A stretch of 64,000 bases of DNA from the NCBI RefSeq assembly GCF_039645965.1, contig NZ_CP147917.1:1116001-1180000 (forward strand), in the 5' to 3' direction. Position numbers and translations under genes: made by a program. Of this stretch, positions 1 through 64,000 are shown in pieces (position 1 is the stretch's first letter; each line of letters begins with the position of its first letter). Under the pieces are notes generated by a model, which searched no databases, was not told the origin of the DNA, and worked only from the letters and a program-made list of their open reading frames with translations. This stretch comes from Sulfurimonas sp. HSL3-2 (GTDB lineage Bacteria; Campylobacterota; Campylobacteria; Campylobacterales; Sulfurimonadaceae).

Positions 1-1
1 T

Positions 2-460
2 TTTGCTCTACTTTTATCGTCAAGTGTACTATTTGGCAATGAATTAAAAGTCACTGCCGATTCTTTCGACGGTGATGAGAAGAAGGGGATCGCTATATTT
101 CAAGGTGATGTCAAGATAAAAAGAGGCGTTGATGAACTCAATGCATCAAAAGTTACGATCTATACCGATGAAAAGCATGAACCTATCAAGATGGTAGCTG
201 AGGGGAATGTATCCTTCTTTGTAAAGACGGATAACAACTCGACATACACAGGACAGGCACAAAAAACGATCTATCTGCCAAAGATAAAAGAGTATCAGTT
301 CTATACAAACGTACATCTGCGCCAGATAAATGAAAAAAAACAGATCGACGGTGACAAAGTCATATTAAATACGATAGACGGAAAAGCTATCGCACAAGGT
401 GCAAATAAAGAGCCTGTTATCATGATATTTAATATCAAAGATAAAAATGAGAGTAATTAA
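2..460 (+). CDS. lptA: LptA-like LPS transport periplasmic protein (5' partial)
   Basis: The reading frame is open from base 2, so the start lies left of the window. The visible protein begins with the end of a hydrophobic signal peptide (LLLSSSVLFG) and continues into a beta-rich OstA/LptA fold, with phrases such as 'FQGDVKIKRG', 'ASKVTIYTD' and 'MVAEGNVSFF' that resemble the repeated strands of this family. LptA bridges the periplasm and carries lipopolysaccharide from LptC to LptD. The stop codon overlaps the engB start by one base (TAATG), a sign of coupling. An lptA-engB pair is common in Campylobacterota. An internal ATG at 191 is not the true start, because homology continues upstream. 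Confidence 0.85.
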   Translation, partial: FALLLSSSVLFGNELKVTADSFDGDEKKGIAIFQGDVKIKRGVDELNASKVTIYTDEKHEPIKMVAEGNVSFFVKTDNNSTYTGQAQKTIYLPKIKEYQFYTNVHLRQINEKKQIDGDKVILNTIDGKAIAQGANKEPVIMIFNIKDKNESN

Positions 461-1083
461 TGGTTGATATAGTAGAAGCAAAATTCATAACATCGGCTCC
501 AAGTATAGATAAAGCACCGCCTGCAGACGAGCAAAATGAGGTCGTCTTTATGGCCAGGTCAAATGCCGGTAAAAGCTCGCTTTTAAATGCTCTTACAAAC
601 CATAAGGGACTTGCAAAAGTTTCTTCAACACCGGGTAAGACCAGACTTATCAACTATTTTGACGTGACATTTTTAGATAGAGATATCAACGAAAAAAGAT
701 ATGCAAGATTTGTCGACCTTCCGGGTTTTGGATATGCAAAAGTTTCAAAATCTATGAAATACGACTGGGAAAAAAACTTAACGGACTATATAGCACAAAG
801 AGCGCAGATAAAACTTTTTATCCATCTTATAGACTGCCGTCATCCTGAGCTTGATATCGATGTCGATGTGGCAGATTTTTTACTCAACGTTGCGAATGAA
901 TCGCAGATAATCTTAACGGTATTTACAAAAATAGATAAATTAAACCAAAAAGAGCAGAGTGCACTTCGTAGAAAGTTCCCCGATGCTTTGATGGTCTCAA
1001 GCAGTAAAAAACGCGGTATCGGCAAACTTGTGTCTGAGATATATGAGATATTACAAGAGGAGATCATTGATGATAACATATAG
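460..1083 (+). CDS. engB: Ribosome biogenesis GTPase EngB/YsxC
   Basis: A 207-residue single-domain TrmE-Era-EngA-EngB GTPase needed for late assembly of the 50S subunit. Visible G motifs are the P-loop at residues 32-39 (ARSNAGKS, with Ala in place of the usual first Gly), G3 DLPGFGYA, G4 TKID and G5 SSSKK. Length matches the family. Its start overlaps the lptA stop by one base, and its last 14 bases overlap the next gene, so translation of the cluster is likely coupled. Confidence 0.95.
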   Translation: MVDIVEAKFITSAPSIDKAPPADEQNEVVFMARSNAGKSSLLNALTNHKGLAKVSSTPGKTRLINYFDVTFLDRDINEKRYARFVDLPGFGYAKVSKSMKYDWEKNLTDYIAQRAQIKLFIHLIDCRHPELDIDVDVADFLLNVANESQIILTVFTKIDKLNQKEQSALRRKFPDALMVSSSKKRGIGKLVSEIYEILQEEIIDDNI

Positions 1084-1528
1084 AAAAGCATCTCTAAATG
1101 ATATTGCGTCTATGCAGGCACTTATACAGCCTGAGGTCGATTCAGGTATTATCCTTGCAAGAAGTAATGATGAGATCGCGACGAATATCAGGTCTTATAT
1201 GCTTGCATATGAAGGTGATAAGCTTGTAGGATTCTGTGCTTTACATGTACACTCTCCGGCATTGGCTGAGATCAGATCATTGATCGTAAGAGAGGAATAC
1301 CGATCACATAATATCGGTTCAGAGATCGTTAGAAAATGTTTGGAAGAGGCAAAAAACTTAGGTTTAAAACAGGTCTTGGCATTGACATATAAACAAAGTT
1401 TCTTTGAAAAACTAGGATTTACAGAAATTCCAAAAGAGTCATTGCCTGATCATAAGATATGGGCTGATTGTATTAAATGTAAGCACTTTCCGGTATGCAA
1501 CGAAATATCACTAATAAAAAATATTTAA
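1070..1528 (+). CDS. argA: GNAT acetyltransferase, probable short ArgA (N-acetylglutamate synthase)
   Basis: A 152-residue GNAT-fold protein. The start is taken at the ATG at 1070 (MITYRKASLNDI), because the upstream in-frame ATG at 1028 would only add residues read from the engB frame. The acetyl-CoA pyrophosphate-binding region falls in the 'REEYRSHNIGSEIV' segment. The tail 'CIKCKHFPVC' is a cysteine cluster resembling that of stand-alone short N-acetylglutamate synthases, which make the first intermediate of arginine synthesis. The GNAT family is clear. The ArgA assignment rests on length and the Cys tail and is less certain. The gene overlaps both engB and the following membrane protein gene. 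Confidence 0.7.
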   Translation: MITYRKASLNDIASMQALIQPEVDSGIILARSNDEIATNIRSYMLAYEGDKLVGFCALHVHSPALAEIRSLIVREEYRSHNIGSEIVRKCLEEAKNLGLKQVLALTYKQSFFEKLGFTEIPKESLPDHKIWADCIKCKHFPVCNEISLIKNI

Positions 1529-1983
1529 ATATATTCATATATTTAATACTATTTTTAATATATGAAAGCTTAAGCAGTATATATCTTTTTTTACCGCCGC
1601 TGTTTGCTGTCTTGTTCGTTATCTTTATAAATGCGATCAAAGATGAAGATACGGTAGTACTGCTTGCAGCATCGATGGCTTTAGTCCTGCTTGAGGCCCA
1701 AAAAGACTATATACTCTTTAGTTCGATTGTGTATTTTACTTTTGTATATCGATTTTTAGTCTTAAAACTTGACAAAAATATACAGTGTACGAACTGTATC
1801 AAATTTTTACTGGTCTTGATAGCATACATAGGGTACTACCTGTTTGCATTGATACTATCACAAATATTTTTACTGAATCAACCGGAACTTAGTCTTTATG
1901 TGATCTACTATATCGTGATCGAATTTATTATCATACTGATCTTTCAAGACTGGAATTCAAAAGGGACATGGTTTGAGGCTTAA
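1495..1983 (+). CDS. Small integral membrane protein upstream of PBP2 (MreD-like position)
   Basis: A 162-residue, very hydrophobic protein with about four or five predicted membrane segments (near residues 9-30, 32-45, 52-66, 102-125 and 135-152). I do not recognise a diagnostic motif. Its place directly before mrdA, overlapping it by 11 bases, is where mreD often lies in other bacteria, so a role in elongasome or cell-wall synthesis is possible. That is inference from position and topology only. The 5' end overlaps the acetyltransferase gene by 34 bases. Confidence 0.65.
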   Translation: MQRNITNKKYLNIFIYLILFLIYESLSSIYLFLPPLFAVLFVIFINAIKDEDTVVLLAASMALVLLEAQKDYILFSSIVYFTFVYRFLVLKLDKNIQCTNCIKFLLVLIAYIGYYLFALILSQIFLLNQPELSLYVIYYIVIEFIIILIFQDWNSKGTWFEA

Positions 1984-3757
1984 AATAATACTGCTTATCT
2001 TTACCGTTGCGTGGATATCTCTAATTGTAAGAGTATTTTACCTAGCGATCCAGCATAATGATTATTATGAAGATCTATCGGATAAAAATACGATCAAAAC
2101 AGAGCTTATAGCACCTGTACGTGGTGAAATACTAGATAGAAACAACAACCCTATAGCGATCAATAAACTTGGATTTAAGATAGAGATCGCTCCGCATCTA
2201 AGCAGTAAAAAAAATATGGCTACGCTGGATGAAGAGCTTGATGCACTGGTTAAGTATATACCTGCACTTGATAAAGCGAAGATGAAAAAGGAGTATATTA
2301 AAAATGACTCCTATTATAATCAAGACTATATAGAGGTCGCCAGTTTTATATCATATAAAGATATCATGCCTGTCTATTCTATTTTAAATCTGAGAGAAAA
2401 TATTCATATCATCTCGGCACCGAAACGTTTTTATCCATATAGCGACACTGCTTCACACATCATAGGTTATGTATCTAATGCCAATCAAAACGACATAGAC
2501 AGAGACCCTCTGCTTTCTATCATAGGCTCGGTCGGAAAGAACGGGATAGAACGCTACTACAATACTTTTTTAGAGGGTGAAGCCGGAGAGAGAAAAGTAA
2601 AAGTCAGTGCGAAAAACGAGGAGATCCAAGAGTTGTATCATAAGAACCCCGTAGAAAATCGCAAACTTATACTTTCTATAGATATGAATCTGCAAAAGTA
2701 TATATCCGACATGTTTAAAGATGAATCGGGTGCCGTTATCGTCATGGATGTAAACGGTGCGGTCTTAGCAGCAGGAAGCTTTCCGGAATATGATCTAAAC
2801 ACATTCGTTTCTGGAATATCGACAGAGAGATGGAAAGAACTTATCGAAGATATCGACGCTCCGTTTACAAATAAGCTTATAAACGGTCTGTATCCTCCTG
2901 GTTCTGTTGTCAAGATAGGTCTCGGGCTGATCTTTATCACTACAACTTTAAACGAAAGATGGGGAGTCAACTGTACCGGCAGCTATGTGGTTTCAAACCG
3001 TAACTTTAGATGTTGGAAAAAAGATGGGCATGGGCATACGGACATAAGAAAGGCTATCAGAGAGAGCTGTGATGATTATTTTTATAAGGCGAGTGTCAAT
3101 ACCGGTATAGAAACGATGAGTAAGGGGATGCTCAGATACGGTCTGGGTGAAAAAACAGGCATCGACCTGCCAAATGAGTTTATCGGTACGATTCCCAGCC
3201 GTGAGTGGAAAAGAAAAAAATACAACCAGGCCTGGTATATCGGAGAGACTTTAAATACGGCGATCGGACAGGGTGACTTTTTGGTCACGCCGATGCAGGT
3301 AGCTCAGCTTACGGCACTGATCGCGACGGGAAAACTTGTTACTCCGCATGTAGCCCAAAAAGTAGGTGACGAAGAGATAAAACCTGAGTTTAGAGATGTT
3401 CTGAGCGATATTGAAAAGAAAAAGATAGGTATCATCAGACAGGGGATGTATGATGTTTGTAACGCCGATCACGGTACGGCTACACCGTTTTTACATACAA
3501 AAGTCAGGCTTGCAGGTAAAACAGGTACTGCACAGGTCGTAGGGATCTCTCAAGAGACTAAAAAAAGACTTCAAGAACATGAGATGAAGTACTACACACG
3601 TTCACATGCGTGGCTTACGACTTACGGACCCTATAAAAATCCTCAGTATATAGTCACTGTTCTAGTCGAGCACGGCGGGCATGGTGGACATGCTGCAGGG
3701 GATATCGTGTCTAAGATATACGATAAACTTTTACAAGACGGGTATATAAAAAAATAA
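1973..3757 (+). CDS. mrdA: Penicillin-binding protein 2, elongation transpeptidase
   Basis: A 594-residue class B PBP that cross-links peptidoglycan during lateral wall growth. It has an N-terminal membrane anchor (about residues 4-25), a dimerisation/pedestal region containing the family phrase 'PVRGEILDRN', and a transpeptidase domain with SxxK at Ser311-Lys314 (SVVK), a second motif Ser365-Cys-Asp (SxD rather than SxN), and KTG at about 516-518 (GKTGTAQV). The start is a TTG at 1973, overlapping the upstream gene by 11 bases. It is the last gene of the cluster and is followed by a hairpin. Confidence 0.93.
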   Translation: MRLKIILLIFTVAWISLIVRVFYLAIQHNDYYEDLSDKNTIKTELIAPVRGEILDRNNNPIAINKLGFKIEIAPHLSSKKNMATLDEELDALVKYIPALDKAKMKKEYIKNDSYYNQDYIEVASFISYKDIMPVYSILNLRENIHIISAPKRFYPYSDTASHIIGYVSNANQNDIDRDPLLSIIGSVGKNGIERYYNTFLEGEAGERKVKVSAKNEEIQELYHKNPVENRKLILSIDMNLQKYISDMFKDESGAVIVMDVNGAVLAAGSFPEYDLNTFVSGISTERWKELIEDIDAPFTNKLINGLYPPGSVVKIGLGLIFITTTLNERWGVNCTGSYVVSNRNFRCWKKDGHGHTDIRKAIRESCDDYFYKASVNTGIETMSKGMLRYGLGEKTGIDLPNEFIGTIPSREWKRKKYNQAWYIGETLNTAIGQGDFLVTPMQVAQLTALIATGKLVTPHVAQKVGDEEIKPEFRDVLSDIEKKKIGIIRQGMYDVCNADHGTATPFLHTKVRLAGKTGTAQVVGISQETKKRLQEHEMKYYTRSHAWLTTYGPYKNPQYIVTVLVEHGGHGGHAAGDIVSKIYDKLLQDGYIKK

Positions 3758-3775
3758 TCTATGAAGATATGAAGT

Positions 3776-3823
3776 AGATATATTTACGTATGACTCTGTT
3801 TTGAGTCATGCAATAATATATCT
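3776..3823. terminator. Hairpin between convergent mrdA and exchanger genes
   Basis: Two nested inverted repeats: an outer AGATATAT/ATATATCT pair at 3776-3783 and 3816-3823, and an inner ATGACTC/GAGTCAT pair at 3790-3796 and 3803-3809. It lies between convergent genes and probably ends transcription from both sides. There is no long T run, so it is a weak intrinsic terminator candidate. Confidence 0.5.
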
Positions 3824-3834
3824 ATTTGTATGAC

Positions 3835-4773
3835 CTACAAAAACGCGTTAAACGAGTTTTGCAGGAACAGAGCAAGGATAATAAGTAAAAATATTGCTCC
3901 TGCTTTGTTATAGAGTCTGTTTGCAATGATAAATAGAAGCGTAAAAGATGCTGCGACTAAAATCATGATATCAAAGAAGTTGTTCTGCAGATTCACAGCA
4001 AGTGGATGCAACAGTGATGCACCTCCAAGAACCATAGAGAAGTTTGCGACGTTCGAGCCGATGATATTTCCGACGCTTAGGTCTGCATTGCCTTTTTTGA
4101 TCGCTACAAGAGATACTACAAGTTCAGGTAAGCTTGTCCCCAGTGATATCAATAGTAGACCGATGATCCATTCACTCACACCGAATGTTCTGGCGATATT
4201 TGAACCGCTCTCGATCACAAAGTTTGCACCGCCGATTACAAATATGAAACCTACGGCGAGCAGGGCGATAGATTTAAACCAGTTGAACTTCTCTTTTGTC
4301 AGTTCTTCGTCGATACTGCCGTCTAATTCACTTTTAGCATGCGTAAACAGAAATGTAAGATACGATACCATCATCAGTACAAATAAAAATCCGTCGAATC
4401 TTCCTACTTCACCGTCTTGGATCATCAGTAAGAACACTATAACAGGAACTACGACCCAAGCGCTGTCGATAGAAAACAGATCTCTTTTTGGATTCATCTT
4501 CTTTGCTATAAAAAACACGATTCCTAAGATAAGCGTGATGTTAAAAGTCACGCTTCCGATCACATTTGCTACTGCCATATCACTTTTTCCTGTGTATGAA
4601 GCCATCATAGATGCCGCCATCTCAGGCAGTGACGTCCCAAAAGCCACCAACGTAGCACCGATCACGAAGTGTGATATATTGTAATGAAGAGCTATTCTTT
4701 CTGATTCTCTTATTATGAAATCTGCTCCGTATATAAGAGCGGCCATAGATATTATAAATATAATAAAATCCAT
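3835..4773 (-). CDS. CaCA-family Na+/Ca2+ antiporter (YrbG-like)
   Basis: A 312-residue membrane protein with about ten predicted helices in two homologous halves. Each half carries the hallmark alpha repeat GTSLPE, once near residue 50 (FGTSLPEMAAS) and once near residue 215 (LGTSLPELVVS). The family exchanges Na+ or H+ for Ca2+ across the inner membrane. Length and symmetry match full-length bacterial members. It starts two bases after the ybeY stop on the same strand, suggesting a shared transcript. A long antisense reading frame across it is a shadow. Confidence 0.9.
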   Translation of the reverse strand: MDFIIFIISMAALIYGADFIIRESERIALHYNISHFVIGATLVAFGTSLPEMAASMMASYTGKSDMAVANVIGSVTFNITLILGIVFFIAKKMNPKRDLFSIDSAWVVVPVIVFLLMIQDGEVGRFDGFLFVLMMVSYLTFLFTHAKSELDGSIDEELTKEKFNWFKSIALLAVGFIFVIGGANFVIESGSNIARTFGVSEWIIGLLLISLGTSLPELVVSLVAIKKGNADLSVGNIIGSNVANFSMVLGGASLLHPLAVNLQNNFFDIMILVAASFTLLFIIANRLYNKAGAIFLLIILALFLQNSFNAFL

Positions 4774-4775
4774 TA

Positions 4776-5195
4776 TTATCCTTCTGTTCTGACAATTAAA
4801 CTGTCTGGTAAGTTGTATGCTTTGATGATCTCACTCTCTTTTTGACGCATCTCGCCGTTGTCGACTTCATGGTCAAATCCGAGGATATGAAGCAATCCGT
4901 GTATAAAAAGAAGTGTAAACTCTTCATTTACAGTGTGGTTAAACTTCAAAGAGGCCTTTTCTACATAGTCATATGAGATCACGATACTTCCTAAAGGGGA
5001 GAAGGGCATATCGTCATACGGAAAACTGAGGACATCGGTAGGTGAATCTATACCTCTGAACTCTTTATTGATCGCATGTATCTCTTCATTGTTTGTGAGA
5101 ACGAGCTCTATCTCTTTGTCTGTAAGGCTTTTTGCTATCGATTCGACCATAGTCAAATCAAAATTATGCGGTGTTCTGTTATCAAAATCAATCAT
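4776..5195 (-). CDS. ybeY: Endoribonuclease YbeY, 16S rRNA maturation
   Basis: A 139-residue protein carrying the zinc-binding signature HGxLHxxGxDH, with His99, His103 and His109. The central segment 'TDVLSFPYDD' is also characteristic. YbeY takes part in 16S rRNA 3' processing and ribosome quality control. Length is typical. It sits immediately upstream of the exchanger gene on the minus strand. Confidence 0.93.
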   Translation of the reverse strand: MIDFDNRTPHNFDLTMVESIAKSLTDKEIELVLTNNEEIHAINKEFRGIDSPTDVLSFPYDDMPFSPLGSIVISYDYVEKASLKFNHTVNEEFTLLFIHGLLHILGFDHEVDNGEMRQKESEIIKAYNLPDSLIVRTEG

Positions 5196-5257
5196 ATGGA
5201 ATTATATCGAAGAAGAGTTGTAAATGCAGTTACAGATAGAAGACTATCTGTAAAAAA

Positions 5258-5458
5258 TTATGCTAATAGATCTAAACTTTGACCTAAACCTGTTTTTTGG
5301 GCTGTAGACTCTTGTAGCCTTGCGTCTTGAACATTACTGTTTTGAACAGCAGCGCTATCTAAAACATCCATAACAGCTCTTGCGTCAACTTCTTGACTTT
5401 TTTTCATAGCATACATTTGTGCTTCAACCGGAGCATTTGAACTTGTAATAGCGTCCAT
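5258..5458 (-). CDS. Small YjfB-like putative motility protein
   Basis: A 66-residue acidic/polar peptide without a signal sequence, starting 'MDAITSSNAPVEAQMYAMKK'. The pattern of an N-terminal start, an AMKK-type helix and a short 'VMDVLDSA' helix resembles the YjfB-like putative motility protein family. A sigma-28-like box lies upstream (see the promoter at 5493), which supports a flagellar link. The biochemical role is unknown. Confidence 0.6.
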   Translation of the reverse strand: MDAITSSNAPVEAQMYAMKKSQEVDARAVMDVLDSAAVQNSNVQDARLQESTAQKTGLGQSLDLLA

Positions 5459-5492
5459 AATTTACCCTTTAACTATATATTTGCACACTTAT

Positions 5493-5525
5493 ATATCGAC
5501 CAAATAGAAATAAATATTAAAAATA
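5493..5525 (-). promoter_or_regulatory. Possible sigma-28 promoter for the YjfB-like gene
   Basis: Read on the minus strand, a CGATAT box (plus-strand 5493-5498) resembles the Campylobacterota sigma-28 (FliA) -10 element. A T-rich TTTAAT-like segment lies about 16 bases upstream. The gene downstream is a motility-type peptide. The region is AT-rich, so a chance match is possible. Confidence 0.35.
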
Positions 5526-5550
5526 AAACCTTATATGATACTATTACAAT

Positions 5551-6069
5551 ATGAAGAGAAGAAAGTTTATTGCCTATTCTGTCGTCCTGTTTAGCTCTAC
5601 GGTGTTTGCCAAAGAGATAAATTCGTACGCCTTACATGTAACTATACTAAAAGAGCCGTATCAGACCATATCTCAAGTTATAGACGATCTTTTTACTCCC
5701 AGCGTTGGGATGCCGAGCCCTCACTCTTTAAATGTCGTAGGTTTTTTAAAAGCCGTTATGCGGGACAAAAGAGTCACAAAAGAGAGAAAAGAGTTTATTT
5801 TAAACGGTGTAGAGTGGTTGAACCAAACAGCGCAGAATCACTATATAAAAAACTATATAGTACTTTCATCGGATCAACGACAGGAACTGCTAAAAAAGAT
5901 ATCGCAAAAGCAGTGGGGCGACAATTGGCTGTGGTATCTTATGAACTACACATTTGAAGCGATGTTCAGCGATCCTGTTTACGGCGCTAACATCGATAAG
6001 ATCGGATGGCAGTGGCTTGAGTATAAACCCGGGCTTCCACAACCTCCAAAGGTAAACAGATATGTATGA
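5551..6069 (+). CDS. Gluconate 2-dehydrogenase subunit 3-like small subunit
   Basis: A 172-residue protein starting with a twin-arginine-like signal (MKRRKFIAYSV, then a hydrophobic stretch ending near Ala20). The C-terminal half, with 'QWGDNWLWYLMNYTFEAMFSDPVYGAN', is split here as a motif of W, Y, E and the DPxYGxN phrase typical of the gluconate 2-dehydrogenase subunit 3 family. These small subunits accompany GMC flavin dehydrogenases and carry the export signal for the pair. The stop overlaps the start of the large subunit by eight bases, so the two proteins are almost surely partners. The substrate is unknown. Confidence 0.8.
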   Translation: MKRRKFIAYSVVLFSSTVFAKEINSYALHVTILKEPYQTISQVIDDLFTPSVGMPSPHSLNVVGFLKAVMRDKRVTKERKEFILNGVEWLNQTAQNHYIKNYIVLSSDQRQELLKKISQKQWGDNWLWYLMNYTFEAMFSDPVYGANIDKIGWQWLEYKPGLPQPPKVNRYV

Positions 6070-7738
6070 TGTATGTATAATCGGAAGCGGTGCAGGCGGT
6101 GCTCCCATCGCTTATGAGCTTTCTCGTGCCGGCAAAAAAGTATTGGTTCTTGAAAAGGGCAGGTACTACACGGAAAAAGATTTTTTCAAAGATGAACTTG
6201 CCGTGTCAAGAAGAGATATCTATACACCGCCGCTTGATGAGCAGCAGCATGTCATAGAAACGCGAAACAATGATGGAGAGTGGGAAGCCATTGAAGGAAG
6301 AAAAAGCGGCTGGAACTTCTGGAACGGATCGATGGTAGGGGGCTCATCAAACCTTATGAGCGGATACTTTCACCGTATGAAGCCAAACGACTTTCAACCG
6401 GCTTCCGTCTACCCGAAGATAGAGGGTGCTAACGTAGTCGACTGGATGATCGAGTATAAGGATCTGGAACCCTACTATGATAAGGTGGAAAAAGTCGTAG
6501 GTGTTTCCGGGCATGTGGTTCAACATCCGTTTTTAGAACCCCGTTCATCGGCCGAGTACCCGTTTAAACCTACCTGGGAGCATCCTATTGCATTTTGGTT
6601 CGATGCAGCATGTAAAAAGCTTGGATTTTACTCCATACCTACGGCACGTGCGGTTCTTCCGTATGATGCACTCGAACGAAAAGGGTGCTCATACTCAAAC
6701 TTTTGCGGCAGCTACGGATGCGCGACAGGAGCAAAGGGCAATGCCCGTTCGGCTCTTTTAGACAAGGCTTTAAAGACGGGAAACTGTACGATTTTAAGCG
6801 ATTCATTCGTATATAAGATAGAGAGTGACGAGAAAAAAGCGACAAAGATATACTACTATAATGAGGACAATCAAAGCTTACATGTAGAGGCAAAACTCTT
6901 TGTAGTGGCTGCACAGGCAGTTGAAAGTTCCAGACTGTTGTTAAACTCGAAAAACAGTTACTTTCCAAACGGTCTTTTAAATAACTATGGTCAAGTCGGC
7001 AAAAACCTTATATTCTCAGCCGGAGGAAACGGCGAGGGAAGACTGAGGTTTGAAGACCTGCCAAAAGAGAAACAGGACGTGCTGCTTTTAAGAGGTGCAT
7101 TTGTGAACCGCTCTTTACAGGACTGGTATGAGTATGAGCAAGATGGACAAACAATAAAAGGCGGTACGATCGACTTTTTATTTGAACATGCAAATCCGAC
7201 GAGCAGGGCACTGGCAGAGGTATATGATAATGATTCAAACCTGATCTGGGGTGAAAAACTGCAGCAAAAGATAAAATATGCTTTTATGCGGTCTAGAAAA
7301 TTCTCCTTTGAGGTCTTTAACGACTGGCTGCCTACGGATGATTGTTTTGTAACTATAGACGAGGATGTTAAAGACAAATGGGGCATCCCCGTGGGCAAGA
7401 TACGTCTAAACTCTCACAAGCATGACATAGAAGTCGGCAAGGTACTGGCAGGCAAAGCCGTACAGGTGCTAAAAGAGATGGGAGCAGTCGAAATAAGTAC
7501 AAATATATCGAGTGCTCCGCCGCCTAATCTAGTCGCAGGAGGATGCCGATTTGGTTATAATGAAAGAAATTCTGTTTTAGACAGGAACTGTAAGGCGCAT
7601 GCATTGGATAACCTGTATGTCACGGATGCATCGTTTATGCCTACAGGAGGCAGTGTTCCCTACACTTGGACGATCTATGCGAACTCTTTTAGAGTCGCAG
7701 ATGAGATACTTAAAAGATTTGATAATAAAGAATTTTGA
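6062..7738 (+). CDS. GMC-family FAD-dependent dehydrogenase, large subunit
   Basis: A 558-residue flavoprotein. The N-terminal Rossmann motif GSGAGGAPIAYELSRAG (residues about 8-24) and the following 'VLVLEKG' bind FAD. The middle has 'GGSSNLMSGY', and the C-terminus has 'LYVTDASFMPTGGSVPYTWT', typical of GMC sugar/alcohol dehydrogenases. It has no signal peptide and probably travels with the Tat-like small subunit encoded just upstream. I see no cytochrome c subunit gene nearby, so the electron acceptor is not apparent. The substrate could be a sugar, sugar acid or alcohol and cannot be read from the sequence. Confidence 0.85.
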   Translation: MYDVCIIGSGAGGAPIAYELSRAGKKVLVLEKGRYYTEKDFFKDELAVSRRDIYTPPLDEQQHVIETRNNDGEWEAIEGRKSGWNFWNGSMVGGSSNLMSGYFHRMKPNDFQPASVYPKIEGANVVDWMIEYKDLEPYYDKVEKVVGVSGHVVQHPFLEPRSSAEYPFKPTWEHPIAFWFDAACKKLGFYSIPTARAVLPYDALERKGCSYSNFCGSYGCATGAKGNARSALLDKALKTGNCTILSDSFVYKIESDEKKATKIYYYNEDNQSLHVEAKLFVVAAQAVESSRLLLNSKNSYFPNGLLNNYGQVGKNLIFSAGGNGEGRLRFEDLPKEKQDVLLLRGAFVNRSLQDWYEYEQDGQTIKGGTIDFLFEHANPTSRALAEVYDNDSNLIWGEKLQQKIKYAFMRSRKFSFEVFNDWLPTDDCFVTIDEDVKDKWGIPVGKIRLNSHKHDIEVGKVLAGKAVQVLKEMGAVEISTNISSAPPPNLVAGGCRFGYNERNSVLDRNCKAHALDNLYVTDASFMPTGGSVPYTWTIYANSFRVADEILKRFDNKEF

Positions 7739-7753
7739 TATTAGGAAATATGA

Positions 7754-9421
7754 ATGGTAAATATGGTTATTGAGGTGTTTTCCGGTCTTGGAATGTTTCT
7801 ATTTGGAATGTTTTATATGGAGATCGCATTAAAAGAGCTTGCCGGCATACGGTTTAAACAATGGATAAAGAACTCGACGTCAAGCAGAGCAAAGTCACTT
7901 TTAACAGGGACGTTGGCGACTGCCGTACTTCAAAGCTCATCCGTTGTCACATTGATGACGTTGTCTTTTGTCAGTACCTCTCTTGTCTCTCTTGAATCAG
8001 CGATCGGGATCATCTTCGGCTCAAATCTGGGTACGACAGTCACGGCTTGGATAGTAGCAACTCTGGGATTTAAAGTAAAAATAGAACTTTTTGCACTGCC
8101 TATGATAGGACTTGGCGGATTTATGCTGATCTTAAACTCATCGCATAAAAGATTAGAAGCCGTCGCGAAGATACTTATCGGTTTTGGTCTGCTGTTTTTT
8201 GGTCTGGAGATCATGAAAAACTCAATAGAGACTCTTGGACAGAACTTTGACCTGGCGGCATATACACACTATCCGATCATTGTATTTGTAGGACTTGGTT
8301 TTATCATCACTGCACTTATTCAATCAAGTTCAGCAACGACAGCGATCATACTGAGTGCGTTGTATGCGGGAATACTCAGTTTTGAACAATCCGCTGCCAT
8401 GGTCATAGGGGCTAATGTCGGGACTACCGTGACAGCACTTCTTGGCGCTATCGGCGGTATTCCGGATAAGAAACGTGTTGCACTTGCACATGTCTTATTT
8501 AACTTTATAACAGGTTTTTTTGCTTTTTTACTTCTGCCGTTTCTAAGTACATTTTTGATGAAGTTGTTTCCAACGGATAAAACAACGGCTCTGGCACTGT
8601 TTCATACGATCTTCAACCTGTTTGGGATCATCATTTTGATCTATTTTATTCCGCTAATGACGAAGTATCTGCAGCTGATGTTCAAAACAACTGAAAAAAT
8701 GCCTACAAAATATATCCATCTTGCAGATCCGAAATTTACAGATACGGCCCTTGTAGCTCTTCGTAATGAGATAAACCATCTCTTTCTTAAAACACTTAAG
8801 TTTGCTCTTTTGATCGCACATATAAGACCCGATGATGTCATTAATGGAAAATACGATGCCAAAAATACAGTTTTAAACAATCAGAAATTTATAGATTTTG
8901 ACTATAAAAAAGTCTATGAAAATATAAAAGATATCGAGATAAGAGCCGTTGAGTTTGCAAATGTTTTAAACCAACAAAACCTTACTCCTTTACAGAGTCA
9001 AAATATCGATATACTGCTTACATCTACAAGAGAGATAGGATATGCCGCTAAGACACTTAAAGATGTCAAAAACAACATAGACGATCTGTTTGACAACGAC
9101 AATATCCCTTTACACAATATGTATAATGAGGTAAGGACAAATCTGGCATATGTGATACTGCTCTTTGTCAACTATATGAATGAAAAATGGACAATGGAAA
9201 AATCTCTTGCAAAATTCACTACCGCAGATGAAGAGAGTCATCAGATAACCAAAAAAACGACCCAGCTTGTGAGTAAAGATAATGTAAACGAAAAATATAT
9301 GCTTGCACTTTTAAACGTGAACAGAAACATCAATATATCTATGAAATCATTGCTGGAGGCATCTAAAGCCGTAAATCTACAGTTTGAAATAGAAAAGGAA
9401 AACAGCAGCATAGAACAATAA
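7754..9421 (+). CDS. Na/Pi cotransporter family protein (NptA/YjbB type)
   Basis: A 555-residue protein with an N-terminal transporter of about eight helices holding two copies of the family repeat QSSS (QSSSVVTLMTLS near residue 58 and QSSSATTAIILS near residue 190). The C-terminal 200 residues are helical and PhoU-like. The family moves phosphate with Na+. The PhoU-like tail suggests a regulatory role. An AGGA lies about eight bases before the ATG at 7754. The gene follows the GMC dehydrogenase by 15 bases but has no evident functional tie to it. Confidence 0.88.
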   Translation: MVNMVIEVFSGLGMFLFGMFYMEIALKELAGIRFKQWIKNSTSSRAKSLLTGTLATAVLQSSSVVTLMTLSFVSTSLVSLESAIGIIFGSNLGTTVTAWIVATLGFKVKIELFALPMIGLGGFMLILNSSHKRLEAVAKILIGFGLLFFGLEIMKNSIETLGQNFDLAAYTHYPIIVFVGLGFIITALIQSSSATTAIILSALYAGILSFEQSAAMVIGANVGTTVTALLGAIGGIPDKKRVALAHVLFNFITGFFAFLLLPFLSTFLMKLFPTDKTTALALFHTIFNLFGIIILIYFIPLMTKYLQLMFKTTEKMPTKYIHLADPKFTDTALVALRNEINHLFLKTLKFALLIAHIRPDDVINGKYDAKNTVLNNQKFIDFDYKKVYENIKDIEIRAVEFANVLNQQNLTPLQSQNIDILLTSTREIGYAAKTLKDVKNNIDDLFDNDNIPLHNMYNEVRTNLAYVILLFVNYMNEKWTMEKSLAKFTTADEESHQITKKTTQLVSKDNVNEKYMLALLNVNRNINISMKSLLEASKAVNLQFEIEKENSSIEQ

Positions 9422-9439
9422 TATGCTAAAATCTCAACT

Positions 9440-10117
9440 ATGAATAAGATTAAAAATAAAAAAGCCGTCTGTATTATGAGCGGCGGTATGGACTCGACAC
9501 TTAGTGCATATATGATGAAAGAGCAGGGGTTTGATATCGTAGCCGTGCACTTTAACTATGATCAAAGAACGCAGGCAAAAGAGCTTGAATGTTTTAACAA
9601 CATCTGTGAAGCTTTACATGTAAGCGAGAAGTACAACTTGGACATAGGTTTTTTCAAAGAGCTCGGCGCATCCGCACTTACCGATAAAAATATAGAAGTA
9701 CCGACAAGCGGTGTAGAAGCAGGCATACCTGTGACATATGTCCCTTTTAGAAACGGCATCTTTTTAAGTATGGCTGCGGCGATCGCAGAGAAAGAGGGCG
9801 CTGAGGCGATAAGCATAGGCGTCGTCGAAGAAGACAGCAGCGGATATCCTGACTGCAGAGAAGAGTACATAAAAAGTATGCAGCAAAGCATAAATCTCGG
9901 TACAAAAGATGAAACGAACATAACGATTCATATGCCTCTGGTTCACCTGAAAAAATCAGAGATCGTGAAAGAGGCGTTAAAACTAAACGTTCCGCTTGAA
10001 CTTACATGGAGCTGTTACAAGAACGAAGAGAAAGCCTGCGGTGTTTGCGATAGCTGCAGACTGCGCTTGAACGGCTTTAAAGAAGCAGGCATAAAAGATC
10101 CTATCATCTATGAATAG
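9440..10117 (+). CDS. queC: 7-cyano-7-deazaguanine synthase QueC
   Basis: A 225-residue PP-loop ATPase that converts 7-carboxy-7-deazaguanine to preQ0 in queuosine synthesis. It shows the ATP pyrophosphatase motif SGGMDS (residues about 14-19) and the C-terminal zinc ligands Cys192, Cys200, Cys203 and Cys206. Length matches the family. The stop overlaps the next start by eight bases. Confidence 0.94.
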   Translation: MNKIKNKKAVCIMSGGMDSTLSAYMMKEQGFDIVAVHFNYDQRTQAKELECFNNICEALHVSEKYNLDIGFFKELGASALTDKNIEVPTSGVEAGIPVTYVPFRNGIFLSMAAAIAEKEGAEAISIGVVEEDSSGYPDCREEYIKSMQQSINLGTKDETNITIHMPLVHLKKSEIVKEALKLNVPLELTWSCYKNEEKACGVCDSCRLRLNGFKEAGIKDPIIYE

Positions 10118-10769
10118 TCTCAATATTTTTGGTCTGGATGTAAATTATAAATACAATCCAAGACTAAAAAACAGTTATATCAACATCCTTCCTTCGACCC
10201 AGGTGGTCGTAAAGACCCCTATAAAATCAGAAAAATATATCTATGACCTTATAGAGGGGAAATATGAGTGGATCATTAAAAAGATCGATCATATAAAAAA
10301 ACATAAGAAAAGAGACGTCAATATAGAGGATGAAGTCCTGATATTCGGCGAGGTGTACAGCATAGACCACGAAATAGCGACCAGTTTGAGAGATAAACTG
10401 CAAAAACTAAGAGCACCCACGCAAGAAAATATACTCAACAACTATGATAGGTACTATAAAGAGATGTCACAAAGTCATATACCGGGCAGGGTGGAGCACT
10501 ATAGCTGTTTAATGGGCTTATATCCTACAAACATCAAGTTTAGAAAAATGAAAAGAAGATGGGGCAGTTGTGACAGCAAAAAAGAGCTTACTTTTAACAC
10601 AAACCTTTTAAAACTTTCCCGTGAGCTTATTGATTATGTCATAGTCCATGAACTCGCGCATATAAAACATATGAATCATTCAAAACGTTTTCATGATCTT
10701 GTCAAACTCTATCTTCCAGATGCAAAAGAACTTGAAAAAAAGATAAGAGAAGAATTTTATAGATTGTGA
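10110..10769 (+). CDS. YgjP-like metal-dependent hydrolase (DUF45/SprT-like)
   Basis: A 219-residue protein with a zincin signature HELAH at residues 180-184 followed by the family phrase xxxHMNHSxxFH. The upstream segment 'RKMKRRWGSCDSKKELTFN' belongs to the same family. Such proteins are predicted zinc metallopeptidases, often neighbours of restriction or nucleotide genes. Their substrate is not established. It overlaps queC by eight bases, so the two share a transcript. Confidence 0.85.
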   Translation: MNSLNIFGLDVNYKYNPRLKNSYINILPSTQVVVKTPIKSEKYIYDLIEGKYEWIIKKIDHIKKHKKRDVNIEDEVLIFGEVYSIDHEIATSLRDKLQKLRAPTQENILNNYDRYYKEMSQSHIPGRVEHYSCLMGLYPTNIKFRKMKRRWGSCDSKKELTFNTNLLKLSRELIDYVIVHELAHIKHMNHSKRFHDLVKLYLPDAKELEKKIREEFYRL

Positions 10770-10796
10770 TACAATACCTGTATTACGGAGTTTATA

Positions 10797-11597
10797 ATGA
10801 ATAAAAAGATTTTATTTGTATGTGTAGAGATACCTAATATCGTCTCGAAAAAAGAGCTTGAAAGCGAATTTCCGGGAATGGTCTTAAGCAAGATCGAGAA
10901 CTCTCTTGTAGGAGAGATCACAAATGACAAGCTGATATTTGTATCCTCTTTCGGTGTCATCACTTTTTGTAACTTTTCATTTGAAGAGATCATTTCGTTT
11001 CTTTCAAGATTAGGTGTAAAAGAAGCCGACCACTATAAAACAGCTCTCATAAACCAAGACTATATGATGATAGTCAATGAAGAGTATACAAAACCGCAGA
11101 TCGATGAAAATACGATCAAATATGACAGATTCAACAAGTCTATAGGTTCGATCATCTCTTTAGCTCTTTCTCAAAGTGTAGGCCTTGAGATAAAAGAGCA
11201 GTCTCTAGAGAAGAAGATGGAAGAAAGTAAAACACTATATGAGAAGATAGAGAAACTCAAAGTGAAGGATAGGGCGAGGTTGATGAAGTTTGCAAGCTCC
11301 ATAGCTAAAGAGAGGTTTCATATACTTAACCAGCTTTATCTTCTAGACAAACCCGACATCCTGTGGGATGATCCGGAACTGGAATCACTTTATAACCAGC
11401 TCTCACTGCAGCTGGAACTCAAATCACGTTTTGACGTCATAGAGTACAAGATATCGTATCTCAAAGAATCTGTTGAGTTCGCAACGGATATGATAAACCA
11501 GAAATCAAGCGAGTTCCTGGAGTGGATCATTATCTGGCTGATCGCAGTAGAGATCGTATTTTCCGTCTATGAATATATGATAAAGCCGTTATTGTAA
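10797..11597 (+). CDS. RMD1/YagE family (DUF155) protein
   Basis: A 266-residue protein with the DUF155 signature: an N-terminal beta region containing 'SSFGVITFCNF', a long helical middle (residues about 125-225, with coiled-coil-like heptads) and a C-terminal membrane segment within 'LEWIIIWLIAVEIVFSVYEY'. Eukaryotic relatives (Rmd1, Rmnd1) are mitochondrial proteins linked to translation and membrane organisation. The bacterial function is unknown. A clear GGAG ribosome site precedes the ATG. Confidence 0.8.
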   Translation: MNKKILFVCVEIPNIVSKKELESEFPGMVLSKIENSLVGEITNDKLIFVSSFGVITFCNFSFEEIISFLSRLGVKEADHYKTALINQDYMMIVNEEYTKPQIDENTIKYDRFNKSIGSIISLALSQSVGLEIKEQSLEKKMEESKTLYEKIEKLKVKDRARLMKFASSIAKERFHILNQLYLLDKPDILWDDPELESLYNQLSLQLELKSRFDVIEYKISYLKESVEFATDMINQKSSEFLEWIIIWLIAVEIVFSVYEYMIKPLL

Positions 11598-11687
11598 AGG
11601 ATTTCGGCTTACAATATATATTTTGGTTAACATAATGTAAATTCTCTTGAAAAATAGTTCTTTATCTTTTAATGCAATATTTGTGGC

Positions 11688-11693
11688 TATAAT
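11688..11693 (+). promoter_or_regulatory. Candidate -10 box of the diguanylate cyclase gene
   Basis: A perfect TATAAT lies 47 bases before the ATG at 11741 in a 143-base AT-rich gap. Campylobacterota housekeeping promoters often have a good -10 and no clear -35, as here. A GGAG ribosome site follows before the start. Confidence 0.45.
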
Positions 11694-11740
11694 AACCTAT
11701 TACACGATTTACAGTATAAAACTATAAACTGGAGTTACGT

Positions 11741-13021
11741 ATGGAGATCATAAAAAAGTATTTTCATGATATTGAAAAATGTGTTGATGACTATAACATC
11801 ACTTTAGACAACTTACAAACCAGCAACTCTGATGAACTTCTTTATACTCATGCGATAAGAGAATATAAAAAACTGTTTTTAAAACTTCTTTTGTCCAATA
11901 ATGAGGATGAGACCAATGAAAACACAAAAGCCCTAGTCTTTTTTACGATTGAAAACGATATCTCCTATCTGTTCTTATACAGTGAACTTATAACCGTTGT
12001 ACGTAACTTTCTCGGTAATCTACTAATAAAACATGATCTTGAACATATAAACGAGATCAATGATTTCTTTTATGCACATGAACAACGCATTACTGTTTTA
12101 TATCTGCAAAGGTTCTTAAAACAGCTTAAACTCAAAAATGAGCTCCGTCTCTCGCATATAGCGATCATGCCGGATAAAAAGTTTATGATCCATTACGAAA
12201 ATCATCTCAAATGGATCATAGATCTTATTTTCTATATAGAAAACAATAAGTTCGGTGATGATTATCCTCAGCTTGATCATAATCTTTGTGATTTTGGAAA
12301 ATGGATGCATGGTGCAACAACATCCTACCTTATCTCGACCACTCATTTTAAGATCATAGAAAAACTGCATATAAATCTGCATGATCTTGCTGCAAACGTC
12401 GTAAGTCATTGTAAAAGCAAAAATATCCGTCCATCTACTCTCATCCATCTAATGCAGAGAATCGACTACTATTCACTTGAGATAGGAAATGAGATCGCCT
12501 TTTTAAATGAGATCGAGGAAAGTGCAAAAGACCCCCTCACCCATCTGCTTACAAGAAGATTGTTCAACAAGATCATGATAAATAAACTCGATATTGCAAA
12601 AGCTACCGGTAGAGAGTTTGCTATGATCATGTGTGATCTGGATCACTTCAAATATATAAATGATAATTATGGACATAATGTCGGAGATATCGTACTGCAG
12701 CATTTTGCAAATATATTAGAACATAATCTACGTAAGTCAGACTATCTTTTCCGTTTCGGCGGAGAAGAGTTTATAGTCCTGCTCTCTATGACGGATAAAG
12801 AGGAAGCGCTTATGCTTGCACAAAAAGTGTGTGATGTCACAGCTGCATCAGAAGTCATAGTTGAAGGTGTAAAGATCAAATATACGGTAAGTATAGGAAC
12901 TATAGCTATCATAGTTGACAATAAAACACCTATCTCTCAAGAGACCATCGATACTTATGTAGCTCAAGCTGATGAAAAACTTTACCTTGCAAAAGAGAGA
13001 GGAAGAAATCGAGTGGAATAG
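11741..13021 (+). CDS. Diguanylate cyclase with zinc-binding CZB domain (DgcZ-like)
   Basis: A 426-residue soluble protein in three parts. The N-terminal 130 residues are helical and unrecognised. Residues about 145-225 fit the chemoreceptor zinc-binding (CZB) domain: His155, Cys183 in CDFGKW, His210 and His214, a spacing nearly identical to the zinc ligands of E. coli DgcZ (His22, Cys52, His79, His83). The C-terminal GGDEF domain has the active site GGEEF (340-344) and an RxxD product-inhibition site (RKSD) five residues before it. It should make cyclic di-GMP under zinc or redox control. The extra N-terminal domain distinguishes it from the roughly 300-residue DgcZ. Confidence 0.87.
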   Translation: MEIIKKYFHDIEKCVDDYNITLDNLQTSNSDELLYTHAIREYKKLFLKLLLSNNEDETNENTKALVFFTIENDISYLFLYSELITVVRNFLGNLLIKHDLEHINEINDFFYAHEQRITVLYLQRFLKQLKLKNELRLSHIAIMPDKKFMIHYENHLKWIIDLIFYIENNKFGDDYPQLDHNLCDFGKWMHGATTSYLISTTHFKIIEKLHINLHDLAANVVSHCKSKNIRPSTLIHLMQRIDYYSLEIGNEIAFLNEIEESAKDPLTHLLTRRLFNKIMINKLDIAKATGREFAMIMCDLDHFKYINDNYGHNVGDIVLQHFANILEHNLRKSDYLFRFGGEEFIVLLSMTDKEEALMLAQKVCDVTAASEVIVEGVKIKYTVSIGTIAIIVDNKTPISQETIDTYVAQADEKLYLAKERGRNRVE

Positions 13022-13139
13022 GTTCACCTATGTTATTTATACAAATCCCGAGTCAGAAATTAAAAAAAGAAGTTGAAAGTATTTAATATTAATTGATATA
13101 AGAAGCGGTAATTTAGCCCTGTAAAAAGGCTAGATTGTA

Positions 13140-13467
13140 GTTAGGCACAACGGTAAGCTGGGTTTTGTTATAGTGATATTAATCTACTTTGATCTTTACA
13201 GATCAACTCTAGCGAAACAGTAGCTTTGTAAGACGCTAACCATCTGTTTCTTGCTACCGGGTTGGGTTTACAAGCTACCTATATTGCTATAGGTACTGGT
13301 GGTCTCTTACACCGCCGTTTCACCCTCACCGCTTTTGCAAGCGGCGGTCTATTTTCTGTTGCACTTTCCCTCATATTACTATGGCCATTAGTTAAATGGA
13401 ACCCTGTCTTACGGTAGCCCAGACTTTCCTCTTGAAATCGCTTTCAAGCATCAACTTGTTGTACCTG
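13140..13467 (-). ncRNA. rnpB: RNase P RNA, bacterial type A
   Basis: Read on the minus strand the region shows the conserved RNase P landmarks. The P1 helix forms between AGGTACAAC at the 5' end (plus 13458-13466) and GTTGTGCCT at the 3' end (13143-13151). Then come the P3 hairpin CTTGAAAGCGATTTCAAG, the universal GAGGAAAGTC, the AGGGT and GGGTGAAACGGCGG segments of P10-P12, and a second GAAACAG block before the 3' end. It processes the 5' ends of tRNAs. Exact ends are estimated from P1. It is transcribed away from the tetR gene, so the 185-base gap between them holds both promoters. Confidence 0.93.
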
Positions 13468-13514
13468 CGTAATGATAACTAAATATAGATATAAGTTTAA
13501 TATTTTAAGTAAAA

Positions 13515-13626
13515 ATGAACGACTGTTCATATGAAACTAAGATTAGATTAACAGTTGTTCATATATAATTGTATTCATATTAACAATTGTTCATTATATA
13601 GATTCTAAATAAGAACAACTGTTCAT
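13515..13626. promoter_or_regulatory. Array of four evenly spaced TetR-type operators
   Basis: Four 16-bp palindrome-like sites start at 13515 (ATGAACGACTGTTCAT), 13547 (ATTAACAGTTGTTCAT), 13579 (ATTAACAATTGTTCAT) and 13611 (AAGAACAACTGTTCAT). Starts are exactly 32 bp apart, about three helical turns, so all sites lie on one face of the DNA. The 16-bp spacers are not alike, so this is not a tandem duplication. The array ends 25 bases before the TetR start codon and begins about 48 bases from the rnpB 5' end, so it most likely serves autoregulation of the TetR gene and could also affect rnpB. Confidence 0.8.
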
Positions 13627-13651
13627 TAAATCATCTAAAAAAGGTCGTTAA

Positions 13652-14275
13652 ATGCCGCAAAGTAGGGAAATTGACAATACTGTATCTACAAAGAAAAAGA
13701 TATTGGTTGCTTCTATGAAGCTTTTTTCGGAGCTTGGATATAAGAATGCTTCAGTCAGAAAGATAGCAGCAGAAGTAGGAATACGTGAGAGTGCTTTATA
13801 CAATCATTTTAAGAACAAAGAGGACATATTTCTCTCTGTAGCCTCTGATATATTTTCTACACCGTTTAACAAAGAGGACAGCCCTGCTTTGACACCGGCA
13901 CAGTTAAGTAATCCAAAGTCATACCTGCACAAGTTTGCAATGGAGTTCAAACTCATAACGTTTGATAAGACAAAAGAGAGTCTGTTTAGAATACTGATGA
14001 TAGAACTGTTCCAAAACAAACAGTTAAGAGAGGGATTTATAAACGAGTTCCACAATAAAAATATTAAGGCATTATCAGCTGTATTCTTTACGATGATGCA
14101 GGAGGGCTTAGTAAGGTCATCTGATCCGTTACTGATGGCAAATGAGTTTTTAGGGCCCCTATTCTACTTACGCTTACATGTAACCCTGCTTCGTATCGAT
14201 AACGAATCTACGACAAACCTCTCTACTCAGTTTGAAAAACATGTTGACTTTTTCTGGGAAAGCGTAAAAGTATAA
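13652..14275 (+). CDS. TetR/AcrR family transcriptional regulator
   Basis: A 207-residue repressor. The N-terminal helix-turn-helix (residues about 14-62) has the family pattern 'MKLFSELGYKNASVRKIAAE', then 'ESALYNHFKNKEDIF'. The C-terminal ligand-binding domain is divergent, so the inducer cannot be guessed. An AAGG ribosome site precedes the ATG. The four-site operator array immediately upstream points to autoregulation. No other plus-strand gene follows (the next genes converge), so any further targets lie elsewhere. Confidence 0.9.
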   Translation: MPQSREIDNTVSTKKKILVASMKLFSELGYKNASVRKIAAEVGIRESALYNHFKNKEDIFLSVASDIFSTPFNKEDSPALTPAQLSNPKSYLHKFAMEFKLITFDKTKESLFRILMIELFQNKQLREGFINEFHNKNIKALSAVFFTMMQEGLVRSSDPLLMANEFLGPLFYLRLHVTLLRIDNESTTNLSTQFEKHVDFFWESVKV

Positions 14276-14304
14276 TCATACTATTTAATATTAATATTTG
14301 GATC

Positions 14305-14333
14305 AAAAAAAAGCAGCCCCGATAAGGAGCTGC
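14305..14333 (-). terminator. Intrinsic terminator of the oor operon
   Basis: On the minus strand a GC-rich stem (GCAGC with a two-pair extension, one mismatch and a GATAA-type loop; plus positions 14313-14320 and 14326-14333) is followed directly by eight T residues (plus 14305-14312 is A8). It lies 22 bases beyond the oorC stop, the expected place. The convergent tetR transcript would read the same hairpin without a T tail. Confidence 0.85.
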
Positions 14334-14340
14334 AGCTATA

Positions 14341-14362
14341 TAAATAACTATATAGTTATTTA
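14341..14362. repeat. Perfect 22-bp palindrome over the oorC stop
   Basis: The 22 bases from 14341 to 14362 read the same on both strands (half-site TAAATAACTAT) and include the oorC stop codon. It would form a small AT-only hairpin just before the GC-rich terminator. It may protect the 3' end of the message or be incidental in AT-rich DNA. Confidence 0.5.
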
Positions 14363-14913
14363 CCCATAGCTTCTAAAGCGTATTTTTCACCAAGCTCATA
14401 TGCTTTTAAATTCGCAGCATGAACTTTTGCAGGTACTTTTGAAAGCATTGTATCTATAAGTACTTGTCTGTCAATAGCATTTTGCATAGTGTTTGCAATT
14501 GCAAGAGCAACAACAGATTGAGTAATAACATTACCAACCTCTTCTTTTGCTATTGTAATAATTGGAATCTCATAGATCTTCCATGTTTTTCTATCTTCGT
14601 CAGATGGATGAACAAGATTTGGATCAACAACGATCGTTCCACCTGGTGTAACCCCATTTTTAAATGAGTTATAACTAACCTGTGCAACAGAAAGCATAAA
14701 ATCGATTTCACCGTCATTTGCATAAGGGTAAAAAATCTCTTCATCATCAAGTGTGATGTCAACGACTGTCGGTCCACCACGTACTTGTGATGTATATGTA
14801 GCAGTCTTCAACCCTTCTCCGCCAGTTTTAATTTTTGCAGCTGCAAAAATCTCTCCTGCAAGAAGAACACCTTGTCCACCAACACCTGTAAATCTCATTA
14901 AGTTTCTAGCCAT
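14356..14913 (-). CDS. oorC: 2-oxoglutarate:ferredoxin oxidoreductase, gamma subunit
   Basis: A 185-residue subunit of the gamma type (pyruvate/ketoisovalerate oxidoreductase catalytic domain), with the opening 'RFTGVGGQGVLLAGEIFA' typical of the family. With OorA, OorB and OorD it forms the oxygen-sensitive enzyme that interconverts 2-oxoglutarate and succinyl-CoA. In autotrophic Campylobacterota it runs in the carboxylating direction of the reductive TCA cycle. It is the last gene of oorDABC and is followed by a clear terminator. Confidence 0.95.
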   Translation of the reverse strand: MARNLMRFTGVGGQGVLLAGEIFAAAKIKTGGEGLKTATYTSQVRGGPTVVDITLDDEEIFYPYANDGEIDFMLSVAQVSYNSFKNGVTPGGTIVVDPNLVHPSDEDRKTWKIYEIPIITIAKEEVGNVITQSVVALAIANTMQNAIDRQVLIDTMLSKVPAKVHAANLKAYELGEKYALEAMGK

Positions 14914-14922
14914 TGTGTCTCC

Positions 14923-15780
14923 TTATATCTTTTTAGCAAAATCGTCTTGAGTAATCGTTTTACGTTTACCTTGATGAACAGCGATAACATCTTGGTACAT
15001 ATCACAATATTCACGTACTGTTTTGTCTTCTTTTAAGATACCTGTAGGGAAAACGTTAAGTTTCTCTTCTTCAGGAAGTGCTTCCCATTTTTTAAGTGGC
15101 GTAGTGATGCTATCGATCCAAGAAAGGTTTTCCATAGCGTTTGCCATTTTGTTTTTACGTCCAAGGTTAATATGACAGTTTGACATAATATCCAAGAATG
15201 CAAATCCTCTATGCTCTAACGCTTTAACAAAAACTTTTTCAAGTTTTTTAGGATCAAGCATTGTCTCACGTGCTACAAATGAAGCTCCGGCAGCAATTGC
15301 TAAATCAGTTGCATTAAAAGTCGGATCTATATTTCCAGACTTTTGAGAAACAGTCCACATACCTTGTGGAGTTGTCGGTGAAGTCTGAGAGTTCGTAAGA
15401 CCATAAATAAAGTTGTTGATAAGTATCATAGTTATATCGATATTTCTTCTACAACCGTGAATTGTATGGTTACCACCAATCGCTAGTCCGTCACCATCTC
15501 CGGCAACACAGATTACATATTTGTCCGGGTTCATAAGTTTAATACCCGTAGCGAATGCAACTGTTCTACCATGTGTAGTATGAACTGTATTGAAATCTAC
15601 ATAAGAAGAGAATCTTCCAGAACAACCAATACCAGAGACAACACATACGTCATCAGGGCTGATGTTAAGTTTATCAATCGCTCTAACAAAAGCTTTTAGG
15701 ATAACACCGTCACCACATCCCCAACACCATAGTGTTGGCATCTTTTCAAGTCTTAAATATTTATCGTAATTAAATGCCAT
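14923..15780 (-). CDS. oorB: 2-oxoglutarate:ferredoxin oxidoreductase, beta subunit (TPP)
   Basis: A 285-residue thiamine diphosphate-binding subunit. Family features are the N-terminal 'LWCWGCGDG' cysteine segment, 'SGIGCSGR' and the TPP/Mg motif GDGDGLAIGGNH, followed about 25 residues later by the NN of 'ILINNFIYGLT'. Its start is two bases from the oorA stop. Together with OorA it forms the catalytic core. Confidence 0.95.
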   Translation of the reverse strand: MAFNYDKYLRLEKMPTLWCWGCGDGVILKAFVRAIDKLNISPDDVCVVSGIGCSGRFSSYVDFNTVHTTHGRTVAFATGIKLMNPDKYVICVAGDGDGLAIGGNHTIHGCRRNIDITMILINNFIYGLTNSQTSPTTPQGMWTVSQKSGNIDPTFNATDLAIAAGASFVARETMLDPKKLEKVFVKALEHRGFAFLDIMSNCHINLGRKNKMANAMENLSWIDSITTPLKKWEALPEEEKLNVFPTGILKEDKTVREYCDMYQDVIAVHQGKRKTITQDDFAKKI

Positions 15781-15781
15781 C

Positions 15782-16933
15782 TTAGAATACCTCTTTAACT
15801 TTATTTACTATTTCATATGGAGAGATTGGACGACCGTTAACTTTATATAAGCCTTGTAGGTCTAATCTTCCAGAAACACGTTCTACCTCTTCAGTGTATT
15901 GTCTAATATTCAACTCAACACAAAGTACATTTTTGATCATATCAGTATATTTTTTGATAGATTCAGCTGGACTTGGCCATAAAGTGATCGGTCTGAATAA
16001 ACCAGCTTTAATACCTTCAGCTCTTAAGTGACGAATCGCTTCTTTTGCTGCAAGAGAAACTGAACCATAAGCGATAATAAGAACTTCGCCCTCAGCACCA
16101 GTCATATCATCAAGCATAAACTCTTCATTAAGTTCGATCTCATCTGTATGCATCATAACTTTATCTTCAAGACGTTGAATCAGTTTACGACATGTTTCGA
16201 TCTCTTCAGTCGGGAAACCTTTAGCATCATGGTGAAGACCAGTAAAGTGGTATCTGTAACCTTTAAACATTGGGTTTAGTACCGCCGGTTGATCTGCTTC
16301 ACACTCATATGGAAGATACTCTTCAGGTGCTCCGTCAAAAGTTTTACGAGGAACGATACCTGCTGCTACTTCTTCTTCAGTTGGTAGCATAGCTTTTCCA
16401 TGCATGTGACCGATTGTTTCGTCAAGTAGAACGAATACAGGCTGCATAAATCTGTCAGCTAAGTTGAATGCTCTTACAGTTTCTGTATAACACTCTGCTA
16501 AAGAACCAGCACATAAAGTGATAGAACGATAGTCACCGTGTGAAGGATTTTTTGCTTGTCTTACGTCACCTTGAGATACACGAGTCGGAAGACCAGTTGA
16601 TGGACCACCACGCATAACGTTTACAACGACCAATGGTACTTCAGCCATTTGTGCAAGACCTAAGTTTTCAGCTTTTAGTGAAATACCAGGGCCTGAAGTA
16701 GCAGTCATTGTTCTAACACCTGCCATACCGGCACCGATAGCAGCTGCAACACCTGCGATCTCATCTTCCATTTGAATACATACACCACCGACTTCTGGCA
16801 TTAAGTCAGACATCTCGTGCATTACTTCACTTGACGGTGTAATCGGGTAACCACCAAAAAATCTACATCCTGCATCTTTTGCAGCTAATGCTGATAATTC
16901 ATTACCAGTTGAAATTACTTCTCTTGTTGCCAT
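15782..16933 (-). CDS. oorA: 2-oxoglutarate:ferredoxin oxidoreductase, alpha subunit
   Basis: A 383-residue alpha subunit with the pyrimidine-binding domain of TPP enzymes. Hallmarks are 'GCRFFGGYPITPSSE' near the N-terminus, 'MEDEIAGVAAAIGAGMAG' holding the conserved Glu, and 'TATSGPGISLK'. The C-terminal third is the transketolase-C-like domain. Its start overlaps the oorD stop by one base, and oorB follows after one base. Confidence 0.96.
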   Translation of the reverse strand: MATREVISTGNELSALAAKDAGCRFFGGYPITPSSEVMHEMSDLMPEVGGVCIQMEDEIAGVAAAIGAGMAGVRTMTATSGPGISLKAENLGLAQMAEVPLVVVNVMRGGPSTGLPTRVSQGDVRQAKNPSHGDYRSITLCAGSLAECYTETVRAFNLADRFMQPVFVLLDETIGHMHGKAMLPTEEEVAAGIVPRKTFDGAPEEYLPYECEADQPAVLNPMFKGYRYHFTGLHHDAKGFPTEEIETCRKLIQRLEDKVMMHTDEIELNEEFMLDDMTGAEGEVLIIAYGSVSLAAKEAIRHLRAEGIKAGLFRPITLWPSPAESIKKYTDMIKNVLCVELNIRQYTEEVERVSGRLDLQGLYKVNGRPISPYEIVNKVKEVF

Positions 16934-17268
16934 TATTTAACTCCTTGTAGATCAAGTGACATATAGTTGTTTGCAACAACTTTTGCTTGACGCTCTTTTG
17001 ATTCATCAGTAAGTTTTGCAAACTTATAATCTTTTTTATCAGCTACATAAATAGCAAAATCCGGGCATGAAAGTTCACACTCGTTACATCCAATACAAGC
17101 TTCGGGATGATCTACTGAAATCATTGCACCTAAAGTAGATGTGTGGTCATAACGCATACCAAGTACACCAGATGGACAAACAGATACACAAATATCGCAT
17201 GCCTTACAATTATCTTTATTAACCCATACAGGTACATTACCTGGGTATTCAATCATAGCAGATGCCAT
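16933..17268 (-). CDS. oorD: 2-oxoglutarate:ferredoxin oxidoreductase, delta (ferredoxin-like) subunit
   Basis: A 111-residue protein with two [4Fe-4S] motifs: CKACDICVSVCP (CxxCxxCxxxCP) and CIGCNECELSCP. It is the electron-transfer subunit that passes electrons between ferredoxin and the catalytic subunits. It is the first gene of the oorDABC operon and has a GGAG ribosome site. Confidence 0.95.
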   Translation of the reverse strand: MASAMIEYPGNVPVWVNKDNCKACDICVSVCPSGVLGMRYDHTSTLGAMISVDHPEACIGCNECELSCPDFAIYVADKKDYKFAKLTDESKERQAKVVANNYMSLDLQGVK

Positions 17269-17537
17269 ATATTCTCCTTTTTACAAGTGAAATTAATTTT
17301 TCTTTTTATTATCCGAAAATTTTTCAATAGCAGAAGAGACTATGCTCTTTGCCTTGAAGGTGATCGAATCTATGCAACTAACCTCTTCATTAATAAAGAG
17401 AATAGCCTAATTTTCTTAACATTGCTTAAAATGTGCTACAGACGCCTCATCAATAATATCTATTGTTACCTTGAGAAGCTCGCACTATAGGTCACTTCAG
17501 ATCAAAGATCAGTGACCTAAAAAGTTTTAAGCATTGT
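17269..17537. other. Intergenic leader between sucD and oorD
   Basis: No convincing gene. The right-hand part holds the oor promoter region. A strong imperfect hairpin lies at 17488-17519: TAGGTCACT pairs with AGTGACCTA around an inner GATC/GATC pair with an AAA loop. It starts 19 bases after the sucD stop. It lacks a T tail on either strand, so it is more likely an RNA-stabilising or processing element than an intrinsic terminator. Confidence 0.5.
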
Positions 17538-18413
17538 TTATTTTTTTCCTAGAACTTCCGCTACAGCTTTACCGATATCTGCAGGAGAAACAACAACTTT
17601 AACGCCGGCTGCTTCTAGTGCTTCCATCTTCTCTTTTGCCGTACCTGCGCCACCGCTTACGATAGCACCGGCGTGACCCATACGTTTACCTTTAGGCGCT
17701 GTTTGACCAGCGATAAATGCAACAACAGGCTTAGTGATGTTTTCTTTAATGAATTTAGCAGCCTGGATCTCCAAGTCTCCACCGATCTCACCGATCATTA
17801 CGATCGCTTCAGTTTCCGGATCTGCTTCAAACATCGGTAAAAGTTGTTTGTACGATAGACCGATGATCGGGTCTCCACCAATACCGACAGCTGTAGTTAT
17901 ACCAAAGCCCTCTTTACATACTTGGTTTGCACCTTCGTATGTCAAAGTACCAGACTTAGAGATAAGACCTACATTTCCTTTTTTAAATATCATACCAGGC
18001 ATAATACCTATCTTACACTCTTCAGCAGTGATGATACCAGGACAGTTTGGCCCTATAGTCTTCATATTGTGCTTAGTAGCATAAGCTTTTGCAGCTTGCA
18101 TATCACGAACAGGAGCGCCCTCTGTGATAACTACAGCAAGCTCGATACCTGCATCAGCAGCTTCCATAACAGCGTCAGCAACAAAAGCTGGTGGAACGAA
18201 GATCATACTTACAGTCGCGCCAGTAGTCTCTACTGCTTCTTTTACAGTGTTGAATACAGGTTTACCAAGATGCTCTTGACCACCTTTGTTCGGTGTAACA
18301 CCGCCAACGATTTTTGTACCGTATGCTAAACATTGCTCAGCATGGAAAGATCCCTCTTTACCAGTGAAACCTTGAACGATAACTTTTGTATCTTTATTAA
18401 CTAAAATACTCAT
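17538..18413 (-). CDS. sucD: Succinyl-CoA synthetase, alpha subunit
   Basis: A 291-residue CoA-binding subunit. The N-terminal Rossmann fold has '[12 protein letters not shown]', and the phosphorylated histidine is His247 in GHAGAIVSG, matching His246 of the E. coli enzyme. It makes succinyl-CoA from succinate, CoA and ATP for the following OOR step. It lies five bases after sucC. Confidence 0.96.
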
Positions 18414-18418
18414 CTAAA

Positions 18419-19591
18419 TTATTCTCCTTTCGCTGCAGCTACTGCTTTTGCCGCGCCGTCTGCTAGATCTGTTGCTGCAATAACGTTTGATATATTTGCA
18501 TTTCTTAGAATCTCTGCTGCTTCAGGTGCATTTGTACCGTCAAGACGAACGATTACAGGTACATGTACGTCTACCATTTTAGTTGCCTCTAAGATTCCGT
18601 TTGCAATACGGTCACATCTAACGATACCACCGAAGATGTTAACGAAAATAGCTTTTACTTTCGGGTTTTTAAGGATGATCTCAAAACCTTTTGCAACTGT
18701 CTCAGCATTTGCTTTACCGCCAACGTCAAGGAAGTTTGCAGGTGTTCCACCCATATAGTTGATCGTATCCATAGTTCCCATTGCAAGACCTGCACCGTTT
18801 ACCATACAACCGATCTCACCGTCAAGACTTATGTATGAAAGGCCGTAACGACTAGCTTCTCTCTCATCAGCATCTTCTTCAGAAATATCACGCATATCTT
18901 CAATATCAGGATGACGTCCAAGAGCTGAATCATCAAATCCCATTTTACCGTCAAGTGCCAAGAAGTCGCCGCTTCCAGTTTTGATAAGTGGATTGATCTC
19001 GATCATCTCAGCATCGTTATCCATATATACTTTATATAGTTTAGAAGCAAAGCTGATAAGTTTCTTTTGTTCTGCAGGATCAGTGATACCAAGACCGAAT
19101 ACTAATTCGCGTCCGTGGAAACCTTGAAAACCGATAGCAGGATCAACTGCTACTTTGATAATCTTTTCAGGATGCTCTTCAGCAACTTTCTCGATCTCCA
19201 TACCACCCTCTGTTGAAGCCATGATAACAGGCATCTCTTTCGCACGGTCAAGAACTACACCTAAATATAACTCATCTTTAATATCAGCGCCCTCTTCTAT
19301 GTAAACTTTTTGAACAAGTTTACCTTCCGGACCTGTTTGGTGTGTCACAAGTGTCATGCCAAGGATCTCACCGGCAAGTGTTCTAACTTCTTCGATCGAA
19401 CGAGCAAGTTTTACACCGCCGCCTAATCCACGTCCACCTGCGTGAATCTGAGCTTTAACTACCCAGATATTTCCACCAAGTTCAGATGCATTGATAGCAG
19501 CCTGATCAGGCGTGTTTGCTACAATACCTCTTGGTGTTGGCACACCATATTTAGCAAAAATCTGTTTTGCTTGATATTCATGTATATTCAT
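18419..19591 (-). CDS. sucC: Succinyl-CoA synthetase, beta subunit
   Basis: A 390-residue ATP-grasp subunit. The start 'MNIHEYQAKQIFAKYGVPTP' and the glycine-rich segment 'VKAQIHAGGRGLGGGVK' are diagnostic, and the C-terminal ligase-CoA domain has 'VNIFGGIVRCD'. Length equals that of E. coli SucC. It is in the fumC-sucCD run of the reductive TCA cluster. Confidence 0.96.
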   Translation of the reverse strand: MNIHEYQAKQIFAKYGVPTPRGIVANTPDQAAINASELGGNIWVVKAQIHAGGRGLGGGVKLARSIEEVRTLAGEILGMTLVTHQTGPEGKLVQKVYIEEGADIKDELYLGVVLDRAKEMPVIMASTEGGMEIEKVAEEHPEKIIKVAVDPAIGFQGFHGRELVFGLGITDPAEQKKLISFASKLYKVYMDNDAEMIEINPLIKTGSGDFLALDGKMGFDDSALGRHPDIEDMRDISEEDADEREASRYGLSYISLDGEIGCMVNGAGLAMGTMDTINYMGGTPANFLDVGGKANAETVAKGFEIILKNPKVKAIFVNIFGGIVRCDRIANGILEATKMVDVHVPVIVRLDGTNAPEAAEILRNANISNVIAATDLADGAAKAVAAAKGE

Positions 19592-19614
19592 TTAGTTCTC
19601 CTTTTTAGATTTAA

Positions 19615-21006
19615 TTATGCTTTTGGACTTATCATATCTTCCGGTACGACATATTTATCGAACTCTTCAGATGTAAGTAATCCAAGATTGATAGCTTCCT
19701 CTTTTAGAGTAGTACCGTTTTTATGAGCAGTCTTCGCTATTTTCGCTGCGTTTTCGTAACCTATATAAGGATTAAGTGCAGTTACCAGCATCAATGAATC
19801 ATGTAGATAATGATCTATTTTAGAAATATTTGCTTCTATTCCGATAGCTGCATTGTCGTTAAATGAAACTATTGAATCAGCAAGCAGTCTTGATGATTGT
19901 AAAAAGTTATATGCGATAACCGGTTTAAATACGTTTAGCTCAAAGTTTCCTTGGCTAGCCGCAAAACCGATAGTCGCATCGTTACCCATGACTTGACATG
20001 CAACCATAGTTACAGCTTCACTTTGAGTAGGATTTACTTTACCAGGCATGATCGATGAACCCGGTTCGTTCTCAGGAATAGATATCTCACCAAGACCACA
20101 ACGAGGACCAGATGCTAACCATCTGACATCATTAGCGATCTTCATCATATCTGCTGCAAGTGCTTTAAGTGCACCGTGAGCAAATACAAGTGCATCGTGA
20201 GATGTAAGTGCATGAAACTTGTTCGGTGCAGTGATGAAATCATGTCCTGTAAGTTCACTTAGCTTTTTAGCAACACGCTCTCCAAGTTCAGGGTGAGCGT
20301 TAAGACCTGTTCCGACAGCTGTACCGCCAAGAGCAAGCTCACGAACCGCTTCTAAAGAGTCTTTGATCATCTTCTCACATTTGTTCAGCATCTCGACCCA
20401 ACCGCTGATCTCTTGACCAAGCGTTAAAGGAGTCGCATCTTGAAGGTGAGTACGACCGATCTTTACAACACCGCTGAAAGCTTCACTTTTTGCTTGTAGC
20501 GTCGCTTTTAGTTTTGCTACAGCAGGAAGTAAAAGCTCTTCAACAGAGATAACAGACGCTACATGTAAAGCTGTAGGGTATGTATCGTTTGAACTTTGAG
20601 ATTTATTTACGTCATCATTTGGATGAACCAACTTCTCTTTTCTGAAGTCTCCGCCAAGTATCTCAGTAGCACGGTTAGCAAGAACCTCATTGTTGTTCAT
20701 GTTTGACTGTGTACCTGAACCTGTCTGCCATACTACAAGTGGATAGTTTCCATCAAGTTTACCTGCAAGCATATCATCAGCAGCAGCAGCGATCGCATCA
20801 GCTTTTTTAGCGTCTAGTTTGCCTAAATCTTTATTTACAAGAGCTACGGCTTTTTTAAGATATGAGAATGCACGAGTGATCTCATAAGGCATCTTTTCCT
20901 CGCCTATCTTAAAATTTTCTACAGAACGCTGAGTTTGAGCGCCCCAGTAAGCATCTACGGGAACGTTTATCTCTCCCATTGTATCTTTTTCAATACGTGT
21001 TGCCAT
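19615..21006 (-). CDS. fumC: Class II fumarate hydratase
   Basis: A 463-residue member of the fumarase/aspartase superfamily. Its signature [11 protein letters not shown] is present, and '[14 protein letters not shown]' and '[16 protein letters not shown]' are typical of FumC rather than aspartase. It interconverts malate and fumarate without an iron-sulphur cluster. It follows mdh by four bases on the same strand. Confidence 0.93.
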
Positions 21007-21010
21007 AAAA

Positions 21011-21967
21011 TTACTCTCCTTTAAAAAATTTATTTTCGTTTAACGTGTCGATCAATGTTTGAACAGATGCACAAGATCTTGCAAACATCTCTTGCTCTTT
21101 CTCATTTAAAGTCACTTCGATGATCTTTTCAGCACCGTTAGCACCAAGCATTACAGGAACACCGGAAACAACATCACTGTACCCGTATTCACCGTCTAAA
21201 CACACTGCACAAGGGTGGATCTGTTTTGTATCTTTTAATATCGCTTCAACCATGATAGCAGTTGATTTTGCAGGAGCATAGTATGCAGAACCTGTTTTTA
21301 AGTACCCTACTATCTCAGCGCCACCGTGACGAGTACGTTGAACGATCTCATCGATCTCAGCATCTGTAAGAACGTCAGTTAAAGGAACACCTGCTACTGT
21401 AGAGTAACGAGGAAGTGGAACCATATCGTCTCCGTGACCACCCATTACCGAAGCACGAATCTGACCGCCGCCGTAACCCAGTTTTTCTTGGATGAACGAA
21501 GCCATTCTTGAACTATCAAGAATTCCTGCCATACCGATAACTCTGCTTCTGTCAAAACCGCTCTCTTTTAAAGCTACATACGTCATAGCATCAAGAGGAT
21601 TAGAAACCATGATGATGATCGCATTTGGAGAGTATTGAGCTATCCCTTTGATAACCTCTCTTGTTATGTTTGCATTTATCATTAAAAGGTCATCACGACT
21701 CATACCTGGAAGACGAGGACTTCCTGCAGTTACTACTACAACATCACAATCTGTTAAGTCAGACATATCGTCCGCAACTTTAACTACCGTGTGGCTTCTG
21801 ACAGCAGAAGCAGCTTGACTCATATCAAGAGCTTTCCCTTTAGCAACATCAATTTTATTATCTCTTAAAATAATCTCGTGACAAGTTCCTAGCATTGCAA
21901 GCGAATAAGCTACTGTAGCACCAACATTTCCAGCACCTACAATACCGACTCTTTTTCCTTGATTCAT
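21011..21967 (-). CDS. mdh: Malate dehydrogenase (LDH-like type)
   Basis: A 318-residue NAD-dependent dehydrogenase with the Rossmann motif [14 protein letters not shown] (residues about 11-24), the substrate-binding arginine region '[14 protein letters not shown]' and the catalytic histidine in '[12 protein letters not shown]'. The Arg after GSP and the sequence style indicate malate rather than lactate dehydrogenase. An AGGAG ribosome site lies directly upstream, next to a structured leader. Confidence 0.94.
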
Positions 21968-21991
21968 TTTGGACTCCTAGAATATTTCTAT

Positions 21992-22060
21992 TATGACCTT
22001 TAGACAATATACTTAAGCAACTTGTGCGAGCACAAACCATTTAAGTATAAAAAGGTCATA
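21992..22060 (-). promoter_or_regulatory. Three-tier hairpin in the mdh leader
   Basis: Three perfect nested inverted repeats share one axis: TATGACCTTT/AAAGGTCATA (21992-22001 with 22051-22060), ATACTTAA/TTAAGTAT (22009-22016 with 22041-22048) and TTGTGC/GCACAA (22022-22027 with 22030-22035, loop GA). Internal loops are 7/2 and 5/5 bases. It lies between the probable mdh promoter and the mdh ribosome site. No T run follows it in the mdh direction, so it is not an ordinary terminator. It may be an attenuator, a processing or stability element, or a protein-binding leader. Confidence 0.7.
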
Positions 22061-22073
22061 TATTTCACAAGTC

Positions 22074-22090
22074 TTATAATATCACTAACA
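22074..22090 (-). promoter_or_regulatory. Candidate mdh promoter
   Basis: On the minus strand the stretch 'GTGATATTATAAGAC' contains a TATTAT/TATAAG -10-like box about 110 bases upstream of the mdh start, just before the three-tier hairpin. No strong -35 is seen, as is common in this phylum. Confidence 0.35.
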
Positions 22091-22144
22091 ACAATAAGTC
22101 TACTATAAGGAGAACAAAAGATTAATCAAACTTTTTTTTATGTT

Positions 22145-23089
22145 TCATTTTGTAGCATTATTGATGTTTTTTATGTGTGTAGAATAGTTACAACTGAAGA
22201 TATGCTTACCATTTTTGCCTTTTACAAAATAGAGGTAAGATGTTTTTGCAGGAAAAATCGCAGCTTTTATTGCATCAAAACTGACATTACAGACAGGAGT
22301 ATTTGGTATACCGCTGTATATATATGTATTGTATGAGCTTTTATCTGTCTTTATGCGTTCATGAGTGATTTTCGTATGAGAGTACTTTCCATAGTTTAAA
22401 GTACCGTCCATCTGAAGTCTCATCCCTTTTTTTATACGGTTATATATAACAGAGCTGACCAACGGCATCTCTTCTATAGAAGCCGCTTCTTTTTGTATTA
22501 CGGAAGCAACTGTTACATATCGAAACCATTTATCTCTATCGTACTTTCCGAAGATCTTTACGGAAAGTTCTTTCATCTGTTTATCAGATTCGATCAAAAG
22601 AGTTCTTATCAGGTTTTCTTCACTCATTCCGATAGGAAGTTTATATGTATTTGGTACAAATTCCCCCTCTTTGTATCTGCTGTATTTATCATAGTACTCT
22701 TGCAACAGGTTTCTGTCCAGTCCCAGGCTTTCAGAGAGTTGATCTAAAAATATATAAGTAGTCTCACCCGGTATCAGAGTAACATCTTCCATGGCAGCTT
22801 TTGCGGTTGTAAGTCTATATAAAAAGTCTGCACGTGTTACTTTATTTGAACCTATATATATCCATCCTTTTTGAGGAGAGCCTAAAAATCTTAATATTAT
22901 TGCGTCCAACTTGGTCACGTTATAGTTTTGTAGCGATAGCTGTGTTATAATTTTGCTAATAGAGCCGCTTGGTATATAAACTACCTTAGGGGTAACAACA
23001 ATCATATTTAGGTAGTAAATGAACGAAATAAGCATAAGCAGCGCAATTTCAAAACTCCATTTCATTATAGTTAGTGTTTTTGTCTTCAT
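22145..23089 (-). CDS. mltG: Endolytic murein transglycosylase MltG
   Basis: A 314-residue YceG-like protein with one N-terminal membrane segment (about residues 10-33), a LysM-like region and the catalytic domain. The catalytic glutamate is Glu201 in IQKEAAS, comparable with Glu218 of E. coli MltG, followed by 'SSVIYNRIKKGMRLQMDGT'. It cuts nascent glycan strands. Its first 71 bases overlap, on the opposite strand, the start of the AsmA-like gene. The first ATG is kept because an AGAGAAG ribosome site precedes it and the later Met has none. Confidence 0.92.
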   Translation of the reverse strand: MKTKTLTIMKWSFEIALLMLISFIYYLNMIVVTPKVVYIPSGSISKIITQLSLQNYNVTKLDAIILRFLGSPQKGWIYIGSNKVTRADFLYRLTTAKAAMEDVTLIPGETTYIFLDQLSESLGLDRNLLQEYYDKYSRYKEGEFVPNTYKLPIGMSEENLIRTLLIESDKQMKELSVKIFGKYDRDKWFRYVTVASVIQKEAASIEEMPLVSSVIYNRIKKGMRLQMDGTLNYGKYSHTKITHERIKTDKSSYNTYIYSGIPNTPVCNVSFDAIKAAIFPAKTSYLYFVKGKNGKHIFSCNYSTHIKNINNATK

Positions 23090-26000
23090 TTTTTCTTCTC
23101 TTTTTGTAACTGCAATATCTATTTATAATGGAATTGAAATCGATACGTTGAGCTTTTCAAATCTTAATATAAAGAAATTATACATAAAATGGGATGAAAA
23201 GCTTGTCATAACAGCGGATAATATCGAAGTTAAAACAAATGCCGGTCAGGGATCAAGTCTTGATTATAAAAAACGTCTCAAAAGCGTGATCTACATTTTA
23301 AAGAACTCCAATGAGCTTTCTGATCTGATCCAGAGAATAGATATAAAAAAGATATCTGTAAATGATGTAGAAGCAGCATTTAAATATAAAAAAGGCGAAA
23401 AAGGGTTTTTGACCATACGATCAGAAAAAGTAAACCTTGACTGTAAAATCGATGCAGATGATAAACGTTCTCTGATATCTATCGAACAGTTTGAGAACAG
23501 TTCAAAATCCATTACTTTAAACGGAACGATCCTCATAGACAACGTCCACGAGACTTTATCAAGTAAGCTCAATCTAGATATTTATAATGATGCGAAACTT
23601 GCTCTTTATGTTTATTCAAATAAAATCGGTATCTTCTATAGACTTGATTCAGACAAAAAAATTCAAAATATTCAGAAGATACTTAAACTATTTCCTATTC
23701 CGGAATATGTCGATCCTTGGATCTATGATGCTCTGCAGATGAGTAAGACAGATATCAATAAGGTATATGGATACGTAGAGTTTTCCAACCTAAGAAACAG
23801 TCTTAAAAACATATATGCAGATGCAGAGTTATATGATGTAAACTATACATTTGATAAAAGACTCGCACCGATAGTCACTACAAGTACAAATATTGTCTTT
23901 AAAAACGGGATACTCAATATCTATCCGAAAAACGGGACATTTCATAATCAACAACTAAAAAAGAGTTATCTCGACATAGATCTAAATCCAGGAAAGAACA
24001 TACTGACAGTTTATCTTGATGATCTCCTTGCCCTTGATGACGACATGCTCTATCTTTTAAAGACATATAATGTAATTCTCCCGTTTGTCCAGACAAGTTC
24101 AAAAACCGATACAAAGCTAGATATTGCCGTAAAACTTGCAGATTTCGGTGTCGATGTCAACGGCACATTTAAAGTAGACAACGCAGACTTCTTATATAAC
24201 GGTCTAGACCTGCATGTAAATGATGGGTATTTAACACTTAACGGTGCACAGGTAGATATTAAAAAACTAAAACTTTCATATAAAGATAAATTGGAGTCAA
24301 ATGTTGTCGGATACTTAAATCCTGTAAAACACCAAGGAAACATCAACATAGATGTAAACAGTGCAAAGTTTTATTCAAACAAACTTTCTTTAGACAGCAA
24401 TGCCAGTAAATTAAAACTGGTGTATAAAGCGTCTTCAAAAGGAGACTCTATAGATGTCACTCCTTCTGTATGGCATTATGGCCAAAACAGTATAAAAGTA
24501 GACCGTTTCGATTTAAAATTTGATTTTAGTACTTTATATGCAAAACTCTCTGCTATAGAACTTTCTGTTGATAGTAAGATGTATGCATATCTATCCGGAG
24601 ATGTAGATCTTAAAAATATATTGGCCGATCTAAAACTTGATATCGTCAAACTAAAATATAAAAACTTACAGCTGAATCAGGCAATACTACCGATATCTAT
24701 AAAATATGACAAAGAACTTCAAGCTGATATCGCTACTAAAAGTGTTTGGCAGTTAAACGATGATAAAGTGACTTTGGAGTCGGCAAAGTTTACGCTAAAC
24801 AGAGATTATTTTAAACTGATAAACAGCTCTATAAAAGTAGACGATACGTTTAGCTCAAACTTCTATATGGCTTACGATATAAATAAAAATATAGGCTACC
24901 TGTCGCTTAATAAAGTCGATGTCAAAAACGAGTATTTAAAAAGATTTTTCAATGAAGATGACGAATATCATCTAAGAATCGATAAGAACTTTAAAGACAC
25001 CAAGGTGTTTTTAGACAAATACGGCATGGAGTTTGACTTAAACGCTGACGAGGGATGGGCTTTAAAATGTAATGATATCAGTAAAGTCTACAAAGATGTC
25101 CCCTACTTTTCGGACTATAACATAACTGACGGAAATATAAATATATTTTCAGACGGTGCAGATAACGGTTTTATATTCAACGGTAAAATAAAATATCCGT
25201 ACAAACTGCTTGTAAAGGACAATATACCTGTCGAAGACTACTACTTTAACGGTAAATACAATTCATCCGATGACATAGAGATGAATATCAACAATACTCT
25301 TAATCTCAAGATCAAAAAAGATATTAAGATCAAATCAGATACAGTAGGATTCAATGTACCAGAAATCATAAAATTCAATAATGAACATAATGTGAAAACG
25401 AATAATCCGGAAGCGATGCTCGTTACACTTGAAGCAGACAACAGTTATCTTTATTTTCAAACAAACAGAAGGATGCTGGCAGATCATTTTGACCTGCAGT
25501 ATTTAAACTCGGAAGTGACAGCACAGTTAAAATACAAAAAAGGCCATGCAGGATTTAATCTCAATAAATACGGGATATTTTATCTTTACGGTTCAAACTT
25601 TAACGATGAGTTCATGGACCAGCTCTTTACAACATCAAGATTCAGCAGTGGAGATCTCTCTTTTACTCTTAACGGGGCATTTGACAACTTTGCAGGGATC
25701 ATCGAGATCAAAGATACGGTTTTAAAAGACTACAAGGTCTTAAATAACGTCTTTGCTTTTATAAACACCGTCCCCTCTTTAATAACATTCAGCCTGCCTG
25801 ATTATTCAAAAGATGGCTTGAATGTGGACAATATGTATGCAGGTTTTACATCTAAAAACGGCTTTTTTGATATAAGCGATATCTCACTTAACTCAAAAGA
25901 GATCAAGATCTATGGAAAAGGTACACTTGATCTAAAATCTGAAGATTTAAACATGGATCTAAACCTCAAAACAGACCTAGGGTCAAAAGCTTCTAAGATC

Positions 26001-26183
26001 CCTGTCGTAGGGTATATACTCTTTGATAAAAATAGTATATCTACCTCTTTAAAAGTTACGGGGAATATGTATGATCCAAAAGTAAGCACGACTCTAGCAA
26101 AAGATATCGTAGTCGCTCCGTTAAATATTATCAAAAGAACGTTACTGCTGCCTGTGGAGTTGATATCTCCGCAGGGCGAATAA
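23019..26183 (+). CDS. Large AsmA-like/DUF3971 envelope protein
   Basis: A 1054-residue protein with one N-terminal membrane anchor (about residues 12-36) and then a long beta-rich periplasmic body. The C-terminus ('GTLDLKSEDLNMDLNLK', 'VVGYILFDKNSISTSLKVTG') resembles the AsmA-like C-terminal domain of YhdP/TamB-type proteins, which are thought to form lipid-transfer bridges between the membranes. The start ATG at 23019 has an AGGTAG site and no later usable start exists before the anchor, so the overlap with mltG is real. Its stop is two bases from the convergent permease gene. Confidence 0.75.
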   Translation: MNEISISSAISKLHFIIVSVFVFIFSSLFVTAISIYNGIEIDTLSFSNLNIKKLYIKWDEKLVITADNIEVKTNAGQGSSLDYKKRLKSVIYILKNSNELSDLIQRIDIKKISVNDVEAAFKYKKGEKGFLTIRSEKVNLDCKIDADDKRSLISIEQFENSSKSITLNGTILIDNVHETLSSKLNLDIYNDAKLALYVYSNKIGIFYRLDSDKKIQNIQKILKLFPIPEYVDPWIYDALQMSKTDINKVYGYVEFSNLRNSLKNIYADAELYDVNYTFDKRLAPIVTTSTNIVFKNGILNIYPKNGTFHNQQLKKSYLDIDLNPGKNILTVYLDDLLALDDDMLYLLKTYNVILPFVQTSSKTDTKLDIAVKLADFGVDVNGTFKVDNADFLYNGLDLHVNDGYLTLNGAQVDIKKLKLSYKDKLESNVVGYLNPVKHQGNINIDVNSAKFYSNKLSLDSNASKLKLVYKASSKGDSIDVTPSVWHYGQNSIKVDRFDLKFDFSTLYAKLSAIELSVDSKMYAYLSGDVDLKNILADLKLDIVKLKYKNLQLNQAILPISIKYDKELQADIATKSVWQLNDDKVTLESAKFTLNRDYFKLINSSIKVDDTFSSNFYMAYDINKNIGYLSLNKVDVKNEYLKRFFNEDDEYHLRIDKNFKDTKVFLDKYGMEFDLNADEGWALKCNDISKVYKDVPYFSDYNITDGNINIFSDGADNGFIFNGKIKYPYKLLVKDNIPVEDYYFNGKYNSSDDIEMNINNTLNLKIKKDIKIKSDTVGFNVPEIIKFNNEHNVKTNNPEAMLVTLEADNSYLYFQTNRRMLADHFDLQYLNSEVTAQLKYKKGHAGFNLNKYGIFYLYGSNFNDEFMDQLFTTSRFSSGDLSFTLNGAFDNFAGIIEIKDTVLKDYKVLNNVFAFINTVPSLITFSLPDYSKDGLNVDNMYAGFTSKNGFFDISDISLNSKEIKIYGKGTLDLKSEDLNMDLNLKTDLGSKASKIPVVGYILFDKNSISTSLKVTGNMYDPKVSTTLAKDIVVAPLNIIKRTLLLPVELISPQGE

Positions 26184-26185
26184 AG

Positions 26186-27388
26186 CTATTCGTTTCTTAA
26201 AACTGTCAGTATATCTACTTCACTTGCTTTTTTAGCAGGGTAGTAAGATGACAGGATAACGATAAAAAATGCTCCAAAGACAATAAGAGAGAAATCGATC
26301 AGGCTCAGATCAAGAGGAAGAGTTGTCGTCGGATAGACATCTTTTGGAAGTTGTACGATATCAAAATTACTTAATATCCATATACCACTTAGACCAAGAA
26401 TGATACCGGCTAATATGCCCCCTATTCCGATTACGATACCAAGATATAAAAATACCTTTTTAATCTGTATCTTCGATGCACCGAGCGAAAGTAAAAGTGC
26501 AATCTCTGCACGTCTATTCATCACGGTCATAAGAAGTGAAGAGATAATGTTTATAGACGCGATAAGGATAAGAAGCATCAATACGATAAAAAGTGATTTT
26601 TTCTCCATCTCCAAAGCTGCAAAGAAATTGACATTATCCTGCCACCATCCTTTTATAACGACCGTATTTGGAAGAGTCTTTTTAATCTTTATGATATCTT
26701 CATGCGGATTGTCTGAATATACGTGTATTCCGTCATATTGATTTGATGCCATACCTAAGATCTTTTGCAAAGACCTCATATCGGTATAACTGTATGCTTT
26801 ATCATACGCTATAAGACCCGAATCAAAAAAACCTTCAACCGTAAATCTTTTTATTTTAGGAGTGATAGAGAGTCCGCCCGGTTCGACCTGAGTAAAGATA
26901 TACATCAGTTTATCGCCCTTTTGGATCTGAAACTCCTCTTTTAGCGATTTTCCGGTGATAACGCTGAACTTCGGATAGTTGTAACCCTTCATCGCTTTAT
27001 TGAGTATGCTGTTTACTTTTGCTTCAGCTTCAAAGTCTACACCGAATATATAGCCGCCTTCAAGTTTTGATCCGTTTCTTGTGATGACCGAAGACATAAC
27101 ATAAGGGCTGAAATTTAGTTTTGGAAAATCGTTTACAAGCGTAGTCAAAAGCTGTTCATTCGTAGAACCGTAAAATTTTGGAAGTATAGTAAGAGGATAG
27201 TTCATAACAGTAAGCTTGTTTTTAAACTCTTTGTCAAAACCGTTCATAAGAGCCATAGCGACTATTAAGACCATAACACCGAGGGTTATGCCTAAAAATG
27301 CAAGAAGAGCCGATAGGAAGATAAATGGCTGCTCTTTGTCGAAACGCAAAAAGCGTTTGACAAGATAGGGAACTATATTTTTATTCAA
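26186..27388 (-). CDS. LolC/LolE-type ABC transporter permease
   Basis: A protein of about 400 residues with the MacB/FtsX permease layout: an N-terminal helix after '[26 protein letters not shown]', a large periplasmic domain, and three C-terminal helices. It probably extracts lipoproteins from the inner membrane together with an ATPase encoded elsewhere, feeding LolA, which is encoded about 5 kb away. I take the TTG at 27388, which overlaps the secA stop (TTGA), because the ATG at 27430 would add 14 residues read from the end of secA and not found in this family. Translational coupling to secA is likely. Confidence 0.85.
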
Positions 27389-29958
27389 GAAGCAAATACA
27401 CCTTTTTTTGGACCGCTTTTGCCGCAGCATTGCTTATATTTTTTACCGCTTCCACAAGGACAAGGGTCGTTTCTTGCCACTTTTCTTTCTCCGTTAAGAT
27501 CATCATCGTCATGTAGGTTAAGAGTCATCTGAGCCTCTTCCTGTCTTCTTTCGATCTCTTGACGACGAGCAAATTCCGCTGCTTCATCCTCAGCTGATTT
27601 CAATTGAAATTGAATAATATGAAGTGTCTTTATCGTGTTATATTTAATGTTTTCAACCAGCTCGCTAAAGAGATTGAAACTCTCTTTTTTATACTCAACT
27701 AACGGATCTTTTTGGTTATATGCACGCAGACGGATACCTGTTTTCATATTATCCATCGTATATAGGTGCTCTCTCCAAGCAGTATCGAGTGTTTTTAAAT
27801 AGAACTCTCTTTCAACTTCACCGCGAAGTTCTTCATCAAGTACGCTCATCTTCTCATCATATGATTTCTTGATATCGCTATATAATTTACTATATAGTTC
27901 ATCGTAATCCAATGCTTTTAGACTCTCAATATCCAAGTCAAAGTTGATCTCCTCTTTTAAAACAAGAGAAAGTTTTTCAAGATTGAAATCTTCAGAAGAA
28001 GAACCGTTAAAGATACCACATTCTATGAGTACACTTGCCAAGTACTCTTCTCTAACCGAATCGACTTTTTTAGATATTTCATACTCAGGATTTAAAAGCT
28101 CATTTCTAAATCTGTAAATGATCTTTCTTTGCTCATTTGCGACATCATCATACTCAACGATCTGCTTACGCCCTTCATAGTGAAGGTTCTCGACTTTTTT
28201 CTGTGCTTTTTCAACTGCACGCGTGACCATCTTCGATTCTATGTACTCACCGTCTTCGACACCGAGTCTTTCCATGATAGATTTGATCTTGTCAGAGCCG
28301 AAGATTCTAAGAAGGTTGTCTTCCAGTGAAAGATAGAACTGTGTCGTTCCCGGATCACCCTGACGACCTGAACGTCCGCGAAGCTGGTTATCTATACGAC
28401 GGTTCTCATGTCTTTCAGTACCGATGATATAAAGTCCGCCAAGATCTTTGACCTCGTCGTTTACTTTAATGTCGACACCACGTCCAGCCATGTTTGTAGC
28501 AATGGTAATAGCACCTTTTGCTCCGGCAAACTTAATGATCTCACCCTCTTGAGCGTGATTTTTTGCATTTAATACAGTATGCGCTATCTTCTCTTTTTTA
28601 AGCAGTTCATGAAGTTTTTCAGATTTTTCTATCGAAGCCGTACCGATAAGAACAGGCTGACCGTTCTTTGAAAGCTCTTTTACCTTCTCGATTACCGCAC
28701 TGAACTTTTCTATCTCCGTCTTATAGATCAAGTCATTCAAGTCTTGACGGGCAACAGGGATGTTTGTAGGGATCGAAACGACATCAAGGTTATATATCTG
28801 AGCAAACTCTGTAGCCTCAGTTTGAGCCGTACCTGTCATACCTGAAAGCTTATCATACATTCTAAAGTAGTTTTGGAATGTGATGTCTGCAAGCGTCTGA
28901 GTCTCTTCTTTGATCTCTACACCCTCTTTTGCCTCTAGTGCTTGGTGCAGACCTTCAGAGAATCTACGTCCTTCACTTAAACGTCCCGTAAACTCATCAA
29001 CGATAACTATCTCGCCGTCATTTACGACGTAGTCGACATCGACTTCAAAAAGGTAGTTTGCTTTTAAAGCTTGGTCAAGGTGATGTGAAAGTGTAGAATT
29101 CTCTACACCGTAAAGGTTCTCAACACCGAAAAGTTCTTCAGCTTTTGTGATTCCATCTTCCGTGATAAGAATGACTCTGTCTTTCTCATCTACCGTAAAA
29201 TGGTCCTCTTTCGTCATCTTAAGCGCTACACTGTTTGCCTGCTTATACGCATCTAGAGTTCTGTTTACCGGACCTGATATGATAAGAGGAGTTCTTGCTT
29301 CATCGATAAGAATAGAGTCGACTTCATCCACGATAACGAAGTGATGTCCACGCTGAACCATATGCTCTTTTGTATAGCTCATATTGTCACGAAGATAATC
29401 AAATCCAAATTCGTTATTTGTTCCGTATGTGATATCGGCCAGATACTGTTTACGTTTCTCTTCAGGGTCATTAATAGTTTCAAGCACTACGCCTACACTG
29501 TATCCTAAGAATTCGTAAAGCGGAGCCATTTCCGTAGCATCACGTTTTGCAAGATAATCGTTTACGGTTACCAGATGGACACCTTTACCCGTCATTGCAT
29601 TTAAGATGATCGGAAGAGTAGCGACAAGTGTCTTACCCTCACCTGTCTTCATCTCTGCAATTCTACCTTCATGCAGGACCATTCCACCGACTAACTGAAC
29701 ATCGTAGTGTCTCATGTTTAAAGCTCTAACAGCAGCTTCTCTGGTAATAGCAAAAGAGTGTTCTAAAACATCATCTAAACTTTTTTCATTCTCTAAAACA
29801 GATCTTTTCAATTCGGCAAAAGAGCTTTTTAGCTCATCATCACTCATATTTTTGTAATTTTGTTCTAAACTGTTTATATTATTGACACGCTTTTTATATT
29901 TTTTAAGCTCTCTGTCATTTTTAGTACCAAGTATCTTACCCATGAATGCTTGTAGCAT
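27385..29958 (-). CDS. secA: Preprotein translocase ATPase SecA
   Basis: An 857-residue motor of the Sec pathway. It has Walker A '[14 protein letters not shown]', the DEAD-like '[20 protein letters not shown]', the nucleotide-binding domain 2 '[12 protein letters not shown]' and the C-terminal zinc motif [13 protein letters not shown], which binds SecB and phospholipid. Length is normal. It is followed without gap by the LolC/E-type permease gene. Confidence 0.97.
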
Positions 29959-30188
29959 TTGAAACCTTGTTTTGAAATTTTTTTATTTTATCACACTAAA
30001 GATATATTTTCGCTAAATAGCCTAAAAGGCGTCTCTAAATATATCAATTTTGAAAATATATCGTGACATAGTAATATAAAAAAACAAATACTCAAAGCCT
30101 CAAGAAGAAAAGAAAAGTAGAGATCCATTTACAAGGATGTACTTTCATCCATTGAAGTATCTTATCGTCAATAAGTTCAAGTCCTAAT
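29959..30188. other. AT-rich gap between secA and the nuclease-like gene
   Basis: No full gene. It holds the secA promoter region on the right side of the secA start and a weak hairpin GGATG/CATCC near 30134-30149. A reading frame one base out of phase with the nuclease-like gene stays open from its last codons down to a stop at 30092-30094 and could be a lost C-terminal extension (see findings). Confidence 0.4.
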
Positions 30189-32219
30189 TTAACTATTTTT
30201 TTGCAGATTTTTAACTTTTTTATATTGATTATATGAATCATAAATATTTTGCGTGTTATATTTCATAAATAATAAGCCTAAAATATTATAAATAAAATTT
30301 TCATCTGCATCATTTTCGCTTATTAATTCCAACGGTATAAATAAAGAATTATGTAATATACTATCCAAGTTATCTCTTTTATTAAATGTCATTATAATCT
30401 CTGTAAGTTTTTCTAAATCTTTATTTGTTTTTTCAAACTCTTTAATATCTTTATCTGCTGCATTTAAGTTAAATGTAAATCTAATATGCATTAAAGCAAG
30501 TAACATATTTTTAGGAACATTATTCATAATACTGTACCAATTATTAGGAGACAATGAAATCTTAATGATTGTTTCATTATTGTAATACAATGTTTTTCCA
30601 TTTGTAAAAATCAACTTCTGTTTTTCCAAGAGATTTTTTTCATGTCTAAAAAGTTGAAATTGAGATGTTGCGAATGCCCTTATAAAATCTTGTAAAATAT
30701 GTATAGATGAGCCAGCAAATGAGTTTTTTGTTAATGCTTTATTTTTATTTTCAATAAACACTATTTTATCTTTAATTTTTACAACCAAATCACATTCATA
30801 CTTCTCTTTTTTTGATAATTTGTATTCTCCTGTATATATATCAAAATTATTTTTTTTAAATATAGATTCTACATAATTATCTATGTTATTACCTATTTTA
30901 GTATTTATATCTTTATCTATTTGCAATCTTATTTTCTCAACTAATGCATTATAAAAATACATTTTAAAATACTTAAAACCAATAATATAATACTTGCCTT
31001 TATATTTAATTATTGGATTATGAACAAAAAGATTTTTACTTTCTATAATATTTAGAGGTTTTGAATATTTTAGATTTATATTTTTACTATCAATAGAGAA
31101 AAAATTTAATATTTGTTCCAGATGTTTGGATAGTTTTAAATCAATTTCCATAATTTGTTTTTGATTTTCATATTTTTCTGTTTGAATCAAAAAAGAATAT
31201 AATTCCTTTCTTGTAAAATTAAATTTATCTTCAAATGATTTATTTAAGATTGAATTATCAATCAAGTTATTTATATACTTTATAACTGTTGTAGTTTTTA
31301 ATGGATAATTTAATGTATATAAGCTTGAATATAATATTTGTTTTTTTAATGTTTTTTCTAGATTCTTTTCATCTATTAAGATATACTCCCACTGATTATA
31401 TGACTGAAGTTTATATAAATTAATAAAATGTCTAAAATAGTCAAGAAGCGCTATAAAGGTTTTTTCATCGCTTTTTTTAAAATTAGAATAGTAAATATTT
31501 TTTAATGATATATTAATTATGTAATTAAAGGGTATCGTTTTATTAGCACGATCTTGTAATAATATAAAATTAATAAATCTAAATATATTAACTTGTTGTA
31601 ATTTTTTTTCTATTCTTGAAATAATTTTATCATTTTGTGTTTTATGAAGGATTATTTTACTATCAATGCAATCTAAGTTAATATTAACTTGATGTTTAAA
31701 AAATTTAATTGCATTAACAAAATCTGGTACATTACTGGTATAACTTTCATCCAAATTCACATAAAATCCATGTGGACTAATAAGATTTAATAAATAAAGT
31801 TTTTTTATAAGTTTTAACCAAAATGATTTATTTGTTAATGCTTCAATTTTATCATCTTGATATATACCGTAATGATTTAAAGTTTGAGCTAATGAAAAAT
31901 ATATATCTAAACGTTTTAGTTTATTTTCTCCTAATAAAAAGTCTATATGAATTTGTTGTGCTATATCACTAAGTACACTGGTCTTTATTGTAAAGTTATC
32001 TTTATATGATAGTATAAACTGTTTTATATATTCAGAAAACAGTTTTTGATTATCATTATTTGCATTAGCACAATAAGATATATTATAGTCATCTAAAACT
32101 TTTTTTTGTATGTATGAATAGCCTTTTGTTTTCTTTGCATTTTCCAACTCATTAAAGTAATTATTTTCACTCACTAACACATTATCTACAAGACGTTTAA
32201 AATGTTCAGTATTATTCAT
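30189..32219 (-). CDS. Orphan PD-(D/E)xK nuclease-like protein, AT-rich
   Basis: A 676-residue protein I do not recognise as a whole. Residues about 1-440 are mostly helical, rich in Asn, Lys and Ile, with no known motif. Residues about 445-520 fit the restriction-endonuclease core: Glu451 in 'NYVESIF', Asp477 in 'ECDLVV' and Glu490-x-Lys492 in 'IVFIENKNK', a D-x12-ExK spacing normal for the fold. Base composition differs sharply from neighbours: two counted 60-base lines gave 9 and 13 G/C, against 23 and 33 in secA. No methylase or helicase lies beside it. A defence nuclease or a mobile-element relic gained by transfer is the best inference. Nuclease activity is unproven. Confidence 0.8.
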   Translation of the reverse strand: MNNTEHFKRLVDNVLVSENNYFNELENAKKTKGYSYIQKKVLDDYNISYCANANNDNQKLFSEYIKQFILSYKDNFTIKTSVLSDIAQQIHIDFLLGENKLKRLDIYFSLAQTLNHYGIYQDDKIEALTNKSFWLKLIKKLYLLNLISPHGFYVNLDESYTSNVPDFVNAIKFFKHQVNINLDCIDSKIILHKTQNDKIISRIEKKLQQVNIFRFINFILLQDRANKTIPFNYIINISLKNIYYSNFKKSDEKTFIALLDYFRHFINLYKLQSYNQWEYILIDEKNLEKTLKKQILYSSLYTLNYPLKTTTVIKYINNLIDNSILNKSFEDKFNFTRKELYSFLIQTEKYENQKQIMEIDLKLSKHLEQILNFFSIDSKNINLKYSKPLNIIESKNLFVHNPIIKYKGKYYIIGFKYFKMYFYNALVEKIRLQIDKDINTKIGNNIDNYVESIFKKNNFDIYTGEYKLSKKEKYECDLVVKIKDKIVFIENKNKALTKNSFAGSSIHILQDFIRAFATSQFQLFRHEKNLLEKQKLIFTNGKTLYYNNETIIKISLSPNNWYSIMNNVPKNMLLALMHIRFTFNLNAADKDIKEFEKTNKDLEKLTEIIMTFNKRDNLDSILHNSLFIPLELISENDADENFIYNILGLLFMKYNTQNIYDSYNQYKKVKNLQKNS

Positions 32220-32430
32220 AGTTTATCATTCACTTAAATTACTCTCCGATGAATTAATCTAGACCTTTTATTACTATTTCTGTAAGATGATAGCAAATAT
32301 AACAAAAAAACTCATTATATGATACATGATAAATACTATAGTCTTTGGAGTGCTCTTTCGACTACATTTTGTAACATTATCTTGTTAAACACGCCATTGG
32401 ATATAATAATAAAAAAATAATTGGAGAAAT
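32220..32430. other. Divergent promoter region between nuclease-like gene and lolA
   Basis: A 211-base AT-rich gap. It must hold promoters for both genes. TATAATA near 32405 with GGAG before lolA gives the only clear signals. I see no tRNA, direct repeat or insertion sequence that would mark how the nuclease-like gene arrived. Confidence 0.4.
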
Positions 32431-32946
32431 ATGAAAAAGACGATCGCTTTATCACTTTTATGTGCAAATCTTTTTGGTTTTGCCGACAACTTAAACACTT
32501 TTTCGGCGCACTTTGTACAGACAGTCGTAGATGATAAGAACACGACCATCGAATACAGCGGAGACATAAAGGCAAAAAGACCGAATATGGCTATGTGGAA
32601 CTACGTAAAACCGATAAAGAAAGAGATATATATCAATAATGAAGACCTTGTGATAATAGAGCCTGAGATCGAGCAGGTAATACTTAAAAAAGTGGGAAGT
32701 ACCATCGCCTTTTTCGAGATGCTGAAAAACGCTAAAAAAATAGACAACGAACACTATGTAGCAAAATATGAGAAGATGAACCTGCATATCAATGTAAAAG
32801 GCGATAAGATCATCTCGATTACATACCTTGATGAATTAGAAAACAGAGTCACGATAATTTTTAGTAATCAAGTAGAAAATAAAGAGATAGACGATAGTGC
32901 TTTTAAAGCGGATATACCGTTAAACTTTGATCTGATATATCAATAA
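32431..32946 (+). CDS. lolA: Outer-membrane lipoprotein carrier LolA
   Basis: A 171-residue periplasmic chaperone. The signal peptide (MKKTIALSLLCANLFGFA) is followed by the LolA fold with 'FSAHFVQTVVDDKNTTIEYSGDI' broken here into its key parts: FxAxFxQ and YSGxI, then 'KRPNMAMWNYVKP', close to the family phrase RPxxxxWxYxxP. It carries lipoproteins from the LolCDE-type exporter to the outer membrane. A GGAG site precedes the ATG. Confidence 0.92.
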   Translation: MKKTIALSLLCANLFGFADNLNTFSAHFVQTVVDDKNTTIEYSGDIKAKRPNMAMWNYVKPIKKEIYINNEDLVIIEPEIEQVILKKVGSTIAFFEMLKNAKKIDNEHYVAKYEKMNLHINVKGDKIISITYLDELENRVTIIFSNQVENKEIDDSAFKADIPLNFDLIYQ

Positions 32947-32954
32947 AGAAGAGT

Positions 32955-32986
32955 TTACATGTAAGCCTTAAAAAGCTTACATGTAA
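32955..32986. terminator. Hairpin built from two TTACATGTAA palindromes (lolA/acnB)
   Basis: Two copies of TTACATGTAA, at 32955-32964 and 32977-32986, with flanks TTACATGTAAGC and GCTTACATGTAA make a 12-bp stem around an eight-base loop. It lies nine bases after the lolA stop and just beyond the end of the convergent acnB gene, so it can act as a two-way terminator. The same arrangement recurs at 54576-54603. Confidence 0.75.
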
Positions 32987-32995
32987 GAGCCAAGA

Positions 32996-35548
32996 TTACA
33001 GTTTGTAATCTTGGATAAGGTTGAAGTTCAGATATTTATAGATATCTTCCTCTTTACCGCCGATTTTTTGAGGTACTATGTTTAAGTACTCCTCTTTAGT
33101 CGGTAGGTATCCAAGCATTGCACAAACAGCTGCAAGCTCAGCAGAACCAAGGTAAACTTTCGCATCTTTTCCAAGACGGTTATCGAAGTTACGAGTAGAA
33201 GTAGAGAATACTGTAGCACCCTCAGCAACACGCGCTTGGTTACCCATACATAATGAACATCCAGGGATCTCAGTTCTAGCACCTGCAGCACCGTAAACAG
33301 AGTAGTAACCCTCTTCAGTAAGTTGTTTTTCATCCATTCTAGTCGGAGGACATACCCATAGACGTGTAGGAACTGCACCCTCACCTCTTAAGACTTCACC
33401 AAGTGCACGGTAGTGACCGATGTTTGTCATACATGAACCTACGAATACTTCGTTGATGATATGTGGACGTTTAGGATCAGCTAAGATCTCAGTTAACGTA
33501 GCAACATCATCCGGATCGTTTGGACAAGCAAGGATCGGCTCAGTGATCTGGTTAAGATCGATATCGATAACTGCAGCATATTCTGCATCTTTATCAGCTT
33601 CCATTAGTACCGGATTTGCTAACCACTCTTTCATCTTCTCGATTCTTCTAGCGATAGTACGTTTATCTTCATAACCAGCTTCTATCATCTGCTCTAAAAG
33701 AACGATGTTAGATTTGATGTACTCGATTACAGGCTCTTTGTCCAGTTTAACAGTACAAGCTGCAGCTGAACGTTCAGCAGAAGCATCAGAAAGCTCAAAT
33801 GCCTGCTCACATTTTAGAGTAGGAAGACCCTCGATCTCTAAGATACGGCCAGCGAAGATATTTTTCTTACCTTTTTTCTCAACAGTAAGTAAGCCCTCTT
33901 TGATCGCTTGGTGAGGAATAGCATTAACTAAGTCACGTAAAGTGATACCAGGTTGTAGCTCTCCGCTGAAACGAACAAGTACAGACTCAGGCATAGTTAA
34001 AGGCATACTTCCAGTAACACCAGCGAATGCAACGATACCAGAACCACCAGGGAAAGAGATCCCTATAGGAAAACGTGTATGACTGTCAGCACCGGTACCT
34101 ACAGTATCCGGAAGAACCATTCTGTTTAACCAAGAGTGGATAACTCCGTCACCCGGACGTAAAGCGATACCGCCACGGTTTGAGATAAAGTCAGGTAAAG
34201 TGTGATGCATTGTAACATCTGACGGTTTTGGATATGCCGCAGTGTGACAGAAAGACTGCATTACAAGGTCAGCAGAGAAACCAAGTGATGCAAGCTCTTT
34301 GATCTCATCACGAGTCATTGGACCAGTTGTATCTTGACTACCAACAGTAGAAGTCACAGGCTCACAGTACATACCAGGTTTAACACCTTCCATACCACAA
34401 GCTTTACCAACCATTTTTTGAGCTAATGTATACCCTTTACCGTTGTCAGCTGGTTGCTCAGGACGTAGGAAGATATCATCCGTACCCATTCCAAGAGCAG
34501 TACGAGCTTTTGTAGTAAGACCACGACCGATGATAAGTGGAATACGCCCACCTGCACGTACTTCATCAGTGATAGTGTTCGGGTTTAGTTTAAATGTAGC
34601 GATACATGCACCGTTTTTGTGTGCTTCGCCTTTATATGGGTAGATAGTAACAACGTCACCAGTTTCCATATTTGTAACATCTAACTCTAACGGTAATGCA
34701 CCAGAATCTTCACAAGTAGCGAAGAAGATCGGAGCGATAATGCTACCAAGAACAACACCGCCAGTACGCTTGTTAGGAACACCAGGGATATCTTCACCCA
34801 TATGCCATTGAACAGAGTTTACACCAGATTTACGGCTTGAACCAGTACCGACAACATCACCAACATAAGCAACAGGATGTCCTGCTTCTTTTAGTTTAGC
34901 GATAGTCTCTATCGGGTTTTCCATCTTAGCAGTAAGCATAGAGTTTGCATGAAGAGGGATGTCTGAACGTGTAAACGCTTCAGAAGCCGGAGAAAGATCA
35001 TCCGTATTTGTCTCACCAGGAACTTTATAAACAGTAACTGTGATCTCTTCTGCTAGAGCTGGTTTTGAAGTAAACCACTCAGCATTTGCCCATGAAGTCA
35101 TAACTTCAGTAGCAGCTGCATTTCCAGCTTTATGTAACTCTTCTACATCATTGAACGCATCATATACAAGTAAAGTGTGTTTTAATGCTTCTGTAGCTGC
35201 TTTAACAACTGCGCTGTTTTTTGATGTCAATGCATCAACAAGAGGCTTAACATTGTATCCGCCAAGCATCATACCAAGTATTTCAATAGCTTGTTCTGGT
35301 GCGATCGCAGCAACTTTAACACTCTCTTGTGCTACATCATTTAAAAATGCCGCTTTTACGTAAGCTGCATCATCAACACCCGGGGAGACACGATTTGTAA
35401 GTAGGTCAACATTAAAACTTGTATCACCCTCACCTTTTTTGATCATCTCTATTAATTGTGCTGTTTGTTCAGCTGAAAGTGGAAGTGGAGGAACACCCAA
35501 CTCTGCACGCTCAGCAACGTGAGCTTTGTAATCTTCGATAAAAGCCAT
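32996..35548 (-). CDS. acnB: Aconitate hydratase B
   Basis: An AcnB-type aconitase of about 850 residues. It opens with the HEAT-like domain ('[19 protein letters not shown]'), followed by the swivel domain and the catalytic core. The iron-sulphur ligands lie in 'GADSHTRFP' context upstream and in '[13 protein letters not shown]' and '[12 protein letters not shown]'. It interconverts citrate and isocitrate. Of two adjacent ATG codons I prefer the second (35548), since AGGAG lies five bases before it and only two before the first (35551). Confidence 0.95.
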
Positions 35549-35679
35549 CATGACTCCTGCATTTAATTTTTATGTCGAAGATTATAACTAAAAAAGTAAC
35601 TCGCAAATTAACAGTGTTACGATTCTAAACACTCAATCTGGATATTTAGGAAAAATTGTTTATTTTCGTAACATTAAAC

Positions 35680-37968
35680 TTAGATTATCTCTCTGATACC
35701 TTTAGAGTTTGGTTCTGAAAGTACTCCATTTTGTTCCAATTGTTCAATAATATTAGCAGATCTGTTATAACCTATCTGCAATCTTCTTTGAAGATATGAG
35801 ATAGATGTCTTCTTCTCAGCCAATATAATGTTCTTCGCTTCTTCATAAAGAGCGTCAAGCTCTTCATACACTTCACCTGATCCACCTTTAGAAGTAAGCT
35901 CGCTGTCTTCTAATAAAAAGCTTTTATCATAATCAGGCTCACGCTGAGACTTGATAAAATCAACGATATCTTCTATCTCCTCTTCCGTGCTCCACGGCGC
36001 ATGCAGACGTACAAGACCCGTAGCACCTGGAGGAGTAAAGAGCATATCACCGCGCCCTAGAAGCGATTCTGCTCCCTGCTGGTCTAAAATGATCTTACTG
36101 TCTATCTTTTGCCCTACTCTGTAACTGATACGTGAAGGAAGGTTCGCTTTGATAAGACCTGTCACGACATCGACGGAAGGACGCTGAGTTGCCACGACCA
36201 AGTGGATACCTGCAGCTCTTGCCATCTGTGCAAGCCTTGCGATCGAGTGCTCTACCTCTTTACCGCTTGTCATCATCAAATCGGCTAACTCATCGATAAT
36301 AACTACTATATACGGCAGTTCTTTACCGCCCTCTTTTTTCATCTTATCGTTATAGTTTTCGATGTTCTTTGTTCTGGTATCACTCATCATCTCATAGCGT
36401 CTTTCCATCTCAGAGACCATGTTGTTAAGCGCTACAACAGCTTGTTTTGCTTTTGTGATGACAGGAGTAAGCAGATGCGGAATATCATTATATATAGAGA
36501 ATTCCAGCATCTTAGGATCGATCATCAAAAGACGAAGCTGATCCGGTGAATTTTTGTATAAGAGGCTTAGTATCATGGAGTTTATACCCACACTCTTACC
36601 GCTTCCCGTCGTTCCTGCAATAAGAAGATGCGGCAGTTTTTTCAAATCTGTTATAAACGGCTTCCCTACTATATCTTTCCCAAGAACTATTGTAAGCGGT
36701 GATTTTGATTGTTGAAATAGATCGCTTTCGATCAAATCTCTTAAATATATCGTTTCAACACTGTGATTTGGTATCTCTATACCTACAACGTCTTTACCCG
36801 GGATCGGCGCTTGTATACGTATAGTCTGAGCGCGCAGTGCCATAGCAAGGTCATCTTGTAGATTTAAGATCTTAGAGACCTTTACGTTTGCAGCAGGTTT
36901 GAACTCAAATGTCGAGACGACAGGGCCTGCATAAGTACGTATGACATCGCCGTCAATATTAAAGTGCGCAAGTTTTTCTATCAGGTCTTTTATCTTGTCA
37001 TCAAGTTCTGCTTCATCAACCGTATTTGCTTTTGCAGGCGCTTTTTGTAAGAACTCCACTGACGGAAGTTTAAAGTTTTTAGGTTTTTCTACATTACCTT
37101 TTTCAATGCTTTCAAGAAGTTTTGCATTCTCTTCGAGTTCATCGACGATAACGGCACTGTTTTTCTGCTCTTTTACTTTTTTAGCGATCGAGACGATGTT
37201 TGACTCATCACCTTTAAAGTCGTCAAACTTTTCTATCTCCTCTACTTCTTCCTTTTCATTGGAATCTGTACTTGGGAGATCCTCTTTTTTTATCAGTTTT
37301 ATCTCAAAAGGTGCATCATCAATATCATCGATATCATTTGAAGCTCTTAGATATGCCGGTTTATCCAGCTCATCTATATCATTATCCTCCAGTTCTTCAG
37401 CAATAAAACTACTTTGTTTTAACTCATCTTGTTTATCATCTACGATCTGTTCTCTTACCTGAGCTTCGATCTTCTTCGCTTTCGCCTCTTTTCTCGCGTC
37501 CATACTGTTTTTAAAGTTTTCAAATCTATTTAAAAGAGGAGAGACAAACTCAAGAAAAGTCTTTTCAAAAAAGATGGTAATACCGACGGAAGTCGATATG
37601 AACCAAAAGACCCAAACACCGAATAATCCTATAAAAGGAGATAAAAACTCTACAAAATCGGCTCCAAACTTGCCTCTTAGATCATCTGTAACTAAGATCC
37701 CCTGCAATATGATGAAGGAAAAAAAGATCAAGATCGATGCCAGTACGACCTCTAAACGTCTTGTAGTGAATGTCGGGTATCTATACTGTATATAAAGAGG
37801 GTAAATAAGTAAAAATGGATATAGGTAAGAAAGGTATCCAAAATATTTGTGATTAAACAGTGCAAAGCTAGCACCGAGTTTACCGATAACAGAGCTGTCA
37901 GCTATGGCTGTTGCAACGCCTAAGTAGATTAAAATACCAAAAAAAATAATAAAAAAAGCATTTCGCAA
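35680..37968 (-). CDS. ftsK: DNA translocase FtsK
   Basis: A 762-residue protein with about four N-terminal membrane helices (residues about 5-150), an acidic low-complexity linker (residues about 185-320), and the RecA-like motor with Walker A in 'GTTGSGKSVGINSMI', Walker B 'YIVVIIDELADLMM', and a C-terminal gamma winged helix ('SYLQRRLQIGYNRSANIIEQL'). It pumps chromosomal DNA through the closing septum. The membrane part is shorter than the E. coli one, as usual in Campylobacterota. A long antisense frame over the linker is an artefact. Confidence 0.95.
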   Translation of the reverse strand: MRNAFFIIFFGILIYLGVATAIADSSVIGKLGASFALFNHKYFGYLSYLYPFLLIYPLYIQYRYPTFTTRRLEVVLASILIFFSFIILQGILVTDDLRGKFGADFVEFLSPFIGLFGVWVFWFISTSVGITIFFEKTFLEFVSPLLNRFENFKNSMDARKEAKAKKIEAQVREQIVDDKQDELKQSSFIAEELEDNDIDELDKPAYLRASNDIDDIDDAPFEIKLIKKEDLPSTDSNEKEEVEEIEKFDDFKGDESNIVSIAKKVKEQKNSAVIVDELEENAKLLESIEKGNVEKPKNFKLPSVEFLQKAPAKANTVDEAELDDKIKDLIEKLAHFNIDGDVIRTYAGPVVSTFEFKPAANVKVSKILNLQDDLAMALRAQTIRIQAPIPGKDVVGIEIPNHSVETIYLRDLIESDLFQQSKSPLTIVLGKDIVGKPFITDLKKLPHLLIAGTTGSGKSVGINSMILSLLYKNSPDQLRLLMIDPKMLEFSIYNDIPHLLTPVITKAKQAVVALNNMVSEMERRYEMMSDTRTKNIENYNDKMKKEGGKELPYIVVIIDELADLMMTSGKEVEHSIARLAQMARAAGIHLVVATQRPSVDVVTGLIKANLPSRISYRVGQKIDSKIILDQQGAESLLGRGDMLFTPPGATGLVRLHAPWSTEEEIEDIVDFIKSQREPDYDKSFLLEDSELTSKGGSGEVYEELDALYEEAKNIILAEKKTSISYLQRRLQIGYNRSANIIEQLEQNGVLSEPNSKGIREII

Positions 37969-38044
37969 TTAAAAATCCTACAATAAAAAGTAAAATGGAG
38001 TATATCAAAAAAAGTAGCTACAAAGCTACTTTTATGACAGTTTG

Positions 38045-40450
38045 CTATAGATAATTGACCAACGAAAGTTTAGCGACTTTCGATATTGACGAGTAGATAG
38101 CTTGATAGTTTAACTGTAACTGATTGAGTTTTAATGTTGCATCTGCGATATCAGTATCGATAACATCAGAGCGTATGCTTGTCGTACTTACTTTCAACAT
38201 CTGCGTACGATCAGAAGCAGCTATTAGTGATTGAGACTGTACACCAGATTGTGACTGCTCTTTTGACATATGGTCGTTAAGATCATCGACCATCTGTATA
38301 GCGTTTTGAATCCCGATATTTCTAAGATCGCCTGTCTCGGTATCTGCTCTCATCTTTTGCTGTTCAACTGATTTTATGATCTCATCTATCTGAGCAAAAA
38401 AGTCTGTCTTAGGATCACTGATCGTCAAAGAACTGTTTGAATTAAACTCTAAAGCTGAACCGCCTTTCGTAAAGTCCGTACTGTTCGCATCGTAAAAAGA
38501 GATGTCCGCTTTTGTCGTATTCGCACCTGTTTGTTCAAAGTTGATCTGACCCTTATTGTCAAGCGTGACTACAGAACTATTTAAAGATGTAGTGATCGCT
38601 GCATCATAATCGGTCGCCGTGTTTGTCGTAGCAGGTAAAGTATTGCTGACTATCATATTTACGACGTCAGTCAGCTGTTTATATGTCATATCATTACCGT
38701 TTACAGCGGCTCTAGGTGTAGACATATCGAAGATAGTATAGTTTGGACTTCCGTTTACCGAAAATGTAGAACCGCCCTCTGCAAGATCTATCTGAGCATC
38801 AAACGGATTACCGTTTATATCTATACCACTCAGTTTAAGCTGCTGTGTGACCCCGCCTCCTGCGTCGACAAACGGTGCATATGCACCGACCTCTGAAAGT
38901 TTTGTCTGATAAGTCGCAAATGAGTTATCAGCTTTTACTATCTGCGGGACATTTGATAGTAGATGGCTTCCCGATTTCGTAAACTTTGCATCATCATAAC
39001 TGATACTTGCATTTGACGCTAAAGCTCTTAACGGGTTAGTAGCAGCATCGTTAGCCGTCAGCTGTACATCTATATTGTTTTGCCCGGATGTTGTATTAAA
39101 GTTGATGCGCCCGTTTACGACCGATACCGTAAGATCATCAGGTGCTACTTGATAAGATGTATTTATCGCATTGACAAGATCCTGAACTGTCGAAGTCGCT
39201 GTCACATTGAATGTCGTCGCGTTCGGCGTACCGTCAGTTCTTGTTCCGCCGAGAGTGATCGAGCTGATATCCGATCTAAAGACATCTGTTAAAAGAGTGG
39301 CAGGACTTGCCATAGCATCTGTTTTAGTCCTTAGATCCATATTTAATATGAAACTATCGGGATTGTATGGGTTTCTTTGTTGTCCGACCGTTGTCTGATA
39401 ACCGGATATCTCACTTTTCGTAAACTCCACTACCCTTGTACCATTACTGTTTAGAGTATCTAGGTTTGTAACCGCACCAGCAGGATCGACATTCCCGATC
39501 ATATGAAAATCAAGTTTAGAACTTCCAGGAAGGTTGTCTTCTATCTCGATCTGCCCGTAATTGTTTAATGTGACATCAACTACTTTGTTTGCAGATGTGT
39601 TACCGAATGCTTTTCCTATCTTATCTAACAGATCTCCGACAGTCTCATTATCTTTCATATCTACAATTGTTTTAAAAGTCGAACCGTCATGCTTCGTCCC
39701 GCTGATATAAAAGTGATTTTGAGCGTTTACTGTATCAACGACAGTATCGTTATCTCCGACAAGATCTCTAATAGTATCGCTTGTGGTTATATACTCCTCT
39801 TTTGCAGAGCTTCTCGGCTGTGTAGGGTCGACCATGACATCCGGATAAAGAAGTGTCTGGTTAAGATGTTTTACGTTAGTAGTGATCTTTCTTTTTGTCG
39901 TACTCTCTTCCCCTAAGAAAAGATCCGCCCCGGAGATATTATATGCTTGACGGACATTTGAACCTAAGAACGATGTCATAGAATCAGCGTTACCGCTATA
40001 GTTTCCGTTTTGATCAATAGGTTTTTGATCCACTAGCGAGCCTGAAAACAGATATTGACCGTTTACGGAAGTATTTGCCAAGTTTCTTAAGTGGCTTTCT
40101 ATACCTCTCATCTCAGATGCAAGAGCCTGCATACTGACATCAGAGTTTGCACTCGAAGCTGCTTGGATAAGTTTAGTCTTGAACTGGTCAAGAGTCTTGG
40201 TAAACTCTCCTATCGTAGAATCCGTTTGCTGAGAAAACTTCAATCCGCTGTCAACACTTTTTATGACTTGATCAAACGTTTGAAGTTCATCATCCAGTTT
40301 TAAAGTCTCTGCAAATGTCGTAGGAGCTTCATATGCATACTGGATCTTAGAACCAGAAGAGATCTGCTTATTGACATCAAAAAGTTTTTGAGCAATATTA
40401 CTTTTATCCGGGCTTAGATTCTGGTAATACATACTTTGCGTTATTCGCAC
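38045..40450 (-). CDS. flgL: Flagellar hook-associated protein 3 FlgL
   Basis: An 801-residue protein with flagellin-like helical ends and a large beta-rich middle. The N-terminus 'MRITQSMYYQNL' and 'KQISSGSKI' and the C-terminus 'LNQLQLNYQAIYSSISKVAKLSLVNYL' (given here as the LQLNYQA and KVxxLSLxNYL patterns) are those of FlgL. E. coli FlgL has about 317 residues, but long versions are normal in Campylobacterota. It joins hook and filament. The start is GTG at 40450 with a strong GGAGGTG site, and a sigma-54-like promoter lies upstream. Confidence 0.93.
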   Translation of the reverse strand: MRITQSMYYQNLSPDKSNIAQKLFDVNKQISSGSKIQYAYEAPTTFAETLKLDDELQTFDQVIKSVDSGLKFSQQTDSTIGEFTKTLDQFKTKLIQAASSANSDVSMQALASEMRGIESHLRNLANTSVNGQYLFSGSLVDQKPIDQNGNYSGNADSMTSFLGSNVRQAYNISGADLFLGEESTTKRKITTNVKHLNQTLLYPDVMVDPTQPRSSAKEEYITTSDTIRDLVGDNDTVVDTVNAQNHFYISGTKHDGSTFKTIVDMKDNETVGDLLDKIGKAFGNTSANKVVDVTLNNYGQIEIEDNLPGSSKLDFHMIGNVDPAGAVTNLDTLNSNGTRVVEFTKSEISGYQTTVGQQRNPYNPDSFILNMDLRTKTDAMASPATLLTDVFRSDISSITLGGTRTDGTPNATTFNVTATSTVQDLVNAINTSYQVAPDDLTVSVVNGRINFNTTSGQNNIDVQLTANDAATNPLRALASNASISYDDAKFTKSGSHLLSNVPQIVKADNSFATYQTKLSEVGAYAPFVDAGGGVTQQLKLSGIDINGNPFDAQIDLAEGGSTFSVNGSPNYTIFDMSTPRAAVNGNDMTYKQLTDVVNMIVSNTLPATTNTATDYDAAITTSLNSSVVTLDNKGQINFEQTGANTTKADISFYDANSTDFTKGGSALEFNSNSSLTISDPKTDFFAQIDEIIKSVEQQKMRADTETGDLRNIGIQNAIQMVDDLNDHMSKEQSQSGVQSQSLIAASDRTQMLKVSTTSIRSDVIDTDIADATLKLNQLQLNYQAIYSSISKVAKLSLVNYL

Positions 40451-40479
40451 ATCACACCTCCATGTATCGTGTGTCTTTA

Positions 40480-40557
40480 CTTAACGATCAGTTAAGCAAA
40501 TAAAGTTCCATAATTTATATTCTTTATATAGCTCATAAATCGTCAAATAACGATTTA
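40480..40557. repeat. Two short inverted repeats between flgL and tRNA-Leu
   Basis: CTTAAC/GTTAAG (40480-40485 with 40491-40496, loop GATCA) overlaps the likely flgL transcription start, and TAAATCGT/ACGATTTA (40536-40543 with 40550-40557, loop CAAATA) lies just upstream of the sigma-54 box. The second could be an activator site for a FlgR-type enhancer protein or the end of another transcript. Neither assignment is proven. Confidence 0.4.
40495..40510 (-). promoter_or_regulatory. Sigma-54 (RpoN) promoter for flgL
   Basis: On the minus strand TGGAACTTTATTTGCT fits the -24/-12 pattern TGGCAC-N5-TTGCT with exactly ten bases between GG and GC and one mismatch. It is about 45 bases upstream of the GTG start. 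RpoN control of hook-associated genes is established in Helicobacter and Campylobacter. Confidence 0.7.
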
Positions 40558-40619
40558 GTTTAAATTCAGACGGTTTACACTGTTTTTAAGTAAAAAATAT
40601 ATATTATTTCACTCTTGTT

Positions 40620-40702
40620 GCCACCGTGGTGAAATTGGTAGACACGCCGGATTCAAAATCCGGTTCGCAAGAGTGCCGGTTCGATTCCGGCCGGTGGTAC
40701 CA
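40620..40702 (+). tRNA. tRNA-Leu (anticodon CAA)
   Basis: A full cloverleaf can be drawn: acceptor GCCACCG with CGGTGGT (first pair G-U), D-loop 'TGGTGAAATTGGTAGACA', anticodon stem CCGGA/TCCGG enclosing TTCAAAA (anticodon CAA, reading UUG), a long variable arm typical of leucine tRNAs, the T-arm with GGTTCGATTCC, and an encoded CCA end. Confidence 0.95.
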
Positions 40703-40808
40703 CGCAACAATCTCACAATCTTCACTAAACCCCGTAAATACGAATACTAAAAACAGATTTTAAATATATGTGAGTAATAATATTGCATTGTATAGAAAAG
40801 AGATATTT

Positions 40809-41432
40809 ATGAACTTCACTAAAAAGCAATCACAAACATTAAACAATATCATCGTCGCAAGACGCGATGTACGCGGTAATAACTTTTTATCTAAAAAAAT
40901 AAAGAAGAAACAAATCGATAAGATACTCAGTGCCGGCATACATGCGCCTTCTGTGGGCTTTTCCCAGCCTTGGAAGTTCGTAGTGATAAAAAACGAGAAA
41001 GTGAAAAACAAGATCTATAAAAATTTTCAAGACTCTTATGAAAAGAGTAAAAAACATTTTCAAGACAGAGAACTTTATAACAGTTTAAAGCTCGAAGGGA
41101 TCAAAGAGACACCCATAAACATAGCTGTTTTTTACAAGAAACCCTATAAAAAAATATTGGGTCAGACAAGTTCTAAGAAAATGGGCGAATACAGCGTCGT
41201 CTGTGCCATTGAAAATATGTGGCTTATGGCAAGAAGTCTCAATATCGGGATCGGCTGGGTCAGCATAATAGACCATAAAAAGGTACAAAAGACACTAGGA
41301 GTAGATAATGGCTACAAACTCGTAGGATACCTGTGTGTCGGATATGTAAAAGAGTTCTTAGAGCTTCCGGAACTTGAAAGCTTAAAATGGGAAGAGAAAA
41401 AGACACTCAAAGAGGTGGTCTCTTGGGTATAA
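40809..41432 (+). CDS. bluB: BluB-like 5,6-dimethylbenzimidazole synthase / nitroreductase family
   Basis: A 207-residue flavin enzyme. 'RRDVRGN' near the N-terminus and 'HAPSVGFSQPWKFVVI' match BluB, which cuts FMNH2 to form dimethylbenzimidazole, the lower ligand of cobalamin. The three following genes belong to cobalamin assembly, which supports this over a general nitroreductase. I take ATG 40809 (MNFTKKQ) rather than 40770, since homology begins near there. Key catalytic residues of BluB were not checked one by one. Confidence 0.75.
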   Translation: MNFTKKQSQTLNNIIVARRDVRGNNFLSKKIKKKQIDKILSAGIHAPSVGFSQPWKFVVIKNEKVKNKIYKNFQDSYEKSKKHFQDRELYNSLKLEGIKETPINIAVFYKKPYKKILGQTSSKKMGEYSVVCAIENMWLMARSLNIGIGWVSIIDHKKVQKTLGVDNGYKLVGYLCVGYVKEFLELPELESLKWEEKKTLKEVVSWV

Positions 41433-42205
41433 AAACGGCAATCAGTAAAGATGACCTGCCCTTAAAATATCAAGGGATTAGCCTTGTCCAAACGACAGAC
41501 GGAGTCAGTGACAGTGTCTATCTGCTTGAAGAGAAGTTTGTACTTAAGATATTTGAATCCCCTTCTTTAGAGATCGTAGAGAATGAAAAGAAGCTTTTAC
41601 AAATGACATCTACGCTGAAAGTCCCTGAGATCGTAGATAGTTTTTACATAAGAGAAAAACCTGCTGTTATCTATACACAGATAGCAGGACAAAGTGTAGA
41701 TAAACCTCAAACAGATCAGATCAGGCAGATAAGCAGATTTTTAAAAGAGTTTCATTCGCTTACAAAGACCCTAAAATCATCAAATACGATCTTGTTTTCT
41801 AAAAACAGACTAGAAACATTGATCATGAACTCCGGAAACGACGAACTTTTAAAACACTTCAATAGCATAAACATCGAGTTAAAAGAGGACGGTATCATAC
41901 ACGGCGATCTCTTCTGCGACAATGCGAAGTTTCAAAACGGTCTCTTAAGCGGAGTATATGACTTTAGCGAAGCGTGTAACGGCGACTTTATATTTGACCT
42001 TGGAGTCACAGCCGTATCATGGTGTTTTGAGGGACATAGCCTGCATAAAGAAAAGCTGGAGGCGTTAAGATCAAGTTACAGCTTAGATCTAGAGTATGAC
42101 AGATTTAAAGAGTATATCAAATACGCTTTGTTATATTACGCCACCACAAGATACATAAACAACAGGGACTATAAAGAGTTACTGATGAAATTGGAAAATC
42201 TATGA
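41423..42205 (+). CDS. APH/homoserine kinase II-like small-molecule kinase in the cobalamin operon
   Basis: A 260-residue aminoglycoside-phosphotransferase-fold kinase. The catalytic loop is H160-G-D-L-F-C-D-N167 and the metal-binding Asp is D180 in GVYDFSEA, both intact. An N-lobe Lys lies in 'FVLKIFES'. Its end overlaps the cobD start by four bases (ATGA), tying it to L-threonine phosphate use. CobD needs L-threonine phosphate, and no PduX homologue is visible, so this enzyme may be the L-threonine kinase. That is inference. It could instead be an ordinary homoserine kinase. I choose TTG 41423, which has AGAGG seven bases upstream, over the ATG at 41387 inside bluB. Confidence 0.75.
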   Translation: MGIKTAISKDDLPLKYQGISLVQTTDGVSDSVYLLEEKFVLKIFESPSLEIVENEKKLLQMTSTLKVPEIVDSFYIREKPAVIYTQIAGQSVDKPQTDQIRQISRFLKEFHSLTKTLKSSNTILFSKNRLETLIMNSGNDELLKHFNSINIELKEDGIIHGDLFCDNAKFQNGLLSGVYDFSEACNGDFIFDLGVTAVSWCFEGHSLHKEKLEALRSSYSLDLEYDRFKEYIKYALLYYATTRYINNRDYKELLMKLENL

Positions 42206-43215
42206 ACTTTACACACGGCGGAGATATAAAAGGGTTTGCTTTAGACCTCGGATGTACCCAAGAAGAGGTAGTCGACCTCTCATCCAATATCAACTTTATA
42301 AAACCAAAGAACAAGATAGACTTCAATGCTCTGGATATCTCATCTTATCCTGGCTATGAAGAGCTCTACAGAAGTATAGCGGCTCTTTATGATGTAGATA
42401 CCCGGCAGATCGAACTCTTTAACGGTGGAAGCAGTGCTATCTTTTCGCTATTTAGACACTTTAAGACAAAAGATGTGAGCATATACTCCCCTGCATATCT
42501 CGAGTATAAAAAAGCTGCTGTAACGTTTGGATATAGGATCGAATTGATAAACAGGTTTACAGATATGGACAGACCTGTAAAAGAGGGTTCATTAGTCGTG
42601 TTTGTAAATCCGAGCACTCCTGAGGGGACTTTTTATGAGATCGATACTCTCATGAAACAATGGATAGAAAAAAAATGTACTATCTTGATAGATGAGTCTT
42701 TTTTGGACTTTACTCCCTACCCTTCAGCCCTAAAATATCTGCAGAGTTATGATGATATCTATATCTTAAAATCGATGACGAAGTTTTACAGCAGTGCAGG
42801 CATAAGAATCGGTGCCGTCATCTCTTCAAAAGAAAATATACAAGAACTCAAACAGACCCAACCGCTTTGGAAGATATCACAGTTTGACAGTCACTACATT
42901 CAAGAGATGCTCAAAGATGAAGAGTTTACCGATATATCAAAAACTCTCAATACTCTCAACAAAGAGTATCTTATAAAGATACTTCAAGAGTTCAGATATA
43001 CACAGCAGGTCTTTGACTCTTCGGCAAATTTTGTCTTACTGCAATTGAAAGGTATGGATGCCCAGACATTTCAAGAACTCTTAAAACCCTACAGGATCAT
43101 GGTGCGTGATTGTTCTAATTTTGACTTTTTAGATAAAAGCTATGTCAGGATCGCTGTTAAAAGCACAGATGATCTAGAAAAACTTGCAATTGGTCTACAA
43201 AACATTGTACTTTGA
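42202..43215 (+). CDS. cobD: L-threonine-O-3-phosphate decarboxylase CobD
   Basis: A 337-residue fold-type I PLP enzyme of the histidinol-phosphate aminotransferase family. The N-terminal 'NFTHGGDIKGFALDLG' and 'DLSSNINFI' are typical of CobD/CobC. The PLP lysine is Lys194 in MTKFYSSAGIRIG. It makes (R)-1-amino-2-propanol phosphate, the linker of the cobalamin nucleotide loop. It overlaps the kinase by four bases and is followed by cbiB, which attaches its product. Confidence 0.85.
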   Translation: MNFTHGGDIKGFALDLGCTQEEVVDLSSNINFIKPKNKIDFNALDISSYPGYEELYRSIAALYDVDTRQIELFNGGSSAIFSLFRHFKTKDVSIYSPAYLEYKKAAVTFGYRIELINRFTDMDRPVKEGSLVVFVNPSTPEGTFYEIDTLMKQWIEKKCTILIDESFLDFTPYPSALKYLQSYDDIYILKSMTKFYSSAGIRIGAVISSKENIQELKQTQPLWKISQFDSHYIQEMLKDEEFTDISKTLNTLNKEYLIKILQEFRYTQQVFDSSANFVLLQLKGMDAQTFQELLKPYRIMVRDCSNFDFLDKSYVRIAVKSTDDLEKLAIGLQNIVL

Positions 43216-43219
43216 TGTG

Positions 43220-44068
43220 ATGTTCATAGCCTTTGCTATCGATAGGGTTTTCGGCGAGTTCAAGTATATAAGACATCCCGTAGTGTTGATGGGAGATTTT
43301 ATACTCTGGTTTGAAAAGAGATTTTACAAAGACAGTGTTCTGCAGGGTCTTTACCTGACATTATCACTTCTTGCTCTGGTTTTCATCACGGCTTTTACAA
43401 TCGATTATTTCGTTGATAACGTCTTTGTCTTAGGTCTTATAGCTTCGAGCGGGATCGCATCTAAGATGCTGTATGACAGTGTAAAAGAGATAAAGAGCGA
43501 CCCACGGAAGATAAAATACCTTGTAAGCAGGGACACAAAAGAGCTAAGCCCCTCAGAGATAAACAAAGCAGCCGTCGAGACATACGCAGAAAACCTAAGC
43601 GACGGTGTTATCGCTCCGCTTTTTTATCTGTTTTTCTTTGGTATAACCGGACTGTTTTTATATAAAGCGATAAACACTCTCGATTCTATGGTCGGATACA
43701 AAAATGAAAGATATGAGAAGTTCGGCAAAGTGTCGGCAAGAGTCGATGATATAGCCAACTATATACCCGCTCGTATCACGGCTTTACTTATAGGCGTTTT
43801 GTTTTTGAGTACAAAAGCTTTAAAAAACTGCTGGAGATACGGAGCACGTCATGAAAGTCCCAATGCAGGATATCCCATAAGTGCAATGGGATGGAGTATC
43901 GGCGTAAGACTAGGCGGACCGACATCCTATTTTGGAAAAATAAAAGAGAAACCCTACTTTAGTGAGGGTATCAAAGAGATAAGGACACAGAGTATAGACA
44001 AAGCTATCTCTTTTCGTCTAAGATTTGACATCTTGATGCTTGTCTCAGCTCTGATATCTCTTTTTTAG
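43220..44068 (+). CDS. cbiB: Adenosylcobinamide-phosphate synthase CbiB
   Basis: A membrane protein of about 282 residues with five or so helices. Diagnostic phrases are 'AIDRVFGEFKYIRHPVVLMG' near the start, 'YAENLSDGVIAPLFY' and 'ESPNAGYPISAMGWSIGVRLGGP'. It joins aminopropanol phosphate to adenosylcobyric acid. Possible upstream starts are TTG at 43184 and 43205. I chose ATG 43220, since family members begin about eight residues before the DR/DxxxG segment. Its stop overlaps the convergent gene by four bases. Confidence 0.9.
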   Translation: MFIAFAIDRVFGEFKYIRHPVVLMGDFILWFEKRFYKDSVLQGLYLTLSLLALVFITAFTIDYFVDNVFVLGLIASSGIASKMLYDSVKEIKSDPRKIKYLVSRDTKELSPSEINKAAVETYAENLSDGVIAPLFYLFFFGITGLFLYKAINTLDSMVGYKNERYEKFGKVSARVDDIANYIPARITALLIGVLFLSTKALKNCWRYGARHESPNAGYPISAMGWSIGVRLGGPTSYFGKIKEKPYFSEGIKEIRTQSIDKAISFRLRFDILMLVSALISLF

Positions 44069-44388
44069 TCGAGCGCCGACTTCGTCCAGCTGTCTTCAAC
44101 ATAATCCTTATGATCTCTACTCTCGTGCTCATCATCCTCTTTTAGATGATAAACATTTTCATCGGCTGTGATACAGTAGACTTCATACTCCTGTGTTGCC
44201 GGATTTATTTTGACCACGACCTCTTCTACGTCGAGTGAAATGGCAAATTTTCGGATAATCAAAGCTGTTTCTTTGTCTTTAGAAGTGATCTTTACTATAA
44301 GATCACCTTTGTACCCTGCATATGTATGCACATCGTTTATGTCAAGACCGAGTGCATATTGAATGATTTTTTTTCTCTCTGCTGTCAT
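44065..44388 (-). CDS. Conserved-looking small protein beside the FtsH-like protease
   Basis: A 107-residue soluble protein, not recognised. The first 75 residues look like a compact alpha/beta domain ('DLIVKITSKDKETALIIRKF', 'EEVVVKINPAT'), followed by a charged tail. It lies three bases after the FtsH-like gene and surely shares its transcript, so it may be an adaptor or regulator of that protease. That is inference from position only. Confidence 0.6.
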   Translation of the reverse strand: MTAERKKIIQYALGLDINDVHTYAGYKGDLIVKITSKDKETALIIRKFAISLDVEEVVVKINPATQEYEVYCITADENVYHLKEDDEHESRDHKDYVEDSWTKSALD

Positions 44389-44391
44389 TAT

Positions 44392-46815
44392 CTATCCTTT
44401 CTTGTGTTTTTTGATCTCTTTGTTTATGATATCTTTTAACTCTTCGCCGTCAATCACTTCTTTTGCGATCAGCTGTTTTGCTACCGCTTCTATGGCAGGC
44501 CATAGTCGTTTGACCTCTTTTTTTGTCTTCTTTTTTGCGTCATCTATCCATACCAGCATTCGATCTTCTATCTTTTTGGACAACACTTTTCTGTCATATA
44601 CGGATTCTATCCCGGCCACATTGATATATCCAAGTTCATCATCCATACCAAAAAGTGCGATTGCCGCATAGACCTGCATGCTTGCGACTTCTAAGTCACT
44701 GATGGCACCTGTCTCGATCCCGGATTCACCGAATTTTTCCATCTTTGCTATTCTACCGGCAAGCAATACGCAGACATCGTTAAACAACTCCTCTTTAGAA
44801 GTCGCATCGACATAGTCTTCGTTGTGATATGAGACAAATCCTAAAGTTTCACTACGCGGGGCGACGGTCACCTGCTCGATCTTGATATTTGGCAGAAGGA
44901 TGTATGAAAGTACCGCATGACCTGCTTCATGATAAGCTGTCTTTGCCATAGAGGTCTCGATATCGCGTATCTGTTTATTTTCCAGTTTTGTGCCGTATTT
45001 TATGATGTTTATCTGCTCAAGAAGTATCTCTTCCGTCAGCTCTTTTAAGCCTTTTCTCGCAGCATTCAGTGCAGCTTCCTGCCCTATTCTTTTAAGTTCG
45101 TTTCCGCCGAGACCTGAGATATAACGCACCACTCTTTCAACGTCGATAGCTTCGTCATGAGGCTTTTTAAGTACTTCTTCTATGAAAAATCTACGCGCTT
45201 CGATATCAAGTTTAGGTACCTCTATACGTATATCGATACGCCCCGCTTTGTTAAGTTCATCAGGAATATTTGCGATATCACCGAGTGTAGCGATAGTAAA
45301 GACCGGAGACTCGAAACTTTGCGTCAGAGCATCGAGTTCTTCGACAAGAGGCGTGATGTTCATACGGGAGATCACACCGCCTAAAAAGCCTTGGACATCG
45401 ATGTCTTCAAGTATCACGATTGATGGTGCGGAACCGTATGCCTGAGCATACACTTTATGTATCTTTGCTGAATCAAAAAGATCTGCACCGTTTATGACGA
45501 TATAGGGCATATCGCTCTCATAGGCAAAAGCACGTGCGAGCAGTTTTTTTCCCATTCCCTGAGGTCCGTACAGGAACATCCCTTTTGGAGGCGGCATATC
45601 AAAATGCTGCAGTCTCTCCGGCTCTTTTAAGAGTGCAAGTACCTCTAAAAGCTCGTTTTTCACTCTTTGCTGTCCGGCAACATCCTCAAACCTGATATCT
45701 GATACATGTAAGACATCTTCGCTTAACGTCCCAAGCTTCTCTTCGCTATAAAAAGCATTTTTTATCGAACATATAACGACACCGTCTTTTTCTTTCAGGT
45801 CCCATTCGAGTGTGATCCTTTTGTGCTGTTTACTGATCTTTTTAAGAAGCAGGTTTTGGTCTTTTAGGGCATCGTCGACAAACTTGCCTGATGCTTTGGA
45901 TACTTTAAAATCTATCTGTTTTACATTCGCATCAAGCTTTATTGCATCATAAATCTTGCTAAACATCAATTCAGGCAGTTTTTTTATGATATGTCGTGCA
46001 TTGATATATGGAGCTAACGACAAGGTAAGAAGCGATACGAACTTATCTACACTTGTATATTCGATCTCTATGCCGCTCTCTTTCGTAAAACTTTGTGACA
46101 TCTGATGCATTGTCCTTGCACCGATCTTGATAAGTGTACTTAAACTCAGGCGGTTAAACGGTATGACTGTATGCTCGTTTAAAAGTGACAACAGTTTTTT
46201 ATCGAATGCCTCTTCCTTATTGCCGTTAACCATCATATATTCATGGCTCAATCTTTCCATTAAGAAAGTGTGTGCCTGTAGTGGATCGCTTTTCATCAAC
46301 TCACGCAGATCCTGGCGCTGAATAAGCAGACCGAGCCTTGTAGTACTCACAATAACGATCACATTTGAAAAATCTACAGTACTTTTTTCATCACTTGCAA
46401 AAAGCGTATAAAGCGAAAGTTGGACTTGAAGATCGGCTTTTTCTATATCTTCAAAAAAGAGTATACATTTTGGATGTTCTTCCACAAAGGAGATCACTTC
46501 TGATTCTATAAGCGGAGAGTTTAACTGTTCCATGCCTATAGCAAAGTTGCCGCTATACTGATCCATATTGAACGTTTTAATACTTTCGATCTCGCTATCC
46601 GCCTGCAAAAGTAATTGAGAGAGATAGTGCTTACCGGTATTTGGCAGTCCTATAAATGTAAAAAGAGCTCTGACTCTGTTTTTGCTTTTTAGAAGATTGG
46701 CCTGTAATAATGTTTTTGTCAAGATCTTTACTGCATCTTCTTGATCAAACAGGTTCTCGTTTAAGACCTCCTCGATCTTACTGCTGAACTCACTACTGTT
46801 TTTGCCGTTTTGCAT
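44392..46815 (-). CDS. FtsH-like M41 protease with two degenerate AAA modules
   Basis: An 807-residue protein in three parts. Residues about 20-170 resemble a ClpA/B-type AAA module, with P-loop GLPNTGKH (Lys62, His63) and 'FFEDIEKAD'. Residues about 385-600 resemble the FtsH AAA module with GPQGMGKK (Lys423) and 'VILEDIDV'. Residues about 620-800 are an M41 peptidase with intact HEAGH (629-633) and a third ligand Asp in 'ISDLEVAS'. In both AAA parts the Walker A Ser/Thr is replaced (His, Lys) and the Walker B acidic pair is ED rather than DE. The FtsH second-region Arg 'RPGR' is KAGR. No membrane helices are evident, unlike FtsH. Its target is unknown. Confidence 0.85.
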   Translation of the reverse strand: MQNGKNSSEFSSKIEEVLNENLFDQEDAVKILTKTLLQANLLKSKNRVRALFTFIGLPNTGKHYLSQLLLQADSEIESIKTFNMDQYSGNFAIGMEQLNSPLIESEVISFVEEHPKCILFFEDIEKADLQVQLSLYTLFASDEKSTVDFSNVIVIVSTTRLGLLIQRQDLRELMKSDPLQAHTFLMERLSHEYMMVNGNKEEAFDKKLLSLLNEHTVIPFNRLSLSTLIKIGARTMHQMSQSFTKESGIEIEYTSVDKFVSLLTLSLAPYINARHIIKKLPELMFSKIYDAIKLDANVKQIDFKVSKASGKFVDDALKDQNLLLKKISKQHKRITLEWDLKEKDGVVICSIKNAFYSEEKLGTLSEDVLHVSDIRFEDVAGQQRVKNELLEVLALLKEPERLQHFDMPPPKGMFLYGPQGMGKKLLARAFAYESDMPYIVINGADLFDSAKIHKVYAQAYGSAPSIVILEDIDVQGFLGGVISRMNITPLVEELDALTQSFESPVFTIATLGDIANIPDELNKAGRIDIRIEVPKLDIEARRFFIEEVLKKPHDEAIDVERVVRYISGLGGNELKRIGQEAALNAARKGLKELTEEILLEQINIIKYGTKLENKQIRDIETSMAKTAYHEAGHAVLSYILLPNIKIEQVTVAPRSETLGFVSYHNEDYVDATSKEELFNDVCVLLAGRIAKMEKFGESGIETGAISDLEVASMQVYAAIALFGMDDELGYINVAGIESVYDRKVLSKKIEDRMLVWIDDAKKKTKKEVKRLWPAIEAVAKQLIAKEVIDGEELKDIINKEIKKHKKG

Positions 46816-46995
46816 AATGATACCTTTTAACTATTATCAAATATAATCAAATTTCTATCGATTTTTAGTATATCTTATTATCCTTGAAAAATATTAATTT
46901 TATATATTTTTATTAATCTTTTGATTTATATATTCTGATACACCTTAGCATTTACAGATTATGTTAAAATACAATAAACAACAATAATACGAGGC
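46816..46995. other. Divergent promoter region between FtsH-like gene and flgA
   Basis: A 180-base, strongly AT-rich gap. A TTAAAATA box near 46964 could be the -10 for the flgA transcript. No sigma-54 or sigma-28 motif is evident, so the flagellar gene here seems to use the housekeeping factor. Nothing else is recognised. Confidence 0.35.
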
Positions 46996-47004
46996 TTGCA
47001 GATT

Positions 47005-47874
47005 TTGCTTTTTAGATATCTTATTTTACTTTTTTTCATCATCTCATCTCTTTATTCATACACTCTTCAAGAGGATTATGAGACCAAAGGCAGAGATATC
47101 CATGCCTCAGATATCATAAAAAATATCGAGAAGGATTTTATACTCTTTTCCTATGACGATACAAAACAGATGCTCAGAGTAACGGCACAGGAGGTCATAG
47201 ATATCTTTAAAAAGCACGGATATGATATAGAAAACAAAGATATCAGGTATGTAAACTTTAGACAAAAATCTCCGGTTGATATGACGAATATTACAGAGAG
47301 TCTTAAAAAAGAGTTTCTCTCAAAATATCCGAACTTAAAGATACGCTCTTTAAAAGTCTATCCGCGTGCATACATCACGGCACTGCCGAAGATATATGCT
47401 CTCTCTTTGCAACAACAGACTCTTTACAGAAACTACTCGACCATATCGATAGTCACTCCAGACCATAAGATGACCTTTTTTGACTACATTCTTGATGCTG
47501 ACATCGACGTAGTCGTGACGACTAAAAAGATCAACCGTCACGAAGAGTTGACCTATAAAAATACTAAAGTAAAAACGGTCAAATTCACGAGTTTCAGGGC
47601 TAATCCCGTGACTGATATTAAAAATCATAAATATCAAAGCAAATTTTCACTAAAATCTGATTATATTTTGACTGCAAACGATGTCGAAGCGCTTAGCCTT
47701 GTAAGAAGAGATGAATCTGTCGTAGCTACGATAAATGACGGCGGTTTGACAATAACTTTAAATGTCATAGCCGCACAAGACGGCAAAGAAGGCGATATAA
47801 TTGCAGTTAGAAAAGCGGATGGGAAAAAACTGATGGCTAAGGTTATCGGAAGAAAGAGAGTTGAGATTCAATGA
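47005..47874 (+). CDS. flgA: Flagellar P-ring assembly chaperone FlgA
   Basis: A periplasmic protein of about 289 residues with an N-terminal signal peptide and the C-terminal SAF/ChapFlgA domain ('LTANDVEALSLVRRDESV', 'GLTITLNVIAAQDGKEGDII', 'MAKVIGRKRVEI'). It helps FlgI polymerise into the P ring. Start choice: TTG 46996 is one base from the GAGG at 46991-46994, too close. The TTG at 47005 has a ten-base spacer and keeps the signal peptide. Confidence 0.88.
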   Translation: MLFRYLILLFFIISSLYSYTLQEDYETKGRDIHASDIIKNIEKDFILFSYDDTKQMLRVTAQEVIDIFKKHGYDIENKDIRYVNFRQKSPVDMTNITESLKKEFLSKYPNLKIRSLKVYPRAYITALPKIYALSLQQQTLYRNYSTISIVTPDHKMTFFDYILDADIDVVVTTKKINRHEELTYKNTKVKTVKFTSFRANPVTDIKNHKYQSKFSLKSDYILTANDVEALSLVRRDESVVATINDGGLTITLNVIAAQDGKEGDIIAVRKADGKKLMAKVIGRKRVEIQ

Positions 47875-48401
47875 AGAAAGTTGTCATATCGATCAGCGGT
47901 GCAAGCGGAGCTGAACTTGGTCTAAAAGCACTAAAACTGCTTCCTGACGATATCGAAAAACATCTTATTGTTTCCGATCATGCAAAAGTGGTCTTAGACA
48001 AAGAGCAGAACATCACCTTTCATGACGATAAAGATATAGCTGCAAGCATAGCAAGCGGCAGCTTTAAAGTCGATGCCATGATGATAATCCCGTGCAGTAT
48101 GAACACGCTTGCCAAGATATCTTGCGGCATAGCAGACAACCTGACCACACGTGCGGCAGCCGTAATGATAAAAGAACAGAAAAAACTGCTTTTGGCACCT
48201 CGTGAGATGCCGTTTTCGCCGATAGCTTTGGAGAACATGCATAAGCTGTCATCTCTAGGTATCATAATCGCACCTCCGGTTATGGCTTACTACAGCGAAC
48301 AGACGACACTCGATGAGATGGAAAACTTTATGATCGGCAAATGGTTCGATCTTTTAGGAATAGAAAACAGCTTATATAAACGATGGAAAGACGATGCATA
48401 A
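47871..48401 (+). CDS. ubiX: Flavin prenyltransferase UbiX
   Basis: A 176-residue flavoprotein with the opening 'ISISGASGAELGLKALKLL', 'IIPCSMNTLAKISCGIADNL' and 'PREMPFSPIALENM', all typical of UbiX. It makes prenylated FMN for UbiD-type decarboxylases of quinone synthesis. It overlaps flgA by four bases and coaD by eight. Confidence 0.93.
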   Translation: MKKVVISISGASGAELGLKALKLLPDDIEKHLIVSDHAKVVLDKEQNITFHDDKDIAASIASGSFKVDAMMIIPCSMNTLAKISCGIADNLTTRAAAVMIKEQKKLLLAPREMPFSPIALENMHKLSSLGIIIAPPVMAYYSEQTTLDEMENFMIGKWFDLLGIENSLYKRWKDDA

Positions 48402-48885
48402 AATAGCACTATATCCAGGGACATTCGACCCTATAACAAACGGACATTTCGACATTATCGAAAGAGGATTAAGACTTTTTGATGAGGTAATCGTTGCCGT
48501 AGCGGACTCAAAAGAGAAAAAACCTATGTTTACTCTTGAAGAGCGGATAATAATGACAAAAGAGGCTACAAAACATCTCGAAAGAGTAAGTGTTGTAGGA
48601 TTTGACAACCTGACAGTGGAGCTGGCTAAAAGTCTGGATGCTACAGTCCTTATCCGAGGACTAAGAGCCGTCAGTGACTTTGAGTTCGAGCTTCAACTCG
48701 GATACTTGAACAACTCTTTGGATAAAAACATAGAGACTGTCTATCTTATGCCGAAGCTGCAGCACGCTTTTATCAGTTCTTCCATCGTCAGGAACCTTTT
48801 AAAGTTTAACGGTAAGACTGACCATCTGCTTCCAAAAGAGGTACAAAACATCATAGGGAGTATGACTTCATGTACATTGCAATAG
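48394..48885 (+). CDS. coaD: Phosphopantetheine adenylyltransferase
   Basis: A 163-residue nucleotidyltransferase with the (T/H)xGH site in 'YPGTFDPITNGHFDI' and the C-terminal 'ISSSIVR' (ISSTxxR type). It catalyses the penultimate step of coenzyme A synthesis. It overlaps both ubiX and tmk. Confidence 0.96.
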   Translation: MHKIALYPGTFDPITNGHFDIIERGLRLFDEVIVAVADSKEKKPMFTLEERIIMTKEATKHLERVSVVGFDNLTVELAKSLDATVLIRGLRAVSDFEFELQLGYLNNSLDKNIETVYLMPKLQHAFISSSIVRNLLKFNGKTDHLLPKEVQNIIGSMTSCTLQ

Positions 48886-49451
48886 AGGGTATCGATACTG
48901 CCGGAAAAAGTACTCAGATAAAAGCATTGAGCGAGAAGTATCCTGATGCGATTATCACCAAAGAACCGGGTGCGACAAGACTTGGGACAAAGCTAAGAGA
49001 GATAGTACTGTTTTCTGAGATAAAAAGTCCTGTAGCGGAGCTTTTGATCTTTTTAGCTGACCGAGCTGAGCACATTGCAGAGGTCGTAGAACCAAATCTA
49101 GACAAAAGAATCATAAGCGACAGAAGCGTAATATCGGGCATCGCTTATGCCGATGTTGTCGGACATTTTGAAATAGACAGACTTGTAGAGCTTAATCGCT
49201 TTACATGTAACGGTGTCTTTCCAAAGAAAGCGGTCGTGTTAAAACTCTCACGCGATGAACTGACTTACCGTCTGTCTCAAAAAGAGCATGACAAGATAGA
49301 AAAACGCGGTATAGATTATCTGCTTGAGATACAAGACTCGCTAATAAAAGCGGCTAAAGCACTGGGTGTAGAACTTCTAGAGATCGATGCATCTTTGGAT
49401 ATTAACGAGATCACAAACAAAATCATAAATTTTATAGAGGAAAAAAAGTAA
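48870..49451 (+). CDS. tmk: Thymidylate kinase
   Basis: A 193-residue P-loop kinase with IEGIDTAGKST (residues 4-14), 'TKEPGATRLG' and the DR(S/Y) motif 'ISDRSVISGIAYA'. It phosphorylates dTMP. Its start overlaps coaD by 16 bases and its stop abuts hisS. Confidence 0.95.
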   Translation: MYIAIEGIDTAGKSTQIKALSEKYPDAIITKEPGATRLGTKLREIVLFSEIKSPVAELLIFLADRAEHIAEVVEPNLDKRIISDRSVISGIAYADVVGHFEIDRLVELNRFTCNGVFPKKAVVLKLSRDELTYRLSQKEHDKIEKRGIDYLLEIQDSLIKAAKALGVELLEIDASLDINEITNKIINFIEEKK

Positions 49452-50657
49452 ATGATACAATCACTTAGAGGAATGAACGACATAATAGAATCAGAAAGAT
49501 TCGAATATTTTTTAGCAGTCGCGACAAAGGTGGCAAAGAATTATGGATTTAACTATATGGAAACACCTCTGCTTGAAGAAACTGCCCTATTTAAACGTTC
49601 TGTCGGTGAATCAAGCGATATTGTCGGTAAAGAGATGTATCAATTTACAGACAAAGGCGACAACGACGTATGTCTTCGACCAGAGGGAACTGCCGGAGTC
49701 GTACGTGCATTCATTCAAAACAAATTTGACAAAGCGGGCGGGACATACAAATTTTTCTATCACGGCCCGATGTTTCGTTATGAGCGTCCTCAAAAAGGCC
49801 GTCTAAGAGAGTTCCACCAGTTTGGCGTAGAGAGTTTCGGTGAAGACAGTGTATATGAAGATGCTACGATGATCATGATGATAGCGGACATCTTAAACGA
49901 ACTTGGAATCGGCTACAGACTAAAACTGAACTCTTTGGGAGACAGCAGCTGTATGCCTCAGTATCGTGACGGCTTAGTGTCATTTTTAGATGAACACCAT
50001 GATGAGATATGTGAGGATTGTGTCAGAAGAAAAGGGACGAATCCTATACGCGTCTTAGACTGTAAAAACGAAGGATGTCAGGTATTGTATATCAATGCAC
50101 CAAAACTCATAAACAGCCTATGTGCTTCATGTAATGATGATTTTGAAAAGCTAAAAAGCATATTGATATCAAATAATATAAACTTTGAAGTAGACACTCA
50201 CCTGGTACGTGGACTTGACTACTACTCTAAAACGGCATTTGAGTTCGTCAGTGATAATATCGGTGCACAAAGTGCCATTGCAGGCGGTGGAAGATACGAC
50301 AGACTTGTAGAGTTTTTAGACGGAAAGGCTACTCCTGCAGTAGGTTTTGCGATAGGGATTGAAAGACTGTTAGAGCTTATTCAGATGCCCGAAACTAAAC
50401 GTGAAGGTTATTACTTCGGTGCAATGGACGATAATGCAGTGGAGCTTGTCATCTCTTTAGCACAGGCAAAAAGAAAAACAGATAAAGCCACAGTCCTATA
50501 CAAAGCTAGGAATTTAAAGGCTCACCTTAAAAATGCAGATAAAGCAAATGCAAGATTTTGTGCGATTATTGGTGAAAACGAGCTAAAAGAGAGTAAAATC
50601 TGGATAAAAGATTTAGAAGAAAAAACTGAACAAGTTATTTCAATTTCGGAGATATGA
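49452..50657 (+). CDS. hisS: Histidyl-tRNA synthetase
   Basis: A 401-residue class II synthetase with motif 1 around 'MNDIIESERFEYF', motif 2 'MFRYERPQKGRLREFHQFGVE' (FRxERPQxGRxREFxQ) and motif 3 'AVGFAIGIERLLEL'. The HisRS signature 'LVRGLDYYSKTAFEF' is present, followed by the anticodon-binding domain. The start is directly after the tmk stop. Confidence 0.97.
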   Translation: MIQSLRGMNDIIESERFEYFLAVATKVAKNYGFNYMETPLLEETALFKRSVGESSDIVGKEMYQFTDKGDNDVCLRPEGTAGVVRAFIQNKFDKAGGTYKFFYHGPMFRYERPQKGRLREFHQFGVESFGEDSVYEDATMIMMIADILNELGIGYRLKLNSLGDSSCMPQYRDGLVSFLDEHHDEICEDCVRRKGTNPIRVLDCKNEGCQVLYINAPKLINSLCASCNDDFEKLKSILISNNINFEVDTHLVRGLDYYSKTAFEFVSDNIGAQSAIAGGGRYDRLVEFLDGKATPAVGFAIGIERLLELIQMPETKREGYYFGAMDDNAVELVISLAQAKRKTDKATVLYKARNLKAHLKNADKANARFCAIIGENELKESKIWIKDLEEKTEQVISISEI

Positions 50658-50683
50658 TATAGATGTTTTTTGAGGGAGAAAAT

Positions 50684-52513
50684 ATGAGAAACTATGGTAT
50701 TGATATCTGGGGTAATGAGAATTTTATAGTCAAAGACGGAAAAGTATGTATCAATCACGGTTCAAAGCCGTCTATAATCGATATCACACAAAAAGTCAGA
50801 GCATCCGGTCTTAGAGGGCCTTTGATACTGCGCTTTGAACATCTGATAAAAAAGCAGATAGACACGCTGTTCAACTCTTTTTCCAATGCTATCGCTGAAA
50901 ATAACTACAACGGAAATTTCAATGCCGTATTTCCTCTTAAAGTAAACCAGTTCCCAAATGTAGTCGAAGCGATTACAAAAAATGGAAGTGATAGAGGATA
51001 CGGACTTGAAGCAGGCTCAAAAGCTGAACTTTTCTTGGCAATGAGTTACACACCTCTTGGCTATCCGATAACCGTAAACGGGTTTAAAGACACGGAACTT
51101 ATCGAACTTGGCTTTATAGCAGCACACAGCGGGCATAACATTACTATTACCATAGAGGGATTAGGCGAACTTGAGACCATTTTAGATGTTGCGGCGTCAT
51201 GTAATCTTAAGATGCCAAATATAGGTATCCGTCTGCGCCTTCACTCTTCTGGAAGCGGGACTTGGGCAAAAAGCGGCGGTATGGATGCAAAATTCGGACT
51301 GACATCTACTGAGATACTTGAAGCGATGCAGCTTCTACGTGATTCTGACAAGATGGCACACTTTAAGATGCTTCACTTTCATATCGGCTCTCAAATGTCT
51401 GATATCTCTCCTTTAAAAAGAGCATTAAGAGAAGCCGGGAATATCTATGCAGAGCTTAAAAAGATGGGTGCAGAAGCACTTGACAGCATCAATATCGGTG
51501 GTGGTCTTGCAGTTGAATACTCACAACACAAAGACGAATCTGCAAAAAACTACTCTATAGAGGAGTTTGCAAACGATGTTGTCTTCCTTCTTCGTGAAGT
51601 AAGTAACTCAAAATCAGTCGAGCATCCGAACATCTATACGGAATCCGGTCGTTTTATCGTGGCTTCGCATGCAGTCTTGGTCACTCCTGTCTTGGAACTG
51701 TTCACGCAGGACTATCAGATGAAGCATATCAAGTTTAAAGAGGTAAATCCTCCTCTTATAGAAGAGTTAAAAGAGCTGCATGAGCTTTTAAACCCTAAGA
51801 GCGCTATGGAGTATATCCATGATGCCCTTGACCATATCGAATCGCTTTTAACACTGTTCGATCTTGGATATATAGATCTACAAGACAGATCAAATGCAGA
51901 GATATTAGCGCACAATATCATCAAAAAAGCGCTTTATATCGCACAAGAAAGCCCTACTCAAGAGATAAAAAGGCTGCAAGAGAGACTACAGGAAAGATAT
52001 CTGATCAACAGTTCGATATTTCAAAGTCTTCCTGATTACTGGGGTCTTGGTCAGAGCTTTCCGGTAATGCCTTTAGACAGACTGGATCAAAAAGCGATCC
52101 GTCCTGCGTCTCTTTGGGATATCACATGTGACAGTGACGGCGAGATAGGTTTTGATCCTAAAAAACCTCTTTACCTGCATGATGTAGATCTTGATAATGA
52201 AGAGTATTTCTTAGGATTTTTCAATGTAGGTGCTTACCAAGAGACATTAGGAATGAACCATAACCTCTTTTCCCATCCTAGTGAATGTAGCGTTGAGATA
52301 ACTAAAGACGGCTTTATACTAAATAATATAGAAGATTCTATCAGTGTTATGGACATCCTTGACGACATGGGGTATAATGCCCGCGAATTATTAATCAAAC
52401 TTAAAACGAATCTGTTACAAAGTAACTTTATAACAGAAGAAGAAAAAAATGATACACTTCAAAAATTAGAGATCTATATGTATCAAAACGGTTATCTTAG
52501 AACGACAAAATAA
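50684..52513 (+). CDS. speA: Biosynthetic arginine decarboxylase SpeA
   Basis: A 609-residue fold-III PLP enzyme. PLP Lys86 lies in 'FPLKVNQF', and the 'GLEAGSKAEL', 'FHIGSQ' and 'IGGGLAVEY' motifs are typical of SpeA. It makes agmatine for polyamine synthesis. I choose ATG 50684, preceded by GGGAG, over ATG 50663. Confidence 0.95.
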   Translation: MRNYGIDIWGNENFIVKDGKVCINHGSKPSIIDITQKVRASGLRGPLILRFEHLIKKQIDTLFNSFSNAIAENNYNGNFNAVFPLKVNQFPNVVEAITKNGSDRGYGLEAGSKAELFLAMSYTPLGYPITVNGFKDTELIELGFIAAHSGHNITITIEGLGELETILDVAASCNLKMPNIGIRLRLHSSGSGTWAKSGGMDAKFGLTSTEILEAMQLLRDSDKMAHFKMLHFHIGSQMSDISPLKRALREAGNIYAELKKMGAEALDSINIGGGLAVEYSQHKDESAKNYSIEEFANDVVFLLREVSNSKSVEHPNIYTESGRFIVASHAVLVTPVLELFTQDYQMKHIKFKEVNPPLIEELKELHELLNPKSAMEYIHDALDHIESLLTLFDLGYIDLQDRSNAEILAHNIIKKALYIAQESPTQEIKRLQERLQERYLINSSIFQSLPDYWGLGQSFPVMPLDRLDQKAIRPASLWDITCDSDGEIGFDPKKPLYLHDVDLDNEEYFLGFFNVGAYQETLGMNHNLFSHPSECSVEITKDGFILNNIEDSISVMDILDDMGYNARELLIKLKTNLLQSNFITEEEKNDTLQKLEIYMYQNGYLRTTK

Positions 52514-52523
52514 AGGTGTTTTC

Positions 52524-53225
52524 TTGGGACTATTTAGTGAAATAAAAGAGGATTTTACAAACGCGTATAAAAACGACCCGGCTCTTACCTCATACATAAA
52601 TTTTTTATTTAATTATCCGGGTGTTTGGGCTATTGCATGGTATAGGTTATCAAACAGATTATGTAGAAAAGGGTTTAAAAAGACCGCACGTATGATCATG
52701 GGTCTTAACCAGATAGTGACAAACATAGATATTCATCCATGTGCGACTATCGGTAAACGTGTCTTTATTGACCACGGTTTCGGTGTTGTTATCGGTGAGA
52801 CTACGATCATCGAAGACGACGTACTTATCTATCAGGGTGTAACACTCGGCGGAGTCAGCTTGGAACCGGGAAAACGCCATCCGACGATAAGAAATAATGT
52901 CGTTATCGGTGCTGGTGCAAAAGTCCTCGGAAACATCACTGTCGGTGAGCACTCAAAGATCGGTGCGAACTCTGTAGTCGTAAGAAACGTCCCTGCTTGC
53001 TCTACTGCTATCGGTATTCCAGCTCATACGATAGAAAAAGGCCGTTGTAAAGACCCTTTTATGCACAATATGCTTCCTGACATCAATAAAGAGATGTTTG
53101 AATACCTTCTCAAACGTGTCGCGATACTTGAACACATCATCATGGAAGATGATAAAAACCTCTTAGAAAAAGATATAGAACTAGAAAAGATCTACGAGTC
53201 CTTTATCAAGTCTATGAAAAACTAA
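52524..53225 (+). CDS. cysE: Serine O-acetyltransferase CysE
   Basis: A 233-residue left-handed beta-helix acetyltransferase. 'DIHPCATIGKRVFIDHGFGVVIGET' (in parts: HPxAxIGxxxFIDHGxGVVIGET) and 'GVTLGGV' identify CysE. It makes O-acetylserine for cysteine. The start is a TTG at 52524 with AAAGG upstream. A 40-residue charged tail follows the helix. It is the last gene before a strong terminator. Confidence 0.93.
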   Translation: MGLFSEIKEDFTNAYKNDPALTSYINFLFNYPGVWAIAWYRLSNRLCRKGFKKTARMIMGLNQIVTNIDIHPCATIGKRVFIDHGFGVVIGETTIIEDDVLIYQGVTLGGVSLEPGKRHPTIRNNVVIGAGAKVLGNITVGEHSKIGANSVVVRNVPACSTAIGIPAHTIEKGRCKDPFMHNMLPDINKEMFEYLLKRVAILEHIIMEDDKNLLEKDIELEKIYESFIKSMKN

Positions 53226-53236
53226 TGTTTTAATCC

Positions 53237-53262
53237 GTAAAATGGGGCAAAGCCCCTTTTAC
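53237..53262 (+). terminator. Strong intrinsic terminator after cysE
   Basis: The stem GTAAAATGGGGC/GCCCC(T)TTTAC around an AAA loop, with a GGGGC/GCCCC core (53244-53248 and 53252-53256) and a TTTT run at 53257-53260. It lies 12 bases beyond the cysE stop and ends the flgA-to-cysE transcript. Confidence 0.88.
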
Positions 53263-53397
53263 TTCGCTTAGGCCGCTGTGTCCGCTGAAGCTTGCCTCTT
53301 ATGAAGCAGAGTTTTTCTCCATTATATTACAATTCTAACTAAGAGATCTCAATATTTTTGGTATAATTTCACAATTTATTTCACCTAAGGTATAACC

Positions 53398-54564
53398 ATG
53401 CTTACTAAACGTATAAATGCCCTATCTGAGTCTATCACTATCGCTGTATCTAACCTGGCGCAAGAGCTAAAAGCGCAAGGAAAAGATATTCTTAGTTTTT
53501 CTGCCGGCGAACCGGATTTTGATACACCGCAAGTCATCAAAGACACTGCTATAAAAGCAATAAACGATGGTTTTACTAAATACACTGCTGTTGATGGAAT
53601 ACCTGCACTTAAACAAGCTATCATAGATAAGCTTCAAAGAGAAAACGGCCTGACATACACTCCGGCACAAGTTATCGTAAACAACGGTGCGAAGCACTCT
53701 TTATTCAACCTTTTCTCTGCTATCGTCGAAGAGGGAGATGAAGTTATCATTCCTGCTCCGTACTGGGTCACATATCCTGAACTTGTAAAGTACTGTGGCG
53801 GGACTCCTATAGAGATCGATACTGATGATGCTTCAGGTTTCAAAATAACTCCTGAGCAACTGAAAAACGCTATCACGCCTAAAACAAAGATGATCGTTAT
53901 CACATCACCTTCAAATCCGACAGGTTCAGTTTATACAAGAGATGAACTGACAGCTCTTGGAAAAGTCTTAGAAGGTACTGATATCATCGTTGCAAGTGAC
54001 GAGATGTACGAAAAACTGATCTATGACGGTGAGTTTACATCTTCTGCAGCGGTAAGCGAAGATATGTTTAAACGTACAATCACGATCAACGGTCTTAGTA
54101 AATCTGTTGCAATGACTGGATGGCGTTTTGGATATATGGCTTCACACCGTACGGATATCATCAAAGCGACTAAGACACTACAAAGTCAAAGTACGTCAAA
54201 CATCAACTCTATCACGCAAAAAGCTGCTATAACTGGGCTTGACGGCAGTGCAGATAAAGATATAGAGATGATGAGAGTAGAGTTTAAAAAGCGTCGTGAC
54301 GAAGCTGTACAGCTATTTAATGCGATCGATGGACTCTCTGTTTTAAAACCTGACGGTGCATTCTATCTTTTCGTAAATATCAAAGAGATAAGCAATGACT
54401 CTTTACAGTTCTCAAAAGATTTACTAGAGCAAACAGGTGTTGCTGTTGTTCCGGGTGTAGGTTTTGGTAGCGAAGGATATTTCAGATTTAGTTTTGCTAC
54501 TGATATCGATAGTATCAGAGAAGGTATTAAACGTATCGAAGGCTTTGTAAAAGGTCTTAAATAA
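53398..54564 (+). CDS. aspC: Aspartate aminotransferase (class I, AspC/AspB type)
   Basis: A 388-residue PLP aminotransferase. 'FSAGEPDFDTP' near the N-terminus, 'SNPTGSVY', the PLP Lys235 in 'GLSKSVAMTGWRFGYM' and 'FRFSFA' near the end fit the 1b/AspB-like group. It interconverts oxaloacetate and aspartate, using the product of malate oxidation from the TCA cluster. It is monocistronic, between a terminator and a hairpin. Confidence 0.92.
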   Translation: MLTKRINALSESITIAVSNLAQELKAQGKDILSFSAGEPDFDTPQVIKDTAIKAINDGFTKYTAVDGIPALKQAIIDKLQRENGLTYTPAQVIVNNGAKHSLFNLFSAIVEEGDEVIIPAPYWVTYPELVKYCGGTPIEIDTDDASGFKITPEQLKNAITPKTKMIVITSPSNPTGSVYTRDELTALGKVLEGTDIIVASDEMYEKLIYDGEFTSSAAVSEDMFKRTITINGLSKSVAMTGWRFGYMASHRTDIIKATKTLQSQSTSNINSITQKAAITGLDGSADKDIEMMRVEFKKRRDEAVQLFNAIDGLSVLKPDGAFYLFVNIKEISNDSLQFSKDLLEQTGVAVVPGVGFGSEGYFRFSFATDIDSIREGIKRIEGFVKGLK

Positions 54565-54575
54565 CCTCTTCTTTT

Positions 54576-54603
54576 CCTTACATGTAAGAGTTTACATGTA
54601 AGG
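54576..54603. terminator. Hairpin built from two TTACATGTAA palindromes (aspC/54614)
   Basis: CCTTACATGTAA and TTACATGTAAGG pair perfectly over 12 bp around the loop GAGT. The palindromes are at 54578-54587 and 54592-54601. It lies between convergent genes, 11 bases after the aspC stop and 10 before the end of the next gene. Its build repeats that at 32955-32986. Confidence 0.75.
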
Positions 54604-54613
54604 AGATCCACAC

Positions 54614-54832
54614 CTACTTTAACTTCGTAAGCGCTTCTATAACATCATTTAAATTTTCTAACGGAATATGAACCTTCCAATCCGGTTCACTCGCTATGCC
54701 TGCTAAAGAGATCCCTATGCTTGCAACCGTACCGCTTCCGGCACCGTAAGGCTCATCTATCTTAGAGATCGATATTACACCCTTGTTTGTAGCGTGTAAA
54801 GGTATTGTCGTTTCTATAGTATTTTGAGACAT
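54614..54832 (-). CDS. Small protein of unknown function
   Basis: A 72-residue soluble protein, not recognised. It has a glycine-rich middle ('GAGSGTVASIGISLAGIA') and no signal peptide or cysteine. It lies 20 bases after lpxD on the same strand, with a ribosome site, so it is probably translated as part of the lpxD operon. Confidence 0.6.
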   Translation of the reverse strand: MSQNTIETTIPLHATNKGVISISKIDEPYGAGSGTVASIGISLAGIASEPDWKVHIPLENLNDVIEALTKLK

Positions 54833-54852
54833 CTTGGCTTCCTTATATTATA

Positions 54853-55803
54853 TTACTTTATAAGTCTAGCCAATTTTCCTTGAAGTTTCAACCACATCTT
54901 ATGATCCATTAACGGAAATCCTGCAAATGTCTTTCCGCTCTCTTTTATAGACTTTGTAACGCCGCTTCTTGCAGCTAATGTGGTAAACGGTGCAATCTCT
55001 AAATGCCCTGAAGTAGCACTCTGTCCGCCCATAACGACATTGCGTCCGAGTTTTGACGAGCCTGCCACTCCTGTTTGAGATACCAATACGCTGTATTCGC
55101 CGATCTCGCAGTTATGACCTACTTGCACAAGGTTGTCTATACGTACGCCTTGCTTTATAAGCGTCGTTCCAAAAGCAGCTCTGTCTATGGTAGTAGAACT
55201 GCCTATCTCGACATCGTCTTCAACAACTACGTTTCCGTTTTGGTATATCTTCGTATGTTGTCCCATCTTGTTTGTCGCAAATCCGAAACCGTCACTTCCG
55301 ATCGTCGTATTTGCATGGATGATACAGTCACTTCCGATACGGCAGTCACGGTACACGACCACGCTCGGATAGAGTATCGTATTATCACCGATCACACAGT
55401 TGCTTCCGATATAGACATTTGCCATAATAGTACAATTTTTACCCACAATTGCACCATTTGCTATCTCAGCCTTAGGAGAGACTTTAGAGCCCTCGCCTAT
55501 TACGGCTTTTGGTGCATCTTCATCTTCGATACCCGGTGCAAAATATTTAGTCACTTTTGCCATCATCAGATACGGCTCATCTACGACTAAAGCTATGGTA
55601 GAATCCGGTACACTCGGAGCTGTTGCAGTGTTTACTATGATCGCACCTGCTTTTGACTCTTCGATATCTTTTAGATACTTTGAATTTGTCACGAACGATA
55701 TTTGTGAAGAGGTCGCATCTTTTAAAGTATTTACACCTGTAACCTCAAAAGATGTTCCATTATACTCGATACCTATAATTTTTGCTATCTCTTTTATATC
55801 CAT
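54853..55803 (-). CDS. lpxD: UDP-3-O-acylglucosamine N-acyltransferase LpxD, copy A
   Basis: A 316-residue protein with an N-terminal uridine-binding domain ('ISFVTNSKYLKDIEESKAGAII') and a left-handed beta-helix of hexapeptide repeats ('[22 protein letters not shown]'). The catalytic His lies in '[13 protein letters not shown]'. It adds the N-linked 3-hydroxyacyl chain in lipid A synthesis. It follows a second lpxD by three bases, a tandem paralogue. Confidence 0.92.
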   Translation of the reverse strand: MDIKEIAKIIGIEYNGTSFEVTGVNTLKDATSSQISFVTNSKYLKDIEESKAGAIIVNTATAPSVPDSTIALVVDEPYLMMAKVTKYFAPGIEDEDAPKAVIGEGSKVSPKAEIANGAIVGKNCTIMANVYIGSNCVIGDNTILYPSVVVYRDCRIGSDCIIHANTTIGSDGFGFATNKMGQHTKIYQNGNVVVEDDVEIGSSTTIDRAAFGTTLIKQGVRIDNLVQVGHNCEIGEYSVLVSQTGVAGSSKLGRNVVMGGQSATSGHLEIAPFTTLAARSGVTKSIKESGKTFAGFPLMDHKMWLKLQGKLARLIK

Positions 55804-55806
55804 CTG

Positions 55807-56760
55807 TTACTCTTTTATAAGTTTTGCGATTTTGCTTTGAAGTCTCATCCACTCTTTGTGAGGCATAAGAGGATATCCGCTCCAAACACCTTTAGGCTCT
55901 TTTATAGACTTTGTTATTCCGCTTCTTGCAGTAAACGTCGAAAAAGGTGCTATTTCCAGATGATCCGTGAATGCGCTCTGTCCGCTTACTACACAGTTAC
56001 GTCCAAGCTTTGTAGAACCGCCTACTCCGGACTGTGCGACGAAAAGACTGTATTCACCTATCTCACAGTTATGACCGATATGGATAAAGTTATCCAGTTT
56101 AACACCTTTTTTGATGACAGTAGAGCCAAATACCGCTCTGTCTATGGCGCAGTTCGCACCGATCTCCACATCATCTTCTATCACGACATTTCCATTTTGG
56201 TAAATCTTGATATGCTCACCCATTGCTGTATGAGAAAATCCAAATCCATCGGCGCCTATAACAGTTCCGGCATGGATAATACAATCACTTCCTATTTTAC
56301 AGTCACGATATATGACGGCATTTGGATAGATAGTCGTGTTGTCTCCTACATGGACGTGTGAACCTAGATAAACACCTGCCATTATCGTACAGTTCTTCCC
56401 TATGACAGCACCGTTTTCTACATTTGCTCTTATATCGATATATGTGCCCTCACCCATGACCGGATCAGGTGTGTTAAAATCTATCTTTTTTGGAGCAAAG
56501 AGTTTTGTAGCAAGTGCCATAGATATAGAGACATTCTCACAGATGATATATGAGGAGTTTGCTGGAATACTGTCGACTAGGCTTGAAGGTATTAAAAATG
56601 CGGATGCTTTGGAGTTTTGCAGTTCTGATGCATATTTTTTATGCTCTGCAAAACTCAGCTGTCCGCTTGTTGCATTTGAAAGGTTATTCATAGATGTTAT
56701 CTCGACATCTGCTCCTACATGTTTACATGTAAGAGCCTCTGCTATGCTAGATAACAACAT
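55807..56760 (-). CDS. lpxD: UDP-3-O-acylglucosamine N-acyltransferase LpxD, copy B
   Basis: A 317-residue paralogue of the downstream LpxD, with the same layout. Its hexapeptide region has '[22 protein letters not shown]' and the His segment '[13 protein letters not shown]'. The C-terminus '[22 protein letters not shown]' parallels that of copy A. The N-terminal domains differ most. Both keep the catalytic His, so both may be active, perhaps with different acyl chains. It starts one base after ilvN. Confidence 0.92.
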
Positions 56761-56761
56761 A

Positions 56762-57235
56762 TTAACGCTCTAGTGCGACTGCACCGCTTCTAACTATCTC
56801 TTTCGGATGGAAACGCTTTATTGCCGATAAAAAGTAATCGACTCTTTTTGGTTCATCTGCGACCATCGTTATGATCACATCTTCGCTGACATTAACGATA
56901 TTTCCGTTATATGCCTCACAAAGAGCAGATATATCACTAATATTTTCAGTGATAGGAAATTTAACGAGCGCCATCTCTTTTTCTACCAGATCAGCATGTT
57001 CGATAACTTTTAAAACCGGTATCAGCTTATGAAGCTGTTTTGTGATCTGCTCTATCACACGGACTGAACCAGATGTGACTATCGTAAGACGAGAATATCT
57101 ACTTTCAGGTATCGGTGCTACCGTAAGTGATGTGATATTGTAACCACGTCCCGAGAAAAGGTCAGTAATACGAGATAGCACGCTAGCTTCGTTAATTACG
57201 ATAACCGAAATTACACGTCTTTCTGCTGCTTCCAT
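56762..57235 (-). CDS. ilvN: Acetolactate synthase, small (regulatory) subunit
   Basis: A 157-residue protein with an N-terminal ACT domain ('[32 protein letters not shown]', in parts: VxVxNExxVLxRIxxLFxxRGxNI) and the ALS-type C-terminal domain. It confers valine feedback inhibition on IlvB. Its start abuts the ilvB stop. Confidence 0.94.
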
Positions 57236-58930
57236 TTACTTCTCCTTATACTCTAACATCATATTAAATAGCGATCCGCCGGCCGGTACCATCGGCATAA
57301 CGTTTTCTAGTCTGTGTACTTTTACATCGATAAAAGCGACTACGTTTTTCTCTACAGCGTCTTTTAATGCCGCATCGAACTCCTCTTTAGTACTTACTCT
57401 GTACCCTATCCCGCCAAAAGCTTCAGAAAGCTTTACAAAGTCTGGCTGTAAAGAGAGGTCTGTCTCTGAGTGGCGTTTGTTGTAAAAAAGTGTCTGCCAC
57501 TGACGAACCATTCCTAAATAGTTGTTGTTTAGGATGATGTTGATAACCGGCAGTTTTTGCTCGACTGCAGTCATCAGCTCCTGAACGTTCATCAAAATCG
57601 AACCGTCACCCGTGAAGTTTATACTTACACGTTTGGGATCAGCTGCTTTTACGCCGATGGCCGCAGGGAAACCAAATCCCATCGTCCCAAGTCCGCCTGA
57701 ACTGATAAACTGGCGTGCACGAGTAAACGGATAGAACTGTGCCGTCCACATCTGATGCTGTCCAACGTCAGTAGAGATATTTGCTTTATCGCCAAGTAAC
57801 TCACCGACTCTCTGGATGACCCATTGAGGTTTGATATCTTCACTGTCCTCTTTATATGAAAGCGGATGAAGCTTATTAAAGTTCTCAATAGTCTCTAACC
57901 AAGGAGTATAACGCTCTTTATCAATAGTCGTCTTAGCGACTTCAAGCATACTCTTAACAACATGTTTCACATCTCCGACTATCGGAAAATCAGCAGTCAC
58001 AAGCTTCGAGATACTTGCCGGATCGATATCTACGTGGATGACCTGTGCATTTTTTGCAAACTCGCTAAGTTTTCCCGTAACACGGTCATCGAATCTTGCA
58101 CCTAATGCGATAACAAGATCTGTCTCGCTCATAGCCATATTTGCCGCGTAACTTCCATGCATACCCAGCATAGAGATCAAAAGTGGATCTTCCACACTTA
58201 ATGTCCCGCGAGCCATAAATGTCTCAACAGCAGGAATACCGGTAATCTTGACCAGTTTTCTTACCTCTTCAGAAGCATTTGAGTTGATGATACCGCCGCC
58301 TAAGTAAAATAGAGGGCGTTTCGCATCTCTTATCGCTTCGACAGCTTTTTTTATCTGACGAGTATTACCCTTAGTCGTCGGTTTATATGTCTCAATATCG
58401 ACCTCTTTAGAGTAGTCGAATTTTGCGATCTGTGCCGTGACATCTTTTGGGATATCAACATGAACAGGACCCGGACGACCTGTACGAGCAATGTAAAAAG
58501 CTTCTTTTAGGACACGAGGAAGATCCGCCGCATCGGTTACCAGATAGTTGTGTTTTGTACAAGAACGGCTAATTCCGACCGCATCTATCTCTTGAAACGC
58601 ATCCGTACCGATAAGGCTCATAGGAACCTGCCCGCTTATAACGACTAAAGGAATAGAGTCCATATATGCATCTGCCAGACCTGTGACAGCATTAGTAAAT
58701 CCCGGTCCACTTGTAATCATAGCTACGCCGACTTTACCGCTAGCCTTTGAATAGCCTTCTGCCGCATGTACAGCAGCTTGTTCATGACGAGTCAAAATAT
58801 GTTTAAAAGAGTTTTGTTTGTATATCTCATCATAGACGTTCATGATCGCGCCACCTGGATAACCAAATATTGTATCAACTTCTTCAGCGATCAATGCTTC
58901 AATGACCATCTGTGCGCCACTAATCTGCAT
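57236..58930 (-). CDS. ilvB: Acetolactate synthase, large (catalytic) subunit
   Basis: A 564-residue TPP enzyme with the catalytic Glu in 'GYPGGAIMNVYDEIY' context ('THEQAAVHAAEGYSKASG' type, here RHEQAAVHAAEGYA-like), 'TSGPGFTNAVTGLADA' and the TPP/Mg motif 'GDGSILMNVQELMTAVEQKLPVINIILNN' (GDG to NN spacing normal). It makes acetolactate for valine, leucine and isoleucine. With ilvA 1 kb away it forms a branched-chain amino acid locus. No leader-peptide attenuator is visible in the 95-base upstream gap. Confidence 0.95.
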   Translation of the reverse strand: MQISGAQMVIEALIAEEVDTIFGYPGGAIMNVYDEIYKQNSFKHILTRHEQAAVHAAEGYSKASGKVGVAMITSGPGFTNAVTGLADAYMDSIPLVVISGQVPMSLIGTDAFQEIDAVGISRSCTKHNYLVTDAADLPRVLKEAFYIARTGRPGPVHVDIPKDVTAQIAKFDYSKEVDIETYKPTTKGNTRQIKKAVEAIRDAKRPLFYLGGGIINSNASEEVRKLVKITGIPAVETFMARGTLSVEDPLLISMLGMHGSYAANMAMSETDLVIALGARFDDRVTGKLSEFAKNAQVIHVDIDPASISKLVTADFPIVGDVKHVVKSMLEVAKTTIDKERYTPWLETIENFNKLHPLSYKEDSEDIKPQWVIQRVGELLGDKANISTDVGQHQMWTAQFYPFTRARQFISSGGLGTMGFGFPAAIGVKAADPKRVSINFTGDGSILMNVQELMTAVEQKLPVINIILNNNYLGMVRQWQTLFYNKRHSETDLSLQPDFVKLSEAFGGIGYRVSTKEEFDAALKDAVEKNVVAFIDVKVHRLENVMPMVPAGGSLFNMMLEYKEK

Positions 58931-59025
58931 ATCGTCTCCTTTTTAAAAATTCGCTAATTATATATATAAAGAACTATATATTAGGTTAAATCTACTTAAA
59001 TTTATCTCTTTTAAGTTTCTATTTA

Positions 59026-59928
59026 TCACACTTTATCGCAATATGAAAGCGCGATACCCTCTCTGAGGCTGTCATCTATCACGACGGAGCTCTCATACCC
59101 TAAGACTTCATACAGTTTTTCGACTATGATGATCCCCGATATTATGAGATCTTCTCTTCCTACACCGACATAAAAAGACCTCTTTTCATCATCCATTTTC
59201 AGGAGTTCCTGCATCGTCTTTTTACATCCTTCCATATCAAGCTTATAGCCGTTTATTTTCGAAGCATCGTAAGTGTTATAGTTCATTCCCTGCAGATATG
59301 CCGAGATAGTAGTCGGAGTACCTGCTGTCTGAACAAAAATATCAGGTTTTTTATGCTCATCATAGTAAGAGTCTATATACTTTTTGACCGGGACTAAAAG
59401 TTTTTGAAGATTCGTCTCTATGTCATCTATATTTTCAGAAATGTCCGTAAGCGTGACTATCCCGATATTAAAACTTTTTGAAGTGATCTTTCCATTATCG
59501 TAAAAGATGATCTCCGTCGAACCGCCGCCTATATCTACTAACGCAAATGACGAAGATGATAAGGACAGAATATCAAGTCTGTTCTTTACGGCTTTTGTCG
59601 TAAACCTTGCTTCCTTATCACCGTCTATAATCTCGAACTTTAGTCCCGTCTTGGCATATATCTCATAGAGTACTGCATCAGAATTAACAGCCTGACGCAT
59701 CGCTTCAGTCGTGACAGCATACACTTCATGCGATTTGAAATCAAGTTTCTTTTGAGCTTCTTGCAAAGCATTTATGACTCTTTGAACCGCTTCTTCACTG
59801 ATGGTCTTGTTCTGATGCAGGTTTTCAGCAGTCTTGACGATCGCTTCATACTCCTCGCCCCACTCTTTTGTATCACAATCGTACGTGATACATCGAAGAG
59901 TGTTTGAGCCTAGATCTATGGCTATCAT
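59026..59928 (-). CDS. Ppx/GppA phosphatase family protein
   Basis: A 300-residue ASKHA-fold protein with the phosphate-1 motif 'IDLGSNTLR' at the N-terminus and 'ALVDIGGGSTEIIF' in the middle. Family members hydrolyse polyphosphate or pppGpp. The single-domain length fits short Campylobacterota versions lacking the C-terminal HD part, so Ppx versus GppA cannot be settled. It lies four bases after ilvA. Confidence 0.88.
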   Translation of the reverse strand: MIAIDLGSNTLRCITYDCDTKEWGEEYEAIVKTAENLHQNKTISEEAVQRVINALQEAQKKLDFKSHEVYAVTTEAMRQAVNSDAVLYEIYAKTGLKFEIIDGDKEARFTTKAVKNRLDILSLSSSSFALVDIGGGSTEIIFYDNGKITSKSFNIGIVTLTDISENIDDIETNLQKLLVPVKKYIDSYYDEHKKPDIFVQTAGTPTTISAYLQGMNYNTYDASKINGYKLDMEGCKKTMQELLKMDDEKRSFYVGVGREDLIISGIIIVEKLYEVLGYESSVVIDDSLREGIALSYCDKV

Positions 59929-59932
59929 CGGA

Positions 59933-61144
59933 TCAATTGATATATCTGCTCAAATATCCCTCTTTTTGTAAGACGGATATGATCTGCTCTTGATGCTCTT
60001 CACCCTTAGTCTCAAGGTGGATAGTCACATTTGCATCTCCGTAATCAAGAGAGATGGATGTTCTGTCATAAGAGATATGAACAATGTTCGCATTGAGGTC
60101 TTTGAGTATCTCTGTGAGTCTCATCAATGAACCCGGTTTATCTACTAAAGTCACTGTCAGTTTCATCTTACGGCTTGACTTTATAAGACCCTTTTCGATG
60201 ATGACCGAAAGCAGTGTCACGTCCATATTTCCGCCGCTTAACACTACGGCTACTTTCTTGTCTTTTAACTCAGGAAGCTCGTTATGTAAAAGTGCTGCGA
60301 CACCTACGGCTCCTGCACCTTCCACAACAAGTTTTTGACGTTCTAACAGGTAGAGTATCGCACTTGCGATCTCCTCATCATCCACGGTTATAAACTTATC
60401 GACACTCTCAATGATATATGCAAGAGTGATAGGCGAACAATCACGAACAGCAATACCATCGGCTATAGTACGCACCGAAACAGAGTCGATAGGACGTCCC
60501 ATCTCATAAGAGTTTTTCAGTGCAGGCGCACCTTTTGCACTTACACCGATCACTTGAATATGCGGATTAAGAGCTTTAAAAGCCTTTGCCATTCCGGAGA
60601 TAAGACCTCCGCCCCCGACAGGGATCAGCACGGCGTCTAACTCTTTTGCTTCTTCTAATATCTCTAATGCCAGAGTCCCCTGACCTGCCATCACTTCATC
60701 ATCTTCAAAAGGATGGACGAACACTAAAGAGTTTTCCTCTCCGTATTGAAGCGCATAAGCATAAGCTTCATCATAATTTGTTCCGGCTAAGATGACCTGA
60801 GCTCCGTAGTGTTTCACACCGTTTATCTTTGTAAGAGGTGTAGAATCAGGCATGACGATAGTCGCTTTGATGCCGAACTTTTGAGCCGAAAACGCTACGC
60901 CTTGAGCATGATTACCCGCACTCGCAGCTACAACACCGCTTTGTCTTTGCTCTTCACTGAGCGAAGCTATCTTGTTATACGCACCGCGGATCTTAAATGC
61001 ACCCGTGACCTGAAGGTTCTCTTTTTTTAAGTAGACCTCACAGCCCGATGCTTCGCTAAGGTAAGGTGCGAAAGAAAACGGTGTATGAACGACGACATCT
61101 TTGATGCGTTCGCGCGCTTCGTATATTTTATTTATATCTAACAA
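59933..61144 (-). CDS. ilvA: Threonine ammonia-lyase IlvA with C-terminal ACT domain
   Basis: A 403-residue PLP enzyme. The PLP lysine lies in 'TGAFKIRGAYNKI', the phosphate-binding loop is 'AAS-AGNHAQGVA' type, and 'PVGGGGLISG' is conserved. The last 75 residues form a single ACT domain ('KMKLTVTLVDKPGSLMRLTEIL'), as in the shorter biosynthetic/degradative hybrids. It makes 2-oxobutyrate for isoleucine. The neighbouring ilvBN supports the biosynthetic role. Confidence 0.92.
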   Translation of the reverse strand: MLDINKIYEARERIKDVVVHTPFSFAPYLSEASGCEVYLKKENLQVTGAFKIRGAYNKIASLSEEQRQSGVVAASAGNHAQGVAFSAQKFGIKATIVMPDSTPLTKINGVKHYGAQVILAGTNYDEAYAYALQYGEENSLVFVHPFEDDEVMAGQGTLALEILEEAKELDAVLIPVGGGGLISGMAKAFKALNPHIQVIGVSAKGAPALKNSYEMGRPIDSVSVRTIADGIAVRDCSPITLAYIIESVDKFITVDDEEIASAILYLLERQKLVVEGAGAVGVAALLHNELPELKDKKVAVVLSGGNMDVTLLSVIIEKGLIKSSRKMKLTVTLVDKPGSLMRLTEILKDLNANIVHISYDRTSISLDYGDANVTIHLETKGEEHQEQIISVLQKEGYLSRYIN

Positions 61145-61153
61145 ATATTATCC

Positions 61154-61579
61154 CTATATATTACGATGATCTACCATCGCACATTGACTTTGAACTACTT
61201 TCATACCCGCATCTTGCGCTTTTTTAGCCGCTGCATTGTTGACTATGCCTATCTGAGACCAGAACACTTTAACGTCACCGCGCTCTATACATGCATCTGC
61301 TATGGCATCAAGTGCATCGGCTTTACGGAAAATATCTACCATATCGACAGCAAAAGGGATCTCTTTTAAAGATTTATATACCGTTTCACCAAGAATAGTC
61401 TCACCCTTTGGATATACGGGAACTATCTTATAACCGCAGTTTTGAAGATACGCTGCGACTCTGTGGCTGTCTTTAGTCTCATCAGGTGACAACCCGATGA
61501 CCGCAATTGTTTTTACGCTAGAAAAAATCTCTCTTATATCGTCTCTGCTAGAATTTATACTTGGAAATTCGCACTCCAT
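61154..61579 (-). CDS. CoA-binding domain protein (YccU-like)
   Basis: A 141-residue Rossmann-fold protein of the CoA_binding_2 family: 'TIAVIGLSPDETKDSHRVAAYLQNCGYKIVPVYP' in parts shows the VIGxSxxxxKxSxxVxxYLxxxGYxVxPVxP pattern, and the end has 'WSQIGIVNNAAAKKAQDAGM' and 'QCAMVDH'. The cellular role is unknown. It lies nine bases before ilvA on the same strand and probably shares its transcript. Confidence 0.88.
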   Translation of the reverse strand: MECEFPSINSSRDDIREIFSSVKTIAVIGLSPDETKDSHRVAAYLQNCGYKIVPVYPKGETILGETVYKSLKEIPFAVDMVDIFRKADALDAIADACIERGDVKVFWSQIGIVNNAAAKKAQDAGMKVVQSQCAMVDHRNI

Positions 61580-61688
61580 ATTGCATCCTTATCATATATA
61601 TTAAATAATTCATTTTAAAATGGATTGTACCTAAAATCTGCAAAGGTGTCGATAAACTTTAAGAAAAATAGAGTTACACTTGTACTCT

Positions 61689-61698
61689 TTACATGTAA
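61689..61698. repeat. Single intergenic TTACATGTAA palindrome
   Basis: A lone copy of the repeated palindrome in the 129-base divergent gap between the CoA-binding protein gene and the P-type ATPase gene, 10 bases before the ATPase start codon. It also carries the AAGG that may serve as the ribosome site. Confidence 0.6.
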
Positions 61699-61708
61699 GG
61701 AAGTGTGT

Positions 61709-64000
61709 ATGAGCGAAGAGATCAAAAACATCGGGCTTAGTTCGGCGGAGGCTGTCATACGTTTAAAGAAGTATGGCCCTAACCTGCCGCCTGACAGCCG
61801 ACCGAAGACACTGTTTGGTATCATCATCGGTGTTGTAAGCGAACCTATGTTTTTGATGCTGCTCGTTGCCGGAGGCATCTACCTTCTGCTCGGTGATCTT
61901 GCCGAAGCGCTCTTTTTACTTGTCTTTGTCTTCGTAGTCATCGGGATCACTTTGATCCAGACACATAAGACAGAACGTGCTTTAGAATCCCTTCGTGACC
62001 TTTCATCGCCGCGTGCTTTAGTGATACGAGACGGCAAAAAGATGCGTATTGCAGGACAGGATGTCGTCCCTGGAGATCTGCTTATACTGCATGAAGGTGA
62101 CCGCATTCCAGCAGATGCTACTCTCATAAACGGTCAGCTTTCAGTTGACGAATCACTCCTTACGGGAGAATCCGTACCCGTAAATAAAATGGTAAGCGAA
62201 CCCGGAGATGAAAGCTCTTCACTCTTTGCCAGTACTATCGTCACAAAGGGTTACGCAAAAGCACTGGTACAGCAAACCGGTAATGCGACAGCAGTAGGAG
62301 GCATCGGCAAAGCACTCTTGGAGACATACGAGACTACGTCAAGACTACAACGGTCCTCTCGCGTCATCATAAAAAATCTTGTTATGATCGCTTTTGCGAT
62401 GGTAGTACTGCTTGTACTTGTAAACTGGCTGTTAAACGAGCAGTCATTTTTACAGAGTATCCTTTCAGGCATCACATTGGCGATGGCAATACTGCCTGAA
62501 GAGATCACGGTTATTCTAACAGTGTTCTTGGCACTCGGTGCATGGCGCATCTCCAAGATAAACGTCCTTACCCGTGATATCACGGCAGTAGAAGCACTTG
62601 GGACGACCACTGTCCTTGCAGTTGACAAGACAGGGACATTGACGCAGAACTCTATGCAGGTCGCAGAACTCTCAATAGACGAAAATTCATTTATATCATC
62701 AGAGGAAACGCTTGAAGAGGAGTTCCACTCACTTGTAGAGTTCGCCATGCTCGCAACACCGCAAAACCCTTTTGATCCGATGGAAAAAGCGATACAGTCC
62801 TTTGGACATGAACTTCTAAGCGGTACCGAGCATATACATGATGACACTGTTCCCCATTTTGAGTATGAACTCTCTCCTGAGATCCTCGCGATGACGCGCG
62901 TTATATCTACCGAAAGACCTTCGCTCTATCTGCTGGCTACAAAAGGAGCTCCCGAAGCCGTAGCAGATTTGTGTCATCTTCCTGAAGAAAAACTGCAGGA
63001 TATCCAGCAAAGAGTAGAAGGGATGGCCAAACGCGGACTACGTGTCCTTGGAGTCGCACGCGGTGAGTGGAAAAAAAAAGATCTGGCAGAGGAGTGGCCA
63101 AAAAGTCAGCATGATTTTGATTTTACTTTTCTTGGTCTGGTCGGTTTCATAGACCCTATCCGCCCAGAAGTACCCGCTGCCATACAAGAGTGTCAAAATG
63201 CAGGTATCAAAGTGCTTATGCTTACAGGCGACCATCCGGCGACGGCACAGGCGATAGCAAGAGAAGTCGGCTTGGCTTATGATGCTCAAATCATCTTAGG
63301 TGATGAGATAGAATCTCTCAGTGACGATGTTTTAAAAGAGCGCTTAAAAAACATTACGGTCTGTGCACGTATGAGGCCTGAACATAAACTAAGACTTGTA
63401 CAGGTATTGCAAGACAGCGGTGAAATAGTCGGTATGACTGGAGACGGTGTCAATGATGCTCCAGCACTCAAAGTATCAAATGTAGGGATTGCAATGGGAC
63501 AAAGAGGTACCGATGTCGCCCGTGAAGCGGCATCTCTTGTTCTGCTTGACGATAGCTTTGCAAGTATAACAGCCGCTATATCGCAGGGAAGACGCATCTA
63601 TGACAACATCACAAAAGCTACACGTTTTGCTTTTGCCGTGCATCTGCCCATTATCATACTCACACTTTTGCCTGCACTTTTACAGTGGCCTATACTTTTG
63701 ATGCCTGCGCATATCGTACTTTTACAGCTTCTTATCGACCCTGCCTGCTCCATCGTCTTTGAGTCAGAACCTGCATCAGCCGATATTATGAAACGTCCGC
63801 CTAGGCATATCGATGCCAGTCCGTTTGCTCTTTCAAATGTCGGACATGCACTTATTCAAGGCAGCGGGATAGCTTTTATACTGATAGCGGGAGATTATGT
63901 TTTACAGCAGATGGAATGGAGTGATGCGCAGATACGTATCTCTGTGTTCATCGCATTTGTCTTGACACTCTTTTTTCTGGTCTTGGCGAACAGAACCTTT
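61709..64000 (+). CDS. P-type cation-transporting ATPase (3' partial)
   Basis: The frame is open from ATG 61709 to the window end (764 codons). Visible parts are the actuator loop with LLTGESVPV, an M4 segment 'LAMAILPEEITVILTVFLALGAW' with PEE in place of the PEG of SERCA, the phosphorylation site D306-K-T-G-T, the 'LMLTGDHPATA' segment and the hinge 'GMTGDGVNDAPAL'. This combination fits the P2-like group with the PEE(F/I) motif, common in proteobacteria and of unproven substrate (Ca2+, Mg2+ or H+). The short cytoplasmic N-terminus has no metal-binding domain. Apparent minus-strand frames here are shadows. Confidence 0.9.
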   Translation, partial: MSEEIKNIGLSSAEAVIRLKKYGPNLPPDSRPKTLFGIIIGVVSEPMFLMLLVAGGIYLLLGDLAEALFLLVFVFVVIGITLIQTHKTERALESLRDLSSPRALVIRDGKKMRIAGQDVVPGDLLILHEGDRIPADATLINGQLSVDESLLTGESVPVNKMVSEPGDESSSLFASTIVTKGYAKALVQQTGNATAVGGIGKALLETYETTSRLQRSSRVIIKNLVMIAFAMVVLLVLVNWLLNEQSFLQSILSGITLAMAILPEEITVILTVFLALGAWRISKINVLTRDITAVEALGTTTVLAVDKTGTLTQNSMQVAELSIDENSFISSEETLEEEFHSLVEFAMLATPQNPFDPMEKAIQSFGHELLSGTEHIHDDTVPHFEYELSPEILAMTRVISTERPSLYLLATKGAPEAVADLCHLPEEKLQDIQQRVEGMAKRGLRVLGVARGEWKKKDLAEEWPKSQHDFDFTFLGLVGFIDPIRPEVPAAIQECQNAGIKVLMLTGDHPATAQAIAREVGLAYDAQIILGDEIESLSDDVLKERLKNITVCARMRPEHKLRLVQVLQDSGEIVGMTGDGVNDAPALKVSNVGIAMGQRGTDVAREAASLVLLDDSFASITAAISQGRRIYDNITKATRFAFAVHLPIIILTLLPALLQWPILLMPAHIVLLQLLIDPACSIVFESEPASADIMKRPPRHIDASPFALSNVGHALIQGSGIAFILIAGDYVLQQMEWSDAQIRISVFIAFVLTLFFLVLANRTF

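Follow-up and report, generated by a model that had tools for sequence, protein, structure and literature searches.

An AT-rich gene inserted between secA and lolA in Sulfurimonas encodes an uncatalogued PD-(D/E)xK protein and is a probable single-gene anti-phage system

We analysed a 64,000-nt stretch of the Sulfurimonas sp. HSL3-2 genome (hereafter, the window; contig NZ_CP147917.1, positions 1,116,001 to 1,180,000) and found that a 676-aa gene lying alone between secA and lolA encodes a protein with a predicted PD-(D/E)xK nuclease core. The gene is probably a horizontally acquired, stand-alone anti-phage gene whose N-terminal sensor would restrain the nuclease until a phage-linked trigger appears. 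One-gene phage defence was considered probable because relatives of the gene were found on plasmids and next to genes already known to act in virus defence. The DNA substrate, the autoinhibition, the phage trigger and the protection are the parts of this anti-phage reading that we infer.

The coding sequence (30,189..32,219, minus strand; ATG start), delimited by its open reading frame (ORF), its homologues and the structural model, was the sole gene between secA (27,385..29,958, minus strand) on the left and lolA (32,431..32,946, plus strand) on the right in the ORF listing of the window. Both neighbours are conserved: secA was assigned by its ORF and its synteny with lolA in relatives, and lolA by its ORF and the comparison of the interval in relatives. 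The G+C content of the 676-aa gene was 20.6%, whereas the 48 other non-overlapping window ORFs of at least 150 aa had a mean of 39.4% (sd 3.1%, z of approximately -6). It was the lowest value among the compared ORFs, the next lowest being 30.9%, and GC3 was 13.9% versus 35.2% in secA. The sequence-only reading had placed an AT-rich lone gene at exactly this position, counting its G+C in two picked lines of sequence; as the comparison now covers ORFs of the whole window, the outlier is real and not an artefact of that choice. Promoter-like sites near the gene were no more frequent than in shuffled sequences and no terminator-like site was found at the gene, and thus its regulation is left unclaimed.

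The interval between secA and lolA was retrieved from 40 relatives via LolA, and in 24 of them lolA and the start of secA were both inside the retrieved stretch. The gap was approximately 94–241 bp in all 24, too short for any gene, against 2472 bp in the window. When the locus was aligned with the nearest two sites lacking the insert, both from congeners, the conserved flanks ended at approximately 30,097 and resumed at approximately 32,372; the inserted segment is therefore about 2.27 kb long (30,098..32,371), with the 676-aa gene as its only cargo. No convincing terminal repeats or target duplication were found around it. Horizontal gain of the gene is well supported, both by the empty interval (24/24 relatives, none with the same gene in the same place) and by the outlying composition. 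The accompanying proposal of a "variable slot" was not borne out: no other cargo was found between secA and lolA in the 24 relatives, so the locus represents an insertion seen once rather than a demonstrated variable slot.

Residues 438–557 (30,549..30,908, minus strand) are predicted to form a PD-(D/E)xK nuclease fold, as supported by the AlphaFold model, VIA-align comparisons and sequence conservation. The model of the whole protein, made with six sequences (mean pLDDT 74), contains a helix (438–455), three strands (460–467, 473–482 and 485–491), a second helix (505–533) and a further strand (550–557). This order, and the placement of the conserved residues on it, is that of PD-(D/E)xK proteins: an acid lies in the preceding helix, and Asp and Glu-x-Lys lie on adjacent strands, the arrangement that defines the superfamily structurally. 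The nuclease core previously suggested from sequence was thus present in the predicted structure.

Conservation was assessed in a 13-member alignment with identities down to 15%. The invariant residues were Pro230, Asn382, Pro402, Gly443, Tyr466, Asp477, Phe488, Glu490, Lys492, Gly503 and Gln522. Among these are motif II (Asp477; 30,789..30,791), motif III (Glu490-x-Lys492; 30,744..30,752) and, on the helix past the core strands, Gln522 (30,654..30,656), all on the minus strand. Position 447 was Asp or Glu in 13/13 members (Glu in eight of the 13), which makes Asp447 (30,879..30,881, minus strand) the putative motif I acid. The window protein carries Glu475, Asp477, Glu490, Lys492 and Lys494, and the alignment supports a predicted active site consisting of Asp447, Asp477, Glu490, Lys492, Lys494 and Gln522. 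Of the motif residues originally named, Asp477, Glu490 and Lys492 held in all 13 members; Glu451 was rejected as the motif I acid, its column varying freely (E, E, K, E, E, V, I, S, E, G, E, L, R).

When the nuclease part was compared with known structures using VIA-align, matches were obtained to N.BspD6I (Z 9.6, rmsd 4.0, 162 residues), McrC (Z 8.0), FokI (7.6), LmuA (7.6) and Can2 (7.4), with lower values for SduA (Z 5.8, rmsd 5.7, 148 residues) and Card1 (5.6). These Z values are mid-range and weak by themselves, yet they agree with the conserved motif. Can2/Card1, McrC, LmuA and the HerA-DUF nuclease subunits all contain a PD-(D/E)xK DNA nuclease domain whose elements are arranged in the same order (Z 5.6–8.0), but no CARF domain was recognised in the window protein, and its gene has no adjoining McrB, LmuB or HerA partner. 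The matches to McrC and restriction enzymes, the lack of an adjoining methyltransferase gene, and a weak match of one member to the DpnII profile (E 3e-4) would suit a type IV-like, modification-dependent restriction enzyme, in which the helical N-terminus would read modified bases, the PD-(D/E)xK domain would cut, and DNA would be the sole trigger. McrC, however, needs the McrB motor, which is absent here, and no modified-base reader (SRA, EVE or similar) was found by Pfam in 12 members; we consider such an enzyme unlikely.

The candidate sensor of the anti-phage reading is the N-terminal region, residues 1–395 (31,035..32,219, minus strand), which was characterised via models and fold searches. 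In the model it is all-helical except for one beta-hairpin (183–190). Folded alone, it yielded a model of moderate quality (mean pLDDT 68), for which no fold match exceeded Z 3.7. Identity to the nearest homologue was 56% in this region versus 81% in the nuclease part, a faster N-terminal divergence as would fit a sensor in an arms race. In the proposed mechanism, the helical region would sense a phage-linked trigger. Without the trigger, it would keep the C-terminal PD-(D/E)xK nuclease inactive; with the trigger present, the nuclease would cleave DNA. The target would be either the phage DNA itself or all DNA present, in which case the infected cell would die.

The closest parallel for such control is Shedu, a single-gene defence system whose variable N-terminal part controls a C-terminal PD-(D/E)xK nuclease; a clamp in that N-terminal part captures DNA ends, close to which the PD-(D/E)xK domain introduces nicks (PMC12904381). 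By analogy with Shedu, the best-supported model is one in which the N-terminus would both restrain and aim the DNase. The likeness in structure is the SduA match to the nuclease part. The window protein differs in having approximately 395 helical N-terminal residues without a known fold, and no DNA-end clamp was seen in its monomer model. Shedu profiles (Pfam and PADLOC SduA) matched neither the window protein (E <= 10) nor 12 members (E <= 1). GAPS1 (NCBIfam NF047931) is likewise a single-protein anti-phage family, and one member of the 676-aa family matched it in the nuclease part (E 0.008). However, the lengths differ, the best homologue scored 15.1 bits against a curated cut-off of 320, and the window protein had no match to NF047931. 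As the window protein fails the Shedu and GAPS1 profile tests, it can be called Shedu-like by analogy only. The PADLOC models PDC-M29B and HEC-02B showed weak similarity around the strand with ExK in the Alteromonas, Rhizobium and Methylobacter members (E 3e-4 to 0.03), but these models span 164–169 positions and the window protein did not match them.

The gene was rare and patchily distributed, being present in 8/397 Campylobacterota genomes (including the source genome) from six genera and in none of three sampled congeners. The window protein was 63% identical over its full length to a copy in Sulfurospirillum diekertiae, 55–58% and 40–41% identical to copies in four genomes, all from one other family, and 24–27% identical to a bridging member (G563). 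Homologues of the same length with 15–21% identity were found on plasmids, mostly conjugative, of the Pseudomonadota Alteromonas, Acinetobacter, Rhizobium, Xanthomonas, Bradyrhizobium and Methylobacter, and a fragment was found in Shewanella. At the DNA level, Escherichia coli genomes contained no relative of the Acinetobacter copy. Homologues from Campylobacterota with low-GC genomes had a G+C content of 19–21%, and the S. diekertiae copy had 24.8% in a locus of 41.8%, which suggests that the gene spread recently out of a low-GC lineage.

Two of the relatives were decayed. One was cut by a transposase gene of an insertion sequence, its tail lying approximately 10 kb away, and the other contained stops and split frames. 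Such copies could be expected if the gene were a decaying or inert passenger, functionless in the source genome, but the window copy is of full length, retains every catalytic residue in the alignment and is 63% identical to the S. diekertiae copy from end to end, making a passenger very improbable. At the locus of the interrupted copy (L063), two 454-aa transposase genes with an identical sequence start (7567–8931 and 15,972–17,336) bracket approximately 8 kb between the two pieces of the homologue, including an efflux-type operon; this is likely a composite transposon. A homing or phage-borne endonuclease was not supported either, as a protein search of 50,697 phage records yielded no homologue and six scans of viral contigs, which reach close relatives only, yielded no relative.

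We also examined the neighbourhoods of the homologues by profile scans of genes within approximately 10 kb of family members. The relatives examined mostly adjoined known defence genes or lay within mobile elements. Gabija was found near one family member (GajA 4.6e-235, GajB 3.2e-194), and AbiL (4.5e-96), a dGTPase (4.5e-73) and an FRG protein near another. AbiEii was found near family members in two loci (one in Alteromonas), BilA, BilC and BilD near the Xanthomonas homologue, HmaC near the Bradyrhizobium homologue, and a type IIG restriction-modification enzyme adjoining a Tn7-like tnsA near one member. In a control sample of 200 genomes, a single GajA model, with other Gabija subfamilies left out of the count, gave one strong match, located in the genome of a decayed copy approximately 5 kb from that copy. 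In an AbiEii control of eight genomes, the single AbiEii of one genome (G369) adjoined the homologue. No recognised defence gene adjoins the window copy. As the neighbours were chosen by eye, the patchy distribution and the clustering with known defence genes, the pattern expected of a defence gene, amount to a strong association rather than a formal enrichment test. Together, the neighbours argue for the defence role proposed from the sequence.

The same loci bear on a different possibility, namely that the nuclease serves a mobile element, in maintaining a plasmid or transposon, in competition between plasmids or in site-specific insertion. Many relatives are indeed on conjugative plasmids or near integrases and Tn7-like tnsA. 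The window copy, however, is a lone gene, and neither a mobility gene nor recognisable ends or a target duplication accompany it; moreover, partner genes vary from locus to locus while defence neighbours recur. We therefore regard service to a mobile element as improbable in general, with the caution that the Acinetobacter and Rhizobium homologues lie in plasmid contexts where functions besides defence are possible.

Two further arrangements were observed near homologues. Near the homologue in G563, an LmuA-like MBL-fold protein overlaps a 711-aa protein matching E1-E2 and JAB (L070, 8402–11,717), and the overlapping pair is possibly a fused ubiquitin-like defence operon. In S. diekertiae, a gene encoding a NERD domain and a topoisomerase-type zinc ribbon (L011, 7243–7995) and the homologue share a few bases where the former ends and the latter begins; the two possibly form a two-gene unit, which is absent in the window.

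Searches of the window protein against Pfam (2025), NCBIfam (2026), PHROGs 4, PADLOC (2023) and PDB profiles returned no meaningful match; weak matches to WW, proteasome-chaperone and similar profiles were set aside as chance. Foldseek returned no match to PDB or viral structures at E <= 0.001, and structure hits to an R2 retrotransposon and a nuclear receptor were rejected as helical or single-domain noise. A text search on the protein accessions of the homologues found no paper. A lone nuclease with a sensor is a known kind of system; this family and its N-terminus are absent from the searched libraries (PADLOC as of 2023). The family is outside these libraries, yet it occurs on conjugative plasmids and integrated elements, in two phyla and beside defence systems. 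We tentatively suggest, as a possibility short of probable, that the family is an anti-phage system that consists of one gene and is widespread in Campylobacterota and on Pseudomonadota plasmids; its helical sensor would have a new fold and would directly gate the PD-(D/E)xK DNase in response to a trigger unlike those of described systems. If the defence role is borne out, a single gene of 2 kb would constitute a compact defence module that is transferable and whose sensing domain is unexplored.

Two other proteins resembled the family in part. A 784-aa protein (L061, 571–2925) combines a PD-(D/E)xK-like core with a C-terminal SEC-C motif and, across the nuclease part, aligned with the 676-aa family profile (hhalign probability 83%); it possibly belongs to a related sensor-nuclease family. 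A 523-aa protein in another genome (L056 of G439, 1036–2607) has a pre-nuclease module and an ExK strand in common with the 676-aa family (hhalign 94%), which suggests a wider superfamily.
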